A stretch of 49,030 bases of DNA, taken from assembly GCA_000806155.1 (NCBI GenBank), contig JWKX01000005.1, forward strand, positions 1 to 49,030, read 5' to 3'. The notes under the pieces are model-generated. The model saw nothing but the letters and a program-made list of their open reading frames with translations, did no database searches and was not told the DNA's origin. This DNA comes from an archaeon GW2011_AR18. Its GTDB lineage: Archaea; Nanobdellota; Nanobdellia; SCGC-AAA011-G17; GW2011-AR18. The translations under genes were made by a program, and so were the position numbers. Below, one piece after another: positions 1-49,030 of this stretch; position 1 is the first letter of the stretch; every line of letters begins with the position of its first letter.

Positions 1-285
1 ATCAGCGTAATCTTTAGTGAATTTAGATTCTTTACTAACTAAGTGACTTGGTTTCCATTCAAAATTAAAAATAGGATAAGTCCAGGCTTTCTTATCTTTC
101 TCAGCAAGATTAAACAAATGACCAACAGCACAAGCAACAACAATACTCTTACCTTTGTGAGTTAATTCATAATAAGAAACTTTACCAACAGATTTCTTAG
201 TGACTTTTTTATCAGCTAGAGCTTCAGCTATCTTTTTAGAAGCATTTGGTTTTTCGCTGATAATAAGCTCATATTTTCCTGCCAT
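1..285 (-). CDS. topA: DNA topoisomerase I, N-terminal part (cut by window edge)
   Basis: Type IA topoisomerase relaxes negatively supercoiled DNA through a 5'-phosphotyrosine intermediate. Only the first 95 codons are present; the gene runs off the left edge. The chain starts MAGKYELIISEKPNASKKIA, the opening strand and SEKPxxA motif of the Toprim domain (its catalytic Glu is in this motif). It continues with a GHLFNLAE segment and a WTYPIFNFEW stretch typical of archaeal TopA. The ATG at 285 directly precedes the Toprim strand, so the start is secure. The catalytic Tyr and any zinc fingers lie outside the window. Reverse gyrase shares the Toprim domain but carries an N-terminal helicase, which is absent here. 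Confidence 0.9.
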   Translation of the reverse strand, partial: MAGKYELIISEKPNASKKIAEALADKKVTKKSVGKVSYYELTHKGKSIVVACAVGHLFNLAEKDKKAWTYPIFNFEWKPSHLVSKESKFTKDYAD

Positions 286-329
286 GATAAAAACCATATT
301 AAGATAAAGATATATAAAATTATGCTAAC

Positions 330-671
330 CTAAAGAAATTCAATCTCAATCTCTAAATTATCTTTAGATTCTTCAGCAATTGCAGGAAATAAATTCAATT
401 CTTTAAAGTAAACATAATAACGAGATACAATACCACGAGAAGTCAATAATCTATATTTTAATTCATCAATAAACATATCTATCTTGTTAATCCTTAAGTC
501 TAGACATATTTTATTCCTTAAAATTTTTAATTTCTTAATCTCTTCAACTTTATTTTTATTCTTTAAATTCTCTAAATAATTAAAAGAGGGTTTTTCAGTA
601 TAAATCACTCCATGAATAATAGTGTTATCCTTAGTTTGTATATCAAATTTCTTTAATTTATATTCTTCCAT
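330..671 (-). CDS. Hypothetical protein, 113 aa
   Basis: Not recognised. A Lys/Ile-rich soluble protein with alternating strands and helices and no signal peptide or membrane segment. Its ATG overlaps the stop of the upstream metallophosphoesterase gene by one base (TAATG), so the two are cotranscribed and translationally coupled. That suggests a role connected to the phosphoesterase, but nothing in the sequence shows what it is. Confidence 0.6.
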   Translation of the reverse strand: MEEYKLKKFDIQTKDNTIIHGVIYTEKPSFNYLENLKNKNKVEEIKKLKILRNKICLDLRINKIDMFIDELKYRLLTSRGIVSRYYVYFKELNLFPAIAEESKDNLEIEIEFL

Positions 672-1279
672 TAGATCTCAATAATTTTGCCGTTTCTACC
701 AACATTCATAACTCTAGTCCTGCCTACTAAATCCTCTACACCCTCAGCTTCATGAACATGACCGCATAATAATAAATCAGGCTGATATTTATCAATGAAA
801 TATTTAACACCAGAAGAACCAATGCCTGGAACAATCTTTTCAACAATAGTATTATCAGGATGAACATGAGTCACCATAATCTTTTTCTTAAAGTCTTTAA
901 CTTCTTTGAAATTATTCCTTAATGTATCAAAAATTTCATTCTCAGACATAGCATCTATACCAACATTAGCACCACCACAACCAAAAATACCTACATTATA
1001 ATAATTAGCTGTTGATGAATGAAGATTCTTGATCTTATAAAATTCAGAAAGGAATTCACCAGTAAGAATACCATCATGATTGCCATGAACTAAGAGAACT
1101 CTTTTATTTTTATCTTTGAAAGGTTGAATCAAGTTTTTAGATTGAACAGGACTTGTCAGATCTCCGCATAATATTACTAAATCTACATTCTCTTTTTCAG
1201 CTTTATCTGCTAATCTCTTGAATTGAGAACTATCTCCGTGAAGATCACTAGCTGCTAATATCTTAAGTTTCTTTTCCAT
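671..1279 (-). CDS. Calcineurin-like metallophosphoesterase
   Basis: Predicted dinuclear metal phosphoesterase of 202 aa. All family motifs are visible in order: DLH (about 12-14), GD (39-40), GNHD (66-69), THVH (137-140) and GHVH (173-176). These supply the two-metal site of the calcineurin-like superfamily. Substrate is unknown; archaeal relatives include cyclic-nucleotide and nucleic-acid phosphodiesterases. The ATG at 1279 is chosen because DLH then falls about 12 residues in; an upstream in-frame extension lacks the fold and would run into the divergent regulator gene. It heads an operon with the 113-aa gene and has a TATA box about 25-30 bp upstream, so it is probably leaderless. Confidence 0.85.
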   Translation of the reverse strand: MEKKLKILAASDLHGDSSQFKRLADKAEKENVDLVILCGDLTSPVQSKNLIQPFKDKNKRVLLVHGNHDGILTGEFLSEFYKIKNLHSSTANYYNVGIFGCGGANVGIDAMSENEIFDTLRNNFKEVKDFKKKIMVTHVHPDNTIVEKIVPGIGSSGVKYFIDKYQPDLLLCGHVHEAEGVEDLVGRTRVMNVGRNGKIIEI

Positions 1280-1330
1280 ATAATATATAATGGCAATACG
1301 TTTATAAGTTTTATTCTGATGCTTTTTTAA
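1280..1330. promoter_or_regulatory. Divergent promoter between phosphoesterase and AAA+ regulator
   Basis: The 51-bp gap contains TTTATAAG at 1301-1308, which reads as a TATA box on both strands. It lies 30 bp from the regulator ATG (1331) and about 25-30 bp from the phosphoesterase ATG (1279), the usual distance for leaderless archaeal transcripts. A single TATA region may thus serve both genes. Spacing and sequence are seen; use in both directions is inferred. Confidence 0.55.
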
Positions 1331-2314
1331 ATGACACATCCATATCTTATTGAAATACAACCTAATGAATTTGGATTTGTTGGAGAACATCCTTCCATAA
1401 AACACTTATGTAAAATTATCGAACATCTAGCTTCTTCTGATGCAAGTGTGAATATACAAGGGGAGAGCGGGACAGGAAAAGAGTTTACAGCAAGAGCTTT
1501 ACATGATTATAGTTTTAGAAAAGAGAATCTATTTATTGCTTCTAATTGTGGTGTTTTTACTGAAAGTCTACTTGAAGCTGAACTGTTTGGAGCTGAAAAA
1601 GGGAGAGCTACAGGTGTAGACGCTTATCCTGGATTATTAGAACAGGCTCATAATGGAACTTTATTCTTAGATGAGATTACTGAGATGCCTCCTAGAGTGC
1701 AAGTTGCACTATTAAGAGCTTTACAGGAAAGGAAAATTGTAAGAATTGGAGGAGTTGCTTCAAAACCAAGAGATACAAACTTTAGACTTGTCACTGCTTC
1801 AAGCAGAAAACTAGAGGGATTATTAAGAGAGGATTTCTATTATAGAATTGTTCAGGTTCCTATACAAGTTCCGTCATTAAGAGATAGAGGTAGTGATATT
1901 GAATTATTATCTAAGTACTTCTGTGGAAAAGAATCTGAAAAAAGTGGAAAAGAATTTTATCTTTATGGGGATGCTATTAACACATTGAGTAATTACCATT
2001 GGCCTGGAAATATAAGACAATTAGAAAATTCTATAATAAGAGCCTGCGCATTATATGGTGTTGATGAAGAAGATAAGGATAATATATTATATACTAGACA
2101 TTTTGAATTTTTAAATGAAGAAAATTTTAACGCTGATAATTCTTTAAATGGCAGAAGTGATTTGGAAAAGGGCCTTATAATTGAGAATTTAAAAATATTT
2201 TCTGGCAATATCAGCGAAACTGCTAAAACCTTAGGCCTGCCTAGATCTGTTCTTCATTATAAATTAAAAAAATATAAAATAGATATTAATGATTATAGGC
2301 CTAATAGTGATTAA
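1331..2314 (+). CDS. NtrC-like AAA+ transcriptional regulator with degenerate GAFTGA motif
   Basis: 327 aa resembling bacterial enhancer-binding proteins without a receiver domain. Visible: Walker A GESGTGKE (44-51), the ELFGAEKG helix (84-91), Walker B LFLDE (111-115), arginine-finger region LREDFYYRI (165-173), sensor II WPGNIRQLEN (224-233), and a Fis-type helix-turn-helix at about 292-317 (ISETAKTLGLPRSVLHYKL). The loop that normally reads GAFTGA and contacts sigma-54 is GRATGV (91-96): the Phe is lost. Archaea lack sigma-54, so a sigma-54 role is unlikely; TyrR is a bacterial example of a GAFTGA-less, sigma-70-acting relative. Base composition and the leaderless TATA promoter match neighbouring genes, which argues against contamination. 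The 3' end overlaps the next, convergent gene by 4 bp. Targets unknown. Confidence 0.85.
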   Translation: MTHPYLIEIQPNEFGFVGEHPSIKHLCKIIEHLASSDASVNIQGESGTGKEFTARALHDYSFRKENLFIASNCGVFTESLLEAELFGAEKGRATGVDAYPGLLEQAHNGTLFLDEITEMPPRVQVALLRALQERKIVRIGGVASKPRDTNFRLVTASSRKLEGLLREDFYYRIVQVPIQVPSLRDRGSDIELLSKYFCGKESEKSGKEFYLYGDAINTLSNYHWPGNIRQLENSIIRACALYGVDEEDKDNILYTRHFEFLNEENFNADNSLNGRSDLEKGLIIENLKIFSGNISETAKTLGLPRSVLHYKLKKYKIDINDYRPNSD

Positions 2315-2631
2315 CCTTTAAAAGTTTTATTTAAACGTCCTTGTTTTCTTTTCTTTCCTGTCTCGAAAGCAGATGCGCATTCTTGGCTGCAGAATAAGTA
2401 ATGTTTACCATCAAAGTCTTCTTCAATAATATCTTTATCAACTAAAACAACACCACATTCACCACAAATAGCTTCATGTTCTCCCTCTTCAAAACCTTCA
2501 ACGAAACCTTCTTCTGATTCTGTAATTTCATCATTCTGCTCTAATTCATCACGACCTTCTTCATCGTAAATGTCTGCCTTCTTATCTTCTGTCTCGAAAT
2601 CCTGATCTTTACTTAAAGGTTTTTTTTCCAT
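2311..2631 (-). CDS. Small zinc-binding protein with TRASH/MYM-like Cys motif
   Basis: 106 aa. The N-terminal half is strongly acidic (runs of Glu/Asp) and probably disordered. The C-terminal half carries CGECG, then YLFCSQECASAF about 20 residues later. This C-x2-C...F-C-x3-C pattern resembles TRASH/YHS/MYM-type zinc fingers, which bind metal or mediate protein contacts. A basic tail (KKRKQGRLNK) follows. The role is unknown; metal sensing or a chaperone-like partner are both possible. It lies directly downstream of serS on the same strand (40-bp gap) and converges on the AAA+ regulator. Confidence 0.6.
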   Translation of the reverse strand: MEKKPLSKDQDFETEDKKADIYDEEGRDELEQNDEITESEEGFVEGFEEGEHEAICGECGVVLVDKDIIEEDFDGKHYLFCSQECASAFETGKKRKQGRLNKTFKG

Positions 2632-2671
2632 AGTATTATTTTTATTTATACTTTTATATTACTTTCGGTTA

Positions 2672-3955
2672 TTACTTTTTCTTCTTAGTTTTTAAAAATT
2701 TTATTTGCTTAAAACCTGTATATTTCCATAATGCTTTTGGAATCTTAATTGAACCATCTGCCTGTTGATGATTATCAACAAAACAATCCATCATCCTAGC
2801 TGTAGAAATTGCTGTATTATTTAGTGTATAAACAAACTTCATTTCATTTCCATCCTGATACTTAATATTACTTCTTCTTGCCTGATAATCTGTACAGTTT
2901 GAACAAGAACCTAATTCACGATATGCATTTTGAGATGGGAAGAAACATTCAAAATCTATAGTCTTTACTGGAACCTTTCCCATATCACCTGATGATAATA
3001 CAATAAACCTAAAAGGAATTTCAAGAGCTTTCAATAATTGTCTTGAGTTATCTAATATCAGTTCAAATTCTTTCCAAGCATCTTCAGGTTTACAGAAAAC
3101 AAACTGTTCAACTTTTTCAAATTGATGGACTCTAAATATTCCCTTAGTATCTTTTCCATGAGCACCAAGTTCTTTCCTAAAACATGTCGATATACCTGCA
3201 AACCTTAAAGGAAGTTCTGTTTGTTTTATTTCTTTATTATAATAATAACCATTAATTGCATGTTCTGCTGTTCCAATCAAGTAAAGGTCTTCTCCTTCGA
3301 TCTTGTAAATCATCTCTTCAAATGCACCTAAAGGAATTGCACCTTCGAGAACATTCTTTCTTAACATGAAAGGAGGCTGCATTAAAGTAAATTTTTTCTT
3401 CTTTAGAAAATCAAGAGCCAGGCATATCATTGCATAATTTAATCTTACTAAATCTCCTTTTAAATAATAAAATCTTGAACCTGCAACATTTGATGCTGTT
3501 TGAGTGTCTAATAAATCTAAAGATTCTAGAATCTCTGCATGATCCTTAGGTGTAAATTTTAATTTTGGGATTTCGCCCCATTCTTCGATAACTTTATTTT
3601 TTGAAGCGTCACCAACAGGAACACTTTTATCAACCAAGTTAGGTATTTCTTTTAAAATATTATCTCTCTCTTGATTTAGAGAGTCCATTAATTTTTCTTT
3701 TTCCTGCAATAACTGAGGAATCTCTTTTGCTTCTTTTAATAAATGATTAATATCTTTATTCTGTTTTTTTGCAGTGTTTATTTCTAATGATATTGTATTT
3801 CTTCTGCTTCTTAATTTATCAACTTCTTCTTTTAGATTACGCCATTTTCTGTCTAATTCTATTATTTTATCTATACTCTCTGTTGATAATCCTCTCTTTT
3901 TCTGACTTGCTTTAATTATTTCTGGTGATTCTCTAAATAATCTAATATCAAGCAT
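2672..3955 (-). CDS. serS: Seryl-tRNA synthetase
   Basis: Charges tRNA-Ser (and tRNA-Sec where present) with serine in the cytoplasm. 427 aa, normal for the common form. Residues 1-110 form the long N-terminal coiled-coil arm that grips the tRNA variable arm. Class II motif 2 is FRKELGAHGKDTKGIFRVHQ (259-278) and motif 3 is around LNNTAISTAR (378-387). Serine-pocket residues lie in GTAEHAI (228-234) and ELGSCSNC (347-354). It is the widespread SerRS, not the rare methanogen type with a zinc-bound active site. A minus-strand TATA box (CTTTAAATA, about 3977-3986) is about 30 bp before the ATG, suggesting a leaderless mRNA. Confidence 0.97.
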   Translation of the reverse strand: MLDIRLFRESPEIIKASQKKRGLSTESIDKIIELDRKWRNLKEEVDKLRSRRNTISLEINTAKKQNKDINHLLKEAKEIPQLLQEKEKLMDSLNQERDNILKEIPNLVDKSVPVGDASKNKVIEEWGEIPKLKFTPKDHAEILESLDLLDTQTASNVAGSRFYYLKGDLVRLNYAMICLALDFLKKKKFTLMQPPFMLRKNVLEGAIPLGAFEEMIYKIEGEDLYLIGTAEHAINGYYYNKEIKQTELPLRFAGISTCFRKELGAHGKDTKGIFRVHQFEKVEQFVFCKPEDAWKEFELILDNSRQLLKALEIPFRFIVLSSGDMGKVPVKTIDFECFFPSQNAYRELGSCSNCTDYQARRSNIKYQDGNEMKFVYTLNNTAISTARMMDCFVDNHQQADGSIKIPKALWKYTGFKQIKFLKTKKKK

Positions 3956-4038
3956 ATGTTAAAAGTTATTATTTGTTATTTAAAGGTTATGAATTAATTT
4001 AGTGTTTTTATAATTTAACAGTAGTAATAAACATATTG

Positions 4039-4075
4039 CTTTTAAAATATACTTTTCAAAGAAAGGTTTAAATAC
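4039..4075 (+). promoter_or_regulatory. Tandem TATA boxes before the winged-helix gene
   Basis: The 198-bp serS-wHTH spacer holds two plus-strand TATA-like boxes: TTTTAAAATA near 4040-4049 and GTTTAAATAC at 4066-4075, the latter preceded by an A/G-rich BRE-like GAAAG. Transcription from the second would start near 4095-4100, leaving a leader of roughly 55-100 nt before the gene, unlike the leaderless pattern elsewhere in the window. Nothing else was recognised in the spacer. Confidence 0.45.
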
Positions 4076-4153
4076 AAGCAATTCATTTTCAACAACATAG
4101 GGAAAAAAGAGTTGTGATAAAGTTAAAAAAAAGGGTGTATAACTTCAAGGGGG

Positions 4154-4453
4154 TTGTTATACTTGTTGCCAGCAAATAAAAAGAATGATAATACAGAAAT
4201 GTTTGAGGTTTTTTTCAGAAGAAAGCCTGCTATGATCTTAGTAGCTTTGAGAAAAAGCCAGAAAAACAGATATGGATCCGTATTAGCTAAAGAAGTTGAT
4301 TGCACTTATTCTCATGCTGTAAAAATATTACAAGAAATGGAAAAAGCAAAACTTGTGACATTTGAGAAGCACGGAAGAATAAAGACAATATCTTTAACTG
4401 ATAACGGAAACAAAATCGCTGAACATATCGAAAATATTTCAGAATTATTGTAA
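4154..4453 (+). CDS. Winged-helix (MarR-like) DNA-binding regulator
   Basis: Up to 99 aa, a single winged helix-turn-helix. Helix pair SVLAKEVDCTYSHAVKILQE is the recognition unit, followed by a wing (LVTFEKHGRIKTISLTDNG) and a terminal helix. It belongs to archaeal MarR/ArsR-type one-domain regulators; ligand and targets are unknown. No ATG opens the frame: TTG at 4154, 4163 or 4166 are candidates, and the AAGGGGG just before 4154 best fits initiation at 4163/4166 by Shine-Dalgarno. ATG at 4199 is an alternative that keeps the whole domain. A hairpin follows the stop at once, so it is probably a single-gene transcript. Confidence 0.75.
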   Translation: MLYLLPANKKNDNTEMFEVFFRRKPAMILVALRKSQKNRYGSVLAKEVDCTYSHAVKILQEMEKAKLVTFEKHGRIKTISLTDNGNKIAEHIENISELL

Positions 4454-4486
4454 GATTTTCGGGAAATTTTCCTAAATCTTTTTTAA
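4452..4486 (+). terminator. Hairpin plus T-tract after the winged-helix gene
   Basis: AAGATTT (4452-4458) pairs with AAATCTT (4474-4480), and inside it GGAAA (4462-4466) pairs with TTTCC (4468-4472). A run of T follows. It begins inside the stop codon. The shape suits a transcription terminator; as a palindrome next to a regulator gene it could also be an operator. Confidence 0.5.
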
Positions 4487-4507
4487 TTTTAATTTCTTAT
4501 TTTATTT

Positions 4508-4804
4508 ATGGTCTATTACAAATTAATACATTTACCAAGAATAACTAAAGAGGTAAAATTAACAGATGATGAGGAAAGAGAAATAGAGAAAGAGGCTTTA
4601 GAATATAATATTAAACTAATAAAAGAGTGTTTGAAGATTTCTGAGAATATAATACAGGAAGAGAGATTACATAATAGGAATAAATTGAGAATAGCATTAG
4701 CTCTTTATGAGAAACAAAGCTCGCATGTTGTATACTGGAAAGACAGGTATTGCAGGATAAAATTAGATAAGGAAAAACTTAAATTCATGGAGGAATCTAA
4801 ATGA
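4508..4804 (+). CDS. Hypothetical helical protein, 98 aa
   Basis: Not recognised. Charged, mostly helical, with no membrane segment or cysteine motif. It is the first of three short genes that overlap or abut (4508-4804, 4801-4992, 4993-5241), so it is probably cotranscribed with two small membrane proteins. It may be their cytoplasmic partner. A T-rich region immediately precedes the ATG, which suggests little or no leader. Confidence 0.55.
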   Translation: MVYYKLIHLPRITKEVKLTDDEEREIEKEALEYNIKLIKECLKISENIIQEERLHNRNKLRIALALYEKQSSHVVYWKDRYCRIKLDKEKLKFMEESK

Positions 4805-4992
4805 TAATGATAAAAAATGATACTTTGGATGTATTATTAACATCATTGGGAATATTTTTAGGCTTGTTAGGTGTTGTAGGCTTGTTTTTAGTATTGAATA
4901 ATACAAGCAGGATATTAGATAATCTAGGGTGGTTAATATTGTCTGCATTATCTGTTTCTTTAAGTCTTGGAATATTAAAAAAGGTGATATAA
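4801..4992 (+). CDS. Small membrane protein, 63 aa
   Basis: Two hydrophobic segments (about residues 9-32 and 41-58) separated by a short polar turn containing NNTSRILDN, then a C-terminal lysine pair: a hairpin membrane protein. The ATG overlaps the previous stop (ATGA), supporting a real coupled gene. No family recognised. Confidence 0.5.
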   Translation: MIMIKNDTLDVLLTSLGIFLGLLGVVGLFLVLNNTSRILDNLGWLILSALSVSLSLGILKKVI

Positions 4993-5241
4993 ATGGAAAA
5001 AATTCTGCTTAAAAAGAATAGACTAGATATGGAATATAAATTTGAATCACAAAAAGCTATAATACTATATACTTTAGGCACTATAACATTAATTACATTT
5101 TTAGTGACAATGATAATACAGAAATATTATTTACTAGGAATAATTGGTTTTATAATAATTTCAATATCATCAAGAATATTTTATATAAAGATAAAGAATA
5201 AATTAGATGATATACTTAATAAAATAGAGAACTTAAATTAA
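4993..5241 (+). CDS. Small membrane protein, 82 aa
   Basis: A charged N-terminus of about 20 residues, two membrane helices (about 23-42 and 45-62), and a charged helical tail. It starts right after the stop of the previous gene, so the two small membrane proteins are probably made together and may associate. No family recognised. Four bases separate it from the DinB-like gene. Confidence 0.5.
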   Translation: MEKILLKKNRLDMEYKFESQKAIILYTLGTITLITFLVTMIIQKYYLLGIIGFIIISISSRIFYIKIKNKLDDILNKIENLN

Positions 5242-5245
5242 AAAA

Positions 5246-5725
5246 ATGGAAACTAAACAACTTGAAAAAGATTTTTTAAATAATTGGAAACAGTGCAATA
5301 AAGTTACAGTTGATATATTAAAATCAATACCTGATAATTTTTATAATAAAAAACCATTTGGAAAAAGATTTACAACATTTGCATGGGAATTTTCTTGCAT
5401 ATTAACTACAAGAGAGATGTATATGAAAGGATTAAATAAAGGAGAACTAAATGGAGAAACAGAACAACAACCTATGTCTCAAGTTGAGAAATTAACAAAA
5501 AATGATCTTATTAAAAAATTAGAATCTACAAATAAAAATATCTTAAAAGTAATAAATAATAATGAAATAAAGGGTGTGAAATTCTTTGGCAATAAAACGA
5601 ATAAAATTTCTATATTATCATGGTTAATGCAACATGAACAATTACATTATGGCAAATTAATGATCTATTTAGCACAAATAGGAATTGAAAGACCAAAATC
5701 ATTCAAAGAGATGTGGGGAATATAA
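5246..5725 (+). CDS. DinB-like four-helix-bundle protein
   Basis: 159 aa. The pattern matches the DinB/YfiT superfamily: an N-terminal helix with WKQCNKVTVDIL, a helix with FAWEFSCIL, and the C-terminal LSWLMQHEQLHYGKLMIYL helix. The last resembles the HExxHxxQ-like metal-binding helix (HEQLHYGK, His at positions i and i+4). Family members bind a divalent metal and include thiol transferases and many uncharacterised proteins. The substrate cannot be read from sequence. It lies four bases after the small membrane genes and ends just before the promoter of the helicase gene. Confidence 0.7.
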   Translation: METKQLEKDFLNNWKQCNKVTVDILKSIPDNFYNKKPFGKRFTTFAWEFSCILTTREMYMKGLNKGELNGETEQQPMSQVEKLTKNDLIKKLESTNKNILKVINNNEIKGVKFFGNKTNKISILSWLMQHEQLHYGKLMIYLAQIGIERPKSFKEMWGI

Positions 5726-5769
5726 AACTATTACCAATATTTAAATATTCTATTAACTTAATCTATTAA

Positions 5770-7281
5770 ATGCAAATAAGAAATTTTACTCCTAGGACTT
5801 ACCAATTAAATATTTTAAATACTTGCAAAGCAAATAATACACTTGTTTGCATACCAACTGGATTGGGGAAAACAAAGATTGCAATAATGTTAGCTGCTGA
5901 AGTTTTAGATAAAAGACCTGAAGCAAAAGTAATAGTATTAACTCCTACAAGACCATTAGCAGACCAGATAACAAAAGAATTCCAGGAATGTCTAGATATA
6001 GATAAAGAAAAAATAATATTATTAACAGGAGAAACACATGCAAGCAAAAGAGATGTAAAATATGAAGATTCACAAATAATAATCGCAACACCTCAAACTG
6101 TTCAAAAAGATATAGAAAATAACAGAATAGATCTAGATAAAATCGGATTGTTGGTAATAGATGAAGCACATAGGTCAAGACAGAAATTTGCAAATACAAT
6201 TGTAAGTAAGAATTTATCAGAAAAAGGAACATCAAGAATATTAGCATTAACAGCATCACCAGGAAACACAAAAGCAAAGATAGATGAGATATGCGAAAAT
6301 CTAGGAATAACAGCTGTTGAAATACGTTCTGAAAGTGATGAGGATGTAAAAGAACATGTACAAAAAAAAGATGCAGAATATGTAGAAATAGAATTTCCAG
6401 AACAACTAAAAAGAATACATACAATGATAAAGGATTATTACAAAGAGAGATTAGAAAATGTAAAAAGTTTTGGAATTTATAAACCATTAAGTGTTGTTAA
6501 TAAAACAGATCTAATTTTATTACAAAGAAGATTGCAAGGAGAGATACAAAGAAACAATCAATCAGCATTCTATGGAATGTCATTAGTAGCACAATTATTA
6601 AAATTAAGTTACATGCTAGAGACATTAGAAACACAGGGAGTAAAATCATTAAATTATTTCTTAAAAAAACTAGAAACTGAAACCAGTAAAGCATCAAAGA
6701 CAATATTAGCAAATCCAAAAATAATAGAAGCCAGAAAAGAATTAGATAAATTAAAAGAACAAGACATAGAACATCCTAAATTCAATAAATTACTGGAAAT
6801 CATCAAGAATAATCTAGAAACAAATAAAAACTTCAGAATAATAATATTTGCAACATATAGAAATACAGTAGATAATATCTATAATCTATTAAATAATTCA
6901 GGAATAAGAGCAATAAAACTAGTAGGACAAAATTTAGGATTAACACAAAAGGAACAGATAGAATCAATAAAACAATTCAATGATGGGGTATATAATTGTT
7001 TGATCACAACATCAATAGGAGAAGAGGGATTGAGCATCAAAGAGGCTGATATAGCAATATTCTATGATAATACACCATCATCAATAAGAAAAATACAGAG
7101 AGCAGGAAGAGTAGGAAGAATGAAAGAGGGAAAAGTAATATTTTTGGTAACAAAGGGAACAATAGATGCCGCATATTACTGGAAAAGCAAAAAAGATGAG
7201 ACAAAAATGAAGAATATCTTATATAAAATGAAAGATAAAGGAATATCAGTAAAACAAAATTCGTTAAATGACTTCAAATAA
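5770..7281 (+). CDS. Hef-type superfamily 2 helicase (helicase half of a split Hef)
   Basis: 503 aa ATP-dependent helicase of the Hef/FANCM group, which remodels stalled forks and branched DNA. Visible: motif I PTGLGKT (29-35), Ia LTPTRPLADQ, Ib IATPQTV, motif II DEAH (131-134), motif III LTASPG, the helical insert expected in Hef, and motif VI QRAGRVGR near residue 435. In most Euryarchaeota, helicase and XPF-type nuclease are one chain; here the nuclease is the next gene, 45 bp downstream. A TATA box (ATATTTAAAT, about 5737-5746) about 30 bp before the ATG predicts a leaderless mRNA. Confidence 0.93.
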   Translation: MQIRNFTPRTYQLNILNTCKANNTLVCIPTGLGKTKIAIMLAAEVLDKRPEAKVIVLTPTRPLADQITKEFQECLDIDKEKIILLTGETHASKRDVKYEDSQIIIATPQTVQKDIENNRIDLDKIGLLVIDEAHRSRQKFANTIVSKNLSEKGTSRILALTASPGNTKAKIDEICENLGITAVEIRSESDEDVKEHVQKKDAEYVEIEFPEQLKRIHTMIKDYYKERLENVKSFGIYKPLSVVNKTDLILLQRRLQGEIQRNNQSAFYGMSLVAQLLKLSYMLETLETQGVKSLNYFLKKLETETSKASKTILANPKIIEARKELDKLKEQDIEHPKFNKLLEIIKNNLETNKNFRIIIFATYRNTVDNIYNLLNNSGIRAIKLVGQNLGLTQKEQIESIKQFNDGVYNCLITTSIGEEGLSIKEADIAIFYDNTPSSIRKIQRAGRVGRMKEGKVIFLVTKGTIDAAYYWKSKKDETKMKNILYKMKDKGISVKQNSLNDFK

Positions 7282-7326
7282 AAATGAAAAATAAAATTTT
7301 TAATACCAAAACCAGAGGTTTTTAGC

Positions 7327-7989
7327 ATGGCTAAAGTAATAATAGATACAAGAGAGAACAAAGAATTAGTCAAAGAACTATTAAAAGAAGAGATAGAAGT
7401 AGAAACAAAACAATTAGATATAGCTGATTTCATAATACAGACAAAAACATTAGATGGAAGAGAACAGAGTGTAGGAATAGAGAGAAAGACAATGCAGGAT
7501 CTATTGAATTCTATAATTGATAAAAGATTATTGAATCAAGCAATATTACTAAAACAAAACTTTGATGTGCCACTAATAATAATAGAAGGAGATGATAATA
7601 TCTATGCATTAAGAGATTTCCATCCAAATTCAATAAGAGGAATAATTTCAACAATAGCCGTAGATTTCCAGATACCAATAATACATACACAAAGTTATAG
7701 AGATACAGTAAAATATATTGCATTAATAGCAAGAAGATTAGAGAAACCAAGATCACCATTAAGTTTGTTACCTAAAAGAACACCATTAACATTAAAAGAA
7801 AAACAGATATGCATAATAGAAAGTCTGCCTGGAATAGGACCAACAATAGCAAGATCATTATTGAAAGAATTCAAGACAATAAAAGGAATAGTGAATGCAA
7901 CAGAAGAAGAATTACAAGAAGTAGAGAAGATAGGAAAAATAAAGGCAAAAGAATTAAAAAAAATATTTGAAGAATTATATGAACATTAA
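7327..7989 (+). CDS. XPF/ERCC4-type structure-specific nuclease (nuclease half of a split Hef)
   Basis: 220 aa nuclease that cuts forked and flap DNA. The N-terminal ERCC4 domain has an acidic VIIDTRE strand, DIADF (31-35) and the catalytic IERKTMQDLLNSI block (ERKxxxD signature, 52-58). A linker leads to a tandem helix-hairpin-helix at about 160-215 (LPGIGPTIARSL, then VEKIGKIKAKEL), which binds DNA and dimerises. The family acts as a dimer, often tethered to PCNA. It follows the Hef-like helicase, so the pair probably works as a two-subunit Hef. A second T/A-rich promoter-like stretch in the 45-bp gap may allow separate transcription. Confidence 0.92.
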   Translation: MAKVIIDTRENKELVKELLKEEIEVETKQLDIADFIIQTKTLDGREQSVGIERKTMQDLLNSIIDKRLLNQAILLKQNFDVPLIIIEGDDNIYALRDFHPNSIRGIISTIAVDFQIPIIHTQSYRDTVKYIALIARRLEKPRSPLSLLPKRTPLTLKEKQICIIESLPGIGPTIARSLLKEFKTIKGIVNATEEELQEVEKIGKIKAKELKKIFEELYEH

Positions 7990-8303
7990 GCAGCATCTAT
8001 CCAAGTTTTCATGTAACCACGCATATAACTTTTTAGTTCAGCTATATCATCTTGATATTTAATCTTTGAGAATCTATTCTTCCTAACATATCTTTCAATA
8101 GCAGGCATAAAATAATCTTTATAAAAACTGAAAGCTAAATCTCTTATATCATTCCTATTAAAACCTTCAACCTCATACCATAAAGCCTCCTTTACAAGAT
8201 CATCAACACTAACTTTAGATTCAAACCTGAAAAGACCATCATGAGAATTAAAAGATTTGATACCATCATGAACAAGAAGTTCCATAAAGATAGCATATTC
8301 CAT
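7986..8303 (-). CDS. Hypothetical helical protein, 105 aa
   Basis: Not recognised. Predicted all-helical with several aromatic residues (FSFYKDYF, YMRGYMKTW) and no membrane segment. Initiation may be at 8303 or at the in-frame ATG at 8285. It overlaps the 3' end of the nuclease gene by 4 bp in convergent orientation. It lies 38 bp downstream of thpR on the same strand, so could be read through from it. Confidence 0.55.
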   Translation of the reverse strand: MEYAIFMELLVHDGIKSFNSHDGLFRFESKVSVDDLVKEALWYEVEGFNRNDIRDLAFSFYKDYFMPAIERYVRKNRFSKIKYQDDIAELKSYMRGYMKTWIDAA

Positions 8304-8341
8304 TAAAAATAATATACTTAATTTTAACTTAATAAATATTG

Positions 8342-8878
8342 TTATTTTAAATTATATGTTTCTAAAAGTTCATATCTAGGACCGTCTTTAGATAAAATGC
8401 TCCTGTAAAGTTTAAAGTTAACAACTTTTGATTTTAGTTTTTCAATATTTATATCAATAGAACCTAAAAATTCTTTTTTATCCTTAATAGATTTAATCCT
8501 GCCAATAGTAATATGAGATTTAAATTTCAATTCCTGCTTACCATAACCTAAAAGTGATTCATCAACAAGTCTTTGAAGTTCTTTAATCTTATCTTCTGGT
8601 TCTAGACCAATCCATAAGATCTTAGGATCATATTCATTAGGAAAAATACCAATAGAATTAATATTTAACGTGAACTTTTTCATTTTTACTTCTGAGAGAA
8701 TTTTTTTAATTTCAACTAATTGCTGTTCCTTAATCTCACCAAGAAATTTTAATGTAAGATGAAGATTCCTTTTAGCAACAAAATTTATTTTAATATTAGT
8801 GGATCTCAGTTTTCTCTGTAATTCATATACATAATCCTTAACAGAATCATCAAGATCTACAGCAATGAATATTCTCAT
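8342..8878 (-). CDS. thpR: RNA 2',3'-cyclic phosphodiesterase (2H family)
   Basis: 178 aa, the usual length. Members hydrolyse 2',3'-cyclic phosphate RNA ends to 2'-phosphate and show reversible 2'-5' RNA ligase activity in vitro. Both catalytic HxTx motifs are present: HLTL (40-43) and HITI (122-125). The N-terminus MRIFIAVDL is typical. Biological substrate in archaea is uncertain; tRNA half processing is a plausible role from the family. Confidence 0.93.
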   Translation of the reverse strand: MRIFIAVDLDDSVKDYVYELQRKLRSTNIKINFVAKRNLHLTLKFLGEIKEQQLVEIKKILSEVKMKKFTLNINSIGIFPNEYDPKILWIGLEPEDKIKELQRLVDESLLGYGKQELKFKSHITIGRIKSIKDKKEFLGSIDINIEKLKSKVVNFKLYRSILSKDGPRYELLETYNLK

Positions 8879-8908
8879 GAAGATAAATTGAGTTTTTATT
8901 ATAAAAAT

Positions 8909-10036
8909 CTATCCATAAATCTCAGCATATTCTTCATCATCAGATTTTCCTGAAAGCTTCTCAACAGCCTTAGAGAAATCATCATGGTTTATAGAGTTCC
9001 TATTCTCACGTATAGCAAAGTAACCTGCTTCAGTACATATAGCTCTTACTTCAGCTCCATTGAAACCTTCAATCTTAGAAACTATCTCATCATAATCAAC
9101 ATCATTAAGTTTCATCCTCTTGCTGTGAATCTTTAGTATCTGCATCCTTGCTTTTTCATCTGGCAAAGGAATCTCTATTAATCTATCAAATCTTCCAGGA
9201 CGCAATAAAGCAGGATCAAGAACATCAAATCTGTTAGTAGCACCAATAATCTTAACGTTATCTAAACTTTTAAAACCATCAATCTCAGTCAATAATTGCA
9301 TAAATGTCCTCTGGACTTCACGCTCACCAGAAACTCCAGCATCAAGACGTTCAGCTGCAAGAGCATCAATCTCATCAATGAAAATAATACTAGGAGCTTT
9401 TTCCCTAGCAAGAGAGAAAATTTCCCTAACTAACTTAGCACCTTCACCAATGAATTTCTGGACAAGTTCAGAGGCAACAATCTCAATAAAAGTAGCCTTA
9501 GCACTAGTAGCAACAGCTTTAGCTAATAAAGTCTTACCAGTACCAGGAGGACCATATAATAAAATGCCTTTAGGAGGTTCTATACCAATATTCTTGAAAA
9601 TCTCAGGTTTAAGCAATGGCAATTCAACAACCTCTTTAATTTCATTAATCTGCTCTTCCAAGCCGCCAACATCACTCCAATTAATATTAGGTTTTTCAAC
9701 AATAACAAAGTCTTCAATATCAAAAGTCCTAGATTTTTCCAACTTCTGAACAACTGTAAGGGATCTTTGTTCAACTAATACAGTGTCGCCAGTTTCAACT
9801 TTTATATTACCTGAGATATTAACTAAAAACTGAGATCCATTAGGAACTTTGATCATAACTTTATTATCTAAAACTTTACGAGCTTCACAAACCAATAAAG
9901 GAAGCTCCTTGAATTTGCTAAGTTCTGTCTTAAGATAACTTAGACTACTCTTAAGCAACTGATTTTCCTCATGGATAGATGTAGGAGCTATATCCTTCTC
10001 TAAAACCTGTTCTTTCTTCTTAGATAAAATCCCCAT
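8909..10036 (-). CDS. pan: Proteasome-activating nucleotidase (PAN)
   Basis: Hexameric AAA+ unfoldase that feeds substrates into the 20S proteasome. 375 aa, somewhat shorter than usual (about 400-430), mainly in the N-terminal coiled coil (about 20-45). An OB-like domain follows (about 50-100). Walker A GPPGTGKT (162-169), pore loop KFIG (194-197), Walker B IIFIDE (217-222), and arginine fingers in LRPGRFDR (278-285) are intact. The chain ends in Ile-Tyr-Gly, a good HbYX tail for docking into and opening the 20S gate. This distinguishes it from CDC48-type ATPases. The proteasome genes are not in the window. Confidence 0.93.
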   Translation of the reverse strand: MGILSKKKEQVLEKDIAPTSIHEENQLLKSSLSYLKTELSKFKELPLLVCEARKVLDNKVMIKVPNGSQFLVNISGNIKVETGDTVLVEQRSLTVVQKLEKSRTFDIEDFVIVEKPNINWSDVGGLEEQINEIKEVVELPLLKPEIFKNIGIEPPKGILLYGPPGTGKTLLAKAVATSAKATFIEIVASELVQKFIGEGAKLVREIFSLAREKAPSIIFIDEIDALAAERLDAGVSGEREVQRTFMQLLTEIDGFKSLDNVKIIGATNRFDVLDPALLRPGRFDRLIEIPLPDEKARMQILKIHSKRMKLNDVDYDEIVSKIEGFNGAEVRAICTEAGYFAIRENRNSINHDDFSKAVEKLSGKSDDEEYAEIYG

Positions 10037-10084
10037 ACAATAAAAATAGTCTAAATATTAATAAAACTTACTAAAAATGAATAA

Positions 10085-10118
10085 TTAAGCTTTTAAATCT
10101 TTAGTAATTGTTTATTTT
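10085..10118 (+). promoter_or_regulatory. Promoter of DGR target 1
   Basis: TTAAGCTTTTAAAT at 10085-10098 is a BRE-TATA element. Its first base is 34 bp before the ATG, so the mRNA should be leaderless. The stretch from TTAAGC through ATG matches the promoter of the second DGR target gene (27303 onward) at 30 of 37 positions by hand count, at the same spacing. The same box also occurs at 12481, so it is partly a general strong promoter sequence. Confidence 0.65.
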
Positions 10119-10781
10119 ATGCAAAGTGAATTACTAGTATTAAAGGATGATGAAGCATTCATACCAACAGATGATAGAGGAAATGGATTAATATTACAAA
10201 CACATGAATTACAAATTAATGGAAGAGCATTAGTTTGTGTTAATCAGTATCAAGCAATAAGAACAGCACAAAAACTTGGATGGGATGTGATGTCATCTGC
10301 TGAATATAATTATACTTACTCTTATGCAAGAGAACATCAAGAAGACGAGAGATTAAGAAGATATTATGAAAGCTTAACTTCAAAAATGAAATTTGCAAGA
10401 TTTAATAAAACACAAGTTCACAATCTAAACGGTAATACTCCATTAGTTGTTAATGTTTCTAAAGTTCATGATGAATTTGATTTAGCGATGGGTTATGAAA
10501 AAGAGATTATACCTGTAAGTTGGCTTCCTAAAAAAGATGGATATATTCAGGAATTTGATGAGAGAACAGGATTACCAAAAAGTGTTGGACAAACACCAGT
10601 TCCGGAATTAAGTAATAGTTACTTTTATATTGATCCTAAAATAAATACTCTTGCTGTCATTCGTAACAGGGGCTCCGGGTTGGACCTTAATCTTGACTGG
10701 ACTCCTGCCAATTTTAACGATGTGCTCGGGGTAAGCGTCGCAAAAAAATTTACAGCAGAAAGATTAGAAGAAAAATTCTAG
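10119..10781 (+). CDS. DGR target 1: C-type-lectin-like variable protein
   Basis: 220 aa, no signal peptide or membrane segment. Residues 180-208 carry the C-terminal signature of DGR variable proteins: VIRNRGSGLDLNL, then P, then GV about ten residues later. It is a variant of the CLec pattern with R..GS near its start and G[FV]R near its end. The coding segment (10656-10742) is about 53% GC in an AT-rich gene and aligns without gaps to the same segment of the gene at 27337. The region around residues 60-110 resembles the helical part of a sulfatase-modifying-factor/CLec fold. Inference: mutagenic retrohoming rewrites this ligand-binding face. The rest of the protein is not similar to target 2, so the two probably bind with different scaffolds. 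Confidence 0.75.
   Translation: MQSELLVLKDDEAFIPTDDRGNGLILQTHELQINGRALVCVNQYQAIRTAQKLGWDVMSSAEYNYTYSYAREHQEDERLRRYYESLTSKMKFARFNKTQVHNLNGNTPLVVNVSKVHDEFDLAMGYEKEIIPVSWLPKKDGYIQEFDERTGLPKSVGQTPVPELSNSYFYIDPKINTLAVIRNRGSGLDLNLDWTPANFNDVLGVSVAKKFTAERLEEKF
10656..10742 (+). repeat. DGR variable repeat 1 (VR1)
   Basis: 87 bp at the 3' end of target gene 1, pairing with 27904-27990. By hand count 56 of 87 positions match. Of the 31 differences 24 are at codon positions 1 or 2, and in 17 one of the two copies has A. This is expected when both derive from A-rich template codons (AAY type) by adenine-directed mutagenesis. Fixed blocks include CGTAAC, TCC, CTT-x3-CTT and GTA. The template repeat was not found in the window. 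Confidence 0.72.
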
Positions 10782-10825
10782 TTATATAATATTATAACCT
10801 ATTTTTACAAAAAATCTAGAAAACT

Positions 10826-10856
10826 TACTAAAAAACTGAAGGATTTACGGAAAAAA
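10826..10856 (+). repeat. Dispersed intergenic motif, copy 1
   Basis: Contains CTGAAGGATTTACGG (10836-10850) flanked by A-runs. One of six intergenic copies of a consensus close to CTGAAAGATTTACRRAAAA. It lies between DGR target 1 and the OB-fold gene, about 45 bp before the latter's start. Confidence 0.45.
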
Positions 10857-10895
10857 CACCAAGAGCTATTTAAATAATTTAGAATATATAACTAT

Positions 10896-11246
10896 ATGGA
10901 AGATACAACATTACTAAAGATAAGCTTTATAGTTGCTGCAATAGGTGTAGGCATACTGATAATACTTGGGAATGTAATCACACTAGAGGAGAGCAACATA
11001 GCTAAACTTGATAAAAAGTCACTAGACAAGAATGTAAAGATAAAAGGATATATACAGAATATACAAACATTTGGGAGTATAAAGATAATAGAAATAGAAG
11101 ACAATACAGGAAAGATAAGTGTTGTAGTATTTGATAACAAATTCTCTGTAAAAAAAGGGAGCATAGCAGAAGTTGATGGAAAATTAACAATAAGAGAGGG
11201 CAAATTACAAGTCAATGCTGAAACAATAAGAACTGTACAAGTATAA
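10896..11246 (+). CDS. Membrane-anchored OB-fold protein
   Basis: 116 aa. One N-terminal membrane helix (about 8-28) is followed by a complete small OB fold (about 45-116): VKIKGYIQNIQTFGSIKIIE, then DNTGKISVVVF and VDGKLTIREGKLQV. This is the tRNA-anti/RecJ-OB type of nucleic-acid or oligosaccharide-binding barrel. Such membrane-tethered OB proteins are common but uncharacterised in archaea. Whether the barrel faces in or out is not shown. A TTTAAATAAT box about 28 bp before the ATG indicates a leaderless mRNA. Confidence 0.7.
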   Translation: MEDTTLLKISFIVAAIGVGILIILGNVITLEESNIAKLDKKSLDKNVKIKGYIQNIQTFGSIKIIEIEDNTGKISVVVFDNKFSVKKGSIAEVDGKLTIREGKLQVNAETIRTVQV

Positions 11247-11342
11247 CACCATCTATAAATTAATATAAAAATAACATTACTATTCCATAACAGATAATTA
11301 TTTAAATCCAAGAGGACTAACCTTAATAAATACGAGAAAAAA

Positions 11343-12083
11343 ATGGTTGACTATATAAAAAGAGATGTTTCGAAGATGGTTGAAGAATATTCAGCTAAGA
11401 CAGATGATAATCCTTTCAGTAAAATTATACCAGCATTAATGAAAAAAGGCTTGGAAAATGTTAACTTATCAATGTTTAGCGATGATAAGAAAAAAGAATT
11501 ACTAAATGCAGCAGCTGAAGAATATTTAAAAAGAAATCAATTAGTTGATGCTATAAGAGTATTCAAGATGACTGGAAACAGGGTAAGATTAATTTCTATA
11601 GGTGATGATCATGTTAAATTAGGATTATTCGGAGCAGCAATAGAAGCATACAAATTAGCTGAAGATAAAGAAAAATTACTAAAAGCTGGAGAGAAATGCC
11701 TAGATGAGGGACACTTAGCTGAAGCAATAGCAGCATTCAAAGCAGCTGGAGACCAGGATAAATTAAACAAGGTAGGAGATTATTGTCTGGAAAAAGGAAA
11801 ATTAGAATTTGCAATAGAAGTATTCAGTGCATTAGATAATAAAGCAAAATTATTAAGCATAGGAGAAAAATGCTTTAGTCAAAAAGATTACATACATGCA
11901 GCAAGAGCATATGAGCTTGGAGAAGACTTAGAGAAGTTAAACAGAGTTGGGGAAGAGTTCATGAAAATAGGATTACTAGCAAATGCATTAAGAGCATACC
12001 AAGCAGCAAAGAATGAGATGATGGTACAATTCATCAAAGAGAATTTTGCTGAAAAAGACTTGATAACAAGAGTGTACGTCTAA
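11343..12083 (+). CDS. TPR/alpha-solenoid repeat protein, 246 aa
   Basis: After about 50 residues, the chain is a tandem array of helical hairpins of about 30 residues, with recurring cores: LVDAIRVFKMTG, LFGAAIEAYKLAED, HLAEAIAAFKAAGD, KLEFAIEVFSALDN, YIHAARAYELGED, LLANALRAYQAAKN. This is a TPR/SEL1-like or clathrin-repeat-like solenoid used for protein-protein contact. No enzyme motif. It is cotranscribed with a shorter protein of the same repeat type 3 bp downstream. Partners unknown. Confidence 0.75.
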   Translation: MVDYIKRDVSKMVEEYSAKTDDNPFSKIIPALMKKGLENVNLSMFSDDKKKELLNAAAEEYLKRNQLVDAIRVFKMTGNRVRLISIGDDHVKLGLFGAAIEAYKLAEDKEKLLKAGEKCLDEGHLAEAIAAFKAAGDQDKLNKVGDYCLEKGKLEFAIEVFSALDNKAKLLSIGEKCFSQKDYIHAARAYELGEDLEKLNRVGEEFMKIGLLANALRAYQAAKNEMMVQFIKENFAEKDLITRVYV

Positions 12084-12086
12084 GTA

Positions 12087-12473
12087 ATGGAAGACTACAC
12101 ATTATTTCTTAAATCTTTATTAAAAAAAGATATGAAAGATATAGAGACAGAAGCATTATCTGAAAATCTAAAAAAAGAATTTGATAAGACGGCAGAGAAT
12201 ATGCTGTTAAAAGAATTCTATGAAGAGGCAATAAAAACATTATATTTAACAAAGAATTTTGAGAGATTAAAAAAATTAGGACATGAATTAATTACTAAAA
12301 ACAAATTAGGACATGCATATAATTGCTTTAAATATGCAAATGATAAACAGGGAATGGATAAAGTAGGAGAGGCATATATAAGAAATGCAGAAGTAGATAA
12401 TGCATATTCAGCATATAAATTTTCAGAAAATACAGAAATGATATCATTCTTAGAAGAGAATTTTATACGATAA
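12087..12473 (+). CDS. TPR-like repeat protein, 128 aa
   Basis: Shorter relative of the gene just upstream: repeats FYEEAIKTLYLTKN, KLGHAYNCFKYAND and EVDNAYSAYKFSEN end in ISFLEENF, close to the ending QFIKENF of its neighbour. The shared repeat and C-terminal pattern indicates a tandem duplication followed by divergence. Function unknown; it may pair with the longer protein. Confidence 0.7.
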   Translation: MEDYTLFLKSLLKKDMKDIETEALSENLKKEFDKTAENMLLKEFYEEAIKTLYLTKNFERLKKLGHELITKNKLGHAYNCFKYANDKQGMDKVGEAYIRNAEVDNAYSAYKFSENTEMISFLEENFIR

Positions 12474-12480
12474 CTGAAAG

Positions 12481-12573
12481 TTAAGCTTTTAAAACTTTAT
12501 TATTTACAAAAATCCTGAAAACTTTGCAGAAAAATCTAAAATAGATTATTAAATTCTAAAAACAAATAATTAG
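12481..12573 (+). promoter_or_regulatory. Promoter and dispersed motif before the TctA-family gene
   Basis: TTAAGCTTTTAAAAC at 12481-12495 is a strong BRE-TATA match, identical in its core to the boxes before the two DGR targets. A divergent copy of the dispersed motif, CCTGAAAACTTTGCAGAAAA, lies at 12514-12533 within the resulting leader of about 65 nt. Confidence 0.5.
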
Positions 12574-13776
12574 ATGATACTAGAAATATTATTAGCAATA
12601 ATAATCGGATGCATCTTAGGAACAATAACAGGAATAACGCCCGGAGTACATATAAACTTAGTATCAGCATTAATATTTTCTATATCAACTTTTTTATTAA
12701 ATTATACAGACGTAATCTTTTTAGTAATCACTATAACAAGCATGGCAATAACACATACATTCTTAGATATATTACCAAGCACATTCTTAGGAGCGCCAAA
12801 CAGCGAGAATGCAATAGCGGCACTACCTGCACATAGATTATTATTAGAAGGAAAAGCAGGAGAGGCAATAAGATTAGCAACAATAGGAAGTTATTTCGGA
12901 TTATTAGTCTCAGTAATATTAGCACCAGTAGTATATTATATTGTAACATTGAGCTATCCAGTAATAAAGAATTATATAGCAGCATTATTAATCTTCATAA
13001 GCCTCTATATAATCTGGACATCAAAGAATAAATTATCAGCAGCAATATTATTCACAATAACAGGAGTATTAGGGGTAGTTGTATTCAATATAAAAACATT
13101 AGATCAACCATTATTCCCATTATTATCAGGATTATTCGGGACAAGTTCATTGATGATAAGCCTGAAAACAGAAACAAAAATACCAATACAAGAAAAGATA
13201 ACAAAAATAATAATAGATAAAATAACATTAACTAAAAATACAGTAGTCAGTCTAATCTCATCTGTATTAACAAGCTTCTTACCTGGATTAACAAATTCTC
13301 ATACAACATTAGTGGCATCAATAATATCTAAAACAAAAGATGAGAGAGAATATATTATACTAAACAATTCAATAAATACAATATCAATGGTATTAAGTTT
13401 CATAGCATTATTCAGTATAGATAAAGCAAGGAATGGAGCTGTTGTCGTAATATCAAATTTTGTTGATAAATTCACATTAATATATTTAATTTTATTATTA
13501 AGTTGTTCATTAGTTGCAGCATTCATTGCAGTAATATTAGTACTGAAGTTATCTACAGTTTTTTCAAAGATAATAACAAAAATAAATTATTCAAAATTAT
13601 GCATAACGATAATTTTATTCTTGTTAATACTCGTAATAATAATGACAGGATATGTTGGAGTAATAGTATTAGTAACTGCAACATTCATAGGGATAATGCC
13701 TAAATTATTAGAGATAGAGAATACACATCTAATGGGGTGTCTGATATTACCTGTTGTACTTTATTTTATATTGTGA
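12574..13776 (+). CDS. TctA/DUF112-family membrane protein
   Basis: 400 aa polytopic membrane protein with about 10 hydrophobic segments. The N-terminus has the family signature GTITGITPGVHINL (about 16-29), followed by a conserved GAPNSENAIAALPAHRLLLE block (about 73-92) and EAIRLATIGSYFG. These occur in the large membrane subunit of tripartite tricarboxylate transporters and in archaeal DUF112 proteins, which usually lack the partner subunits TctB/TctC; neither is seen here. Substrate is therefore unknown. The second half repeats the pattern (LPGLTNSHTTL near 232-242), consistent with an inverted-repeat transporter. Confidence 0.8.
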   Translation: MILEILLAIIIGCILGTITGITPGVHINLVSALIFSISTFLLNYTDVIFLVITITSMAITHTFLDILPSTFLGAPNSENAIAALPAHRLLLEGKAGEAIRLATIGSYFGLLVSVILAPVVYYIVTLSYPVIKNYIAALLIFISLYIIWTSKNKLSAAILFTITGVLGVVVFNIKTLDQPLFPLLSGLFGTSSLMISLKTETKIPIQEKITKIIIDKITLTKNTVVSLISSVLTSFLPGLTNSHTTLVASIISKTKDEREYIILNNSINTISMVLSFIALFSIDKARNGAVVVISNFVDKFTLIYLILLLSCSLVAAFIAVILVLKLSTVFSKIITKINYSKLCITIILFLLILVIIMTGYVGVIVLVTATFIGIMPKLLEIENTHLMGCLILPVVLYFIL

Positions 13777-13794
13777 AATCTAAGTCATAGTAAT

Positions 13795-13951
13795 CTTTAT
13801 AAATACCCCCAAAATACATTTTAATACTTACTGATGTATATAGCCGTTGACTTCTAGTAGGTAAATAGTGAAAGCCTTAGAAATAAGGAGATTAGAGAGT
13901 ATTAAAGCAAAAGCTTTATAATAGGTATAAAAGTCACAAAGAAAAAACACA
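13795..13951 (+). promoter_or_regulatory. Promoters and leader of the ribosomal superoperon
   Basis: Two TATA-like boxes precede rpl3: CTTTATAAATA at 13795-13805 and GCTTTATAATA at 13913-13923. The distal one would give a leader of about 120 nt, unusual here; the proximal one a nearly leaderless mRNA. The long leader contains an eight-codon mini-ORF (ATG at 13833, TAG at 13854-13856) and purine-rich tracts. Autoregulation by a ribosomal protein is possible, but no known binding structure was recognised. Confidence 0.5.
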
Positions 13952-14935
13952 ATGGCAAACGTAAGAAGACCAAGAAAAGGAAGCCTGCAGTTCTGGCCGA
14001 AGAGAAAAGCTAAAAGACAGTATGCAAAAATCAAATCATGGTCTAAGGATAAAAACGTAAGTTTGCTAGGTTTTGCAGGATATAAAGCTGGAATGACACA
14101 TGTTACAGTAAAAGATACAAGACCAGGATCACACACAAAAGGTGATGAGGTAATGTGGCCTGTAACAGTCCTTGAATGTCCACCATTAAAAATTTATTCT
14201 ATAAGATTCTACAAAAAAGACAATTACGGGTTGAAACTAATGACAGAAGTAGTAAATCCAAAGCAAGACAAGTATTTAGGAAGAAAAGTAGATCTAGTAA
14301 AAAAACAAAAATCAACACTAACAGGTATAGAACCAACAATTGCAGAATATGCAGATGTAAGAGTAAATGTCTATACACAACCATACAAATCAGGATTAGG
14401 AAAAAAGACACCGGAATTATTTGAGTTAGCAATAGGCGGAAATGATACTAAAGCAAAATTAGATTATGCAAAAACATTACTAGACAAAGAAATAAAAGTT
14501 TCAGATGTATTAAAGAGCGGAATAAAAGTAGATGTACATTCAGTAACAAAAGGAAAAGGATTCCAGGGAGTAATCAAGAGAAGCGGAGCTGAATTAAAAC
14601 AGCACAAAGCAGAAAAGAAAAGAAGAGGAGTAGTATACGGACCATTAAATCCAAGAAAAATCTTATGGGGAGTACCAGCCTGCGGAAGAATGGGATATAA
14701 TCTAAGGACAGAATATAATAAAGATCTAATATTAATTGATAGCAACCCAACAAAAGTAAATCCAAAAGGGGGATTCATGCATTATGGATTGGTAAGAAGT
14801 GATTATGTATTATTAAAAGGATCAGTACCTGGATCAAGAAACAGATTAGTTACGTTCACAAAGAACATAAGAGCAGTAAAACATTTAGGAAATCAGATAG
14901 AATTGACATACGTAAGTACGGAGAGCAAACAATGA
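13952..14935 (+). CDS. rpl3: Ribosomal protein uL3
   Basis: 327 aa archaeal/eukaryal-type L3, an early assembly protein of the large subunit near the peptidyl-transferase centre. Recognised from the RRPRKGSLQFWPKRKA start, GFAGYKAGMTHV, and the long central extension including KGKGFQGVIKR and PACGRMGYNLRTEYNK. First gene of the superoperon; 37 bp with a purine-rich AGAGG separate it from uL4. Confidence 0.97.
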   Translation: MANVRRPRKGSLQFWPKRKAKRQYAKIKSWSKDKNVSLLGFAGYKAGMTHVTVKDTRPGSHTKGDEVMWPVTVLECPPLKIYSIRFYKKDNYGLKLMTEVVNPKQDKYLGRKVDLVKKQKSTLTGIEPTIAEYADVRVNVYTQPYKSGLGKKTPELFELAIGGNDTKAKLDYAKTLLDKEIKVSDVLKSGIKVDVHSVTKGKGFQGVIKRSGAELKQHKAEKKRRGVVYGPLNPRKILWGVPACGRMGYNLRTEYNKDLILIDSNPTKVNPKGGFMHYGLVRSDYVLLKGSVPGSRNRLVTFTKNIRAVKHLGNQIELTYVSTESKQ

Positions 14936-14972
14936 AAATAATATTTCCAAGTATTTACCAGAGGATCATACA

Positions 14973-15740
14973 ATGAAAGCAGATGTTTATACATTAGAGG
15001 GAACAAAAACTGGGAGTATAGAATTACCAGAACAATTCAATGAAGAATATGAACCTGACTTAGTAAAAAGAGCAATACTTGCAGTAGAGAGCCATAACAG
15101 AACACCATATGGTGCAATGGCAAAAGCAGGAATGGGAGTAAGTGCAAAATTATCAAGAAGAAGAAGGGATTACAAAGGATCATATGGAAAAGGAATATCA
15201 AGAGCTCCAAGAAAAACAATGTGGAGAAGAGGAATGCAATTCGGATGGGTAGGAGCTTTAGCACCAGGAACAAGAGGGGGAAGGCAGTCACATCCAGCAA
15301 AACCATTCAAGATATATGCTCAGAAAATCAATATAAAAGAGAGAAAAAAAGCAATAAGAAGCGCACTAAACGGGAGTGTTGCAAAAGGATTAATGATGGT
15401 TGTAGAGGATAAATTTGAGACAGTAAAAAAATCAAAAGATCTGGTAAAAGTATTTGACAAGATGGGAATAGACCATGAAAAAGTAGAGAGAAAAAAGGCA
15501 GGAAGAGGAAAAAGCAGAGGAAGATCAAAGAGATTTAAGAAAAATGCATTAATCATATTAAGCAAGAAATGTGATGTTATGAATGCATTAAAAAATTTAC
15601 CTGGAGTAGATGCTGTAGAAGTAAACAGATTGAATGCAAAATTATTAACATTAGGGCATGATACACCAAGAAAATGCATATGGACAAAAAGTGCAGTAGA
15701 GAGAGTATCAAAAGAAAATTTATTCAGAGGAAAACAATGA
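14973..15740 (+). CDS. rpl4: Ribosomal protein uL4
   Basis: 255 aa, full length. Opens with the conserved VYTLEGTKTGSIELPEQF strand. The basic loop lining the exit tunnel is present (RRRRDYKGSYGKG, then APGTRGGRQSHPAKP). The C-terminal part contains the archaeal NLPGVDAVEVNRLN element. Its stop overlaps the ATG of the rpl23 remnant by 4 bp, showing that an intact rpl23 once sat in the usual place. Confidence 0.97.
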   Translation: MKADVYTLEGTKTGSIELPEQFNEEYEPDLVKRAILAVESHNRTPYGAMAKAGMGVSAKLSRRRRDYKGSYGKGISRAPRKTMWRRGMQFGWVGALAPGTRGGRQSHPAKPFKIYAQKINIKERKKAIRSALNGSVAKGLMMVVEDKFETVKKSKDLVKVFDKMGIDHEKVERKKAGRGKSRGRSKRFKKNALIILSKKCDVMNALKNLPGVDAVEVNRLNAKLLTLGHDTPRKCIWTKSAVERVSKENLFRGKQ

Positions 15741-15882
15741 AACAAAGTCAAGTATTAAAACATCCGTTGAGTACAGAGAAGATAGTAAGATTTATAGAAA
15801 AAGAGAACAAATTATTATATATGTAAAGATCAATAAACAATACCAGGCAATTGATATAATGACTAGGTTAGGATTGATGTAA
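15737..15882 (+). pseudogene. rpl23: Ribosomal protein uL23, internally deleted and frameshifted
   Basis: uL23 sits at the polypeptide exit and docks SRP and is normally about 80-90 aa. Here the ATG at 15737 encodes only MKQSQVLKHPLSTEKIVRF and about ten more residues of the normal N-terminus (ending ENKLLYM) before TAA at 15824-15826. In another frame, 15820-15882 encodes YVKINKQYQAIDIMTRLGLM, the normal uL23 C-terminus, ending 2 bp before rpl2. The central 35-40 residues are missing. The junction TATATGTA could be a short direct repeat shared by the LLYM-V and AYV codons, giving an out-of-frame deletion. A programmed frameshift alone cannot supply the missing part. Either a real deletion (with another rpl23 elsewhere) or an assembly or population artefact. 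Confidence 0.85.
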
Positions 15883-15884
15883 AA

Positions 15885-16601
15885 ATGGGAAGAAGAATAA
15901 CAAGCCAGGCAAGAGGAAGAGGAACAAGAAGATACATCAGCCTAAGGCATAGATACAAAGGGGAAGCAAGAAACAAATCAAATATACAAAATGAATCACA
16001 TTTCGGAACTGTAATAACATTAGAACATAGTCCAGCACACTCAGCACCAATAGCATTAGTAAGATATGATGATGGAGAGGAAGGATACATAATAGCTCCA
16101 GAAGGAATAGCTATTGGAGATACTATATCTATAGGAAAGGGAGCTGAAATAAAAACAGGATGCACATTATCATTATTAGATATACCAGATGGAAGTTCAA
16201 TATATAATATAGAACAAATAAAAGGTGATGGCGGAAGATTTGTAAGAGCATCAGGAACATTCGCGAAAATATTATCAAAAACAAAAAATGGAGTAACAAT
16301 ATTAATGCCGTCAAAGAAAGAGAAAATATTCAATTCAAACTGCATGGCAACAATAGGAATAGTTGCAGGCGGAGGAAGAACAGACAAACCATTTGTCAAA
16401 GCAGGAAATAGATGGCATGCAATGAGAGCAAGAGGAAAATTATACCCTATAACATCTGCTGTAGCAAAGAACGCAGTAGATCATCCATTTGGTTCAGGTA
16501 GAGGGAGACATATGGGAAAACCATCAGTACCACCAAGATTTGCACCACCTGGAAGAAAAGTAGGACAGATACATGCTAAGAGAACAGGAAGGAAAAGATG
16601 A
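15885..16601 (+). CDS. rpl2: Ribosomal protein uL2
   Basis: 238 aa, archaeal length. Binds 23S rRNA near the peptidyl-transferase centre and subunit bridge B7b. Conserved features: GRRITSQARGRGTRRY start, the OB/SH3-like core, and the C-terminal KNAVDHPFGSGRGRHMGKP loop. The first His of the usual VDHPHGGG is kept, the second is Phe. Begins 2 bp after the rpl23 remnant and overlaps rps19 by 4 bp. Confidence 0.97.
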   Translation: MGRRITSQARGRGTRRYISLRHRYKGEARNKSNIQNESHFGTVITLEHSPAHSAPIALVRYDDGEEGYIIAPEGIAIGDTISIGKGAEIKTGCTLSLLDIPDGSSIYNIEQIKGDGGRFVRASGTFAKILSKTKNGVTILMPSKKEKIFNSNCMATIGIVAGGGRTDKPFVKAGNRWHAMRARGKLYPITSAVAKNAVDHPFGSGRGRHMGKPSVPPRFAPPGRKVGQIHAKRTGRKR

Positions 16602-16993
16602 AAAAAGAATTATACTTTAGAGGAAAAACAATGGAAGATTTAGGGAAACTAAATACAAAAGAGGTACTACCATTCATGAATTCAAGACAGAGAAGATCAT
16701 TAAAGAGAGGAAACTCAGAGACACAAAAGAAATTTTTATTAAAAGTAAAAAAATACAAAGAGGGGAAATTAAAGAAACCAATCAAAACACATTGCAGAGA
16801 GATGATAGTATTACCAGAGATGGTTGGAATATTAATACAAATATATAATGGAAAAGCTTTTTCTCCAGTAGAAATCACACATGAAATGATAGGACATTAT
16901 CTCGGGGAATTTGCAATGACAAGGAGAAAAGTTGAGCACTCAGCACCAGGAATCGGAGCTACAAAATCAAGTGCTGCAATGTCAGTCAAATAA
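16598..16993 (+). CDS. rps19: Ribosomal protein uS19
   Basis: 131 aa small-subunit head protein that contacts the A-site finger. Archaeal N-terminal extension (KELYFRGKTMEDLGKL) then the universal core: KTHCREMIVLPEMVG, IYNGKAFSPVEITHEMIGHYLGEF and the basic tail. Starts with an ATGA overlap with uL2 and is followed 2 bp later by uL22. Confidence 0.96.
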   Translation: MKKELYFRGKTMEDLGKLNTKEVLPFMNSRQRRSLKRGNSETQKKFLLKVKKYKEGKLKKPIKTHCREMIVLPEMVGILIQIYNGKAFSPVEITHEMIGHYLGEFAMTRRKVEHSAPGIGATKSSAAMSVK

Positions 16994-16995
16994 AC

Positions 16996-17412
16996 ATGGA
17001 AAATAAAAATTATGCAGTTGTACGGGGAAGGAGCTTAAATGTATCCACAAAATTCTCATTAGAGATATGCAACAAGATAAGAGGAATGAAATTATCTAGT
17101 GCGAGAAGATTCCTAGAAGATGTAATAAAACAAAATGTTGCATTACCTGTAAGAGTACATAATTTTGATTTAGGACATAAGCCGGGAAAGATAGGGCCTG
17201 GAAGATATCCTGTAAAATCAAGCCAGATGTTCATAAGATTATTAAATTCCCTAGAATCAAATGCTACAAACCAAGGGATGAGTGTAAATAACCTTTATGT
17301 AGAATTTGCAAAGTCTGATAAAGGAGAGGTAAAATGGAGAGCAGGAAGAAAGGGAAGAATGAAAATGAAAAATACTCACATTGAATTAAGAGCAGGGGAG
17401 AGAAATAAATGA
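16996..17412 (+). CDS. rpl22: Ribosomal protein uL22
   Basis: 138 aa. Archaeal L22, whose hairpin reaches into the exit tunnel. Landmarks: VRGRSLNVSTKFSLEICNKI, SARRFLEDVI, the tunnel loop with LGHKPGKIGPGRYPVK, and a conserved C-terminal AGRKGRMKMKNTHIEL. Overlaps uS3 by 4 bp. Confidence 0.96.
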   Translation: MENKNYAVVRGRSLNVSTKFSLEICNKIRGMKLSSARRFLEDVIKQNVALPVRVHNFDLGHKPGKIGPGRYPVKSSQMFIRLLNSLESNATNQGMSVNNLYVEFAKSDKGEVKWRAGRKGRMKMKNTHIELRAGERNK

Positions 17413-18164
17413 TTGAGAGACAGATAGTAGCACAAAAGATGAGAGAGAAGGAGATTGAAAATTTTGTATTCTCAGTATTTGGAAGACAGAGTTGCAGCCA
17501 TATAAAAATGCAGAGAACCCCATTAGGAGAAAAAGTAAGTGTTTATACTTCAAAACCAGGATTAATAGTAGGAAAGAAAGGAGCAAATATCAAGAAGGTA
17601 ACAGAATTATTAAAAACAAAATTCAGTTTAGAAAATCCACAATTAGAGGTAGTAGAAATAGAAAATCCATACTTAGATGCAGCATCAGTTGCAAGAAACA
17701 TAATGATGGGATTTGACAGGTTCGGACCAAAAAGATTCAAGGCAATGGCATATAAAGCATTAGATGATGCCTTAAAAGCAGGAGCTAAAGGAATAGAGAT
17801 AGTAATAGGTGGAAGAGGAGTTCCAGGAGAGAGAGCGAAGAGTTGGAGATTCCTAGCAGGATACTTAAAAAAATCAGGAGATATATCTGAGAACTTCATG
17901 GATAGATCACATGAGGCATGTAATTTAAGATCAGGAACAATCGGAATAAAAGTAAGCATACTAAGACCTGAAGTAATATTACCAGACAGCATAACATATA
18001 AAGATATGACTAAGAAAGAAGCTGTTGAAGTAAAAGAAATAAAAGAAGAAAAAAAAGAAGTTCCTAAAGAGGAAGTAAAAGAAACTCCTAAGGAAGCAAA
18101 ACCAAAAAGAGAGAGAAAAAAAGCTGAGAAGACTGAGGAAGTAAAACAAAATGGCAGTGCTTAA
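17409..18164 (+). CDS. rps3: Ribosomal protein uS3
   Basis: 251 aa. Part of the mRNA entry channel. Contains the type II KH domain (IVGKKGANIKKVTELL, about 56-71) and the C-terminal domain GGRGVPGERAKSWRFLAGYL. Residues after about 200 form a low-complexity Lys/Glu tail, longer than in many archaea and probably disordered. The 3' end overlaps rpl29 by 14 bp. Confidence 0.96.
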   Translation: MIERQIVAQKMREKEIENFVFSVFGRQSCSHIKMQRTPLGEKVSVYTSKPGLIVGKKGANIKKVTELLKTKFSLENPQLEVVEIENPYLDAASVARNIMMGFDRFGPKRFKAMAYKALDDALKAGAKGIEIVIGGRGVPGERAKSWRFLAGYLKKSGDISENFMDRSHEACNLRSGTIGIKVSILRPEVILPDSITYKDMTKKEAVEVKEIKEEKKEVPKEEVKETPKEAKPKRERKKAEKTEEVKQNGSA

Positions 18165-18366
18165 AAAAGATCAATTAAAAACAATGAATAATGAAGAAAT
18201 GAACAAGAGACTCGATGATATGAGAAAAGAAATCATGAAACTAAAAGCACAGGTAAGCAGAGGAACACAGCCAGAGAATCCTGGAAAGATCAGAGCATTA
18301 AAAAGAACAGTAGCAAGAATATTAACAATTCAAAATCAGAAAAAAACTGGAGGTGCCAGCCAGTAA
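18151..18366 (+). CDS. rpl29: Ribosomal protein uL29
   Basis: 71 aa two-helix protein beside the exit tunnel, next to uL23. Recognised from MNNEEMNKRLDDMRKEIMKL, then QPENPGKIRALKRTVARILT. It starts 14 bp inside rps3 and ends immediately before the aIF1 ATG. Confidence 0.94.
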   Translation: MAVLKKDQLKTMNNEEMNKRLDDMRKEIMKLKAQVSRGTQPENPGKIRALKRTVARILTIQNQKKTGGASQ

Positions 18367-18681
18367 ATGGATGTTTGCAACGTTTGCGGATTACCAAAAG
18401 ATCTTTGTGTTTGTCAGGCATTAGCCACAGAAGAACAAAAGATAACGATAAGCACAGAAAAAAGAAGATTTGGTAAATTAGCGACAATGGTCACAGGCCT
18501 TGATGATAAAACAATCAATCTTAAAGATCTCGTGAAAAGACTAAAATCCAAACTTGCGTGCGGTGGAACAATGAAAAACGGAATAATAGAATTGCAGGGA
18601 AGCCATATCGGGAGAGTAAGAGATGAACTAATCAAAGCAGGATTCAAGCCTGAATCAATAGTGGTTAAGGAGATCAAATGA
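18367..18681 (+). CDS. Translation initiation factor aIF1 (SUI1)
   Basis: 104 aa. Helps start-codon selection on the 30S subunit. N-terminal zinc-binding element CNVCGLPKDLCVC (4-16), then the SUI1 fold ending in IELQGSHIGRVRDELIKAGF. Its place between uL29 and uS17 is typical for archaea, but the RNase P subunit gene rnp1 (Rpp29), often located here, is missing. Confidence 0.95.
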   Translation: MDVCNVCGLPKDLCVCQALATEEQKITISTEKRRFGKLATMVTGLDDKTINLKDLVKRLKSKLACGGTMKNGIIELQGSHIGRVRDELIKAGFKPESIVVKEIK

Positions 18682-19010
18682 AAGAAAAAACAAAAGACCT
18701 TGGATTGGGAATACAAGCACCAACAAAAGAATGCGATGATAAACATTGTGCATTTCATGGGAACTTATCACTAAGAGGAAGAATGTTCGAGGCAGAGGTC
18801 TCTAAAGTAAACTTACAAAAAACAGCAGTAGTACAATGGACAAGACAATTTTATTTACCAAAATATCAGAGATATGAAAAAAGAAAAAGCAGATTACATG
18901 TTCATAATCCACCATGCATGAATATCAAAAAAGGAGACAAAGTAAAAGTCGTGGAATGCAGACCAATAAGCAAAACAAAAAACTTTGTAATAATTGAGAG
19001 AGTACAATGA
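18678..19010 (+). CDS. rps17: Ribosomal protein uS17
   Basis: 110 aa archaeal form, with the extension containing CAFHGNLSLRGRMFEA (about 24-39) before the OB fold (KTAVVQWTRQFYLPKYQRYE, VHNPPCMNIKKGDKVKV). Primary 16S rRNA binder. ATGA overlaps on both sides. Confidence 0.96.
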   Translation: MKEKTKDLGLGIQAPTKECDDKHCAFHGNLSLRGRMFEAEVSKVNLQKTAVVQWTRQFYLPKYQRYEKRKSRLHVHNPPCMNIKKGDKVKVVECRPISKTKNFVIIERVQ

Positions 19011-19408
19011 AAGCAATAAAAGGAAGAGTAGTAAAAGGATTACAGAAAAACAGCAGGTTAGTAGCAGCTGATAATTCAGGAGCTAAAATAATCTGTATAA
19101 TATCATTCAAAGGGGGAAAAACAGTAAAGGGAAGAAAACCATATGGAGGGGTTGGGGATTATATCACAGCTTCAGTAAAAAATGGAAATCCAGAAATGAG
19201 AAAAAAAGTAGTGAATGCAGTGATAGTCAGACAGACAAAAGAATACAGAAGAAGCGACGGAATGAGAGTAAAATTCGAGGACAATGCAGCTGTAATAATA
19301 AAAGATGACAAAGGAAATCCCAAAGGGACAATAGTCAAAGGACCAATTGCAAAAGAGGTAGTTGGAAGATGGCCGGCAGTCGCAAAAATAGCGAAGAGTG
19401 TACTATAA
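19007..19408 (+). CDS. rpl14: Ribosomal protein uL14
   Basis: 133 aa, full length. Five-stranded barrel at the subunit interface (bridge B5/B8) and binding surface for anti-association factors. Landmarks LVAADNSGAKIICII, the GVGDYITASVK loop, and EFDNAA-like KFEDNAAVIIKD. Overlaps uS17 by 4 bp. Confidence 0.97.
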   Translation: MKAIKGRVVKGLQKNSRLVAADNSGAKIICIISFKGGKTVKGRKPYGGVGDYITASVKNGNPEMRKKVVNAVIVRQTKEYRRSDGMRVKFEDNAAVIIKDDKGNPKGTIVKGPIAKEVVGRWPAVAKIAKSVL

Positions 19409-19409
19409 A

Positions 19410-19790
19410 ATGAAAACATTATGGAATAAAAACTGGAAGAGCAGCAAGCAGCCAAGAAAACAAAGAAAGTATGTATTCAATGCACCATTACATATATTAA
19501 AAAAATTAATGTCAGCAAGATTGACCAAAGAACTGAAAACAAAATATGGAAAGAAAAATGTTGGAGTCAGAAAAGATGATAAAGTAAAAATAATGTCAGG
19601 ACAATTCAAAGGAAAAAGCGGAAAAGTAATTGAAGTAGATCTAAAACACAGAAAAGTTTACGTTGATGGAATAAATATAATAAAGAAAGATGGAAACAAA
19701 GTAAGAGTTGCTTTACATCCATCAAAATTAATGATCATGGAATTAAACATGGAAGATAAGATGAGAAAAAAATTAATGGATAGGAAATAA
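19410..19790 (+). CDS. rpl24: Ribosomal protein uL24
   Basis: 126 aa from the ATG at 19410. An earlier in-frame GTG at 19398 would overlap uL14 and adds nothing conserved. Contains the archaeal QPRKQRKYVFNAPLH segment and the KOW motif (DDKVKIMSGQFKGKSGKVIE). An assembly initiator of the 50S subunit. Confidence 0.95.
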   Translation: MKTLWNKNWKSSKQPRKQRKYVFNAPLHILKKLMSARLTKELKTKYGKKNVGVRKDDKVKIMSGQFKGKSGKVIEVDLKHRKVYVDGINIIKKDGNKVRVALHPSKLMIMELNMEDKMRKKLMDRK

Positions 19791-19792
19791 AA

Positions 19793-20512
19793 ATGGCAAG
19801 AAATCACTTAGCAACAATCGCAGCGCCAAAAACGTTGAGAGTAGAAAGAAAAGGCGGAGAGAAATGGATAGCAAGAGCAAGACCTGGAGCTCACCCATTA
19901 CACAGAAGCTTAACATTAAATTACATACTAAAAAATGTATTAAAACATGCAATATCAACAAAAGAAGTTAATAAAATTTTATATGAAAAAAATGTAACTA
20001 TAGATAAGAAAGTCAGATTAGACCATAAATATGGTGTAGGATTAATGGATATTGTAGAAATAGAAAAATTAGGAGAATCTTATAGAGTTTTATTGAATAA
20101 TAATGGAGAATTAGTACTGAGAAAAATAACAAAGAAAGATAGTGAACTAAAAATCCTACAAGTTGTCAAAAAAACAATAATCAAGAAAGGAAAATTACAA
20201 TTAACATTCCATGACGGGAGAAATTTATTAGTCGATAAGACAAAATTAAATATTGGAGATAGTGTAATCTTTGACTTAGGAAAAAAACAAGTAGTAAAAG
20301 AGATACCACTAGAAAACAATTCATTAGCATTATTAAGTGGTGGAAAACATATAGGAAAATTAGCAACAATAAAAGATATTATCAAAGTTAAAAATTTAGA
20401 AAAACCTAAAGTCGTTGTTGATATCGACGGAAAAGAATATATAACATTAATGAGTTATGCATTTGCTGTTGGTAAAAACAAACCAGAAGTAAGCTTGGGA
20501 GAAAAAGAATGA
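19793..20512 (+). CDS. rps4e: Ribosomal protein eS4
   Basis: 239 aa, archaeal/eukaryal only. N-terminal NHLATIAAPKTLRVERKGG, S4-like domain around KEVNKILYEKNVTIDKKVR, central eS4 domain and C-terminal KOW-type segment. It starts 2 bp after uL24 and overlaps uL5 by 4 bp. Confidence 0.97.
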   Translation: MARNHLATIAAPKTLRVERKGGEKWIARARPGAHPLHRSLTLNYILKNVLKHAISTKEVNKILYEKNVTIDKKVRLDHKYGVGLMDIVEIEKLGESYRVLLNNNGELVLRKITKKDSELKILQVVKKTIIKKGKLQLTFHDGRNLLVDKTKLNIGDSVIFDLGKKQVVKEIPLENNSLALLSGGKHIGKLATIKDIIKVKNLEKPKVVVDIDGKEYITLMSYAFAVGKNKPEVSLGEKE

Positions 20513-21024
20513 ACAAGATGAGAGAACTCAGGATAGAGAAAATAACACTAAACATTGGAGTGGGAAGTCCGGGAGACAAACTAAACAATGCTAAAAAATT
20601 ATTACAGACAATCACAGGACTAAAACCTGTTGAGACAAGCAGCATCAAGAGAATCCCAACATGGGGAGTAAGACCCAAATTACCAATAGCATGCAAAGTA
20701 ACAGTAAGAGGAAAAAAAGCTGAAGAAATATTACAGAGATTATTAATGTCAAGAGAGAATAAGCTACCAGCAAGAAAAATTGACGCATTTGGAAACTTCT
20801 CATTTGGAATAGAAGAGTATATCACAATACCAGGTGTAAAATATGATGCAACAATAGGAGTAATAGGATTAGAAGTTGCAGTAACATTGACAAGACCAGG
20901 ATATAGAATAAAGAACAGAAGCTTACAGAAAAAGAAGATACCGACAAGACATCAGATAAAAAGAGAGGATGTTGTATCATACTTAAAAGAGAAATTCAGT
21001 GTCAATATTGAGGAGGCAGAATGA
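20509..21024 (+). CDS. rpl5: Ribosomal protein uL5
   Basis: 171 aa; binds 5S rRNA and contacts the P-site tRNA. Landmarks: RIEKITLNIGVGSPGDKLNN, IPTWGVRPKLPIACKVTVRG, and the GNFSFGIEEYITIPGVKYD loop. The ATG at 20509 forms an ATGA overlap with eS4; an in-frame ATG at 20518 is a weaker alternative. Confidence 0.96.
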   Translation: MNKMRELRIEKITLNIGVGSPGDKLNNAKKLLQTITGLKPVETSSIKRIPTWGVRPKLPIACKVTVRGKKAEEILQRLLMSRENKLPARKIDAFGNFSFGIEEYITIPGVKYDATIGVIGLEVAVTLTRPGYRIKNRSLQKKKIPTRHQIKREDVVSYLKEKFSVNIEEAE

Positions 21025-21251
21025 CTACAAGCGATTATAGAAAAGCATTTGTACAACTGGAAGCAAAAAAACAAAAGCTTGACAAATACAAAAAACATAA
21101 TACTCCTAAGAAAAGAACAACAGGAATAGGAACAAGAAAATGCAGAATCTGCGGAAGATACGGAGCACATATAAGAAGCTACGGAATACATCTATGCAGG
21201 ACATGCTTCAGGGAGGAAGCTAAGAACTTAGGTTTTAAAAAGTTCAGCTAA
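21021..21251 (+). CDS. rps14: Ribosomal protein uS14, zinc form
   Basis: 76 aa, longer than the common archaeal form of about 50-56 aa because of an N-terminal basic helix. The core has the four zinc ligands CRIC (about 42-45) and CRTC (about 58-61), with RSYGIHLCRTCFREEAKNLG. Located in the small-subunit head. Confidence 0.95.
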   Translation: MTTSDYRKAFVQLEAKKQKLDKYKKHNTPKKRTTGIGTRKCRICGRYGAHIRSYGIHLCRTCFREEAKNLGFKKFS

Positions 21252-21262
21252 AAATAACGAAA

Positions 21263-21652
21263 ATGATGAATGACCCAATATCAAATGCATTGACAACAAT
21301 ACTGAATGCAGAGAAAAAAGGAAAGAGCACATGCATAATAAAACCTTTCTCAAATCTAGTAGTATCAATACTGGAACTGATGAAAACTAATGGTTATATC
21401 ACAGAATTCAATAGTGCAAGCAATGCAAGAGGTGGATCAATACTTGTAAAGTTAAACAAGAATATCAACGAATGCGGAGTTGTAAAACCAAGATTTTCTT
21501 TTACAAAAAAGAATTATGAGATGTTCGAGAAAAGATATTTGCCAGCAAAAGGATTAGGATTCTTTGTCGTGACAACATCAAAAGGTGTAATGACACACAA
21601 AGAGGCATTGGATAAAGGGGTTGGAGGAAAGCTTATTGCTTACTGCTACTAA
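21263..21652 (+). CDS. rps8: Ribosomal protein uS8
   Basis: 129 aa, normal length. Starts at 21263 (MMNDPISNALTTI) or 21266. Core landmarks: NDPISNALTTILNAEKKGK, ELMKTNGYITEF, and the C-terminal VTTSKGVMTHKEALDKGVGG. Binds 16S helix 21. The stop overlaps the uL6 ATG by one base (TAATG). Confidence 0.96.
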   Translation: MMNDPISNALTTILNAEKKGKSTCIIKPFSNLVVSILELMKTNGYITEFNSASNARGGSILVKLNKNINECGVVKPRFSFTKKNYEMFEKRYLPAKGLGFFVVTTSKGVMTHKEALDKGVGGKLIAYCY

Positions 21653-22206
21653 TGGTTCAAAAAACATATTCTCTGGAAGTAGAATTACCTGAAGGGGTAA
21701 CTGCAAATGTGCATGGAAATTCATTAATAGTAAAAGGACCAAAAGGAGAGATAAAAAGGGATATAGAGAATCCAAGATTTGCAATGAAAGCAGATGCTAA
21801 AATAGTATCACTTGCATTAAAATCCGGACTGAAACAATCACAGAGAGACAAGATGCATATAAACTCATATCAATCACATATAAAGAATCTTATAAATGGT
21901 GTAATACACGGCTATACGGCAAAACTTAAAGTATGTTCAGGACATTTCCCAATGACAGTAACTATAGATACAAATGGCAAATTTGCAGTAAAAAATTTCT
22001 TAGGAGAAAAAGTTCCTAGAACTGTAAATGTAAAACACGGAGCAAAAGTAGATGTACAAGGAGATATTATTACAGTAACAGGATTAGACAAGGAAATAGT
22101 AGGGCAGACAGCTGCAGATCTAGAACAGTTAACAAGAATAACAAACAGAGACAGAAGAATATTCCAGGATGGAATATATATAACAAAGAAACCAGGTGAG
22201 GAATAA
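21652..22206 (+). CDS. rpl6: Ribosomal protein uL6
   Basis: 184 aa with the duplicated L6 fold. Landmarks: VELPEGVTANVHGNSLIVKG, and the second-domain segment VDVQGDIITVTGLDKEIVGQ followed by RDRRIFQDGIYI. Lies near the factor-binding site of the 50S subunit. Confidence 0.97.
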   Translation: MVQKTYSLEVELPEGVTANVHGNSLIVKGPKGEIKRDIENPRFAMKADAKIVSLALKSGLKQSQRDKMHINSYQSHIKNLINGVIHGYTAKLKVCSGHFPMTVTIDTNGKFAVKNFLGEKVPRTVNVKHGAKVDVQGDIITVTGLDKEIVGQTAADLEQLTRITNRDRRIFQDGIYITKKPGEE

Positions 22207-22208
22207 AA

Positions 22209-22736
22209 ATGAATCAATCACTAACATTAAGAAACAAAGCAAAATCAAAGAAACCAGAATTTGAGATGCAGAATGTAAATGTATACCCTCAAAACAAAGG
22301 AAGATGGAGATTCCCAAGAGGTCTTCATAGTAAAATGAGGAACGCTTTCAGGGGAAATCCAATAATGCCATCAATAGGATGGGGAAGTCCTAGAGATGCA
22401 AGAGGATTACTAAGAGATGGATCAAAAGGAATACTTGTCGAAAACTTAAAACAAGTTGAAAAATTAAATAAAGATGAAGTAGCAATACTTGCAGCAAATG
22501 TAGGATTGAAGAAAAGGGTATTATTATTATCAAAACTGAAAGAAAAAGGGATAAGAGTATATAATGTAAAAGATGTAAATTTATTTATAGAAAATGTAAA
22601 GAAAAATTTAGATTCTAAAAAGCAGGATCATAAGAAAAGAGATGAAAAGAAGACAAAATCACAATTAGAGATTGAGAAAAAAGCTGCTGAGAAAGAAAAG
22701 AAATCAGAGGAAAAACAAAATGAATCTAAGAAATAG
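22209..22736 (+). CDS. rpl32e: Ribosomal protein eL32
   Basis: 175 aa, archaeal/eukaryal only. The RWRFPRGLHSKMRNAFRGNP and IGWGSPRDARGLLRDG blocks identify it. The last 40-45 residues are a Lys/Glu-rich helical tail. The 3' end overlaps rpl19e by 17 bp. Confidence 0.93.
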   Translation: MNQSLTLRNKAKSKKPEFEMQNVNVYPQNKGRWRFPRGLHSKMRNAFRGNPIMPSIGWGSPRDARGLLRDGSKGILVENLKQVEKLNKDEVAILAANVGLKKRVLLLSKLKEKGIRVYNVKDVNLFIENVKKNLDSKKQDHKKRDEKKTKSQLEIEKKAAEKEKKSEEKQNESKK

Positions 22737-23172
22737 GAAGAGAATAGCCTCAAGCATATTCAAGACAGGAAAGGGAAGAGTATGGATGGATCCTACAAGA
22801 TTGAAAGATTTCAAAGATGCAATCACAAAAGATGACTTAAGAAAACTCAGCATGCAGGGAGCACTTCTAATAAAGCAAAAGAAAGGTGTTTCAAGATTCT
22901 GGGCCAGGCATACAATCAAGCAGAAAAGAAAGGGAGCAAGAAAAGGGGTAGGATCAAGAAAGGGAAGACAGACAGCAAGATCAGGAAAGAAAATATTATG
23001 GGTAAACAAGATCAGAGCACAGAGAGAAGAAATGACAGAGTATTTAAATAAAAACTTAATCACACAAGAGATATATGCTCAACTGAGAAAGAAAGCAAAG
23101 GGTGGATTCTTCAGAAGCACAAGACACATAAAATTATATCTGACAGAACATAACTTATGGAATAAAAAATGA
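22720..23172 (+). CDS. rpl19e: Ribosomal protein eL19
   Basis: 150 aa from the ATG at 22720, which gives the normal MNLRNRKRIASSIFKTGKGR start; an earlier in-frame ATG lies inside the eL32 tail and is unlikely. Basic helical protein with KGARKGVGSRKGRQTAR and the long C-terminal helix. Subunit interface. Confidence 0.95.
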   Translation: MNLRNRKRIASSIFKTGKGRVWMDPTRLKDFKDAITKDDLRKLSMQGALLIKQKKGVSRFWARHTIKQKRKGARKGVGSRKGRQTARSGKKILWVNKIRAQREEMTEYLNKNLITQEIYAQLRKKAKGGFFRSTRHIKLYLTEHNLWNKK

Positions 23173-23663
23173 AAATACACAAAGCTTACACACTAAAGTA
23201 CAGGAGGAAGAGAGAGGGCAAGACTGACTATAAGAGCAGACTTGGATTGCTTGCTTCAAGAAGATTAAGAATAGTTGTAAGAAGAACATTAAGCAATATG
23301 CATGTACAGGTTGTAGAATATACTCCTACAGGAGATAAAACCCTTGTATCAGCTGATAGCAGAGAATTATTAAAATTTGGATGGAATGGACATAGAGGGA
23401 ATACTACAAGTGCTTACTTAACAGGAATGTTATGCGGATTAAAAGCGAAAAAGAAAGGAATCAAAGATGGAATATTAGATCTAGGATTAAATAGAGCAAT
23501 AAAAGGATCAAGCTTATTTGCTGCAGTAAAAGGATTGCAAGTAAGTGTAAAAATACCATGCAATGATGAATATATTCCAAGTGAAGAGAGAATAAAAGGG
23601 CAGCATTTAAAAAAAGGAAATTATGATGAGGTAAGAAAGAAAATACTTGAAAAATGGCAGTAA
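23169..23663 (+). CDS. rpl18: Ribosomal protein uL18
   Basis: 164 aa; binds 5S rRNA with uL5. Landmarks: KYRRKREGKTDYKSRLGLL, FGWNGHRGNTTSAYLTGMLC, LDLGLNRAIKGSSLFAAVKG. Overlaps eL19 by 4 bp and the most upstream uS5 start by 10 bp. Confidence 0.96.
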   Translation: MKIHKAYTLKYRRKREGKTDYKSRLGLLASRRLRIVVRRTLSNMHVQVVEYTPTGDKTLVSADSRELLKFGWNGHRGNTTSAYLTGMLCGLKAKKKGIKDGILDLGLNRAIKGSSLFAAVKGLQVSVKIPCNDEYIPSEERIKGQHLKKGNYDEVRKKILEKWQ

Positions 23664-24367
23664 TGAAATCAAATTCAATAGAAGACTGGATACCAAAAAC
23701 AGAACTTGGAAGAAGGGTCAAGAGTGGGGAGATAAAGGATATAAGCGAGATACTAGATAGCGGATCAAAAATACTAGAACCAGAGATAGTTGACAAATTA
23801 TTACCTGATCTGACAGTAGAATTAATAGAGGTAGGACAGAGCAAAGGAAAATTCGGCGGTGGGAAAGAGAGCATCTGGAAACAGACACAGAAAAAAACCT
23901 CAGAGGGAAACACAATCAAGTTCTCAGCATTTGCAGCAGTAGGAAACAAAGATGGTTATGTAGGAGTAGGATTCGGCGGGGCAAAAGAGACAGTGCCTGC
24001 AAGAGAAAAAGCAATTAGAACTGCAAAATTAAACATAGTAAAAATAAGAAGAGGATGCGGATCATGGGCATGTGACTGCAGAACACCGCATTCAATACCA
24101 TATAAAATCTCAGGAAAAAGCGGGAGTGTAAAAGTAGAATTATCACCAGCACCAAGAGGAACAGGATTAAAATCAGAGAGAAAATGTGGAATCTTATTAG
24201 GATTAGCTGGAGTGAAAGATGTCTACACAAGAACTGAGGGAATAACAGCAACAAAGCTAAACTTATTAAAAGCATGCTATTATGCATTAAAGAATCTAAC
24301 AACATTCAAGATGAAAGAGGGATCAGAAAAAGAGGTAGGATTAGTAGAGGGAAAAGCAGAGCATTAA
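23654..24367 (+). CDS. rps5: Ribosomal protein uS5
   Basis: 237 aa. dsRBD-like N-domain with KFSAFAAVGNKDGYVGVGFG, then RRGCGSWACDCRTPHSIPYK (a Cys-containing archaeal element) and the C-domain APRGTGLKSERKCGILLGLA. Start at 23654, or at 23663 where ATG overlaps the uL18 stop. Decoding fidelity and mRNA entry channel. Confidence 0.96.
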   Translation: MAVMKSNSIEDWIPKTELGRRVKSGEIKDISEILDSGSKILEPEIVDKLLPDLTVELIEVGQSKGKFGGGKESIWKQTQKKTSEGNTIKFSAFAAVGNKDGYVGVGFGGAKETVPAREKAIRTAKLNIVKIRRGCGSWACDCRTPHSIPYKISGKSGSVKVELSPAPRGTGLKSERKCGILLGLAGVKDVYTRTEGITATKLNLLKACYYALKNLTTFKMKEGSEKEVGLVEGKAEH

Positions 24368-24368
24368 A

Positions 24369-24836
24369 ATGAAACTAGCAGTAATACAGGTCAGAGGGGG
24401 AATACACTTAAGCCCAGAACATAAACAAAGCTTGAACTATCTACAATTAAGAAAGAAAAACAGCTGTGTAATATTAGAGAATAGTCCTAGTTATATGGGA
24501 GCTTTAGTAAAACTAAAGGACTATGTAACATGGGGAGAGGTAGATGAACAGACATTAAAATTATTATTAGAGAAGAGAGGGAGATTAGCAGGAAACCAAT
24601 TAATAAGTGAAAATTATCTAAAAGAGAAAACAAAAATGGGCTTTGAACAGTTTGTAAAAAGCTTTGCTGATAATAAAATAAAACTAAAAGATGTCCCAGG
24701 ATTAAAAACCTATTTCAGATTAACACCACCAAAAGGGGGATTTGAGAGAGAGGGAATAAAGACACAATTCAGTCTAGGTGGGGCATTAGGATATAGAAAA
24801 GATAATATAAATAATCTGTTAAGGAGAATGATATGA
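24369..24836 (+). CDS. rpl30: Ribosomal protein uL30
   Basis: 155 aa, the long archaeal form. Begins with the strand LAVIQVRGGIHLSPEHKQSL; the archaeal extension contains KTYFRLTPPKGGFEREGIKT. Overlaps the next gene, an unexpected membrane protein, by 4 bp. Confidence 0.95.
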   Translation: MKLAVIQVRGGIHLSPEHKQSLNYLQLRKKNSCVILENSPSYMGALVKLKDYVTWGEVDEQTLKLLLEKRGRLAGNQLISENYLKEKTKMGFEQFVKSFADNKIKLKDVPGLKTYFRLTPPKGGFEREGIKTQFSLGGALGYRKDNINNLLRRMI

Positions 24837-25459
24837 ACTTCGTAAAGAGAGCAACAGATGTATTAACAAAACCAACACAATACTTTAAGAATATACAGAA
24901 AGAACAAGGAGTAAAAAATGCATTTATCTATTATGCAGTATTCTCATTAATCTTTATAGTAGTAGTTTCAATAGTAGGATATTTTGCACAAGGATTATAT
25001 TTAAAATTCTATTCGATGATTGGTCTAGATTCAATAGCACAATTCACAAAAAATTCATATGCAACACAAAGTATGTTATTTATTTTTATTATGAACTTAA
25101 TTGCTTATCCTTTCATGTTAGGATTCAGTTTCTTATGGGCTGGAATATTACATGTATGGATATTAATATTTAATGGAAAACAAAGTTATTCTAAAACATA
25201 TCAATTATATGTTTATACAAGAACACCAAGATTTTTATTAGGATGGATACCATTCGTAAATTTCTTCATAGGAATATACAGTCTTATACTATTAATATAC
25301 GGAACAGTTGAAGTACATAAAATAAAATTCAGAACATCAGTATTAATGTATGTAATACCATATGTAATATGCTTAATACTTGGTGTATTATTACTTGTAG
25401 TAGCAGTAGCATTCCTAAAAACATTAACTGCATTAAACCTTCCAATGGGAGTACAATAA
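24833..25459 (+). CDS. Yip1-like membrane protein inserted in the ribosomal operon
   Basis: 208 aa with about five membrane helices. The N-terminus (ATDVLTKPTQYFKNIQKEQG) and the topology with a TRTPRFLLGWIPFVNF loop match the YIP1/DUF1282 family, small integral proteins tied in eukaryotes to membrane traffic and of unknown function in prokaryotes. Coupled to uL30 by an ATGA overlap and 1 bp before rpl15. The classical archaeal order is uL30-uL15-SecY, so this is an insertion. Being upstream of SecY, it might have a role in the membrane at the translocon, but that is a guess. Confidence 0.7.
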   Translation: MNFVKRATDVLTKPTQYFKNIQKEQGVKNAFIYYAVFSLIFIVVVSIVGYFAQGLYLKFYSMIGLDSIAQFTKNSYATQSMLFIFIMNLIAYPFMLGFSFLWAGILHVWILIFNGKQSYSKTYQLYVYTRTPRFLLGWIPFVNFFIGIYSLILLIYGTVEVHKIKFRTSVLMYVIPYVICLILGVLLLVVAVAFLKTLTALNLPMGVQ

Positions 25460-25460
25460 A

Positions 25461-25931
25461 ATGACAATAAATAAAAGAAACAAATATTCAAGAATGAGAG
25501 GGACATCATCACATGGATGGGGAGCAAAAAAGAAACACAGAGGGGCAGGACATAGAGGTGGAAAGGGAATGGCTGGATCAGGAAAGAGAGCAGACCAGAA
25601 GAAACCAACAATACTAAACCTATATGGAAATGATTATTATGGAAAGAAAGGATTCAGAAGACCTCAGAAAAAATTAGTACATATTAAAACACTAAACCTT
25701 GTTGACTTACAAAAAAACATTGATAAGTATGTAAAACAGAAACTTGTAACTAAAGAGGGAGATTTTTATGTTGTTGATTTAAGCAATCTAGGATATAATA
25801 AATTACTCGGAAGAGGGGAATTAAATCTAAAGCTTAAAGTAAGAGCAGATCATTATTCAGAGAGTGCAATCACAAAAATCGAAGAAAAAGGCGGTGTTGT
25901 TTTAAACAAGGAAGATGTCTCTGCTGACTAA
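25461..25931 (+). CDS. rpl15: Ribosomal protein uL15
   Basis: 156 aa. Gly-rich basic N-terminus RMRGTSSHGWGAKKKHRGAG then GHRGGKGMAGSGKRADQKKP; C-terminal globular part YNKLLGRGELNLKLKVRADH. The 3' end overlaps secY by 17 bp. Confidence 0.96.
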   Translation: MTINKRNKYSRMRGTSSHGWGAKKKHRGAGHRGGKGMAGSGKRADQKKPTILNLYGNDYYGKKGFRRPQKKLVHIKTLNLVDLQKNIDKYVKQKLVTKEGDFYVVDLSNLGYNKLLGRGELNLKLKVRADHYSESAITKIEEKGGVVLNKEDVSAD

Positions 25932-27306
25932 TATTTTATCATTCCTGCCACAGGTAAAAACCCCTGAGCAGAAAAATAGGCCATTCAAAGAAAAACTGAA
26001 ATGGACCTTGATAATACTTGTAGCATTCTTTATATTATCTGTAATACCATTATATGGTCTTGGAGAAAATGGATTAGCAAGATTTGAACAATTATCAATA
26101 ATTCTAGGAGCGAGCTTTGGTTCAATAATGTCATTAGGAATAGGACCAATAGTAACAGCTTCAATAGTACTACAATTATTATCAGGGTCAGGAATATTAA
26201 AATTAGATTTAACAACAAAAGAAGGAAAATCAAAGTTTCAAGGATTACAAAAAATAGCAGCAATATTCTTTATAATATTCGAGGCAGGAGTATATGTATT
26301 CATGGGAGGATTAGCTCCAAATCCTGCATTAGCAGGGACATCACAATATTTTACATTCCAGTTAATATTAATAGGACAACTAATAGTTGGAGGATTCTTA
26401 GTATTATTCATGGATGAAGTAATAAATAAATTCGGATTTGGATCAGGAATAAGCTTGTTCATCGCTGGAGGGGTAGCTTCAGAAGTAGTAGTCAGAGCAT
26501 TTAGTCCACTAAACAGCATAGGGCAGTTAGCATTCGGATCAGGACAACCACCAGTAGGAGCATTCTTAGTATTCTTTACATCACTATTAAGCGGAGCACC
26601 TAAAGAGGCATTAATCGCAATAGCAGCAATAATAGCAACAGTATTAGTATTTGTAATATCAGTATATGCACAAGCAATGAAAGTAGAGATACCACTAAGC
26701 TTTGGAAGAGTGAGAGGATTCGGAGTGAGATGGCCGTTAAATTTTTTGTATACAAGCAACATTCCTGTAATCCTAATATCAGCATTATTGGCTAATATAC
26801 AATTAGGAAGCGGATTATTACAGAACTGGGGATTAATATCATCAACAGGAGCTACAGAATTAAACACATGGTTAAGCGGACCACAATTGGTAACAAACAT
26901 ATTAACAGGATCATTCGTGTATTTAGATTTAATAAGAGCATTAGTATACATAGCTATATTGGCATTAGGATCAGTTATTTTTTCAATATTCTGGGTACAG
27001 ACAGCTGGAATGGATGCAGCAAGTCAGGCAAAACAGATAAGAGCATCTGGCCTAAGCATTGCAGGATTCAGAACTGATGAGAGAATATTAGAGAAAGTAT
27101 TACAAAGATATATATTCCCTTTAACAATAATGGGAGGATTATTCATAGGAATAATTGCTGCAACTGCAGATTTATTAGGGGCATTATCAAGAGGAACAGG
27201 AATATTATTAGCAGTAATGATAATCTACAAATTATATGAGGATATAGCAAAACACCACATGATGGACATGCATCCAGCAATGAAGAAAATGATGGGTGGA
27301 AGTTAA
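25915..27306 (+). CDS. secY: Preprotein translocase subunit SecY
   Basis: 463 aa, the pore of the Sec61/SecYEG channel. About ten membrane helices. Landmarks: plug/TM2 region GIGPIVTASIVLQLLSGSG, cytosolic loop FWVQTAGMDAASQAKQIRASGL, and FRTDERILEKVLQRYI before TM9. Archaeal-type N-terminus (LPQVKTPEQKNRPFKEKLKW). It closes the contiguous superoperon; a separate promoter for the next gene starts right at its stop. Confidence 0.97.
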   Translation: MSLLTNILSFLPQVKTPEQKNRPFKEKLKWTLIILVAFFILSVIPLYGLGENGLARFEQLSIILGASFGSIMSLGIGPIVTASIVLQLLSGSGILKLDLTTKEGKSKFQGLQKIAAIFFIIFEAGVYVFMGGLAPNPALAGTSQYFTFQLILIGQLIVGGFLVLFMDEVINKFGFGSGISLFIAGGVASEVVVRAFSPLNSIGQLAFGSGQPPVGAFLVFFTSLLSGAPKEALIAIAAIIATVLVFVISVYAQAMKVEIPLSFGRVRGFGVRWPLNFLYTSNIPVILISALLANIQLGSGLLQNWGLISSTGATELNTWLSGPQLVTNILTGSFVYLDLIRALVYIAILALGSVIFSIFWVQTAGMDAASQAKQIRASGLSIAGFRTDERILEKVLQRYIFPLTIMGGLFIGIIAATADLLGALSRGTGILLAVMIIYKLYEDIAKHHMMDMHPAMKKMMGGS

Positions 27307-27336
27307 GCTTTTAAACCTTATTATATTGTTAATTTT
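27303..27336 (+). promoter_or_regulatory. Promoter of DGR target 2
   Basis: TTAAGCTTTTAAAC at 27303-27316 overlaps the secY stop codon. Its first base is 34 bp before the ATG at 27337, the same spacing as in DGR target 1, and 30 of 37 positions match up to and including the ATG. A leaderless mRNA is predicted. Confidence 0.65.
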
Positions 27337-28029
27337 ATGAGAATATTAGATACTAATCAATTTGAAGTCGGATATGTATTTGAATCAGAGGATATTAAAC
27401 AAGTTATTACAGATGAATATGTTGAGTTTCTAAAAAAAGCAGGATATGTTAATTTAGCTGAGAAACCAAGATTATTTGTAGCAAGAGAATTATTAAGACT
27501 AGATGAAGAAGTTGAGAGAGTATCAAAAGATTTAGGTACTGATGATGAAAGAAGAATTTTTGGAATAAACCAAGAAAATGCAAGAGAACTTGTAAATAGA
27601 TTAGATGGGAATTTATTACCAAATGGATTCATGAGAAGATTGGTTATACCAAAAATAGAATATCTAGCAGGACAAGGAATAAAACAGGCAAAAATTACTT
27701 ATAATGAAATGGAAGAAATAGGAGAATTTTTAACTGATAGAATCATAAATAGGTCACAAGTAAGAATTGGAAATGAAGGAAAAATGTTAACACTACCAGA
27801 AGGATATAAAAGATTCGATAAAGTAAATGATTTTGGATACCCAACAACTTTTACTAGTGAAGGAAGACATGGATACTATGGTCCTACTCAAGATGAAAAT
27901 ATTGTCACTCGTAACGGGGACTCCGCATTGAGCCTTAGTCTTAGTGGGATTCCTCCGTGTACTAGTCGTATGATTGGTGTACGTTACGCAAAATTCTTCA
28001 AAGAAGACAGAGAATTAAAAAGAAAATAA
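27337..28029 (+). CDS. DGR target 2: C-type-lectin-like variable protein
   Basis: 230 aa, no signal or membrane segment. Residues 190-218 (27904-27990) form the variable segment: VTRNGDSALSLSL, P, then IGVRYA, matching the C-terminal CLec pattern of DGR variable proteins (R..GS-like start, G[FV]R end). The segment aligns gap-free with that of the gene at 10119 while the rest of the two proteins differs. An N-terminal part rich in helices (EYVEFLKKAGYV, ENARELVNRLDG) may be an oligomerisation or partner domain. It sits between secY and hicBA, where adk often lies in archaea. Inference: cytoplasmic or intracellularly retained binder whose ligand is retargeted by a retroelement encoded elsewhere. 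Confidence 0.75.
   Translation: MRILDTNQFEVGYVFESEDIKQVITDEYVEFLKKAGYVNLAEKPRLFVARELLRLDEEVERVSKDLGTDDERRIFGINQENARELVNRLDGNLLPNGFMRRLVIPKIEYLAGQGIKQAKITYNEMEEIGEFLTDRIINRSQVRIGNEGKMLTLPEGYKRFDKVNDFGYPTTFTSEGRHGYYGPTQDENIVTRNGDSALSLSLSGIPPCTSRMIGVRYAKFFKEDRELKRK
27904..27990 (+). repeat. DGR variable repeat 2 (VR2)
   Basis: 87 bp, about 51% GC, aligned with VR1 (10656-10742) without gaps. Uses CGT, GGG, TCC and CTT codons uncommon in the surrounding genes. Several remaining C/T differences at third positions suggest that VR1 and VR2 may copy two slightly different templates, or one template that has drifted. Homology stops near both ends, as expected for a retrohoming tract. Confidence 0.72.
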
Positions 28030-28030
28030 A

Positions 28031-28258
28031 TTATAATAATTTAATCAAATCTTCTAAACTTAAACCAGCCTGATTCATAATACTCTTTAAAGTTCCCTTA
28101 GCAAGTTCATCATGCAAAGGAACAGGAATTGTAATCTTGCTATTATATAATTGTTTAACTAATATAGCATGACTTCCATGTGTTCTAATATGTATAAAAC
28201 CTATTTTATGAAGAATTTTAACAATATCTTTACCTGATACTATTGGAAGCTTTGGCAT
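28031..28258 (-). CDS. hicA: HicA-family mRNA interferase toxin
   Basis: 75 aa. HicA toxins cleave mRNA using a dsRBD-like fold. The family pattern is clear: GKDIVKILHKIGF, then RTHGSHAILVK with the catalytic His at about 30, and KGTLKSIMNQAGLSLEDLI. It lies downstream of hicB with a 29-bp overlap, so antitoxin is made first. Its stop lies 1 bp from the convergent end of DGR target 2. Confidence 0.88.
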   Translation of the reverse strand: MPKLPIVSGKDIVKILHKIGFIHIRTHGSHAILVKQLYNSKITIPVPLHDELAKGTLKSIMNQAGLSLEDLIKLL

Positions 28259-28532
28259 TTTTAGTCACCTCAATAACAGAGAATAATGGAGGTTCTCCGC
28301 TATATAATTCATCAAACTTTTCTGGCTGTTCCTCTAGATAAAGTTCAATAGCTTCCTTAATATTATTGATTGCTTCTTCTGTAGATTTTCCCTGACTAGC
28401 TATATTTAGGCTAGGACAATTTGCAACAAAAATCAGCTTATTGTCACTAAGCTTCTCTTTTTTTATTACAATTTCTACAAAATATTTCTTATCTTTCATA
28501 GATAAATAATATTCTTTAAAGCTATTAAACAT
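28230..28532 (-). CDS. hicB: HicB-family antitoxin
   Basis: 100 aa, or 89 aa if the ATG at 28499 is used (MKDKKYFVEIVIKKE, which is where the conserved domain starts). Partial RNase-H-like HicB fold: FVANCPSLNIASQGKSTEEAINNIKEAIELYLEE. There is no C-terminal DNA-binding domain, so autoregulation would need another factor. Neutralises the HicA encoded by the next gene. Confidence 0.85.
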   Translation of the reverse strand: MFNSFKEYYLSMKDKKYFVEIVIKKEKLSDNKLIFVANCPSLNIASQGKSTEEAINNIKEAIELYLEEQPEKFDELYSGEPPLFSVIEVTKNAKASNSIR

Positions 28533-28571
28533 TTTGATTTATTATAGAATCTAGAATTCATAAGTCTTACT

Positions 28572-28603
28572 TGAAAATTTCTGAAAGATTTACAAAAAGT
28601 TCG
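28572..28603 (+). repeat. Dispersed intergenic motif, copy 3
   Basis: TTTCTGAAAGATTTACAAAA at 28579-28598, with a further A/T-rich GTTCGTAAAATT. It lies between the 3' end of the DUF2283 gene and the start of hicB, both on the minus strand. Confidence 0.5.
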
Positions 28604-28608
28604 TAAAA

Positions 28609-28845
28609 TTATATTAAACTCATCTCAATCTTGATAGGAAGTTTAAATTCTATAATCTCATTAATTCCTTTAGCTCTCTTTTTAAAGTTTAAAATCCCAA
28701 CACTCTTAACTTCCTGAGTTTTTTCATCTTTTCTTATAAAAATTCCCGGTTTAATTTCAATAGATATTGAATCTGAAGGTGTACCTACTGAAATCTCCAA
28801 AAAATCACTTTCTTCATCCAAATAAACTCTCATTTCTTCTTTCAT
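28609..28845 (-). CDS. DUF2283 protein (antitoxin-like)
   Basis: 78 aa. MRVYLDEESDFLEISVGTPS at the start, then GIFIRKDEKTQEVKSVGILN, is the DUF2283 pattern (short beta-rich proteins with an initial YDEEADVLYI-like strand). Such proteins commonly sit beside DUF4258 or BECR-type toxins and are thought to be antitoxins, though often seen alone. It lies 76 bp upstream of hicBA on the same strand. Two further DUF2283 genes are at 46926 and 47300. Confidence 0.75.
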   Translation of the reverse strand: MKEEMRVYLDEESDFLEISVGTPSDSISIEIKPGIFIRKDEKTQEVKSVGILNFKKRAKGINEIIEFKLPIKIEMSLI

Positions 28846-28888
28846 TTTAGTTTACCAATATGGTAAGATGTTATTATATATCCTTAGC

Positions 28889-28931
28889 CGTTTAAATATT
28901 TAATTGAAATTCTGAAAGATCTACTTATTTA
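28889..28931 (+). promoter_or_regulatory. Promoter of the EMC3-like gene with a partial dispersed motif
   Basis: CGTTTAAATATTTAA (about 28889-28903) is a TATA box about 35 bp before the ATG at 28932. TTCTGAAAGATCTAC (28910-28924) matches the 5' half of the dispersed motif and lies where transcription would start. Confidence 0.5.
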
Positions 28932-29504
28932 ATGAACAAAAAGACATTTAAACCAAAGTATTTTCGATATATTATGAAAAAAGTATTCTTAGTATTGATA
29001 GGAGTAATGTTATTTGGAATATTCTTCAATGCATTATGGGATAAAGCACCAATAGTAAAGACAATAGTACACGGAGCATTAGACCCTACACTTGGAGCAT
29101 TATTAAACCTTAATATCGCAATTGGGTATGTAGTAATAATCGCTGTATTACAGTTCTTATTAACACTCATACAAAAATATACAACAGACCAGGAAGCATT
29201 GAAAAAAATAAGAGATGATCAGAAAGCAATGCAGATAGAACTAAAAAAATATGCACCAAATGATCCAAAAGCAATAGAGATGCACAAACAACAACTGGCT
29301 GATATACCTAAAAACTTTGAACTAGCATTAAAACCAATAATCTATACAGCATTACCAATAATATTATTATTCAGATGGTTCGCTGACACTTTTAAAGCAT
29401 TAAATGACCCTAAGTTCTTTGGATTAATGGGATGGTTTGGGACATATTTTGTATTATCAATAATATTCAGCATAATATTCAGAAAAATACTAAAAGTACA
29501 TTAA
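28932..29504 (+). CDS. EMC3/TMCO1-type membrane insertase (DUF106)
   Basis: 190 aa. Archaeal DUF106 proteins belong to the Oxa1/YidC superfamily with EMC3, TMCO1 and GET1, and insert membrane proteins cotranslationally. Three membrane segments (about 18-37, 57-80, 134-152, with a further one near 165-183) flank a charged coiled coil (about 85-130, DDQKAMQIELKKYAPNDPKA), as in the family. It normally follows secY and adk; here adk is replaced by DGR target 2, hicBA and DUF2283. Initiation at 28932 or at the in-frame ATG at 28974. Confidence 0.87.
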   Translation: MNKKTFKPKYFRYIMKKVFLVLIGVMLFGIFFNALWDKAPIVKTIVHGALDPTLGALLNLNIAIGYVVIIAVLQFLLTLIQKYTTDQEALKKIRDDQKAMQIELKKYAPNDPKAIEMHKQQLADIPKNFELALKPIIYTALPIILLFRWFADTFKALNDPKFFGLMGWFGTYFVLSIIFSIIFRKILKVH

Positions 29505-29570
29505 AAGGTTAAAAAGAAAGCTTCTTAAATACTAGGTTTTATCCACATTCTACGAATAGGAGCAATAAGA

Positions 29571-29846
29571 ATGACAAGTCCAGGATTAAGATCAAGAACT
29601 TTCAGAAGAGTATTTGTAAAAGCACCAGGTGGTGTAAGAATACATTATAGAAAGAGAAAACCACAAAAATTAACATGCAAAAGTTGTGGAGATGTATTAA
29701 AGGGAGTAGCACATGGAATTGCATCACAGATAAAGAAATTAAGCAAGTCACAGAGAGTTCCTTCAAGAAAGTATGGCGGACATTTATGCAGTAAATGCTC
29801 AAGAAAAGAACTAGTCAAGAGAGCGGAGATGATGAGAAATGGTTAA
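29571..29846 (+). CDS. rpl34e: Ribosomal protein eL34
   Basis: 91 aa, archaeal/eukaryal only. PGLRSRTFRRVFVKAPGG start; zinc site from CKSC and CSKC. Normally followed by cmk and eL14; cmk is missing here and eL14 follows with an 8-bp overlap. Confidence 0.95.
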   Translation: MTSPGLRSRTFRRVFVKAPGGVRIHYRKRKPQKLTCKSCGDVLKGVAHGIASQIKKLSKSQRVPSRKYGGHLCSKCSRKELVKRAEMMRNG

Positions 29847-30183
29847 AATCGGAGATGTAGTAATGAAGATAGCAGGAAGAGATGCTGGAAGAGTAGGAAT
29901 AGTAACAGAGGATCTAGGGAAAGGATTTTTCATGGTTGATGGAGATACAAGAAAGAAAAAAGTAAATGTAAAACATATAGAATTCTTAGGAAAAGAAGTA
30001 AGAGTAGGAAAAGGTTCAACAAGTGAAGAACTAAGAAAAGAAATAAATAACTTAGGATTCAAAGTAAACAAACATGGACAACCAAGAGTTAAGAAAGAAT
30101 TACACCAGAAACCTGCTATATTACCAAAAGCTAAAACTGTTGAAAAACCTAAGAAAGAAGCTAAGAAAAAAGAAAGCAAATGA
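29839..30183 (+). CDS. rpl14e: Ribosomal protein eL14
   Basis: 114 aa. KOW/SH3 domain with the eL14 pattern KIGDVVMKIAGRDAGRVGIV and VNVKHIEFLGK. Residues after about 65 form a Lys-rich tail that is longer than in most archaeal eL14. Overlaps the small zinc-ribbon gene by 4 bp. Confidence 0.85.
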   Translation: MVKIGDVVMKIAGRDAGRVGIVTEDLGKGFFMVDGDTRKKKVNVKHIEFLGKEVRVGKGSTSEELRKEINNLGFKVNKHGQPRVKKELHQKPAILPKAKTVEKPKKEAKKKESK

Positions 30184-30299
30184 ATAGGACAATAAAGTGT
30201 AGTGTTTGTGATAGCAACTCTAATTTTATAGAAGAAAAAAATAATACCTATGTATATTGCTGTGAAAACTGCGGGACATTTGATGTAGTAGAAAAATGA
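30180..30299 (+). CDS. Zinc-ribbon miniprotein, 39 aa
   Basis: ATG at 30180 overlaps the eL14 stop (ATGA), and its own stop overlaps the prefoldin start (ATGA). The 39-residue chain has two CxxC pairs (KCSVCDS and CENCGTF) about 20 residues apart, a complete rubredoxin-like zinc ribbon. The coupled position on both sides is good evidence that it is translated. Possibly a ribosome-associated or transcription-related ribbon; function unknown. Confidence 0.75.
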   Translation: MNRTIKCSVCDSNSNFIEEKNNTYVYCCENCGTFDVVEK

Positions 30300-30703
30300 A
30301 CGAACAAAAAATCAAAGAAAAATATTATGAATACCAGATGACAGTAAATCAGATACAACAATTACAACAGAACATCACTAATCTAGAGAAACATATAACT
30401 GAATTAAATAAGATAGATGATAATATAGAGACAATAACAAAAGTTGAGTTAAACCAGGAAACATTAATACCAATGGGAAATGGATTGTTTATTAGAGGAA
30501 CAATAAAAGATACTTCTAAGTTCATAATGAATGTAGGATCGGGAGTGTGTGTAGAGAAAACAGTTGATGAGGCAAGAGAGACAGTAAAAAAACAGTTAAC
30601 TGAAGTAAGTTCATTAACAGATCATATGAAAGTACAGGTAGAAGAATTAATGGTGACAATACAGGAATTACAAGAACAGATAGAGAAGATGAAACCTGAA
30701 TAA
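30296..30703 (+). CDS. pfdA: Prefoldin subunit alpha
   Basis: 135 aa. Prefoldin captures unfolded proteins and passes them to the thermosome. Coiled-coil helices at both ends (about 5-45 and 90-133), separated by the beta hairpins of the alpha subunit: LIPMGNGLFIRGTI and FIMNVGSGVCVEKT (alpha class has two hairpins). Follows ribosomal genes, a common archaeal arrangement. Confidence 0.92.
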   Translation: MNEQKIKEKYYEYQMTVNQIQQLQQNITNLEKHITELNKIDDNIETITKVELNQETLIPMGNGLFIRGTIKDTSKFIMNVGSGVCVEKTVDEARETVKKQLTEVSSLTDHMKVQVEELMVTIQELQEQIEKMKPE

Positions 30704-30749
30704 TCCTAATTTAGAAAAGTATAAATTTAATAAATATTATCTTATTTGA

Positions 30750-30881
30750 ATGATTAATACAAAACTTTCAGATCCTATAAAAATACTTGAGAGTATAGCA
30801 AAAACTGGGAGAAAAAATAAAAAAATAGATTTTGAATCTTATGAAAAAGAACTTGAAGAGGGATGGAAAAAATCTGAATAA
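30750..30881 (+). CDS. Small charged protein, 43 aa
   Basis: ATG at 30750, TAA at 30879-30881. Reads MINTKLSDPIKILESIAKTG, then a basic stretch and FESYEKELEEGWKKSE. Amphipathic helices and composition resemble short antitoxins, but no toxin is adjacent. A TATA-like TATAAATTTAATAAA (about 30720-30734) is 20-30 bp upstream. Confidence 0.45.
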   Translation: MINTKLSDPIKILESIAKTGRKNKKIDFESYEKELEEGWKKSE

Positions 30882-30950
30882 TCATTATCAGCTATACACA
30901 AAAATTTTAAACCAAAAGATATATATATATATTTATTATTAAAACTCATT

Positions 30951-32822
30951 ATGCAAAAAGAGTGGGTCATAGGAGTTTCTATAGGATTAATGTTTGTTCT
31001 ATCAATAATAGTATTTAGTCATACTTCTGAAGCAAATAGTTATACTGGAAATTTTGTAATGCCTAGATTATGTTCTGGCGGACCAAACCAACAAGGAACA
31101 TGTCCTCAAGGTCAATTATGTAATGCTGCAAGAAATGGATTATGTAAAAAGGCATTAGAACCAGGAAAAGCACAACAACCTGAGAAAAAAGTAAAATATG
31201 GATTAAATAGTATGAGTCCATTTACTGCTGATGATTTATTTAGATCTGGAGATAGAGAAGAATTATTAATCGGAACACAATTAAATTCTTCAAATGCTTT
31301 TGGGAATACTTTACAAGATAATCAAGTAGATGGATTGTTAGATACAACATTAAAGATTAACAATAATAATTATAGATTCCATGAAGAAATATTATTAAGT
31401 AGTGGGTTTTATAATGGTTCAACTGTAGAGACTGGTTTAACTTTTGACAGAAGCGAAGAATGGAAAGAAAGAGCATTTGTACAAATTCCTGCAAACTCTT
31501 TTGGATACAGATTCAAGTTTGATGAACCATTGAGAAGTGGAGAATATTTATCAGATGCTTATTATACTAATCCGATCATTCTGCCATTTTTAGGAAAATT
31601 TTTGAAAATAAAAAGAACTGATGCGGATTCCATAAATACAAATCTAGTTGAAAAACAAGTTCTGAATGCAGGAAACGGTGCTGTAGTATATATTAATGGC
31701 ATAAGAACTGTAGTAACACTAAGAGGAACCTCAGGAAGTCATGCTGATATTCAGATGCAAGTTAGTGGAAGAAATCCAATACAAAGACTTACTATTGATC
31801 AGCGTACTGAAAAAACATTTGTTTTCCCTAGTATAAATATTACAGTATGGGTTGAGAATATTATAGATCAAGATGGAACAAGAAATGACCAAGTGACATT
31901 GTACATAGGCACAGATAAAACTCAAATATATCATTCAGGAGATCCATTCATAGGAGAAGACTCTTTAGATCCAATATATACATGGAATCTTAAAAATTTA
32001 AACACACCAAATCCAACAATGGAAGTTAAAAATGCAGTATCCATAAATAATTGGGATGAGACAGAAAATCCATTAGTAAAACATGCATTATATCCTGGAG
32101 ATTATTTATGCTTACCAAATAATTATGCATGTTTAATATTTGAAAAAATAAATCAAGAAGATAAAGACTTCCAGAAATATACAATAAAAACAGATGTAGT
32201 AAGAACATTGTCAGATGAGAATAATGATCGAAGTAAAAGACAAACAAGAGTTATAGAATTCAAAGCTGTGGGGAAAAGAGATGAAGGACTATTTGCTGCT
32301 GGATTATATACTGATAGTATATTAATAACAGTAAATAATTCTGGATTAAGATTATACAGAAAAGAACTTGGAAGTGAATATTTACCATTTAACTCTATAT
32401 CAACAACAAGAGCTTCATTTAATTTACAACATTTTGATAGTTCAGTGCTTGTAGATGTTGCTTGGTCAAAATTAACAGGTAAAGGAAATATAACTTTAAT
32501 GAGTAGCGGCAATACTAATCCAAGTACAGATGGAAGTGTAACAATATATTTTGAAAATTCTACGCAAGGAATAACATATTTAGGACATAGTGATTCAGAT
32601 AGAGTAAACGCTAATGATATAAGATATAATAATTTAGGAACATTATTTGACATCTCAGGAAAAGAAGAAAATCTAAGAACGAAAAATGGGGCAATAATAT
32701 CTGATCCTAAATTTAACTCTAAATCAGACCAGTTCATGATTTCAATACCAAGAAATGTAAACAATTATAGAGCATACTTAAGAGTAGCAAGACCTAGAGA
32801 TTCATTACCTATTACAACATAA
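30951..32822 (+). CDS. Secreted S-layer-like surface protein, 623 aa
   Basis: N-terminal hydrophobic segment (about 6-24) after a short charged start acts as signal peptide or anchor. Then a Cys-containing stretch CSGGPNQQGTCPQGQLCNAA (41-60), a long beta-rich region with many N-x-S/T sites, and the FLGKFLKI-type element also seen in archaeal S-layer proteins. No C-terminal membrane helix. A TATA-rich repeat (TATATATATATAT near 30920) precedes the gene, which could support strong expression. S-layer identity is inferred from composition, size and weak motif resemblance; other secreted beta-sandwich proteins are possible. Confidence 0.6.
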   Translation: MQKEWVIGVSIGLMFVLSIIVFSHTSEANSYTGNFVMPRLCSGGPNQQGTCPQGQLCNAARNGLCKKALEPGKAQQPEKKVKYGLNSMSPFTADDLFRSGDREELLIGTQLNSSNAFGNTLQDNQVDGLLDTTLKINNNNYRFHEEILLSSGFYNGSTVETGLTFDRSEEWKERAFVQIPANSFGYRFKFDEPLRSGEYLSDAYYTNPIILPFLGKFLKIKRTDADSINTNLVEKQVLNAGNGAVVYINGIRTVVTLRGTSGSHADIQMQVSGRNPIQRLTIDQRTEKTFVFPSINITVWVENIIDQDGTRNDQVTLYIGTDKTQIYHSGDPFIGEDSLDPIYTWNLKNLNTPNPTMEVKNAVSINNWDETENPLVKHALYPGDYLCLPNNYACLIFEKINQEDKDFQKYTIKTDVVRTLSDENNDRSKRQTRVIEFKAVGKRDEGLFAAGLYTDSILITVNNSGLRLYRKELGSEYLPFNSISTTRASFNLQHFDSSVLVDVAWSKLTGKGNITLMSSGNTNPSTDGSVTIYFENSTQGITYLGHSDSDRVNANDIRYNNLGTLFDISGKEENLRTKNGAIISDPKFNSKSDQFMISIPRNVNNYRAYLRVARPRDSLPITT

Positions 32823-32886
32823 GTAATATTTTTTATTTATATTAAACTATAACAATCATTTTAAACAATAAAACATAACACTATCT

Positions 32887-34242
32887 ATGGATGTTAAAGA
32901 GTATTATGCAAGAAAGGATGTACAACAAGAATTCTTAAGATTAAGCAAAGACCGTGAAGTACAGGCATGGTTTAAAGATTTTAGGGGGAGAAGACCAGAG
33001 ATAGTAAATTTTGAAGGAGATGTAAGAGATCTGATAAAACAAGGGATGACATCATTCCATATAAGCGAGGAACGATGGAAAGACCCAATGATGCTAGAGC
33101 CTGGATTAGAGAAAAGAAAATTAGATGAATATAGAAAAGGTTGGGATTGTTTGCTGGATCTAGATAGTAAAAATTTAGAATTTTCATTCATAACAGGAGA
33201 ATTATTAATTGAAGCTTTGAAGTTTCATAATGTTAAAAGTTATTCTATAAAATATTCCGGAAACCATGGACTGCATATAGCAATACCATTTGAAGCATTC
33301 CCTTCAGAAGTAAATAATATAGATATAAAAAATTATTTTCCAGATGGAATAAGAGTAATATCTGAATATTTAAAAAATATGATAAAAGAATTCTTGACAG
33401 CTAAATTATTAGAAAAAGGAAGTGTTGAAGAATTAGCAAAAAGTTGTGGAAAAACATCTAATCAAGTTATAGTAAATGGGAAATTTGACCCATATGAATT
33501 AGTAGATATAGATTCTGTATTAATTTCAAGCAGACATTTATTTCGTTGTGCATATTCAGTAAATGAAAAATCAGGATTAGTAAGCATACCATTAAAAGAA
33601 ATAAAAGATTTTAATATAGAAAATGCTAAGATGGAGAATGTAAAAGTTGAATTAAAATTTTTAGACAGAGATATTGTTCCTAAAGATGATGCAAAAGAAT
33701 TACTTATACAAGCATTTGACTGGGCTAAAAAAGAGACAAGTGTATTGGCAGAGGAGATAAAAAAACAAGAAAGAAAATATGAGATAAGCAAAGTAGCAAT
33801 GAGTCCTGAAAACTTTCCACCATGCATTACTAAGTTAATGAGCGGGGTAAAAGAGGATGGAAGAAAGAGAGCTATATTCATATTAAATAATTTTTTATCT
33901 TCAGTTGGGTGGAATTATCAGGATATAGAGAATTTCTTATTAGAGTGGAATAAAAGATCATATGAACCATTAAGAGATGGATATATCAAAGCACAAGTTA
34001 GTTGGTTCAAAAGACAGAATAAAAAAGTATTGCCTCCAAATTGTGATAATAATAGTTATTATAAATCAATGGGGATAAAGTGCGAGGATTCAATATGTAA
34101 TTCTTGTAGAAATCCTGTAAATTATGCATATAAAATGATGAAAATAAAAGAGGAGAATGAGAAGAAAACAAAGAAAGTTAAACCTGTGAAAAAGGTTGAG
34201 AAGAAGGCTGATATGCCTAAAGAAGATGATGTTAAGACATAA
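32887..34242 (+). CDS. Fused DNA primase: small-subunit catalytic domain plus large-subunit Fe-S domain
   Basis: 451 aa. Makes RNA/DNA primers. Residues 1-265 are PriS-like: catalytic DLD (91-93), SGNHGLH (124-130) and a third Asp/His block DIDSVLISSRHLF (207-219). Residues about 305-415 match the PriL C-terminal Fe-S domain: FPPCITKLMSG with Cys 313, then Cys 386, 399, 404 and 407 as cluster ligand candidates, with the conserved AQVSWFKRQN. The N-terminal part of PriL is missing. Such one-chain primases are known in nanoarchaea and work without a separate PriL. A Lys-rich tail (after about 420) ends the protein. Confidence 0.9.
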   Translation: MDVKEYYARKDVQQEFLRLSKDREVQAWFKDFRGRRPEIVNFEGDVRDLIKQGMTSFHISEERWKDPMMLEPGLEKRKLDEYRKGWDCLLDLDSKNLEFSFITGELLIEALKFHNVKSYSIKYSGNHGLHIAIPFEAFPSEVNNIDIKNYFPDGIRVISEYLKNMIKEFLTAKLLEKGSVEELAKSCGKTSNQVIVNGKFDPYELVDIDSVLISSRHLFRCAYSVNEKSGLVSIPLKEIKDFNIENAKMENVKVELKFLDRDIVPKDDAKELLIQAFDWAKKETSVLAEEIKKQERKYEISKVAMSPENFPPCITKLMSGVKEDGRKRAIFILNNFLSSVGWNYQDIENFLLEWNKRSYEPLRDGYIKAQVSWFKRQNKKVLPPNCDNNSYYKSMGIKCEDSICNSCRNPVNYAYKMMKIKEENEKKTKKVKPVKKVEKKADMPKEDDVKT

Positions 34243-34274
34243 GTTTTATAAAGTTTACCACTAATAAGTAATTT

Positions 34275-35120
34275 ATGGAAGATTTGTTATTTCAAGAATT
34301 TGTAAATAAGGCTACTGATAAAGGATTAGATGATATAATTAGATGTAATGCTGTACAAGAACTAGCAAAAACACATGACAGAAGGCTATATCCCTTATTT
34401 TTGGATATTATTCGTACTGGAACTGGATATGTTAGAGATGATACTATATTATCTGCAGGAATATCTCAGGATAGCAGATTTTTATTCCCTTTGTTTAATA
34501 TTTTTAATTCTGTATCCTTAGTTGAAAGAGAAAAAGTTTTAATGGCATTAGGTGAACTTAAAGATCCAAGATCACTAGAATTTTTACAACAACTAATTAC
34601 ATCTGACGATGAAGCTATACCACAAATTGCTTCAAGTGCATATTCTAAAGTAATTAAAAGTATAGGGGCACCATTTTTGTATAGATTTGTAAATTCTGAA
34701 GATACTAGAAAAGAAGCTGAAAACTCATCAGGTTATATTGAAGTAGATGATGTTAACTCATTAGTAAATAAAAAAGATATTATATTTCATAGGTTAAATC
34801 GAGATATCCCACAAACTTATGTAGTACTACCTAATAAAAAATTACGTATTGGAGGCTTTTTGCATGAACATGTAGAAGTAGCATCTGGAAATGATGTTCT
34901 TACTGCTGGGGAAATCAGATTTGATGAATATACTTTAGAAGTAATTTATATAAATAATAGATCCAATGGATATTATCCTGATTCATCATCTTTTAGATAT
35001 GTTACAGAATCTTTAAGAGATACTAGTTTATTAAAACAAACAGAATTTAATGAAATATTTCCGAGAGATGGTTTTACAGATCAAGATTTATTAAGAATGT
35101 TCCCTTTTTATAGAGAATAA
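34275..35120 (+). CDS. HEAT-repeat protein with a C-terminal domain of unknown function
   Basis: 281 aa. Residues about 10-130 form HEAT/PBS-lyase-like helical repeats (RCNAVQELAKTHDRRLYPLF; VLMALGELKDPRSLEFLQQL). The C-terminal half contains HEHVEVASGNDVLTAGEIRF followed by YINNRSNGYYPDSSSFRYVT. This AGE-(..)-INNRSxGYxP pattern recurs in large bacterial predicted effector-like proteins, from memory, but I cannot name the family. Codon use is typical of the window. It converges on the coiled-coil gene at 35124 with a 3-bp gap. A TTTTATAAAG box lies about 30 bp before the ATG. Confidence 0.65.
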   Translation: MEDLLFQEFVNKATDKGLDDIIRCNAVQELAKTHDRRLYPLFLDIIRTGTGYVRDDTILSAGISQDSRFLFPLFNIFNSVSLVEREKVLMALGELKDPRSLEFLQQLITSDDEAIPQIASSAYSKVIKSIGAPFLYRFVNSEDTRKEAENSSGYIEVDDVNSLVNKKDIIFHRLNRDIPQTYVVLPNKKLRIGGFLHEHVEVASGNDVLTAGEIRFDEYTLEVIYINNRSNGYYPDSSSFRYVTESLRDTSLLKQTEFNEIFPRDGFTDQDLLRMFPFYRE

Positions 35121-35123
35121 AAA

Positions 35124-35783
35124 CTAGTGTTCTACTATAAACTCTATCATTCTATTACCATCAATTCTTCCTTGTAAATATCTTCTATATAATTCAAATG
35201 TTCTATGATGTCCTCCCTTAATTCTTAAAATAGAGCCGGGATATAAAGAAGAATCATCTTTTGAAAATACTCTTTCACCTAAAAAAGCTCTTTCTCTTTC
35301 ATTATAATATTTCATCAAATCTTCACTATCTCTTTTAATATGATAACTATATTGAACCTCATTTATAGGATGCTTTAAAATATGTTTATTAAGATTTAAT
35401 TCTTTTATCATTACATAAAACCTGTTTTTATTAGAGTGTACTGGCAATCTTTTTAGATGTTCATTGCCTTTTTTTATCTCATTTATTTTTAATGAAATTT
35501 TCGATAGCCATGTCTGCATCGAACTTATTATTTCTTCTATATCTGAATTTAGTACTAATAATCCCTCTATACTAGTTTTTCCGTTTATATCTTTAAGTGC
35601 TGTAATTGTTTCTTTTATCTTATCAAATAAATACTTTAAATTTAAATTTCCGTCTTCAAGAAATAAAAATCTTTCTAGATACTTAACTAGAATATCTCTT
35701 TTTTTAATTATCTCATTTTTTTTATTAAATAAATTACTTTTAAGTTTTTCTATTACATCTAATCTATCCTGAATTATATCCAT
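35124..35783 (-). CDS. Coiled-coil protein with a C-terminal GGHHR element
   Basis: 219 aa. Residues 1-120 are mostly long helices with heptad-like patterns (coiled coil). The C-terminal part reads SLYPGSILRIKGGHHRTFEL, then YRRYLQGRIDGNRMIEFI. GGHHR followed by a helix resembles the GHHR box of ParB/sulfiredoxin-like domains, where it helps bind nucleotide; the earlier ParB motifs are not evident. No clear function. It may be functionally linked to the convergent HEAT gene. Confidence 0.55.
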   Translation of the reverse strand: MDIIQDRLDVIEKLKSNLFNKKNEIIKKRDILVKYLERFLFLEDGNLNLKYLFDKIKETITALKDINGKTSIEGLLVLNSDIEEIISSMQTWLSKISLKINEIKKGNEHLKRLPVHSNKNRFYVMIKELNLNKHILKHPINEVQYSYHIKRDSEDLMKYYNERERAFLGERVFSKDDSSLYPGSILRIKGGHHRTFELYRRYLQGRIDGNRMIEFIVEH

Positions 35784-35814
35784 AAAATTATAAATATTCT
35801 TTAATATATAAATA

Positions 35815-36300
35815 CTATTGAAAATCTCTCAAGAAATCCTTAAACTGATTAACATTCTTAACCCTTGAAGTAAAATGGCAACGTTCAAAGTCAATAAGAT
35901 AAGCCTTATGCTTATTAATTATAATATTTTTGTAAGGATGATGCATCTCCTCTTTATTAATTTTTAAATCATCTAAAACTTTACATTGGTTCATAATATC
36001 AGAAATCAATTTTTTAGTCAACTTATTTTTTTTAAGAAATTCTTTTAAAGTAATTCCTTTAATAAATTTATAAACAATAAAATCATCACCTGATTCAATA
36101 AGTTTAGGGCCAATATTATGTTTATTCAATAATCTAAGAAAATCTGCTTCAATATTAATCCTGTTAATAGCTTCAGATGAAGGATTCTTAACTTTAATAG
36201 CATAAGTCTTTTTGTTCTTAATAAAAATATAAATCAGACCACGCTTCCCTTTACTAAAAATAACTGGATTATATTTCAATAATTTATCAGGCATCATCAA
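35815..36300 (-). CDS. Predicted small Ser/Thr protein kinase (COG2112-like)
   Basis: 161 aa minimal kinase-like protein. Visible: VAIK-like strand YAIKVKNPSS (Lys about 35), an alphaC-like helix INIEADFLRLLNKHNIGPKL, hinge VYKFIKGITL, a catalytic-loop equivalent EMHHPYKNIII with HHPYKN replacing HxDxxxxN, and a DFG-like IDFER. This pattern matches archaeal predicted kinases of COG2112, near the RIO/Bud32 group. The catalytic Asp of the loop is not obvious, so activity is uncertain. Start at 36300, 36297 or 36294 (MMMPDK). Confidence 0.7.
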   Translation of the reverse strand: MMMPDKLLKYNPVIFSKGKRGLIYIFIKNKKTYAIKVKNPSSEAINRINIEADFLRLLNKHNIGPKLIESGDDFIVYKFIKGITLKEFLKKNKLTKKLISDIMNQCKVLDDLKINKEEMHHPYKNIIINKHKAYLIDFERCHFTSRVKNVNQFKDFLRDFQ

Positions 36301-36350
36301 TAATAACTTATTAGAAATGTTTATAAATAATGCTCTGAATAAGAATAGTT

Positions 36351-38204
36351 ATGAAAAGAGGTTTAGCAAGTATATTCTTAATACTAATTTTAATACTTTC
36401 AATAACAGTAATTGCAGCTGAAGATGATATCAGAGGTGAAGATCTAGATAAACAACCAACAACAGATGCAACAAGCAATGATCTTGGAACAAATACTAAA
36501 ACAACTACAACTGACACTCAAGAGAGTGGATTAGCTAATTCTTACCAGTGGTTATATGATACAATAACAAACAGGACAGTAAATGATGCAGATGAGGCAG
36601 CAGCAATAATTGCCTTATTAGGAGAGAGTTCAGGAGAACTAGGTGGATTAGTTGAAGAATTAAAGAAAAGAGAGAATGAAAATCATTGCTGGCCAAAAGA
36701 GGGATGCAGAGTAAAAGATACAGCATTAGGAACTTTAGCATTATCATTATCAGGACAGGATGTCACAGAGGAAGTAAAATGGCTAAAAGAATCAAAAATA
36801 TCAATGGGAAACAAAGGAGAATGGTGGATAGTATTAAAATCAAATACAAATGGAACCTGTGTAACAACATATAATACCAAACAGAAAAATTTTGATATAC
36901 AAGATGATATAATAAAACAAGCAAGAGGACAGTATCATATAAACTTATTAGACATAGATCCAAATATCAATAGAGTTGTAACACCTAAAATATCAGTAGA
37001 TTGCAGCACAATGCCAAATGTAATCATAGCATTAGTATACAAACCAGATACAAATACATTCTTTATACAAGAGAGCCAGAGTGTTACAAATACTGATTTA
37101 ATAATAAATAATGCATGTTATCCAATCTCAAGAAGAACAAACACCTGCGATTTTGAATCAACAGCATTTGCAACATGGGCATTACTAGAATTACAAACTG
37201 AGGAAGACAGAGAGAATATAGGAACTACAATATATTTAGAGAGTTCTGTAAAACAAGGAGACAGCATACAATTAGCATTACTGAACAGGGTATTACTAAA
37301 GTTAAGCAATGTACAGCAATCATTCTTAGAATTATTAGTACAACAGCAGAGACAGGATGGAAGCTTCAACAACGATGTATATGCAACATCATTATCATTA
37401 TTAGGATTACAAGGAACAGACAAGACAGATAATATAGCAAGAGCAGCTGATTATTTAACAAGAAGAGTAAGCAAAGATGGAAGCTGGAACAGAGATGTAA
37501 GAAATACAGCATATGCATTATTAGCATTACATGGAACTGATCTAGGAAGAAGAGAGGTAAAACCAATAGGTGGAAGCTCTGGAAGAAGAGAGATATGCGG
37601 AAATGGAATAGATGACAACCAAAACGGAATAGAAGATTGCGGAGAACAATTATGTTCAGATGACCAATCATGCAAATGTGTAAATAACAAACAAGATGGA
37701 GATGAAGAGGGAATAGACTGCGGAGGAAACTGCGGAAACAAATGTGCAGATACAACTGATGGAACAGAGACAACAGGATGCATATTAGATTCTGATTGCA
37801 ATAGTGGAGAGGGCTGCCAGTCAGGAATATGCATAATAAAAAATGATGATACAGATGCTACACTACCAACATCAACAGATGAAGGAAGTTCATGGTGGAT
37901 ATGGCTATTGATAATATTATTAATACTCTTGGCAGGATTTGGGGTATTTTATGTTAAATATGTGAAAACAGGAAAGATAGTGTTGAAAGATATATTCAAG
38001 AAGAAAAAGAAACAGACATTTGATGAATATAGAAGAATGTCAGAATTCAAACCAGCACAGCCAAGACCTATGAATACACAGAATAATAATCAAAGAATAG
38101 CAACACAGCCAAGGATAACACCGCAGAGAGCTATAAAGTCAAAAGAGGAGGAAGAACTCGAAAGATCACTGAAAGAGGCTGAAAAATTAATAAAAGGCAA
38201 ATGA
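36351..38204 (+). CDS. Membrane-anchored surface protein with terpene-cyclase-like toroid and Cys-rich domain
   Basis: 617 aa. Signal peptide (1-22, ending VIAAEDD), Thr/Asp-rich linker, then helical repeats of the prenyltransferase/complement-C3 toroid type: AAAIIALLGESSG, DTALGTLALSLSG, STAFATWALLEL, and two QxxxGSF/GSW repeats (RQDGSFNNDVYATSLSLLGL; KDGSWNRDVRNTAYALLAL). A Cys-rich segment follows (CGNGIDDNQNGIEDCGEQLC; DCGGNCGNKC; CILDSDCNSGEGC), then one membrane helix (about 524-546) and a basic cytoplasmic tail. The toroid is external, so it is more likely a binding module than a terpene cyclase. The downstream surface gene is coupled by ATGA. Confidence 0.7.
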   Translation: MKRGLASIFLILILILSITVIAAEDDIRGEDLDKQPTTDATSNDLGTNTKTTTTDTQESGLANSYQWLYDTITNRTVNDADEAAAIIALLGESSGELGGLVEELKKRENENHCWPKEGCRVKDTALGTLALSLSGQDVTEEVKWLKESKISMGNKGEWWIVLKSNTNGTCVTTYNTKQKNFDIQDDIIKQARGQYHINLLDIDPNINRVVTPKISVDCSTMPNVIIALVYKPDTNTFFIQESQSVTNTDLIINNACYPISRRTNTCDFESTAFATWALLELQTEEDRENIGTTIYLESSVKQGDSIQLALLNRVLLKLSNVQQSFLELLVQQQRQDGSFNNDVYATSLSLLGLQGTDKTDNIARAADYLTRRVSKDGSWNRDVRNTAYALLALHGTDLGRREVKPIGGSSGRREICGNGIDDNQNGIEDCGEQLCSDDQSCKCVNNKQDGDEEGIDCGGNCGNKCADTTDGTETTGCILDSDCNSGEGCQSGICIIKNDDTDATLPTSTDEGSSWWIWLLIILLILLAGFGVFYVKYVKTGKIVLKDIFKKKKKQTFDEYRRMSEFKPAQPRPMNTQNNNQRIATQPRITPQRAIKSKEEEELERSLKEAEKLIKGK

Positions 38205-39478
38205 AGATATACTATTTTTTAATATTATTACTAATAATACCAATAGTAAATGCAGACATAGAATATAAAGTCTATAAAGATAATTATTCACCATTAGAGA
38301 CATTACAGGGAGAGATATTAATAATAAATGTAACATTAAATCGTGATTTAACAACTAATAATATAAAATTATATGATAATAATGAAAATAATATATTATT
38401 ATCTAAAAATTTCCTTAAAATAAACAATACTTACTTTTTCTATTTTGATCTACCACAAACAAGCGGGGAGTATAACTTAGTATTGAATGATTTCTATTAT
38501 ACAAAAGATGGAATAATAACAAAAGGAGAGATAAAAAAACAAATAATAATTGTTAATTCAAGCAATAGTGTAAGCATAAAACCAGGATTCTATTATAACA
38601 AACTAAAATCCTATGAAGAGACAAAATTTACAATAACAATAAAAAATAATGGAAATAATACAGAAAATTTTGAGATAATAGACAATGAATATATCAGAGT
38701 AAATTTTAAAAAATTCAATATTGGAAGCAAACAGGTAAAAATAATTGAGGCAAATACTAATCTATTCAATAAAAAAGAGAGCAATATAAATAAAGAATTA
38801 GAGATAAAATATACAACTGGAAATTATAAAATACCAATAATAATAGAGAGAACTGGAATAAATATAATAGAAAATAATACTACAATAATTAATGATACAA
38901 AAATTAGTGTAATATCTTATGATAATGCTCTTATTTTAAATGATGAATTCGGAGCTGAACTGCCATTAATAAAATTAAGATCAAATACAAATGTAACATC
39001 ATATGCAAATTTAAGCTTGAAAAACAAGTTAAATATTAAAATAACAGATATCAATGTCAAATTAACAAATAATCTAGGTGATGTTGTACAGGTATATCCT
39101 ATAATTATTGATGAGATTAATTCTAAAGATGAACGTTCGATATTAATAACAGTAAATAAGAATAAGAATCTAGAGAAAAATTATACAGGAAATATAGAAT
39201 TCAAGAGCAAAGAGGGAGCGACATTAAGCATACCATTCACTATAATACTCAACAATCCAAAGACTACAACCATACAAGATAATACACCACAGAGTAATAC
39301 TTTAAAAAATAATACTTTAGTAATACAGCCAAAAAAAGATAAAAATACTTATTTCTGGATCTATGTAATTGTATTCTTCTTGCTTATAATCCTGTTAATA
39401 TTCTATGTGTATAAAAAGGGAAAGCCAAAAGAAAAAGAGTTCAATGAATTCATAGATAGAGTGAAGAACAGACAATAA
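38201..39478 (+). CDS. Membrane-anchored secreted protein with Ig-like domains
   Basis: 425 aa. Signal peptide (1-18, ending VNA), beta-rich ectodomain with many N-x-S/T sites and repeated FTITIKNNGNNTENFEI-type segments as in CARDB/Ig-like domains, one C-terminal membrane helix (about 386-405) and a short basic tail. It overlaps the previous surface gene by 4 bp, so the two are probably a complex. Function not shown; adhesion or cell-envelope structure is plausible. Confidence 0.65.
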   Translation: MKIYYFLILLLIIPIVNADIEYKVYKDNYSPLETLQGEILIINVTLNRDLTTNNIKLYDNNENNILLSKNFLKINNTYFFYFDLPQTSGEYNLVLNDFYYTKDGIITKGEIKKQIIIVNSSNSVSIKPGFYYNKLKSYEETKFTITIKNNGNNTENFEIIDNEYIRVNFKKFNIGSKQVKIIEANTNLFNKKESNINKELEIKYTTGNYKIPIIIERTGINIIENNTTIINDTKISVISYDNALILNDEFGAELPLIKLRSNTNVTSYANLSLKNKLNIKITDINVKLTNNLGDVVQVYPIIIDEINSKDERSILITVNKNKNLEKNYTGNIEFKSKEGATLSIPFTIILNNPKTTTIQDNTPQSNTLKNNTLVIQPKKDKNTYFWIYVIVFFLLIILLIFYVYKKGKPKEKEFNEFIDRVKNRQ

Positions 39479-39493
39479 TCATTTTCATATGCT

Positions 39494-39886
39494 TTATTTT
39501 TTATCTTCTTTCAATTCCTTATTATTCTCGTTAAGATTATGAAGCATAAGATTCAAACTATGAAGCCTTCTCAACATCTCACCAAGACCATTATTCATCT
39601 CATTAACAGAGAGAACAATTTTTTCTGTGTCAATAATCTGCATCTCTGATGGGAGATATTCATAACAGAAATTCAATAATTTAGAAATATCAAAAAATTT
39701 CAATTCAACTTCAATATGAGCTGCAAAAATATTCTCTTTAACCAGTTCAGCGCTATTGGTCTCTTCTTTTATTATTGTAATACCATTCTCTTTCTTCAAA
39801 TTTTCCAAAACTTTTATGCAGATCTCATTAACATGATTTTCAGGATGTCCTATCACTTCTATTATTGCTCTTGCCGTAAATACCAT
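39494..39886 (-). CDS. Conserved hypothetical protein, 130 aa (ferredoxin-fold-like)
   Basis: Pattern: beta strand with TARAIIEVIGHPENHVNEI, helix, strand IKEE, then AAHIEVELKFFDISKLLNFC and EYLPSEMQII, and a C-terminal helical tail. Looks like an ACT/ferredoxin-like alpha-beta fold with a coiled tail. I believe similar proteins are widespread in DPANN archaea, but no function is known to me. Its start overlaps the end of the upstream secreted-protein gene by 47 bp, unusually long for this window. Confidence 0.6.
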   Translation of the reverse strand: MVFTARAIIEVIGHPENHVNEICIKVLENLKKENGITIIKEETNSAELVKENIFAAHIEVELKFFDISKLLNFCYEYLPSEMQIIDTEKIVLSVNEMNNGLGEMLRRLHSLNLMLHNLNENNKELKEDKK

Positions 39887-40850
39887 TTTTCAAGTTCTTC
39901 AGTAAAGGGTTTTTATTAAACATGAAAGCCAATGTGATAACCAATATTACACCAAAGAATGGATATAATACTAATTTCTTGGCTTTAATCCCAGCTGAAT
40001 TGTAAACCTCATTATCAGGCACTGCAGGAATATTTATATTACTTTCGGAGAGATTCTCATAAGAAATATCATCTTCAAAACCTGTATTTTCATAAATAAG
40101 AGCTGAGGATAAATTAAGAGATGATGATGTAGTATTCATCTTACAATTATTAATTATCTCAAACTTTACTGAATTATAAATATTATTAAATGTTGAAATA
40201 AAAGTGTAATTACCTGAATCTATATTACAATCATCAGGGATAATTATCTCAGGTCTAAGAGTATAATATTCAAAGTCATAAGGGATAGAGATATTAATCC
40301 TTTGTGTTATATTCACTACTTCAAAATATGCAAACTGATCAATTGAATTTCCTGTATAAACTTCTATTGCAGGTCTTATAGTATCACCTAAAGAGGCTTT
40401 CTTATCTGTGCCTAAATAAAAACTTGTAATATTAATGTTTGGAGTATTATTAACTTGGACAAAAACAGATACTTCTTTTGAAGATATTATATTACCTGAA
40501 TTATTAGAACAATTAACAAATACCAATTCATTCATAATAGTAATATTCTTAGGTCTAGTAAACTTAGGAGTATAACTCTTAACATTAGTATTAGTAGTAT
40601 TAACTTTTTCTTTAATAATATTATGAGAAGAATCTTTTATCCAGTACTGAATAATAAAATCATTAGACTTGTCTGAGAGATTATTATAAAAACTAATCTT
40701 TTCAGAATTATTATAGAATAACTTATCTGTAACAATTGATATACTAGTATTGCATGAATTAACAACTGTTGAATCTAATGTACAATCATGTGCATATACT
40801 AATGGCATAATCAAAATAAATAATATAAGTATTTTTTTTATCATAAACAA
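39840..40850 (-). CDS. Secreted, C-terminally anchored protein of unknown function
   Basis: 336 aa. Signal peptide (about 1-20, ending VYAHDC), beta-rich ectodomain with many N-x-S/T sites and several Cys (HDCTLDSTVVNSCNTS; VNCSNN; DDCN; NNCK), and a C-terminal membrane helix (about 294-312) followed by a basic tail. Lies downstream of the ABC exporter operon (68-bp gap with a dispersed motif), so it may be a substrate or partner. Confidence 0.6.
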   Translation of the reverse strand: MFMIKKILILFILIMPLVYAHDCTLDSTVVNSCNTSISIVTDKLFYNNSEKISFYNNLSDKSNDFIIQYWIKDSSHNIIKEKVNTTNTNVKSYTPKFTRPKNITIMNELVFVNCSNNSGNIISSKEVSVFVQVNNTPNINITSFYLGTDKKASLGDTIRPAIEVYTGNSIDQFAYFEVVNITQRINISIPYDFEYYTLRPEIIIPDDCNIDSGNYTFISTFNNIYNSVKFEIINNCKMNTTSSSLNLSSALIYENTGFEDDISYENLSESNINIPAVPDNEVYNSAGIKAKKLVLYPFFGVILVITLAFMFNKNPLLKNLKNGIYGKSNNRSDRTS

Positions 40851-40880
40851 TAATAATCTTTTATAATTAAAAAGACTTTA

Positions 40881-40918
40881 GGAAAAATTCCTGAAAGATT
40901 TACAAAAAATACAGAAAA
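40881..40918 (+). repeat. Dispersed intergenic motif, copy 5
   Basis: AATTCCTGAAAGATTTACAA around 40886-40905, followed by AAAAATACAGAAAA. Closest copy to the consensus. Lies between the ABC permease stop and the start of the secreted protein, both on the minus strand. Confidence 0.5.
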
Positions 40919-42556
40919 TCAATTATTTGCAGGCTTTTTCTTTATCAGATAATGCAATAATATAAATAATACTATAGAAATGAAAACAAGTTCGAACAAT
41001 GAGTTATAATTAATATTTGAACGGTATATAATCACTTTATCTAAACTATCAGATGCAAGAGTCAATGGAGAGTTGAAACCTATAACCCTCATAAATTTTG
41101 GCATGATCTCGAAAGGGAAGAATAACCCACTAAGGAAGAACATAGGCAAGCCAATTACTAAAGATGTAAGCAATGCTGTATTTTCAGTACTAGAAAGTGC
41201 ACCAATAACCAAACCAATAAGAATGAAATTAATAGAGGCTAAAAGAAGGATAGATATAACACTTGCTGATAATACTAAAGGTGAACTAAATAATGCAGAA
41301 ATGAAGAACATCACAAATAATTCTATAGCACATATCAAAATGAAATAAATAACTTTAGTAATTATGAAAGTAGAAATTGAAGTCGGACTCAATAATGTCC
41401 TTGCAAGAGTACCAGTATTTCTTTCGTATACAAGATGAGTAGAAGCTGAGAGAGTTATAGTAAATAGCAAAAGCATCAAAATCAAACCACCAGCCAGGAA
41501 CTGGAAATAAGTCTTGTTACCAAAAACAAAATTCTCATCAAGAGAGACAGCACGGATAATAGACCTAGGATCCCTAGAAGTATAAACATCAAGAGCTGCT
41601 GAAGTCTCTCTTAATTCATTCTCAATAGTAATAATATTATTAGTGAATTCATAAGCAGTAGAGTTAATCTCAATAATATCATCTTTTATCCTATCTTTAG
41701 AAGACTGCATTATTGATAATTGTTCCTGAAGTGAACTAATATTAGCATTATTAAGAGCATGTTCTTCAGATTTTAATCTTATAGATAATATCTCTAATCT
41801 AGATGTAATATTCCTTATCTTATTGCATTCAAAACTATTAAATGAACAAGAAGCAGAATAATTTTTCAAGAGAGCAACTGAATCATCAAGATCATCAGAT
41901 ATATCAAAATTTGCAGATGCAATAGTCTGGTTAAGATTGAATAATGTATTGTTTAGTTTATTATCATCAACTCTATCCAATGCAGAGTTTATCTCGTCTA
42001 AATCTTCCTGAGTCTTAATAGCAGATTCTTTTGCTTTTTCTAAACCTGGAAGAATAGATTTAATCTTATCATTAAGAGAATTCAACCTGACCCAAGCATT
42101 ATTGATAAATTCAGTACCAATCTTCTCATTCAATTCCTGAACAAGAGCTTTAAGAGCGTCAGAAGCCACCAATGATGTCTGAGTCTTAGAATTATCAATA
42201 TAAATCTTAATCTCCGAACCTTCACCATTTTCAATATTAGAACTGAAATTCTTAGGAATAACAACAGCTGCGCGCAGTTTACCATTATTAACACTTTTAA
42301 CAGCAAGAGATTCACAATTTCCTGAAAGTTTAACAATCTTAAATAAAGGAAGATCCAATTCTATATCATTAGTATCAAGATTACAAAGACCAAGATTAAT
42401 ACCACTAAAAGACTTAGAAGTAGATGAAAGACTAAAAACATTACCCAAAATAAATAATATCAAAGCCGGAGCTATAATTGTAAGGACAAGATTCTTTCTA
42501 TCTCTAAGGAACAACTTCAGATCTTTTTTTATTATTTTAAGAACTTTCATTAACAA
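40919..42556 (-). CDS. ABC-2 type exporter permease with coiled-coil ectodomain
   Basis: 545 aa. N-terminal membrane helix (about 23-44), then a long external region of about 320 residues that is largely coiled coil (HALNNANISSLQEQLSIMQS), then five membrane helices at the C-terminus with the ABC-2 pattern RNTGTLARTLLSP. The architecture resembles YhgE/Pip and drug/polymer exporters. Starts 20 bp inside the ATPase gene. Substrate unknown. Confidence 0.85.
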   Translation of the reverse strand: MLMKVLKIIKKDLKLFLRDRKNLVLTIIAPALILFILGNVFSLSSTSKSFSGINLGLCNLDTNDIELDLPLFKIVKLSGNCESLAVKSVNNGKLRAAVVIPKNFSSNIENGEGSEIKIYIDNSKTQTSLVASDALKALVQELNEKIGTEFINNAWVRLNSLNDKIKSILPGLEKAKESAIKTQEDLDEINSALDRVDDNKLNNTLFNLNQTIASANFDISDDLDDSVALLKNYSASCSFNSFECNKIRNITSRLEILSIRLKSEEHALNNANISSLQEQLSIMQSSKDRIKDDIIEINSTAYEFTNNIITIENELRETSAALDVYTSRDPRSIIRAVSLDENFVFGNKTYFQFLAGGLILMLLLFTITLSASTHLVYERNTGTLARTLLSPTSISTFIITKVIYFILICAIELFVMFFISALFSSPLVLSASVISILLLASINFILIGLVIGALSSTENTALLTSLVIGLPMFFLSGLFFPFEIMPKFMRVIGFNSPLTLASDSLDKVIIYRSNINYNSLFELVFISIVLFILLHYLIKKKPANN

Positions 42557-43253
42557 TCTTTACAAAAGCCTCCTCCAAAGTCTTACCATATCTTTTCTTA
42601 ATATTAGCAGGAGTATCTATTGTAATAATAGAACCTGCTTTCAATATTGCTATTTTATTGCATAACAAATCTGCTTCATCAAGATAATGAGTGCAGAAAA
42701 GAATAGATATTCCTGATTTCTGAATTTTCTTAATAACTTCCCATAAAGCCCTTCTAGATACAGGATCAACACCAGCTGTTGGTTCATCAAGATATAAAAT
42801 CTTAGGAGAGTGAATCAAAGCTATAGCAAGACTAAGACGACGTTTCATACCACCAGACAAAGAACCTGAAACAGCGTTCTCTTTAGATTCTAATTGCAAT
42901 AATTTTAATAATTCTTTATAATGTTCTTTAAACTGTCTTCTAGGAATCTGGAACAAAGAAGCAAAATATTCTAAGTTTTCATATACTGTCAATTTATGGT
43001 AAAAAGTATCATCCTGAGGAACCCAACCTATAAGTCTTTTAATCTTATTTTTCTGTTCAATATCAATATTATTAATTTTTACTTCACCAGAAGATTTATT
43101 ATGAAAACAAGTAAGAATCTTGATTAAAGTAGATTTACCAGCACCATTAGGACCAAGAATACCTAAAGTCTCATTTTCCTTAATATCAAAAGAAATACCT
43201 TTTAGAGCAATAAAACCATTATAGTCTTTTTTAAGATTCTTGACAGAGAGCAT
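42537..43253 (-). CDS. ABC transporter ATP-binding protein
   Basis: 238 aa. Walker A GPNGAGKS (34-41), Q-loop VPQDD (78-82), signature SLSGGMKRR (131-139), Walker B LYLDEP (153-158) and H-loop FCTHYLDEA. Sequence type (LDEPTAGVDPVSRRALWEVI) matches the ABC-2 exporter ATPases. Works with the overlapping permease gene. Confidence 0.93.
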   Translation of the reverse strand: MLSVKNLKKDYNGFIALKGISFDIKENETLGILGPNGAGKSTLIKILTCFHNKSSGEVKINNIDIEQKNKIKRLIGWVPQDDTFYHKLTVYENLEYFASLFQIPRRQFKEHYKELLKLLQLESKENAVSGSLSGGMKRRLSLAIALIHSPKILYLDEPTAGVDPVSRRALWEVIKKIQKSGISILFCTHYLDEADLLCNKIAILKAGSIITIDTPANIKKRYGKTLEEAFVKIVNESS

Positions 43254-43300
43254 GAACTTGAATCAGGCTTTAAAGTATATAAATTTAAGTATAATAAAAA

Positions 43301-43678
43301 TTAAGGTTTGCCAATAAATAATCTTTTAAGAGAGAATTTCTTCCAGGATTTTTCCTTAATCTTAAGCTTATGCTGGACTTCGTTCTCTAAAGCATCCATA
43401 GACTTATGAACAGACTTAGCAATATCCCAATCTCCACCCTTTTCTGTGTCTTTATTAGACTGCTTGAAAATATGTTTAGAAGATCTCAAAGTTAAATTAA
43501 TATTATATCTCTTCCTAGACTCTTTCTTTAAGACTTTAATGTAAACTGATAATTCAGAACTTTCATTCAACAACCTCGCAACTTTAGGAAAATGCTTTTC
43601 CATAATACTCTTAAGAGTAAACTGTTCATCCTTAGATAAGTCATTTAAACCAGAATAATTTATTTTACTATCAACCAT
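43301..43678 (-). CDS. HPF/RaiA-like ribosome-associated protein (tentative)
   Basis: 125 aa. The pattern of a strand SELSVYIKVLKK, strand YNINLTLRSS, a strand ending WDIAKSV, and a long helix SVHKSMDALENEVQHKLK resembles the beta-alpha-beta-beta-beta-alpha fold of hibernation factors. An N-terminal extension of about 35 residues and a basic C-terminus differ from bacterial HPF. It overlaps the hjc gene by 8 bp. The assignment rests on pattern alone. Confidence 0.5.
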   Translation of the reverse strand: MVDSKINYSGLNDLSKDEQFTLKSIMEKHFPKVARLLNESSELSVYIKVLKKESRKRYNINLTLRSSKHIFKQSNKDTEKGGDWDIAKSVHKSMDALENEVQHKLKIKEKSWKKFSLKRLFIGKP

Positions 43679-44084
43679 TTTTTAACTCCTCCTTAATCAA
43701 ATCACTGAATTTAAGACCTATAGTATTAGCTAATTCAAAAGTGACCACATGCATGTTATTTGATTTACTCTTATTTAATTGTTCTGGTCTAAGAAAGAAC
43801 CAACCTTTATTATTAAATTTAATACCAAACCAGGCTTCAGCACCGAAACGAGAAGAGAAATCTAAAATCTGCTGCACTTCATCAGGATACAAGTATTTAG
43901 AAGATGCTTTAACTGCTTTACATTCAATAGCTAACTTACGAGAAGAATTACCAGCAAGAACATCAGGATTAGGATCAGCTGTCAAACCAGAACCAGCAAC
44001 ACGAATAGCACCCCACAACTTAGTATCGTTAAACATATGAACTAATTCACGTTCTGCTGCGGATCCTTTGTTTTTTTGTCCCAT
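43671..44084 (-). CDS. hjc: Holliday junction resolvase Hjc
   Basis: 137 aa. Cuts four-way DNA junctions as a dimer. Active-site residues of the type II restriction-enzyme fold are present: Glu in KGSAAEREL (11), Asp in NPDVLAG (41), and ECK (54-56). The RVAGSG motif (28-33) and KYLYPDEVQQILDFSSRFGA follow. Archaeal Hjc usually binds PCNA. Cotranscribed with the HPF-like gene downstream. Confidence 0.92.
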   Translation of the reverse strand: MGQKNKGSAAERELVHMFNDTKLWGAIRVAGSGLTADPNPDVLAGNSSRKLAIECKAVKASSKYLYPDEVQQILDFSSRFGAEAWFGIKFNNKGWFFLRPEQLNKSKSNNMHVVTFELANTIGLKFSDLIKEELKNG

Positions 44085-44228
44085 TATAACCTCTTTATAT
44101 TATTAAAATTATTTTTGAGTTTTTATAAGTTGTGGTTAACTTTTAGATGTTTTCCATAAATATTCAAAATAATTCTTATAAGTTAATAAAAACACTAAAT
44201 TTATAATATTAAATTGTATTATAACACT

Positions 44229-44441
44229 ATGTTGACTAAAATACTGATAAATAATGAAACTTTTGAATTACTTAAGAAATACAAAGAGCAATGGAAAATG
44301 CAAACTTATGATGATGTAATTAGAAAATTTATGGCAATGAAACCTGGAAATAATGCTAAATCTTTTAGAGGATACTTAGGAAAGAATATTCCTATGAAAG
44401 AAATATTAAAAGATTTAAGAGATAAAAAAGACAGATACTAA
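44229..44441 (+). CDS. Antitoxin-like small protein
   Basis: 70 aa from the ATG at 44229 (a TTG at 44214 is possible but unlikely). The N-terminus MLTKILINNETFELLKKYKE has the beta-helix pattern of ribbon-helix-helix proteins, and TYDDVIRKFM is typical of VapB-type archaeal antitoxins. The C-terminal part could wrap a toxin, but no PIN-domain gene follows. It may be an orphan antitoxin or a plain regulator. Confidence 0.55.
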   Translation: MLTKILINNETFELLKKYKEQWKMQTYDDVIRKFMAMKPGNNAKSFRGYLGKNIPMKEILKDLRDKKDRY

Positions 44442-44476
44442 TCCATCTAGAAAATGTAAGAATAATAAAAAAATAA

Positions 44477-44659
44477 TCATAAATCATGCCTATAACTAAT
44501 AATCCCAATAATAAAAAATATTATAGCCCCAATAATACTTAATTTGAATCTCAGACTCTCAATATCAGAAGTTAAAATAAAATATAAACATATGATGAAT
44601 ATAATTAAACATGTAAACCAAAAGTAAGGAGAATACAGCAGATCAAATAAATCATCCAT
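44477..44659 (-). CDS. Small membrane protein, 60 aa
   Basis: Two hydrophobic helices (about 11-29 and 39-55) separated by SDIESLRFKL. Downstream and convergent to the antitoxin-like gene. No family recognised; small size and lack of coupled neighbours leave some doubt. Confidence 0.4.
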   Translation of the reverse strand: MDDLFDLLYSPYFWFTCLIIFIICLYFILTSDIESLRFKLSIIGAIIFFIIGIISYRHDL

Positions 44660-44726
44660 ATTAATTGTTTAACTTTTTAATTTAAAAACTTTATGATAAA
44701 TATTAATAAAAAAATAAAAACTAGAG

Positions 44727-44897
44727 TTATAAGTCTCTAGGCTGAATTGTTGATCTTTTATTCTCTTTAGCTCTCTCACAAGCTTTTTGTATTAATTTTT
44801 CAACTTCAACACTCAAAGCGTCAGCGAAATCACCTGAAACATTCATATCCTTAGCTACGTCTTTTATCTTGCTCCTAACAACTAATAATTCACTCAT
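44727..44897 (-). CDS. Histone-fold protein (DUF1931-like), 56 aa
   Basis: ATG at 44897, TAA at 44727-44729. Reads MSELLVVRSKIKDVAKDMNV, then SGDFADALSVEVEKLIQKAC and ERAKENKRSTIQPRDL. The pattern of a short helix, a long central helix and a PRDL-type end is a single histone-fold unit close to archaeal DUF1931 proteins. The start has a strong Shine-Dalgarno (GGAGGAG ending about 6 nt before ATG), unlike most genes here. DUF1931 proteins are linked to DNA binding, but canonical histone residues should be checked. Confidence 0.8.
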   Translation of the reverse strand: MSELLVVRSKIKDVAKDMNVSGDFADALSVEVEKLIQKACERAKENKRSTIQPRDL

Positions 44898-44989
44898 TTT
44901 ATCTCCTCCATAATATTATAAAAAAATACATTTTAGACTATTTATAAAGTTTTAGATGTTGTTTCTAAAGAGTTAATATAAAAAATTAA

Positions 44990-46570
44990 TTAATAATTCT
45001 TAAGAAGATTAACAACTCTCTTAGAGCCAATAATATTAATGAAACTAGCTAATTTAGGACCTTTCTCTTTACTTATTAAGATTCTATAGACTAAATTGAA
45101 AAAACCTTTAATATCAAGAGAAGATTCTTTCATAATATTATAAAACTCATTATGCAATTCTTCATCTGAAATTTTTTTTGATTCTAAAACATTAATCAAT
45201 AATTTAACAGCTTTCTTTTCATTATCATCTAAATTAATCTTAGGAGATTCTGAATTAATCTTAAACTTGAATTCATCAGGAGAATATTTTTCAAGCCAAT
45301 TAGCAACACATTTAGTCCTGTTAATTACTCTAGATTTATCAAATTCATTATGGATAGCATCCTTAAAATAATCATGAACTTTATTTAAATCAAATTCGTA
45401 AACTTGTATTAAATTAATCAGATGCCTAATAGTAGGCTGAATAGGAAGAACTTTAGGAAGTTTCATGCAAGATAATTCATACATCCTTTTTTCTTTTTCT
45501 ACTAAATCTTCAGACATCTTAGAAATATCTTCCTTATTGAAATAAATTCTTTCATTCTTATCAAACTCTTCATATAAGTTAAGAACATCAAGATCAAAAG
45601 ATATAGCGAACTCACTATTAGGACGAGTACTTGCGAATAACCACCTAACTATCTCTGGTTCGTAAACTTCAAGAACATTGTTTAAAGTAATCACGTCACC
45701 TTTGGAACTAGAAATTTTACCACCTTTACCTTTAATTGAGATAAAATCATACATAACATATAAAGGAGCCTGCCAGTTGTAAATCTTGACAATGTCCTTA
45801 GCAGTATCAAAAGAACCACCAACAGTAGAGTGATCTTTTCCACCAGGTTCGAAATCAATTTTTTCATAATACCACCGATATGGCCAGTCCACACGCCACA
45901 CTAATTTAATGATACCTTTCTTTCTAAAATCAAAAGAATCTTCGTGATTACATAAATTGCATTTATAAGAAACTGAATAATTATTATCATAACTAGTAAT
46001 TTTAGTATCATCTCTATTACATTTTTCACAAAAAATAGATGCAGGATACCAATCACTTTCCAAAGGTTCTTCTCTGTATTTATCAAGAATATCCATAATC
46101 TTTCTTCTATTCTGCAAAGCAATCTTAATACCCTCAGCATAATCACAATTCCTATATTTCTTAGCTTGATGAATGAACTCTACTTTAATCCCCACACTAG
46201 GTAGACTTTCTTCAAATTCTTTTTCATGATGTTCAGCGTAAGAAGAATGACAACCAAAAGTATCTGGAGTATCAACAATAGGTTTTCTAAGATATTCATT
46301 TAAAATCTCCTGCTTAGGCATATTCTTAGGAACTTTCCTGAAAACATCATAATCATCCCAGGAATAAATAAAACGAACATTCTTTTTTTTATCTTTCAAA
46401 GCCCTAACAACTAAATCAGTAGTTATAACCTCACGAAAATTACCAATATGAACAGTACCTGAAGGAGTAATACCTGAAGCACAGGCATAAGAATCTTTAT
46501 CATGATTTTTAATAATATTTTCAGCTGCTAAATCAGCCCAATGGATCTCCTTAGATGTCTTTTCCATCAA
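44990..46570 (-). CDS. lysS: Lysyl-tRNA synthetase, class I
   Basis: 526 aa. The archaeal-type class I LysRS, unrelated in fold to the common class II enzyme. HIGH-equivalent HIGN (41-44), KMSKS-equivalent KISSSKG (285-291), zinc ligands CEKC (181-184) and CNLC (204-207), and a C-terminal alpha-helix cage. Start at 46570 or the next codon (46567). A minus-strand AATTATAATTC box lies just upstream. Confidence 0.97.
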   Translation of the reverse strand: MMEKTSKEIHWADLAAENIIKNHDKDSYACASGITPSGTVHIGNFREVITTDLVVRALKDKKKNVRFIYSWDDYDVFRKVPKNMPKQEILNEYLRKPIVDTPDTFGCHSSYAEHHEKEFEESLPSVGIKVEFIHQAKKYRNCDYAEGIKIALQNRRKIMDILDKYREEPLESDWYPASIFCEKCNRDDTKITSYDNNYSVSYKCNLCNHEDSFDFRKKGIIKLVWRVDWPYRWYYEKIDFEPGGKDHSTVGGSFDTAKDIVKIYNWQAPLYVMYDFISIKGKGGKISSSKGDVITLNNVLEVYEPEIVRWLFASTRPNSEFAISFDLDVLNLYEEFDKNERIYFNKEDISKMSEDLVEKEKRMYELSCMKLPKVLPIQPTIRHLINLIQVYEFDLNKVHDYFKDAIHNEFDKSRVINRTKCVANWLEKYSPDEFKFKINSESPKINLDDNEKKAVKLLINVLESKKISDEELHNEFYNIMKESSLDIKGFFNLVYRILISKEKGPKLASFINIIGSKRVVNLLKNY

Positions 46571-46602
46571 GCAAATGAATTATAATTATATAAAAAGCTT
46601 TC

Positions 46603-46929
46603 TTGAATAAAAATTCTCGAAAATCCGAAAGATTTACGGAAAATTCTACTAAAGAGAATTTGGATTTTATATTTAATGATAAACTAGGAAGAACACTAAT
46701 CTTACCTCACGAAAGAATAAAACATATCTATAAACATCCAGAAATGCAGAATAAACTATATTTAGTTGAAATAACTATAAAAGAAACAGATTTTATAGAA
46801 GAAGATTTAAATAGAAGCAAAATAATATACTACTATAAATATTTTAAAGAATATAGAAGAGATGTTATGGTTGTTGTTAAGATTAATAGTCATGGGAAAA
46901 TATTAACTGCTTACATGGTGGAAAAATGA
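46603..46929 (+). CDS. BECR-fold nuclease-like protein (possible toxin)
   Basis: Up to 108 aa. GRTLILPHERIKHIYKHPEM followed by VEITIKETDFI, and KYFKEYRRDVMVVVKIN, is the pattern of the barnase-EndoU-ColicinE5/RelE-like (PBECR2/DUF4258-type) RNases; the HIxxHPE His residues are candidate catalytic groups. It is coupled (ATGA overlap) to a DUF2283 gene, the usual antitoxin-like partner. No ATG opens the frame: TTG at 46603 or 46660; the TATA box near 46585-46593 puts transcription start near 46615, favouring 46660. Toxin activity is inferred. Confidence 0.6.
   Translation: MNKNSRKSERFTENSTKENLDFIFNDKLGRTLILPHERIKHIYKHPEMQNKLYLVEITIKETDFIEEDLNRSKIIYYYKYFKEYRRDVMVVVKINSHGKILTAYMVEK
46613..46646 (+). 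repeat. Dispersed intergenic motif, copy 6
   Basis: ATCCGAAAGATTTACGGAAA at about 46623-46642: a palindromic variant in which TCCG pairs with CGGA. It overlaps the most upstream possible start of the BECR-like gene, another reason to prefer the later TTG. Confidence 0.5.
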
Positions 46930-47147
46930 AAAATAAAATAATATTATATTATGATGAAGAAGGAGATTATTTAGAATTAAGTATAGGGAAAATTGAAAAA
47001 GGATATTTTAAAAAAATTAAGAAAGACTGTTTTAAGAGAATAGATGAAAAAACTGGAAAGGTTGTTGGGTATACAATCTTTAATTTTACAAAGAAAGATG
47101 GATTTAACGAAATAGAATTACCATTAACAAAAGAAATTGCTGGATGA
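46926..47147 (+). CDS. DUF2283 protein 2 (antitoxin-like)
   Basis: 73 aa. Begins MKNKIILYYDEEGDYLELSI and ends VVGYTIFNF, then NEIELPLTKE: DUF2283. Coupled to the BECR-like gene by an ATGA overlap. It is close to the third copy at 47300 (same start and ending), indicating duplication. Confidence 0.75.
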   Translation: MKNKIILYYDEEGDYLELSIGKIEKGYFKKIKKDCFKRIDEKTGKVVGYTIFNFTKKDGFNEIELPLTKEIAG

Positions 47148-47150
47148 AAA

Positions 47151-47303
47151 ATGGAAAAATCAAAGATTTCAAAAGAAATGAAAAAACATAATATCAGCGA
47201 AAAAGATATGAAGAAACATAATATAACTCCAGATGATATAAAAAAATTTAAAAAATCAATAAAAGGATATGAAAAATTGTTAGAAGCAATTGGAAGATTA
47301 TGA
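47151..47303 (+). CDS. Small lysine-rich helical protein, 50 aa
   Basis: ATG at 47151, stop TGA overlapping the next ATG. Contains a tandem repeat (MKKHNISEKD, MKKHNITPDD) and a final helix YEKLLEAIGRL. Its coupled place between the two DUF2283 genes argues for translation. Possibly a third component of the toxin-antitoxin module. Confidence 0.6.
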   Translation: MEKSKISKEMKKHNISEKDMKKHNITPDDIKKFKKSIKGYEKLLEAIGRL

Positions 47304-47524
47304 AAAATAAAAAAATGATAATACATTATGATGAAGAAGGAGATTATTTAGAAATAACCTTAAAAAAATCTAAAGATACATATTTTAATGAATTAAAAAA
47401 AGATTGTGCACAAATAATAGATCAAAAGTCTGGTGAAATTGTTGGTTATGCTGTATTTAATTTTAGAAAAAGAAAAAATTCTATTGACGTAGAGTTTCCA
47501 ATAACAAAAGAAATGGTTGCCTAA
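47300..47524 (+). CDS. DUF2283 protein 3 (antitoxin-like)
   Basis: 74 aa. MKNKKMIIHYDEEGDYLEIT start and IVGYAVFNFRKR ending: DUF2283, a diverged duplicate of the copy at 46926. Last gene of the four-gene operon. Ends 1 bp from the convergent THUMP methyltransferase gene. Confidence 0.75.
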   Translation: MKNKKMIIHYDEEGDYLEITLKKSKDTYFNELKKDCAQIIDQKSGEIVGYAVFNFRKRKNSIDVEFPITKEMVA

Positions 47525-47525
47525 A

Positions 47526-48620
47526 TTATTTCTTAAAAATCATAATATAAAATCTAGAATTGCCCATTGTAATAGGAACTTCTTTTATCTTCTTGAGTTT
47601 ATATTCATTAGAGTATTTTTCAATTAAATCTTTTTTTGGAGTCAATAATGTAATTGTTCCTGATTTTTTTAGAATGTACTCAGAATTATAGAAAAATTCT
47701 TTGTAAATCTTTTCAAGACTCTTTTCAGGAAGATTATTTGATGGATATATAGGAAATGTAATAATCTTATCAATAGACTTTTCTTTATATTTAGTGTCTA
47801 ACCATTCAATCTCTAATCTTGTGAAATTAATATATTTATTAACAGCGGCAATCTTTGCATTAATCTCTGCAGCTCTTAAATTATTCTGAAGATTATCAGA
47901 ACAGACAATAGAGGGGTTTTTTAATTCTTTTATTTTATCTTTAAAACTTACTTTGAATAATTTATTGAATAATAATTTTTCTTTAATATTAACACAATTT
48001 GGGATGTTCTTAAAAAATAAAACAGCTTCAATAAGAATCTCACCAGAACGAGAGAAAGGATCTAGGATAGAATCTTCTGGAGAAGCATCTGAAAGTCTTA
48101 ACATTGAATATGCAACAACAGGATTAATAGAAGATGCTAATAACTTAATCCTATATTCCCTCTTAGATAATTTAATTCCTGTAAAGTCAATTCCAATAAA
48201 ACAATTATTATCAATAATCTCCAAGAAAACAGTTGTTTTAGCATCATCTAAATCTGCTTTAATACCAAATTTCTTAGCAATGAATTCACCAATATTCCTC
48301 TCAATATCCTGAGAATTAAAACCATGAGCCCCATTACGTTCACAACGAACAACAAAAGTATCATCAAGATATGGGAATTCTAAATCTTTAATATTATCGA
48401 GAATATCATCAATATCATTGAAAGTAAAATGTTTTAGTAATAAAAAAGCTCTGACAATACTTCTAGATCTATAAATAAATTCAGCTAAATCTTTTTCTGC
48501 TTTAACATTAAATGATATGCATCCTTTGTAAATAACTTCTGATTTTAGTTTAAGAATTTCTTTAATGTCTAATTGAGTAATGTTTTCTAAACCTTCAAGA
48601 GTAACTGCTAAAGCTTTCAT
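47526..48620 (-). CDS. THUMP-domain RNA methyltransferase-like protein with altered catalytic motif
   Basis: 364 aa. THUMP domain at about 40-150, then a Rossmann methyltransferase domain with motif I-like DPFSRSGEIL (187-196; usual DP-x-CGSGTIL). Motif IV, usually [N/D]PP[Y/F], reads FPIYP (289-293), so the Asn/Asp that contacts the target amino group is missing. Family members (Trm14, TrmG10/Trm11) methylate tRNA guanine N2; here catalysis may be changed or lost. The 3' part of the operon with acylphosphatase overlaps by 4 bp. Confidence 0.8.
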   Translation of the reverse strand: MKALAVTLEGLENITQLDIKEILKLKSEVIYKGCISFNVKAEKDLAEFIYRSRSIVRAFLLLKHFTFNDIDDILDNIKDLEFPYLDDTFVVRCERNGAHGFNSQDIERNIGEFIAKKFGIKADLDDAKTTVFLEIIDNNCFIGIDFTGIKLSKREYRIKLLASSINPVVAYSMLRLSDASPEDSILDPFSRSGEILIEAVLFFKNIPNCVNIKEKLLFNKLFKVSFKDKIKELKNPSIVCSDNLQNNLRAAEINAKIAAVNKYINFTRLEIEWLDTKYKEKSIDKIITFPIYPSNNLPEKSLEKIYKEFFYNSEYILKKSGTITLLTPKKDLIEKYSNEYKLKKIKEVPITMGNSRFYIMIFKK

Positions 48621-48886
48621 TTCACTCTAAATGTATTAAACTCATTTTTATAAACTTGTTCATCAATCTGGATGTTCTCAACTTTAGCATCTTTAGGACC
48701 TACTCTACAGAATTCAATCAATCTTCTTATCATAATATCATGTCCTTCAACTAATACTTCTACTTTCTTATCTTCAGTATTCTTAGTATAGCCTTTAAGG
48801 TTTAATTCAGAAGCTTTGTCTTTAATAAAAGCCCTAAATAAAACACCATTAACCTTTCCTGATATTGTTAATTTAACACGACGCAT
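48617..48886 (-). CDS. acyP: Acylphosphatase
   Basis: 89 aa, normal length. Hydrolyses carboxyl-phosphate bonds. The phosphate-binding loop is GKVNGVLFR (10-18) with catalytic Arg 18, and Asn 36 in GYTKN is present. Starts 31 bp from a TATA box (TTTATATAA, about 48909-48917), leaderless. Coupled to the THUMP gene. Confidence 0.92.
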   Translation of the reverse strand: MRRVKLTISGKVNGVLFRAFIKDKASELNLKGYTKNTEDKKVEVLVEGHDIMIRRLIEFCRVGPKDAKVENIQIDEQVYKNEFNTFRVK

Positions 48887-48934
48887 AAAATAATCTAATT
48901 ACAACGCTTATATAAAACTAACTTCTAATTTGGC

Positions 48935-49030
48935 TTAGTTGAAAGTCTCTTGATTTATTAGTGATATATTGTGGGCTATTGCTCTACAATATATCTCTGC
49001 TCTTTGGCTTACAAGAGACTTGGACAGAAC
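48935..49030 (+). ncRNA. Candidate structured RNA, cut by window edge
   Basis: No ORF. Two nested perfect stems: AAGTCTCTTG (48943-48952) with CAAGAGACTT (49012-49021), and GATATATTGT (48963-48972) with ACAATATATC (48986-48995). The interior loop is asymmetric (10 and 16 nt), the end loop about 13 nt. The palindromic TATA box near 48909-48917 also reads on the plus strand and would start transcription near 48940. Nothing matches tRNA, 5S, SRP or RNase P RNA. An ACA trinucleotide (49024-49026) just 3' of the outer stem recalls H/ACA RNAs, but spacing does not fit. Identity unknown. Confidence 0.5.

Follow-up and report, generated by a model that had tools for sequence, protein, structure and literature searches.

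Two genes in the window, the whole 49,030-nt stretch of DNA analysed here, are very probably targets of a diversity-generating retroelement (DGR), either orphaned or served from a distance, with variable regions (VRs) as their last approximately 90 bp. The window is the entire contig C5 of a 17-contig assembly of 822,540 bp that is 90% complete. Target gene 1 (10119..10781, + strand) encodes a protein of 220 amino acids that combines an N-terminal body of its own with a C-terminal domain matched by the family profile described below, and it carries VR1 at 10656..10742 (+). Target gene 2 (27337..28029, +), which lies approximately 30 bp downstream of secY, encodes 230 amino acids, has full-length homologues in three other genomes and carries VR2 at 27904..27990 (+). 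Both VRs, supported by alignment, sequence patterns and the column and codon tests given below, occupy a C-terminal position at the 3′ end of their genes and share the reading frame, which is intact in both genes. Together with their relatives, the two genes constitute an archaeal DGR target subfamily in orphan form, which is new here; Pfam, NCBIfam and PHROGs, the protein-family libraries searched, hold no family for either protein.

The VR1–VR2 alignment, when recomputed, contained no gaps and 31 mismatches in 87 positions, distributed over codon positions 1, 2 and 3 as 12, 12 and 7. This exactly reproduced the hand counts of the original prediction (gap-free, 31 of 87 differences, 24 of the 31 at codon positions 1 and 2), as well as its count of 17 mismatches with A in one copy and its description of VR1 as a segment of about 53% GC in an AT-rich gene. 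The measured GC contents were 52.9% for VR1 and 50.6% for VR2, against 30.4% and 28.9% for the bodies of genes 1 and 2 and 29.9% for the window. A blastn search of the window and the ends of all other contigs returned the pair at 65.6% identity over 90 bp (E 2e-7), a match beyond chance. No other stretch of the window comes near this similarity, and searches with a DNA pattern and a protein profile detected no copy besides VR1 and VR2 in the whole assembly of 822,540 bp.

Comparison with other VRs further delineated candidate retrohoming (IMH-like) 3′ ends at 10731..10745 (+; GTAAGCGTCGCAAAA) in VR1 and at 27979..27993 (+; GTACGTTACGCAAAA) in VR2, the latter having the family form and the former deviating from it (GTACGTnnCGCAAAA). 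AT-rich inverted repeats lie at the stop codons of gene 1 (10781..10798) and gene 2 (28027..28043); they might form post-VR hairpins or might be due to chance. Target gene 2 is adjoined at 28031-28532 (−) by a HicA toxin gene (PF07927, E 6e-18) and its weakly HicB-like partner, a pair that sits between secY and the EMC3/L34e genes in a ribosomal-protein cluster.

Relatives were sought with a profile of both C-termini and with the gene 2 protein, which revealed homologues that end in a 3′ segment of this type in three more archaeal genomes. G032 (groundwater archaeon nzgw40, contigs JAHFKB) has four of them, G057, a Woesearchaeota bin from groundwater, has three, and G036 has two, of which one is broken. 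All genomes concerned are fragmentary (59–98% complete). Gene 2 is 32–37% identical to its homologues. The body of gene 1 is unlike that family, and its C-terminus matches the same domain; its one distant relative, in genome G175, has a lectin-like C-terminus without a VR-type segment, and no other well-matched homologue of this body was found. The viral contigs searched contained no detectable relative of the target protein family.

The principal evidence that the window-type proteins are DGR targets is their profile–profile homology to targets that are linked to reverse transcriptases (RTs). An RVT_1 protein is present in 46 of 102 genomes of the order; nearly all RT loci examined there belong to the DGR type, as their PLGNLTSQ and YVDD motifs show, and many have adjacent template and variable repeats that differ mostly at A. 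The ten-sequence family profile also matched further proteins in their C-terminal domain, several of them adjoining DGR RTs (G006, G073, G081 and G030), and hhalign aligned the window-type family with the RT-linked targets at a probability of 98.2 (E 4.2e-14) over 160 columns including the VR. At G006, G073, G081 and G377, 150 of 150 mismatches between template and VR fell on a template A in 12 pair listings, which were chosen for all-A mismatches and count the G377 pairs once per orientation. The targets in these four genomes share with the window type a homologous C-terminal domain and an L...P......LGVR frame, align with it gap-free around the VR and have the same spectrum of A changing to G and T; unlike the window type, they lie next to an RT and a template, their variable residues are partly shifted to another register, and their bodies are of other kinds. 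A clean arrangement of one template with many targets was observed in G377 (L154, contig C36, 2841-9702), where one DGR with a single template (~8546-8631) is accompanied on the same contig by several VRs, all of whose mismatches lie at template A.

The window-type VRs themselves carry the corresponding mutational signature. Nine gap-free VRs follow a common pattern, approximately CGT-NNC-NGG-NNC-TCY-NNR-TTG-NNC-YTK-NNY-YTK-NNY-NGG-NNN-CCT, in which alternate residues vary at codon positions 1 and 2 and the residues between them are nearly fixed; the contrast of 0.38 was reached in 0 of 20,000 permutations, in a test of an alternation noticed beforehand. The variable codons are of the AAY/AAR type with the third base kept, clearly so in the nine VRs and more weakly in the VR1–VR2 pair alone, and the third bases of codons 3 and 5 are C in 9 of 9 VRs. 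Variable positions of the nine VRs are occupied by A (57), G (54), T (12) and C (3), and template A in the RT-linked pairs is replaced by G (101), T (44) and C (5). Third bases are more alike in the VRs than in the bodies for most pairs tested, among them VR1 and VR2 (0.76 versus 0.49) and VR1 and a VR from another genus, G032-C15 (0.86 versus 0.54), the excess being absent between VR2 and G036 (0.52 versus 0.52). When diversity at third bases was divided by that at first and second bases, codons 1 to 14 of the VRs gave 0.72, below all 149 overlapping windows of the bodies (minimum 0.78), and GC content is 40–61% across the VRs versus 20–34% in the bodies.

When each pair in turn was left out, the differences within the G032 pairs fell on columns with A in the other VRs in 13 of 14 and 14 of 18 cases. 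The corresponding figure for VR1 and VR2 was 20 of 31 (p 0.027), which is weak for this pair alone because G columns yield the same p. The remaining 11 of 31 differences lie in columns where no other VR of the type has A, and among them are C/T changes at third positions and, close to the VR1 3′ end, an AGC in place of CGT. One template mutated at adenines alone would hardly account for both VRs, so that a single shared template finds no support and two templates or an old divergence would be needed. Either would be a natural explanation, because the four VRs of G032 appear to fall into two template classes.

Structural modelling gave a weak hint of a lectin-type target. AlphaFold gave a good model of protein 2 (pLDDT 87.8, pTM 0.87; weaker inside the VR) and a poor one of protein 1 (63.6). 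The best PDB hits of both models were mostly C-type lectins, at E above 0.2 and with modest TM-scores, and a sequence search of solved structures returned nothing credible for either protein. The models are thus suggestive of a C-type-lectin fold for both targets. Of the original prediction, the assignment as a DGR-type variable region is largely supported by the RT-linked homology with A-restricted template/VR pairs, the alternating AAY/AAR-like codons and the conserved third bases; the C-terminal CLec signature finds a counterpart in the lectins among the top fold hits, each of these hits being individually weak.

The original prediction had also reported neither an RT nor a template repeat, and this now extends to the 90%-complete assembly. 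Neither PF00078 nor a DGR-RT profile, which retrieves the RT of G036 at E 2e-187 but has this RT among the six sequences that make it up, found a DGR RT in the assembly, nor did tblastn at its contig ends; exact and mismatch DNA patterns likewise found no template in the assembly or at its contig ends. Template patterns (exact and with 3 mismatches) run against 102 relatives of the order and viral and genome collections matched VRs only or nothing. A DGR RT and a template were likewise not found in G032 and G057, both of which contain window-type VRs. G036 (98% complete) does have a DGR RT, at a contig end (L085, contig C14, 7124-8391), with a template of a different type (VNNNLNLNANWNNFGNSK), and its role as a source of the window-type VRs of G036 finds no support. 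An RT-like protein in G032, the relative bearing four window-type VRs, is of a non-DGR type, with RWLDD and no GxxxSQ (L081, contig C18, 9659-10619). Template-pattern matches in the viral contigs L198 and L199 look like chance, lying in low-complexity or unrelated context with no RT-like open reading frame.

In the mechanism that we propose, the products of both genes would be DGR targets whose C-terminal domain is C-type-lectin-like. As homology and signature suggest, a DGR RT would have made errors at adenines while copying a template RNA, and the mutated cDNA would have replaced the VR by mutagenic retrohoming. By analogy with G032, each of the two VRs probably had its own template, the two templates being related. 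The RT/template cassette is neither beside the targets nor in the recovered assembly; the cassette that wrote them may lie in the missing ~10% or on another replicon, or may have been lost. Action in trans, which the original prediction proposed, would account for this absence no better than a fossil or a cassette that escaped assembly.

Within the DGR-target reading, it is quite plausible, if short of an even chance, that an ancestral DGR wrote the VRs, that its RT and template have since been lost and that the genes now drift. No RT or template is present in the genome's own assembly, or found in G032 and G057, the VR1–VR2 differences outside A columns include the altered VR1 3′ end, and a homologue in G036 is broken; against this stand the two intact reading frames and the VR third bases that are still well conserved across genera, and the incompleteness of all these genomes. 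With a slightly smaller probability, the same cell may instead contain a full DGR, located in the ~10% that is missing from the assembly or on a contig left out of the bin. Template and variable repeats break assemblies, as the contig-end position of the G036 RT and template illustrates, and many genomes of the order have RTs of the DGR type; nevertheless, no RT or template fragment occurs at any contig end of the genome itself, and three genomes would have to lack the cassette simultaneously. It is improbable that a mobile or trans-acting cassette of a virus, plasmid or partner cell serves target-only archaea of different genera; this is hinted at because VR1 third bases are 86% like those of the other-genus VR (bodies 54%) and a DGR RT or template was found in neither genome.

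The alternative to the DGR-target reading is that diversifying selection on ordinary paralogues shaped the two genes without any retroelement. The genome's own assembly offers no template for comparison, and the G175 relative of the gene 1 body has a lectin-like C-terminus without VR-type DNA. Selection alone does not explain the near-fixed third bases beside free A/G/T variation, the near-absence of C replacements, the jump in GC content or the homology to RT-linked VRs, and we consider this alternative very unlikely.

Orphan targets are already a known phenomenon, since multiple DGRs have been described in Nanoarchaeota together with ‘partial DGRs’ that have a target and a VR and no RT, for which fossilization and remote action were the two options offered (Paul et al. 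2015, PMC4372165). The partial DGRs of the DUSEL4 Nanoarchaeota (target, VR and cis elements, no RT; PMC4372165) resemble the window genes, by description and not by sequence identity, in belonging to DPANN archaea, in bearing VRs on targets away from an RT, in adenine-type variation and in posing the same question of fossil or remote action; unlike the window genome, where none was found, DUSEL4 has complete DGRs at other loci of its genome. The solved structure of AvpA, a DGR variable protein of archaea, has a C-type-lectin fold (Handa et al. 2016, PMC5006420); AvpA resembles the window targets in its mostly AAY variable codons, in its short VR near the C-terminus and possibly in its lectin-type fold. 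It has 46 residues after the VR, whereas the window targets have about 12, and no solved chain matches the sequences of the window targets credibly. Archaeal targets without recognizable domains have been reported in a survey that missed remote targets, and VR-only targets escape such surveys because they start from the RT (Roux et al. 2021, PMC8144416). The three VR-only genomes in which no DGR RT was found (the window genome, G032 and G057) provide a test set for whether targets persist, are served remotely or fossilize.

Elsewhere in the window, the gene at 1331-2314 (+) encodes an AAA+ protein (PF00158, E 1e-47) that resembles sigma-54 activators, carries a Fis-type HTH (PF02954) and has GRATGV at the position expected for the GAFTGA loop; archaea are not known to possess sigma-54. 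The segment at 46603-46929 (+) matches the PBECR2 nuclease family weakly and short of the cut-off (E 2e-4). It is adjoined by two small open reading frames (46926-47147 and 47300-47524), which are similar to one another and to a DUF2283-like open reading frame at 28609-28845.
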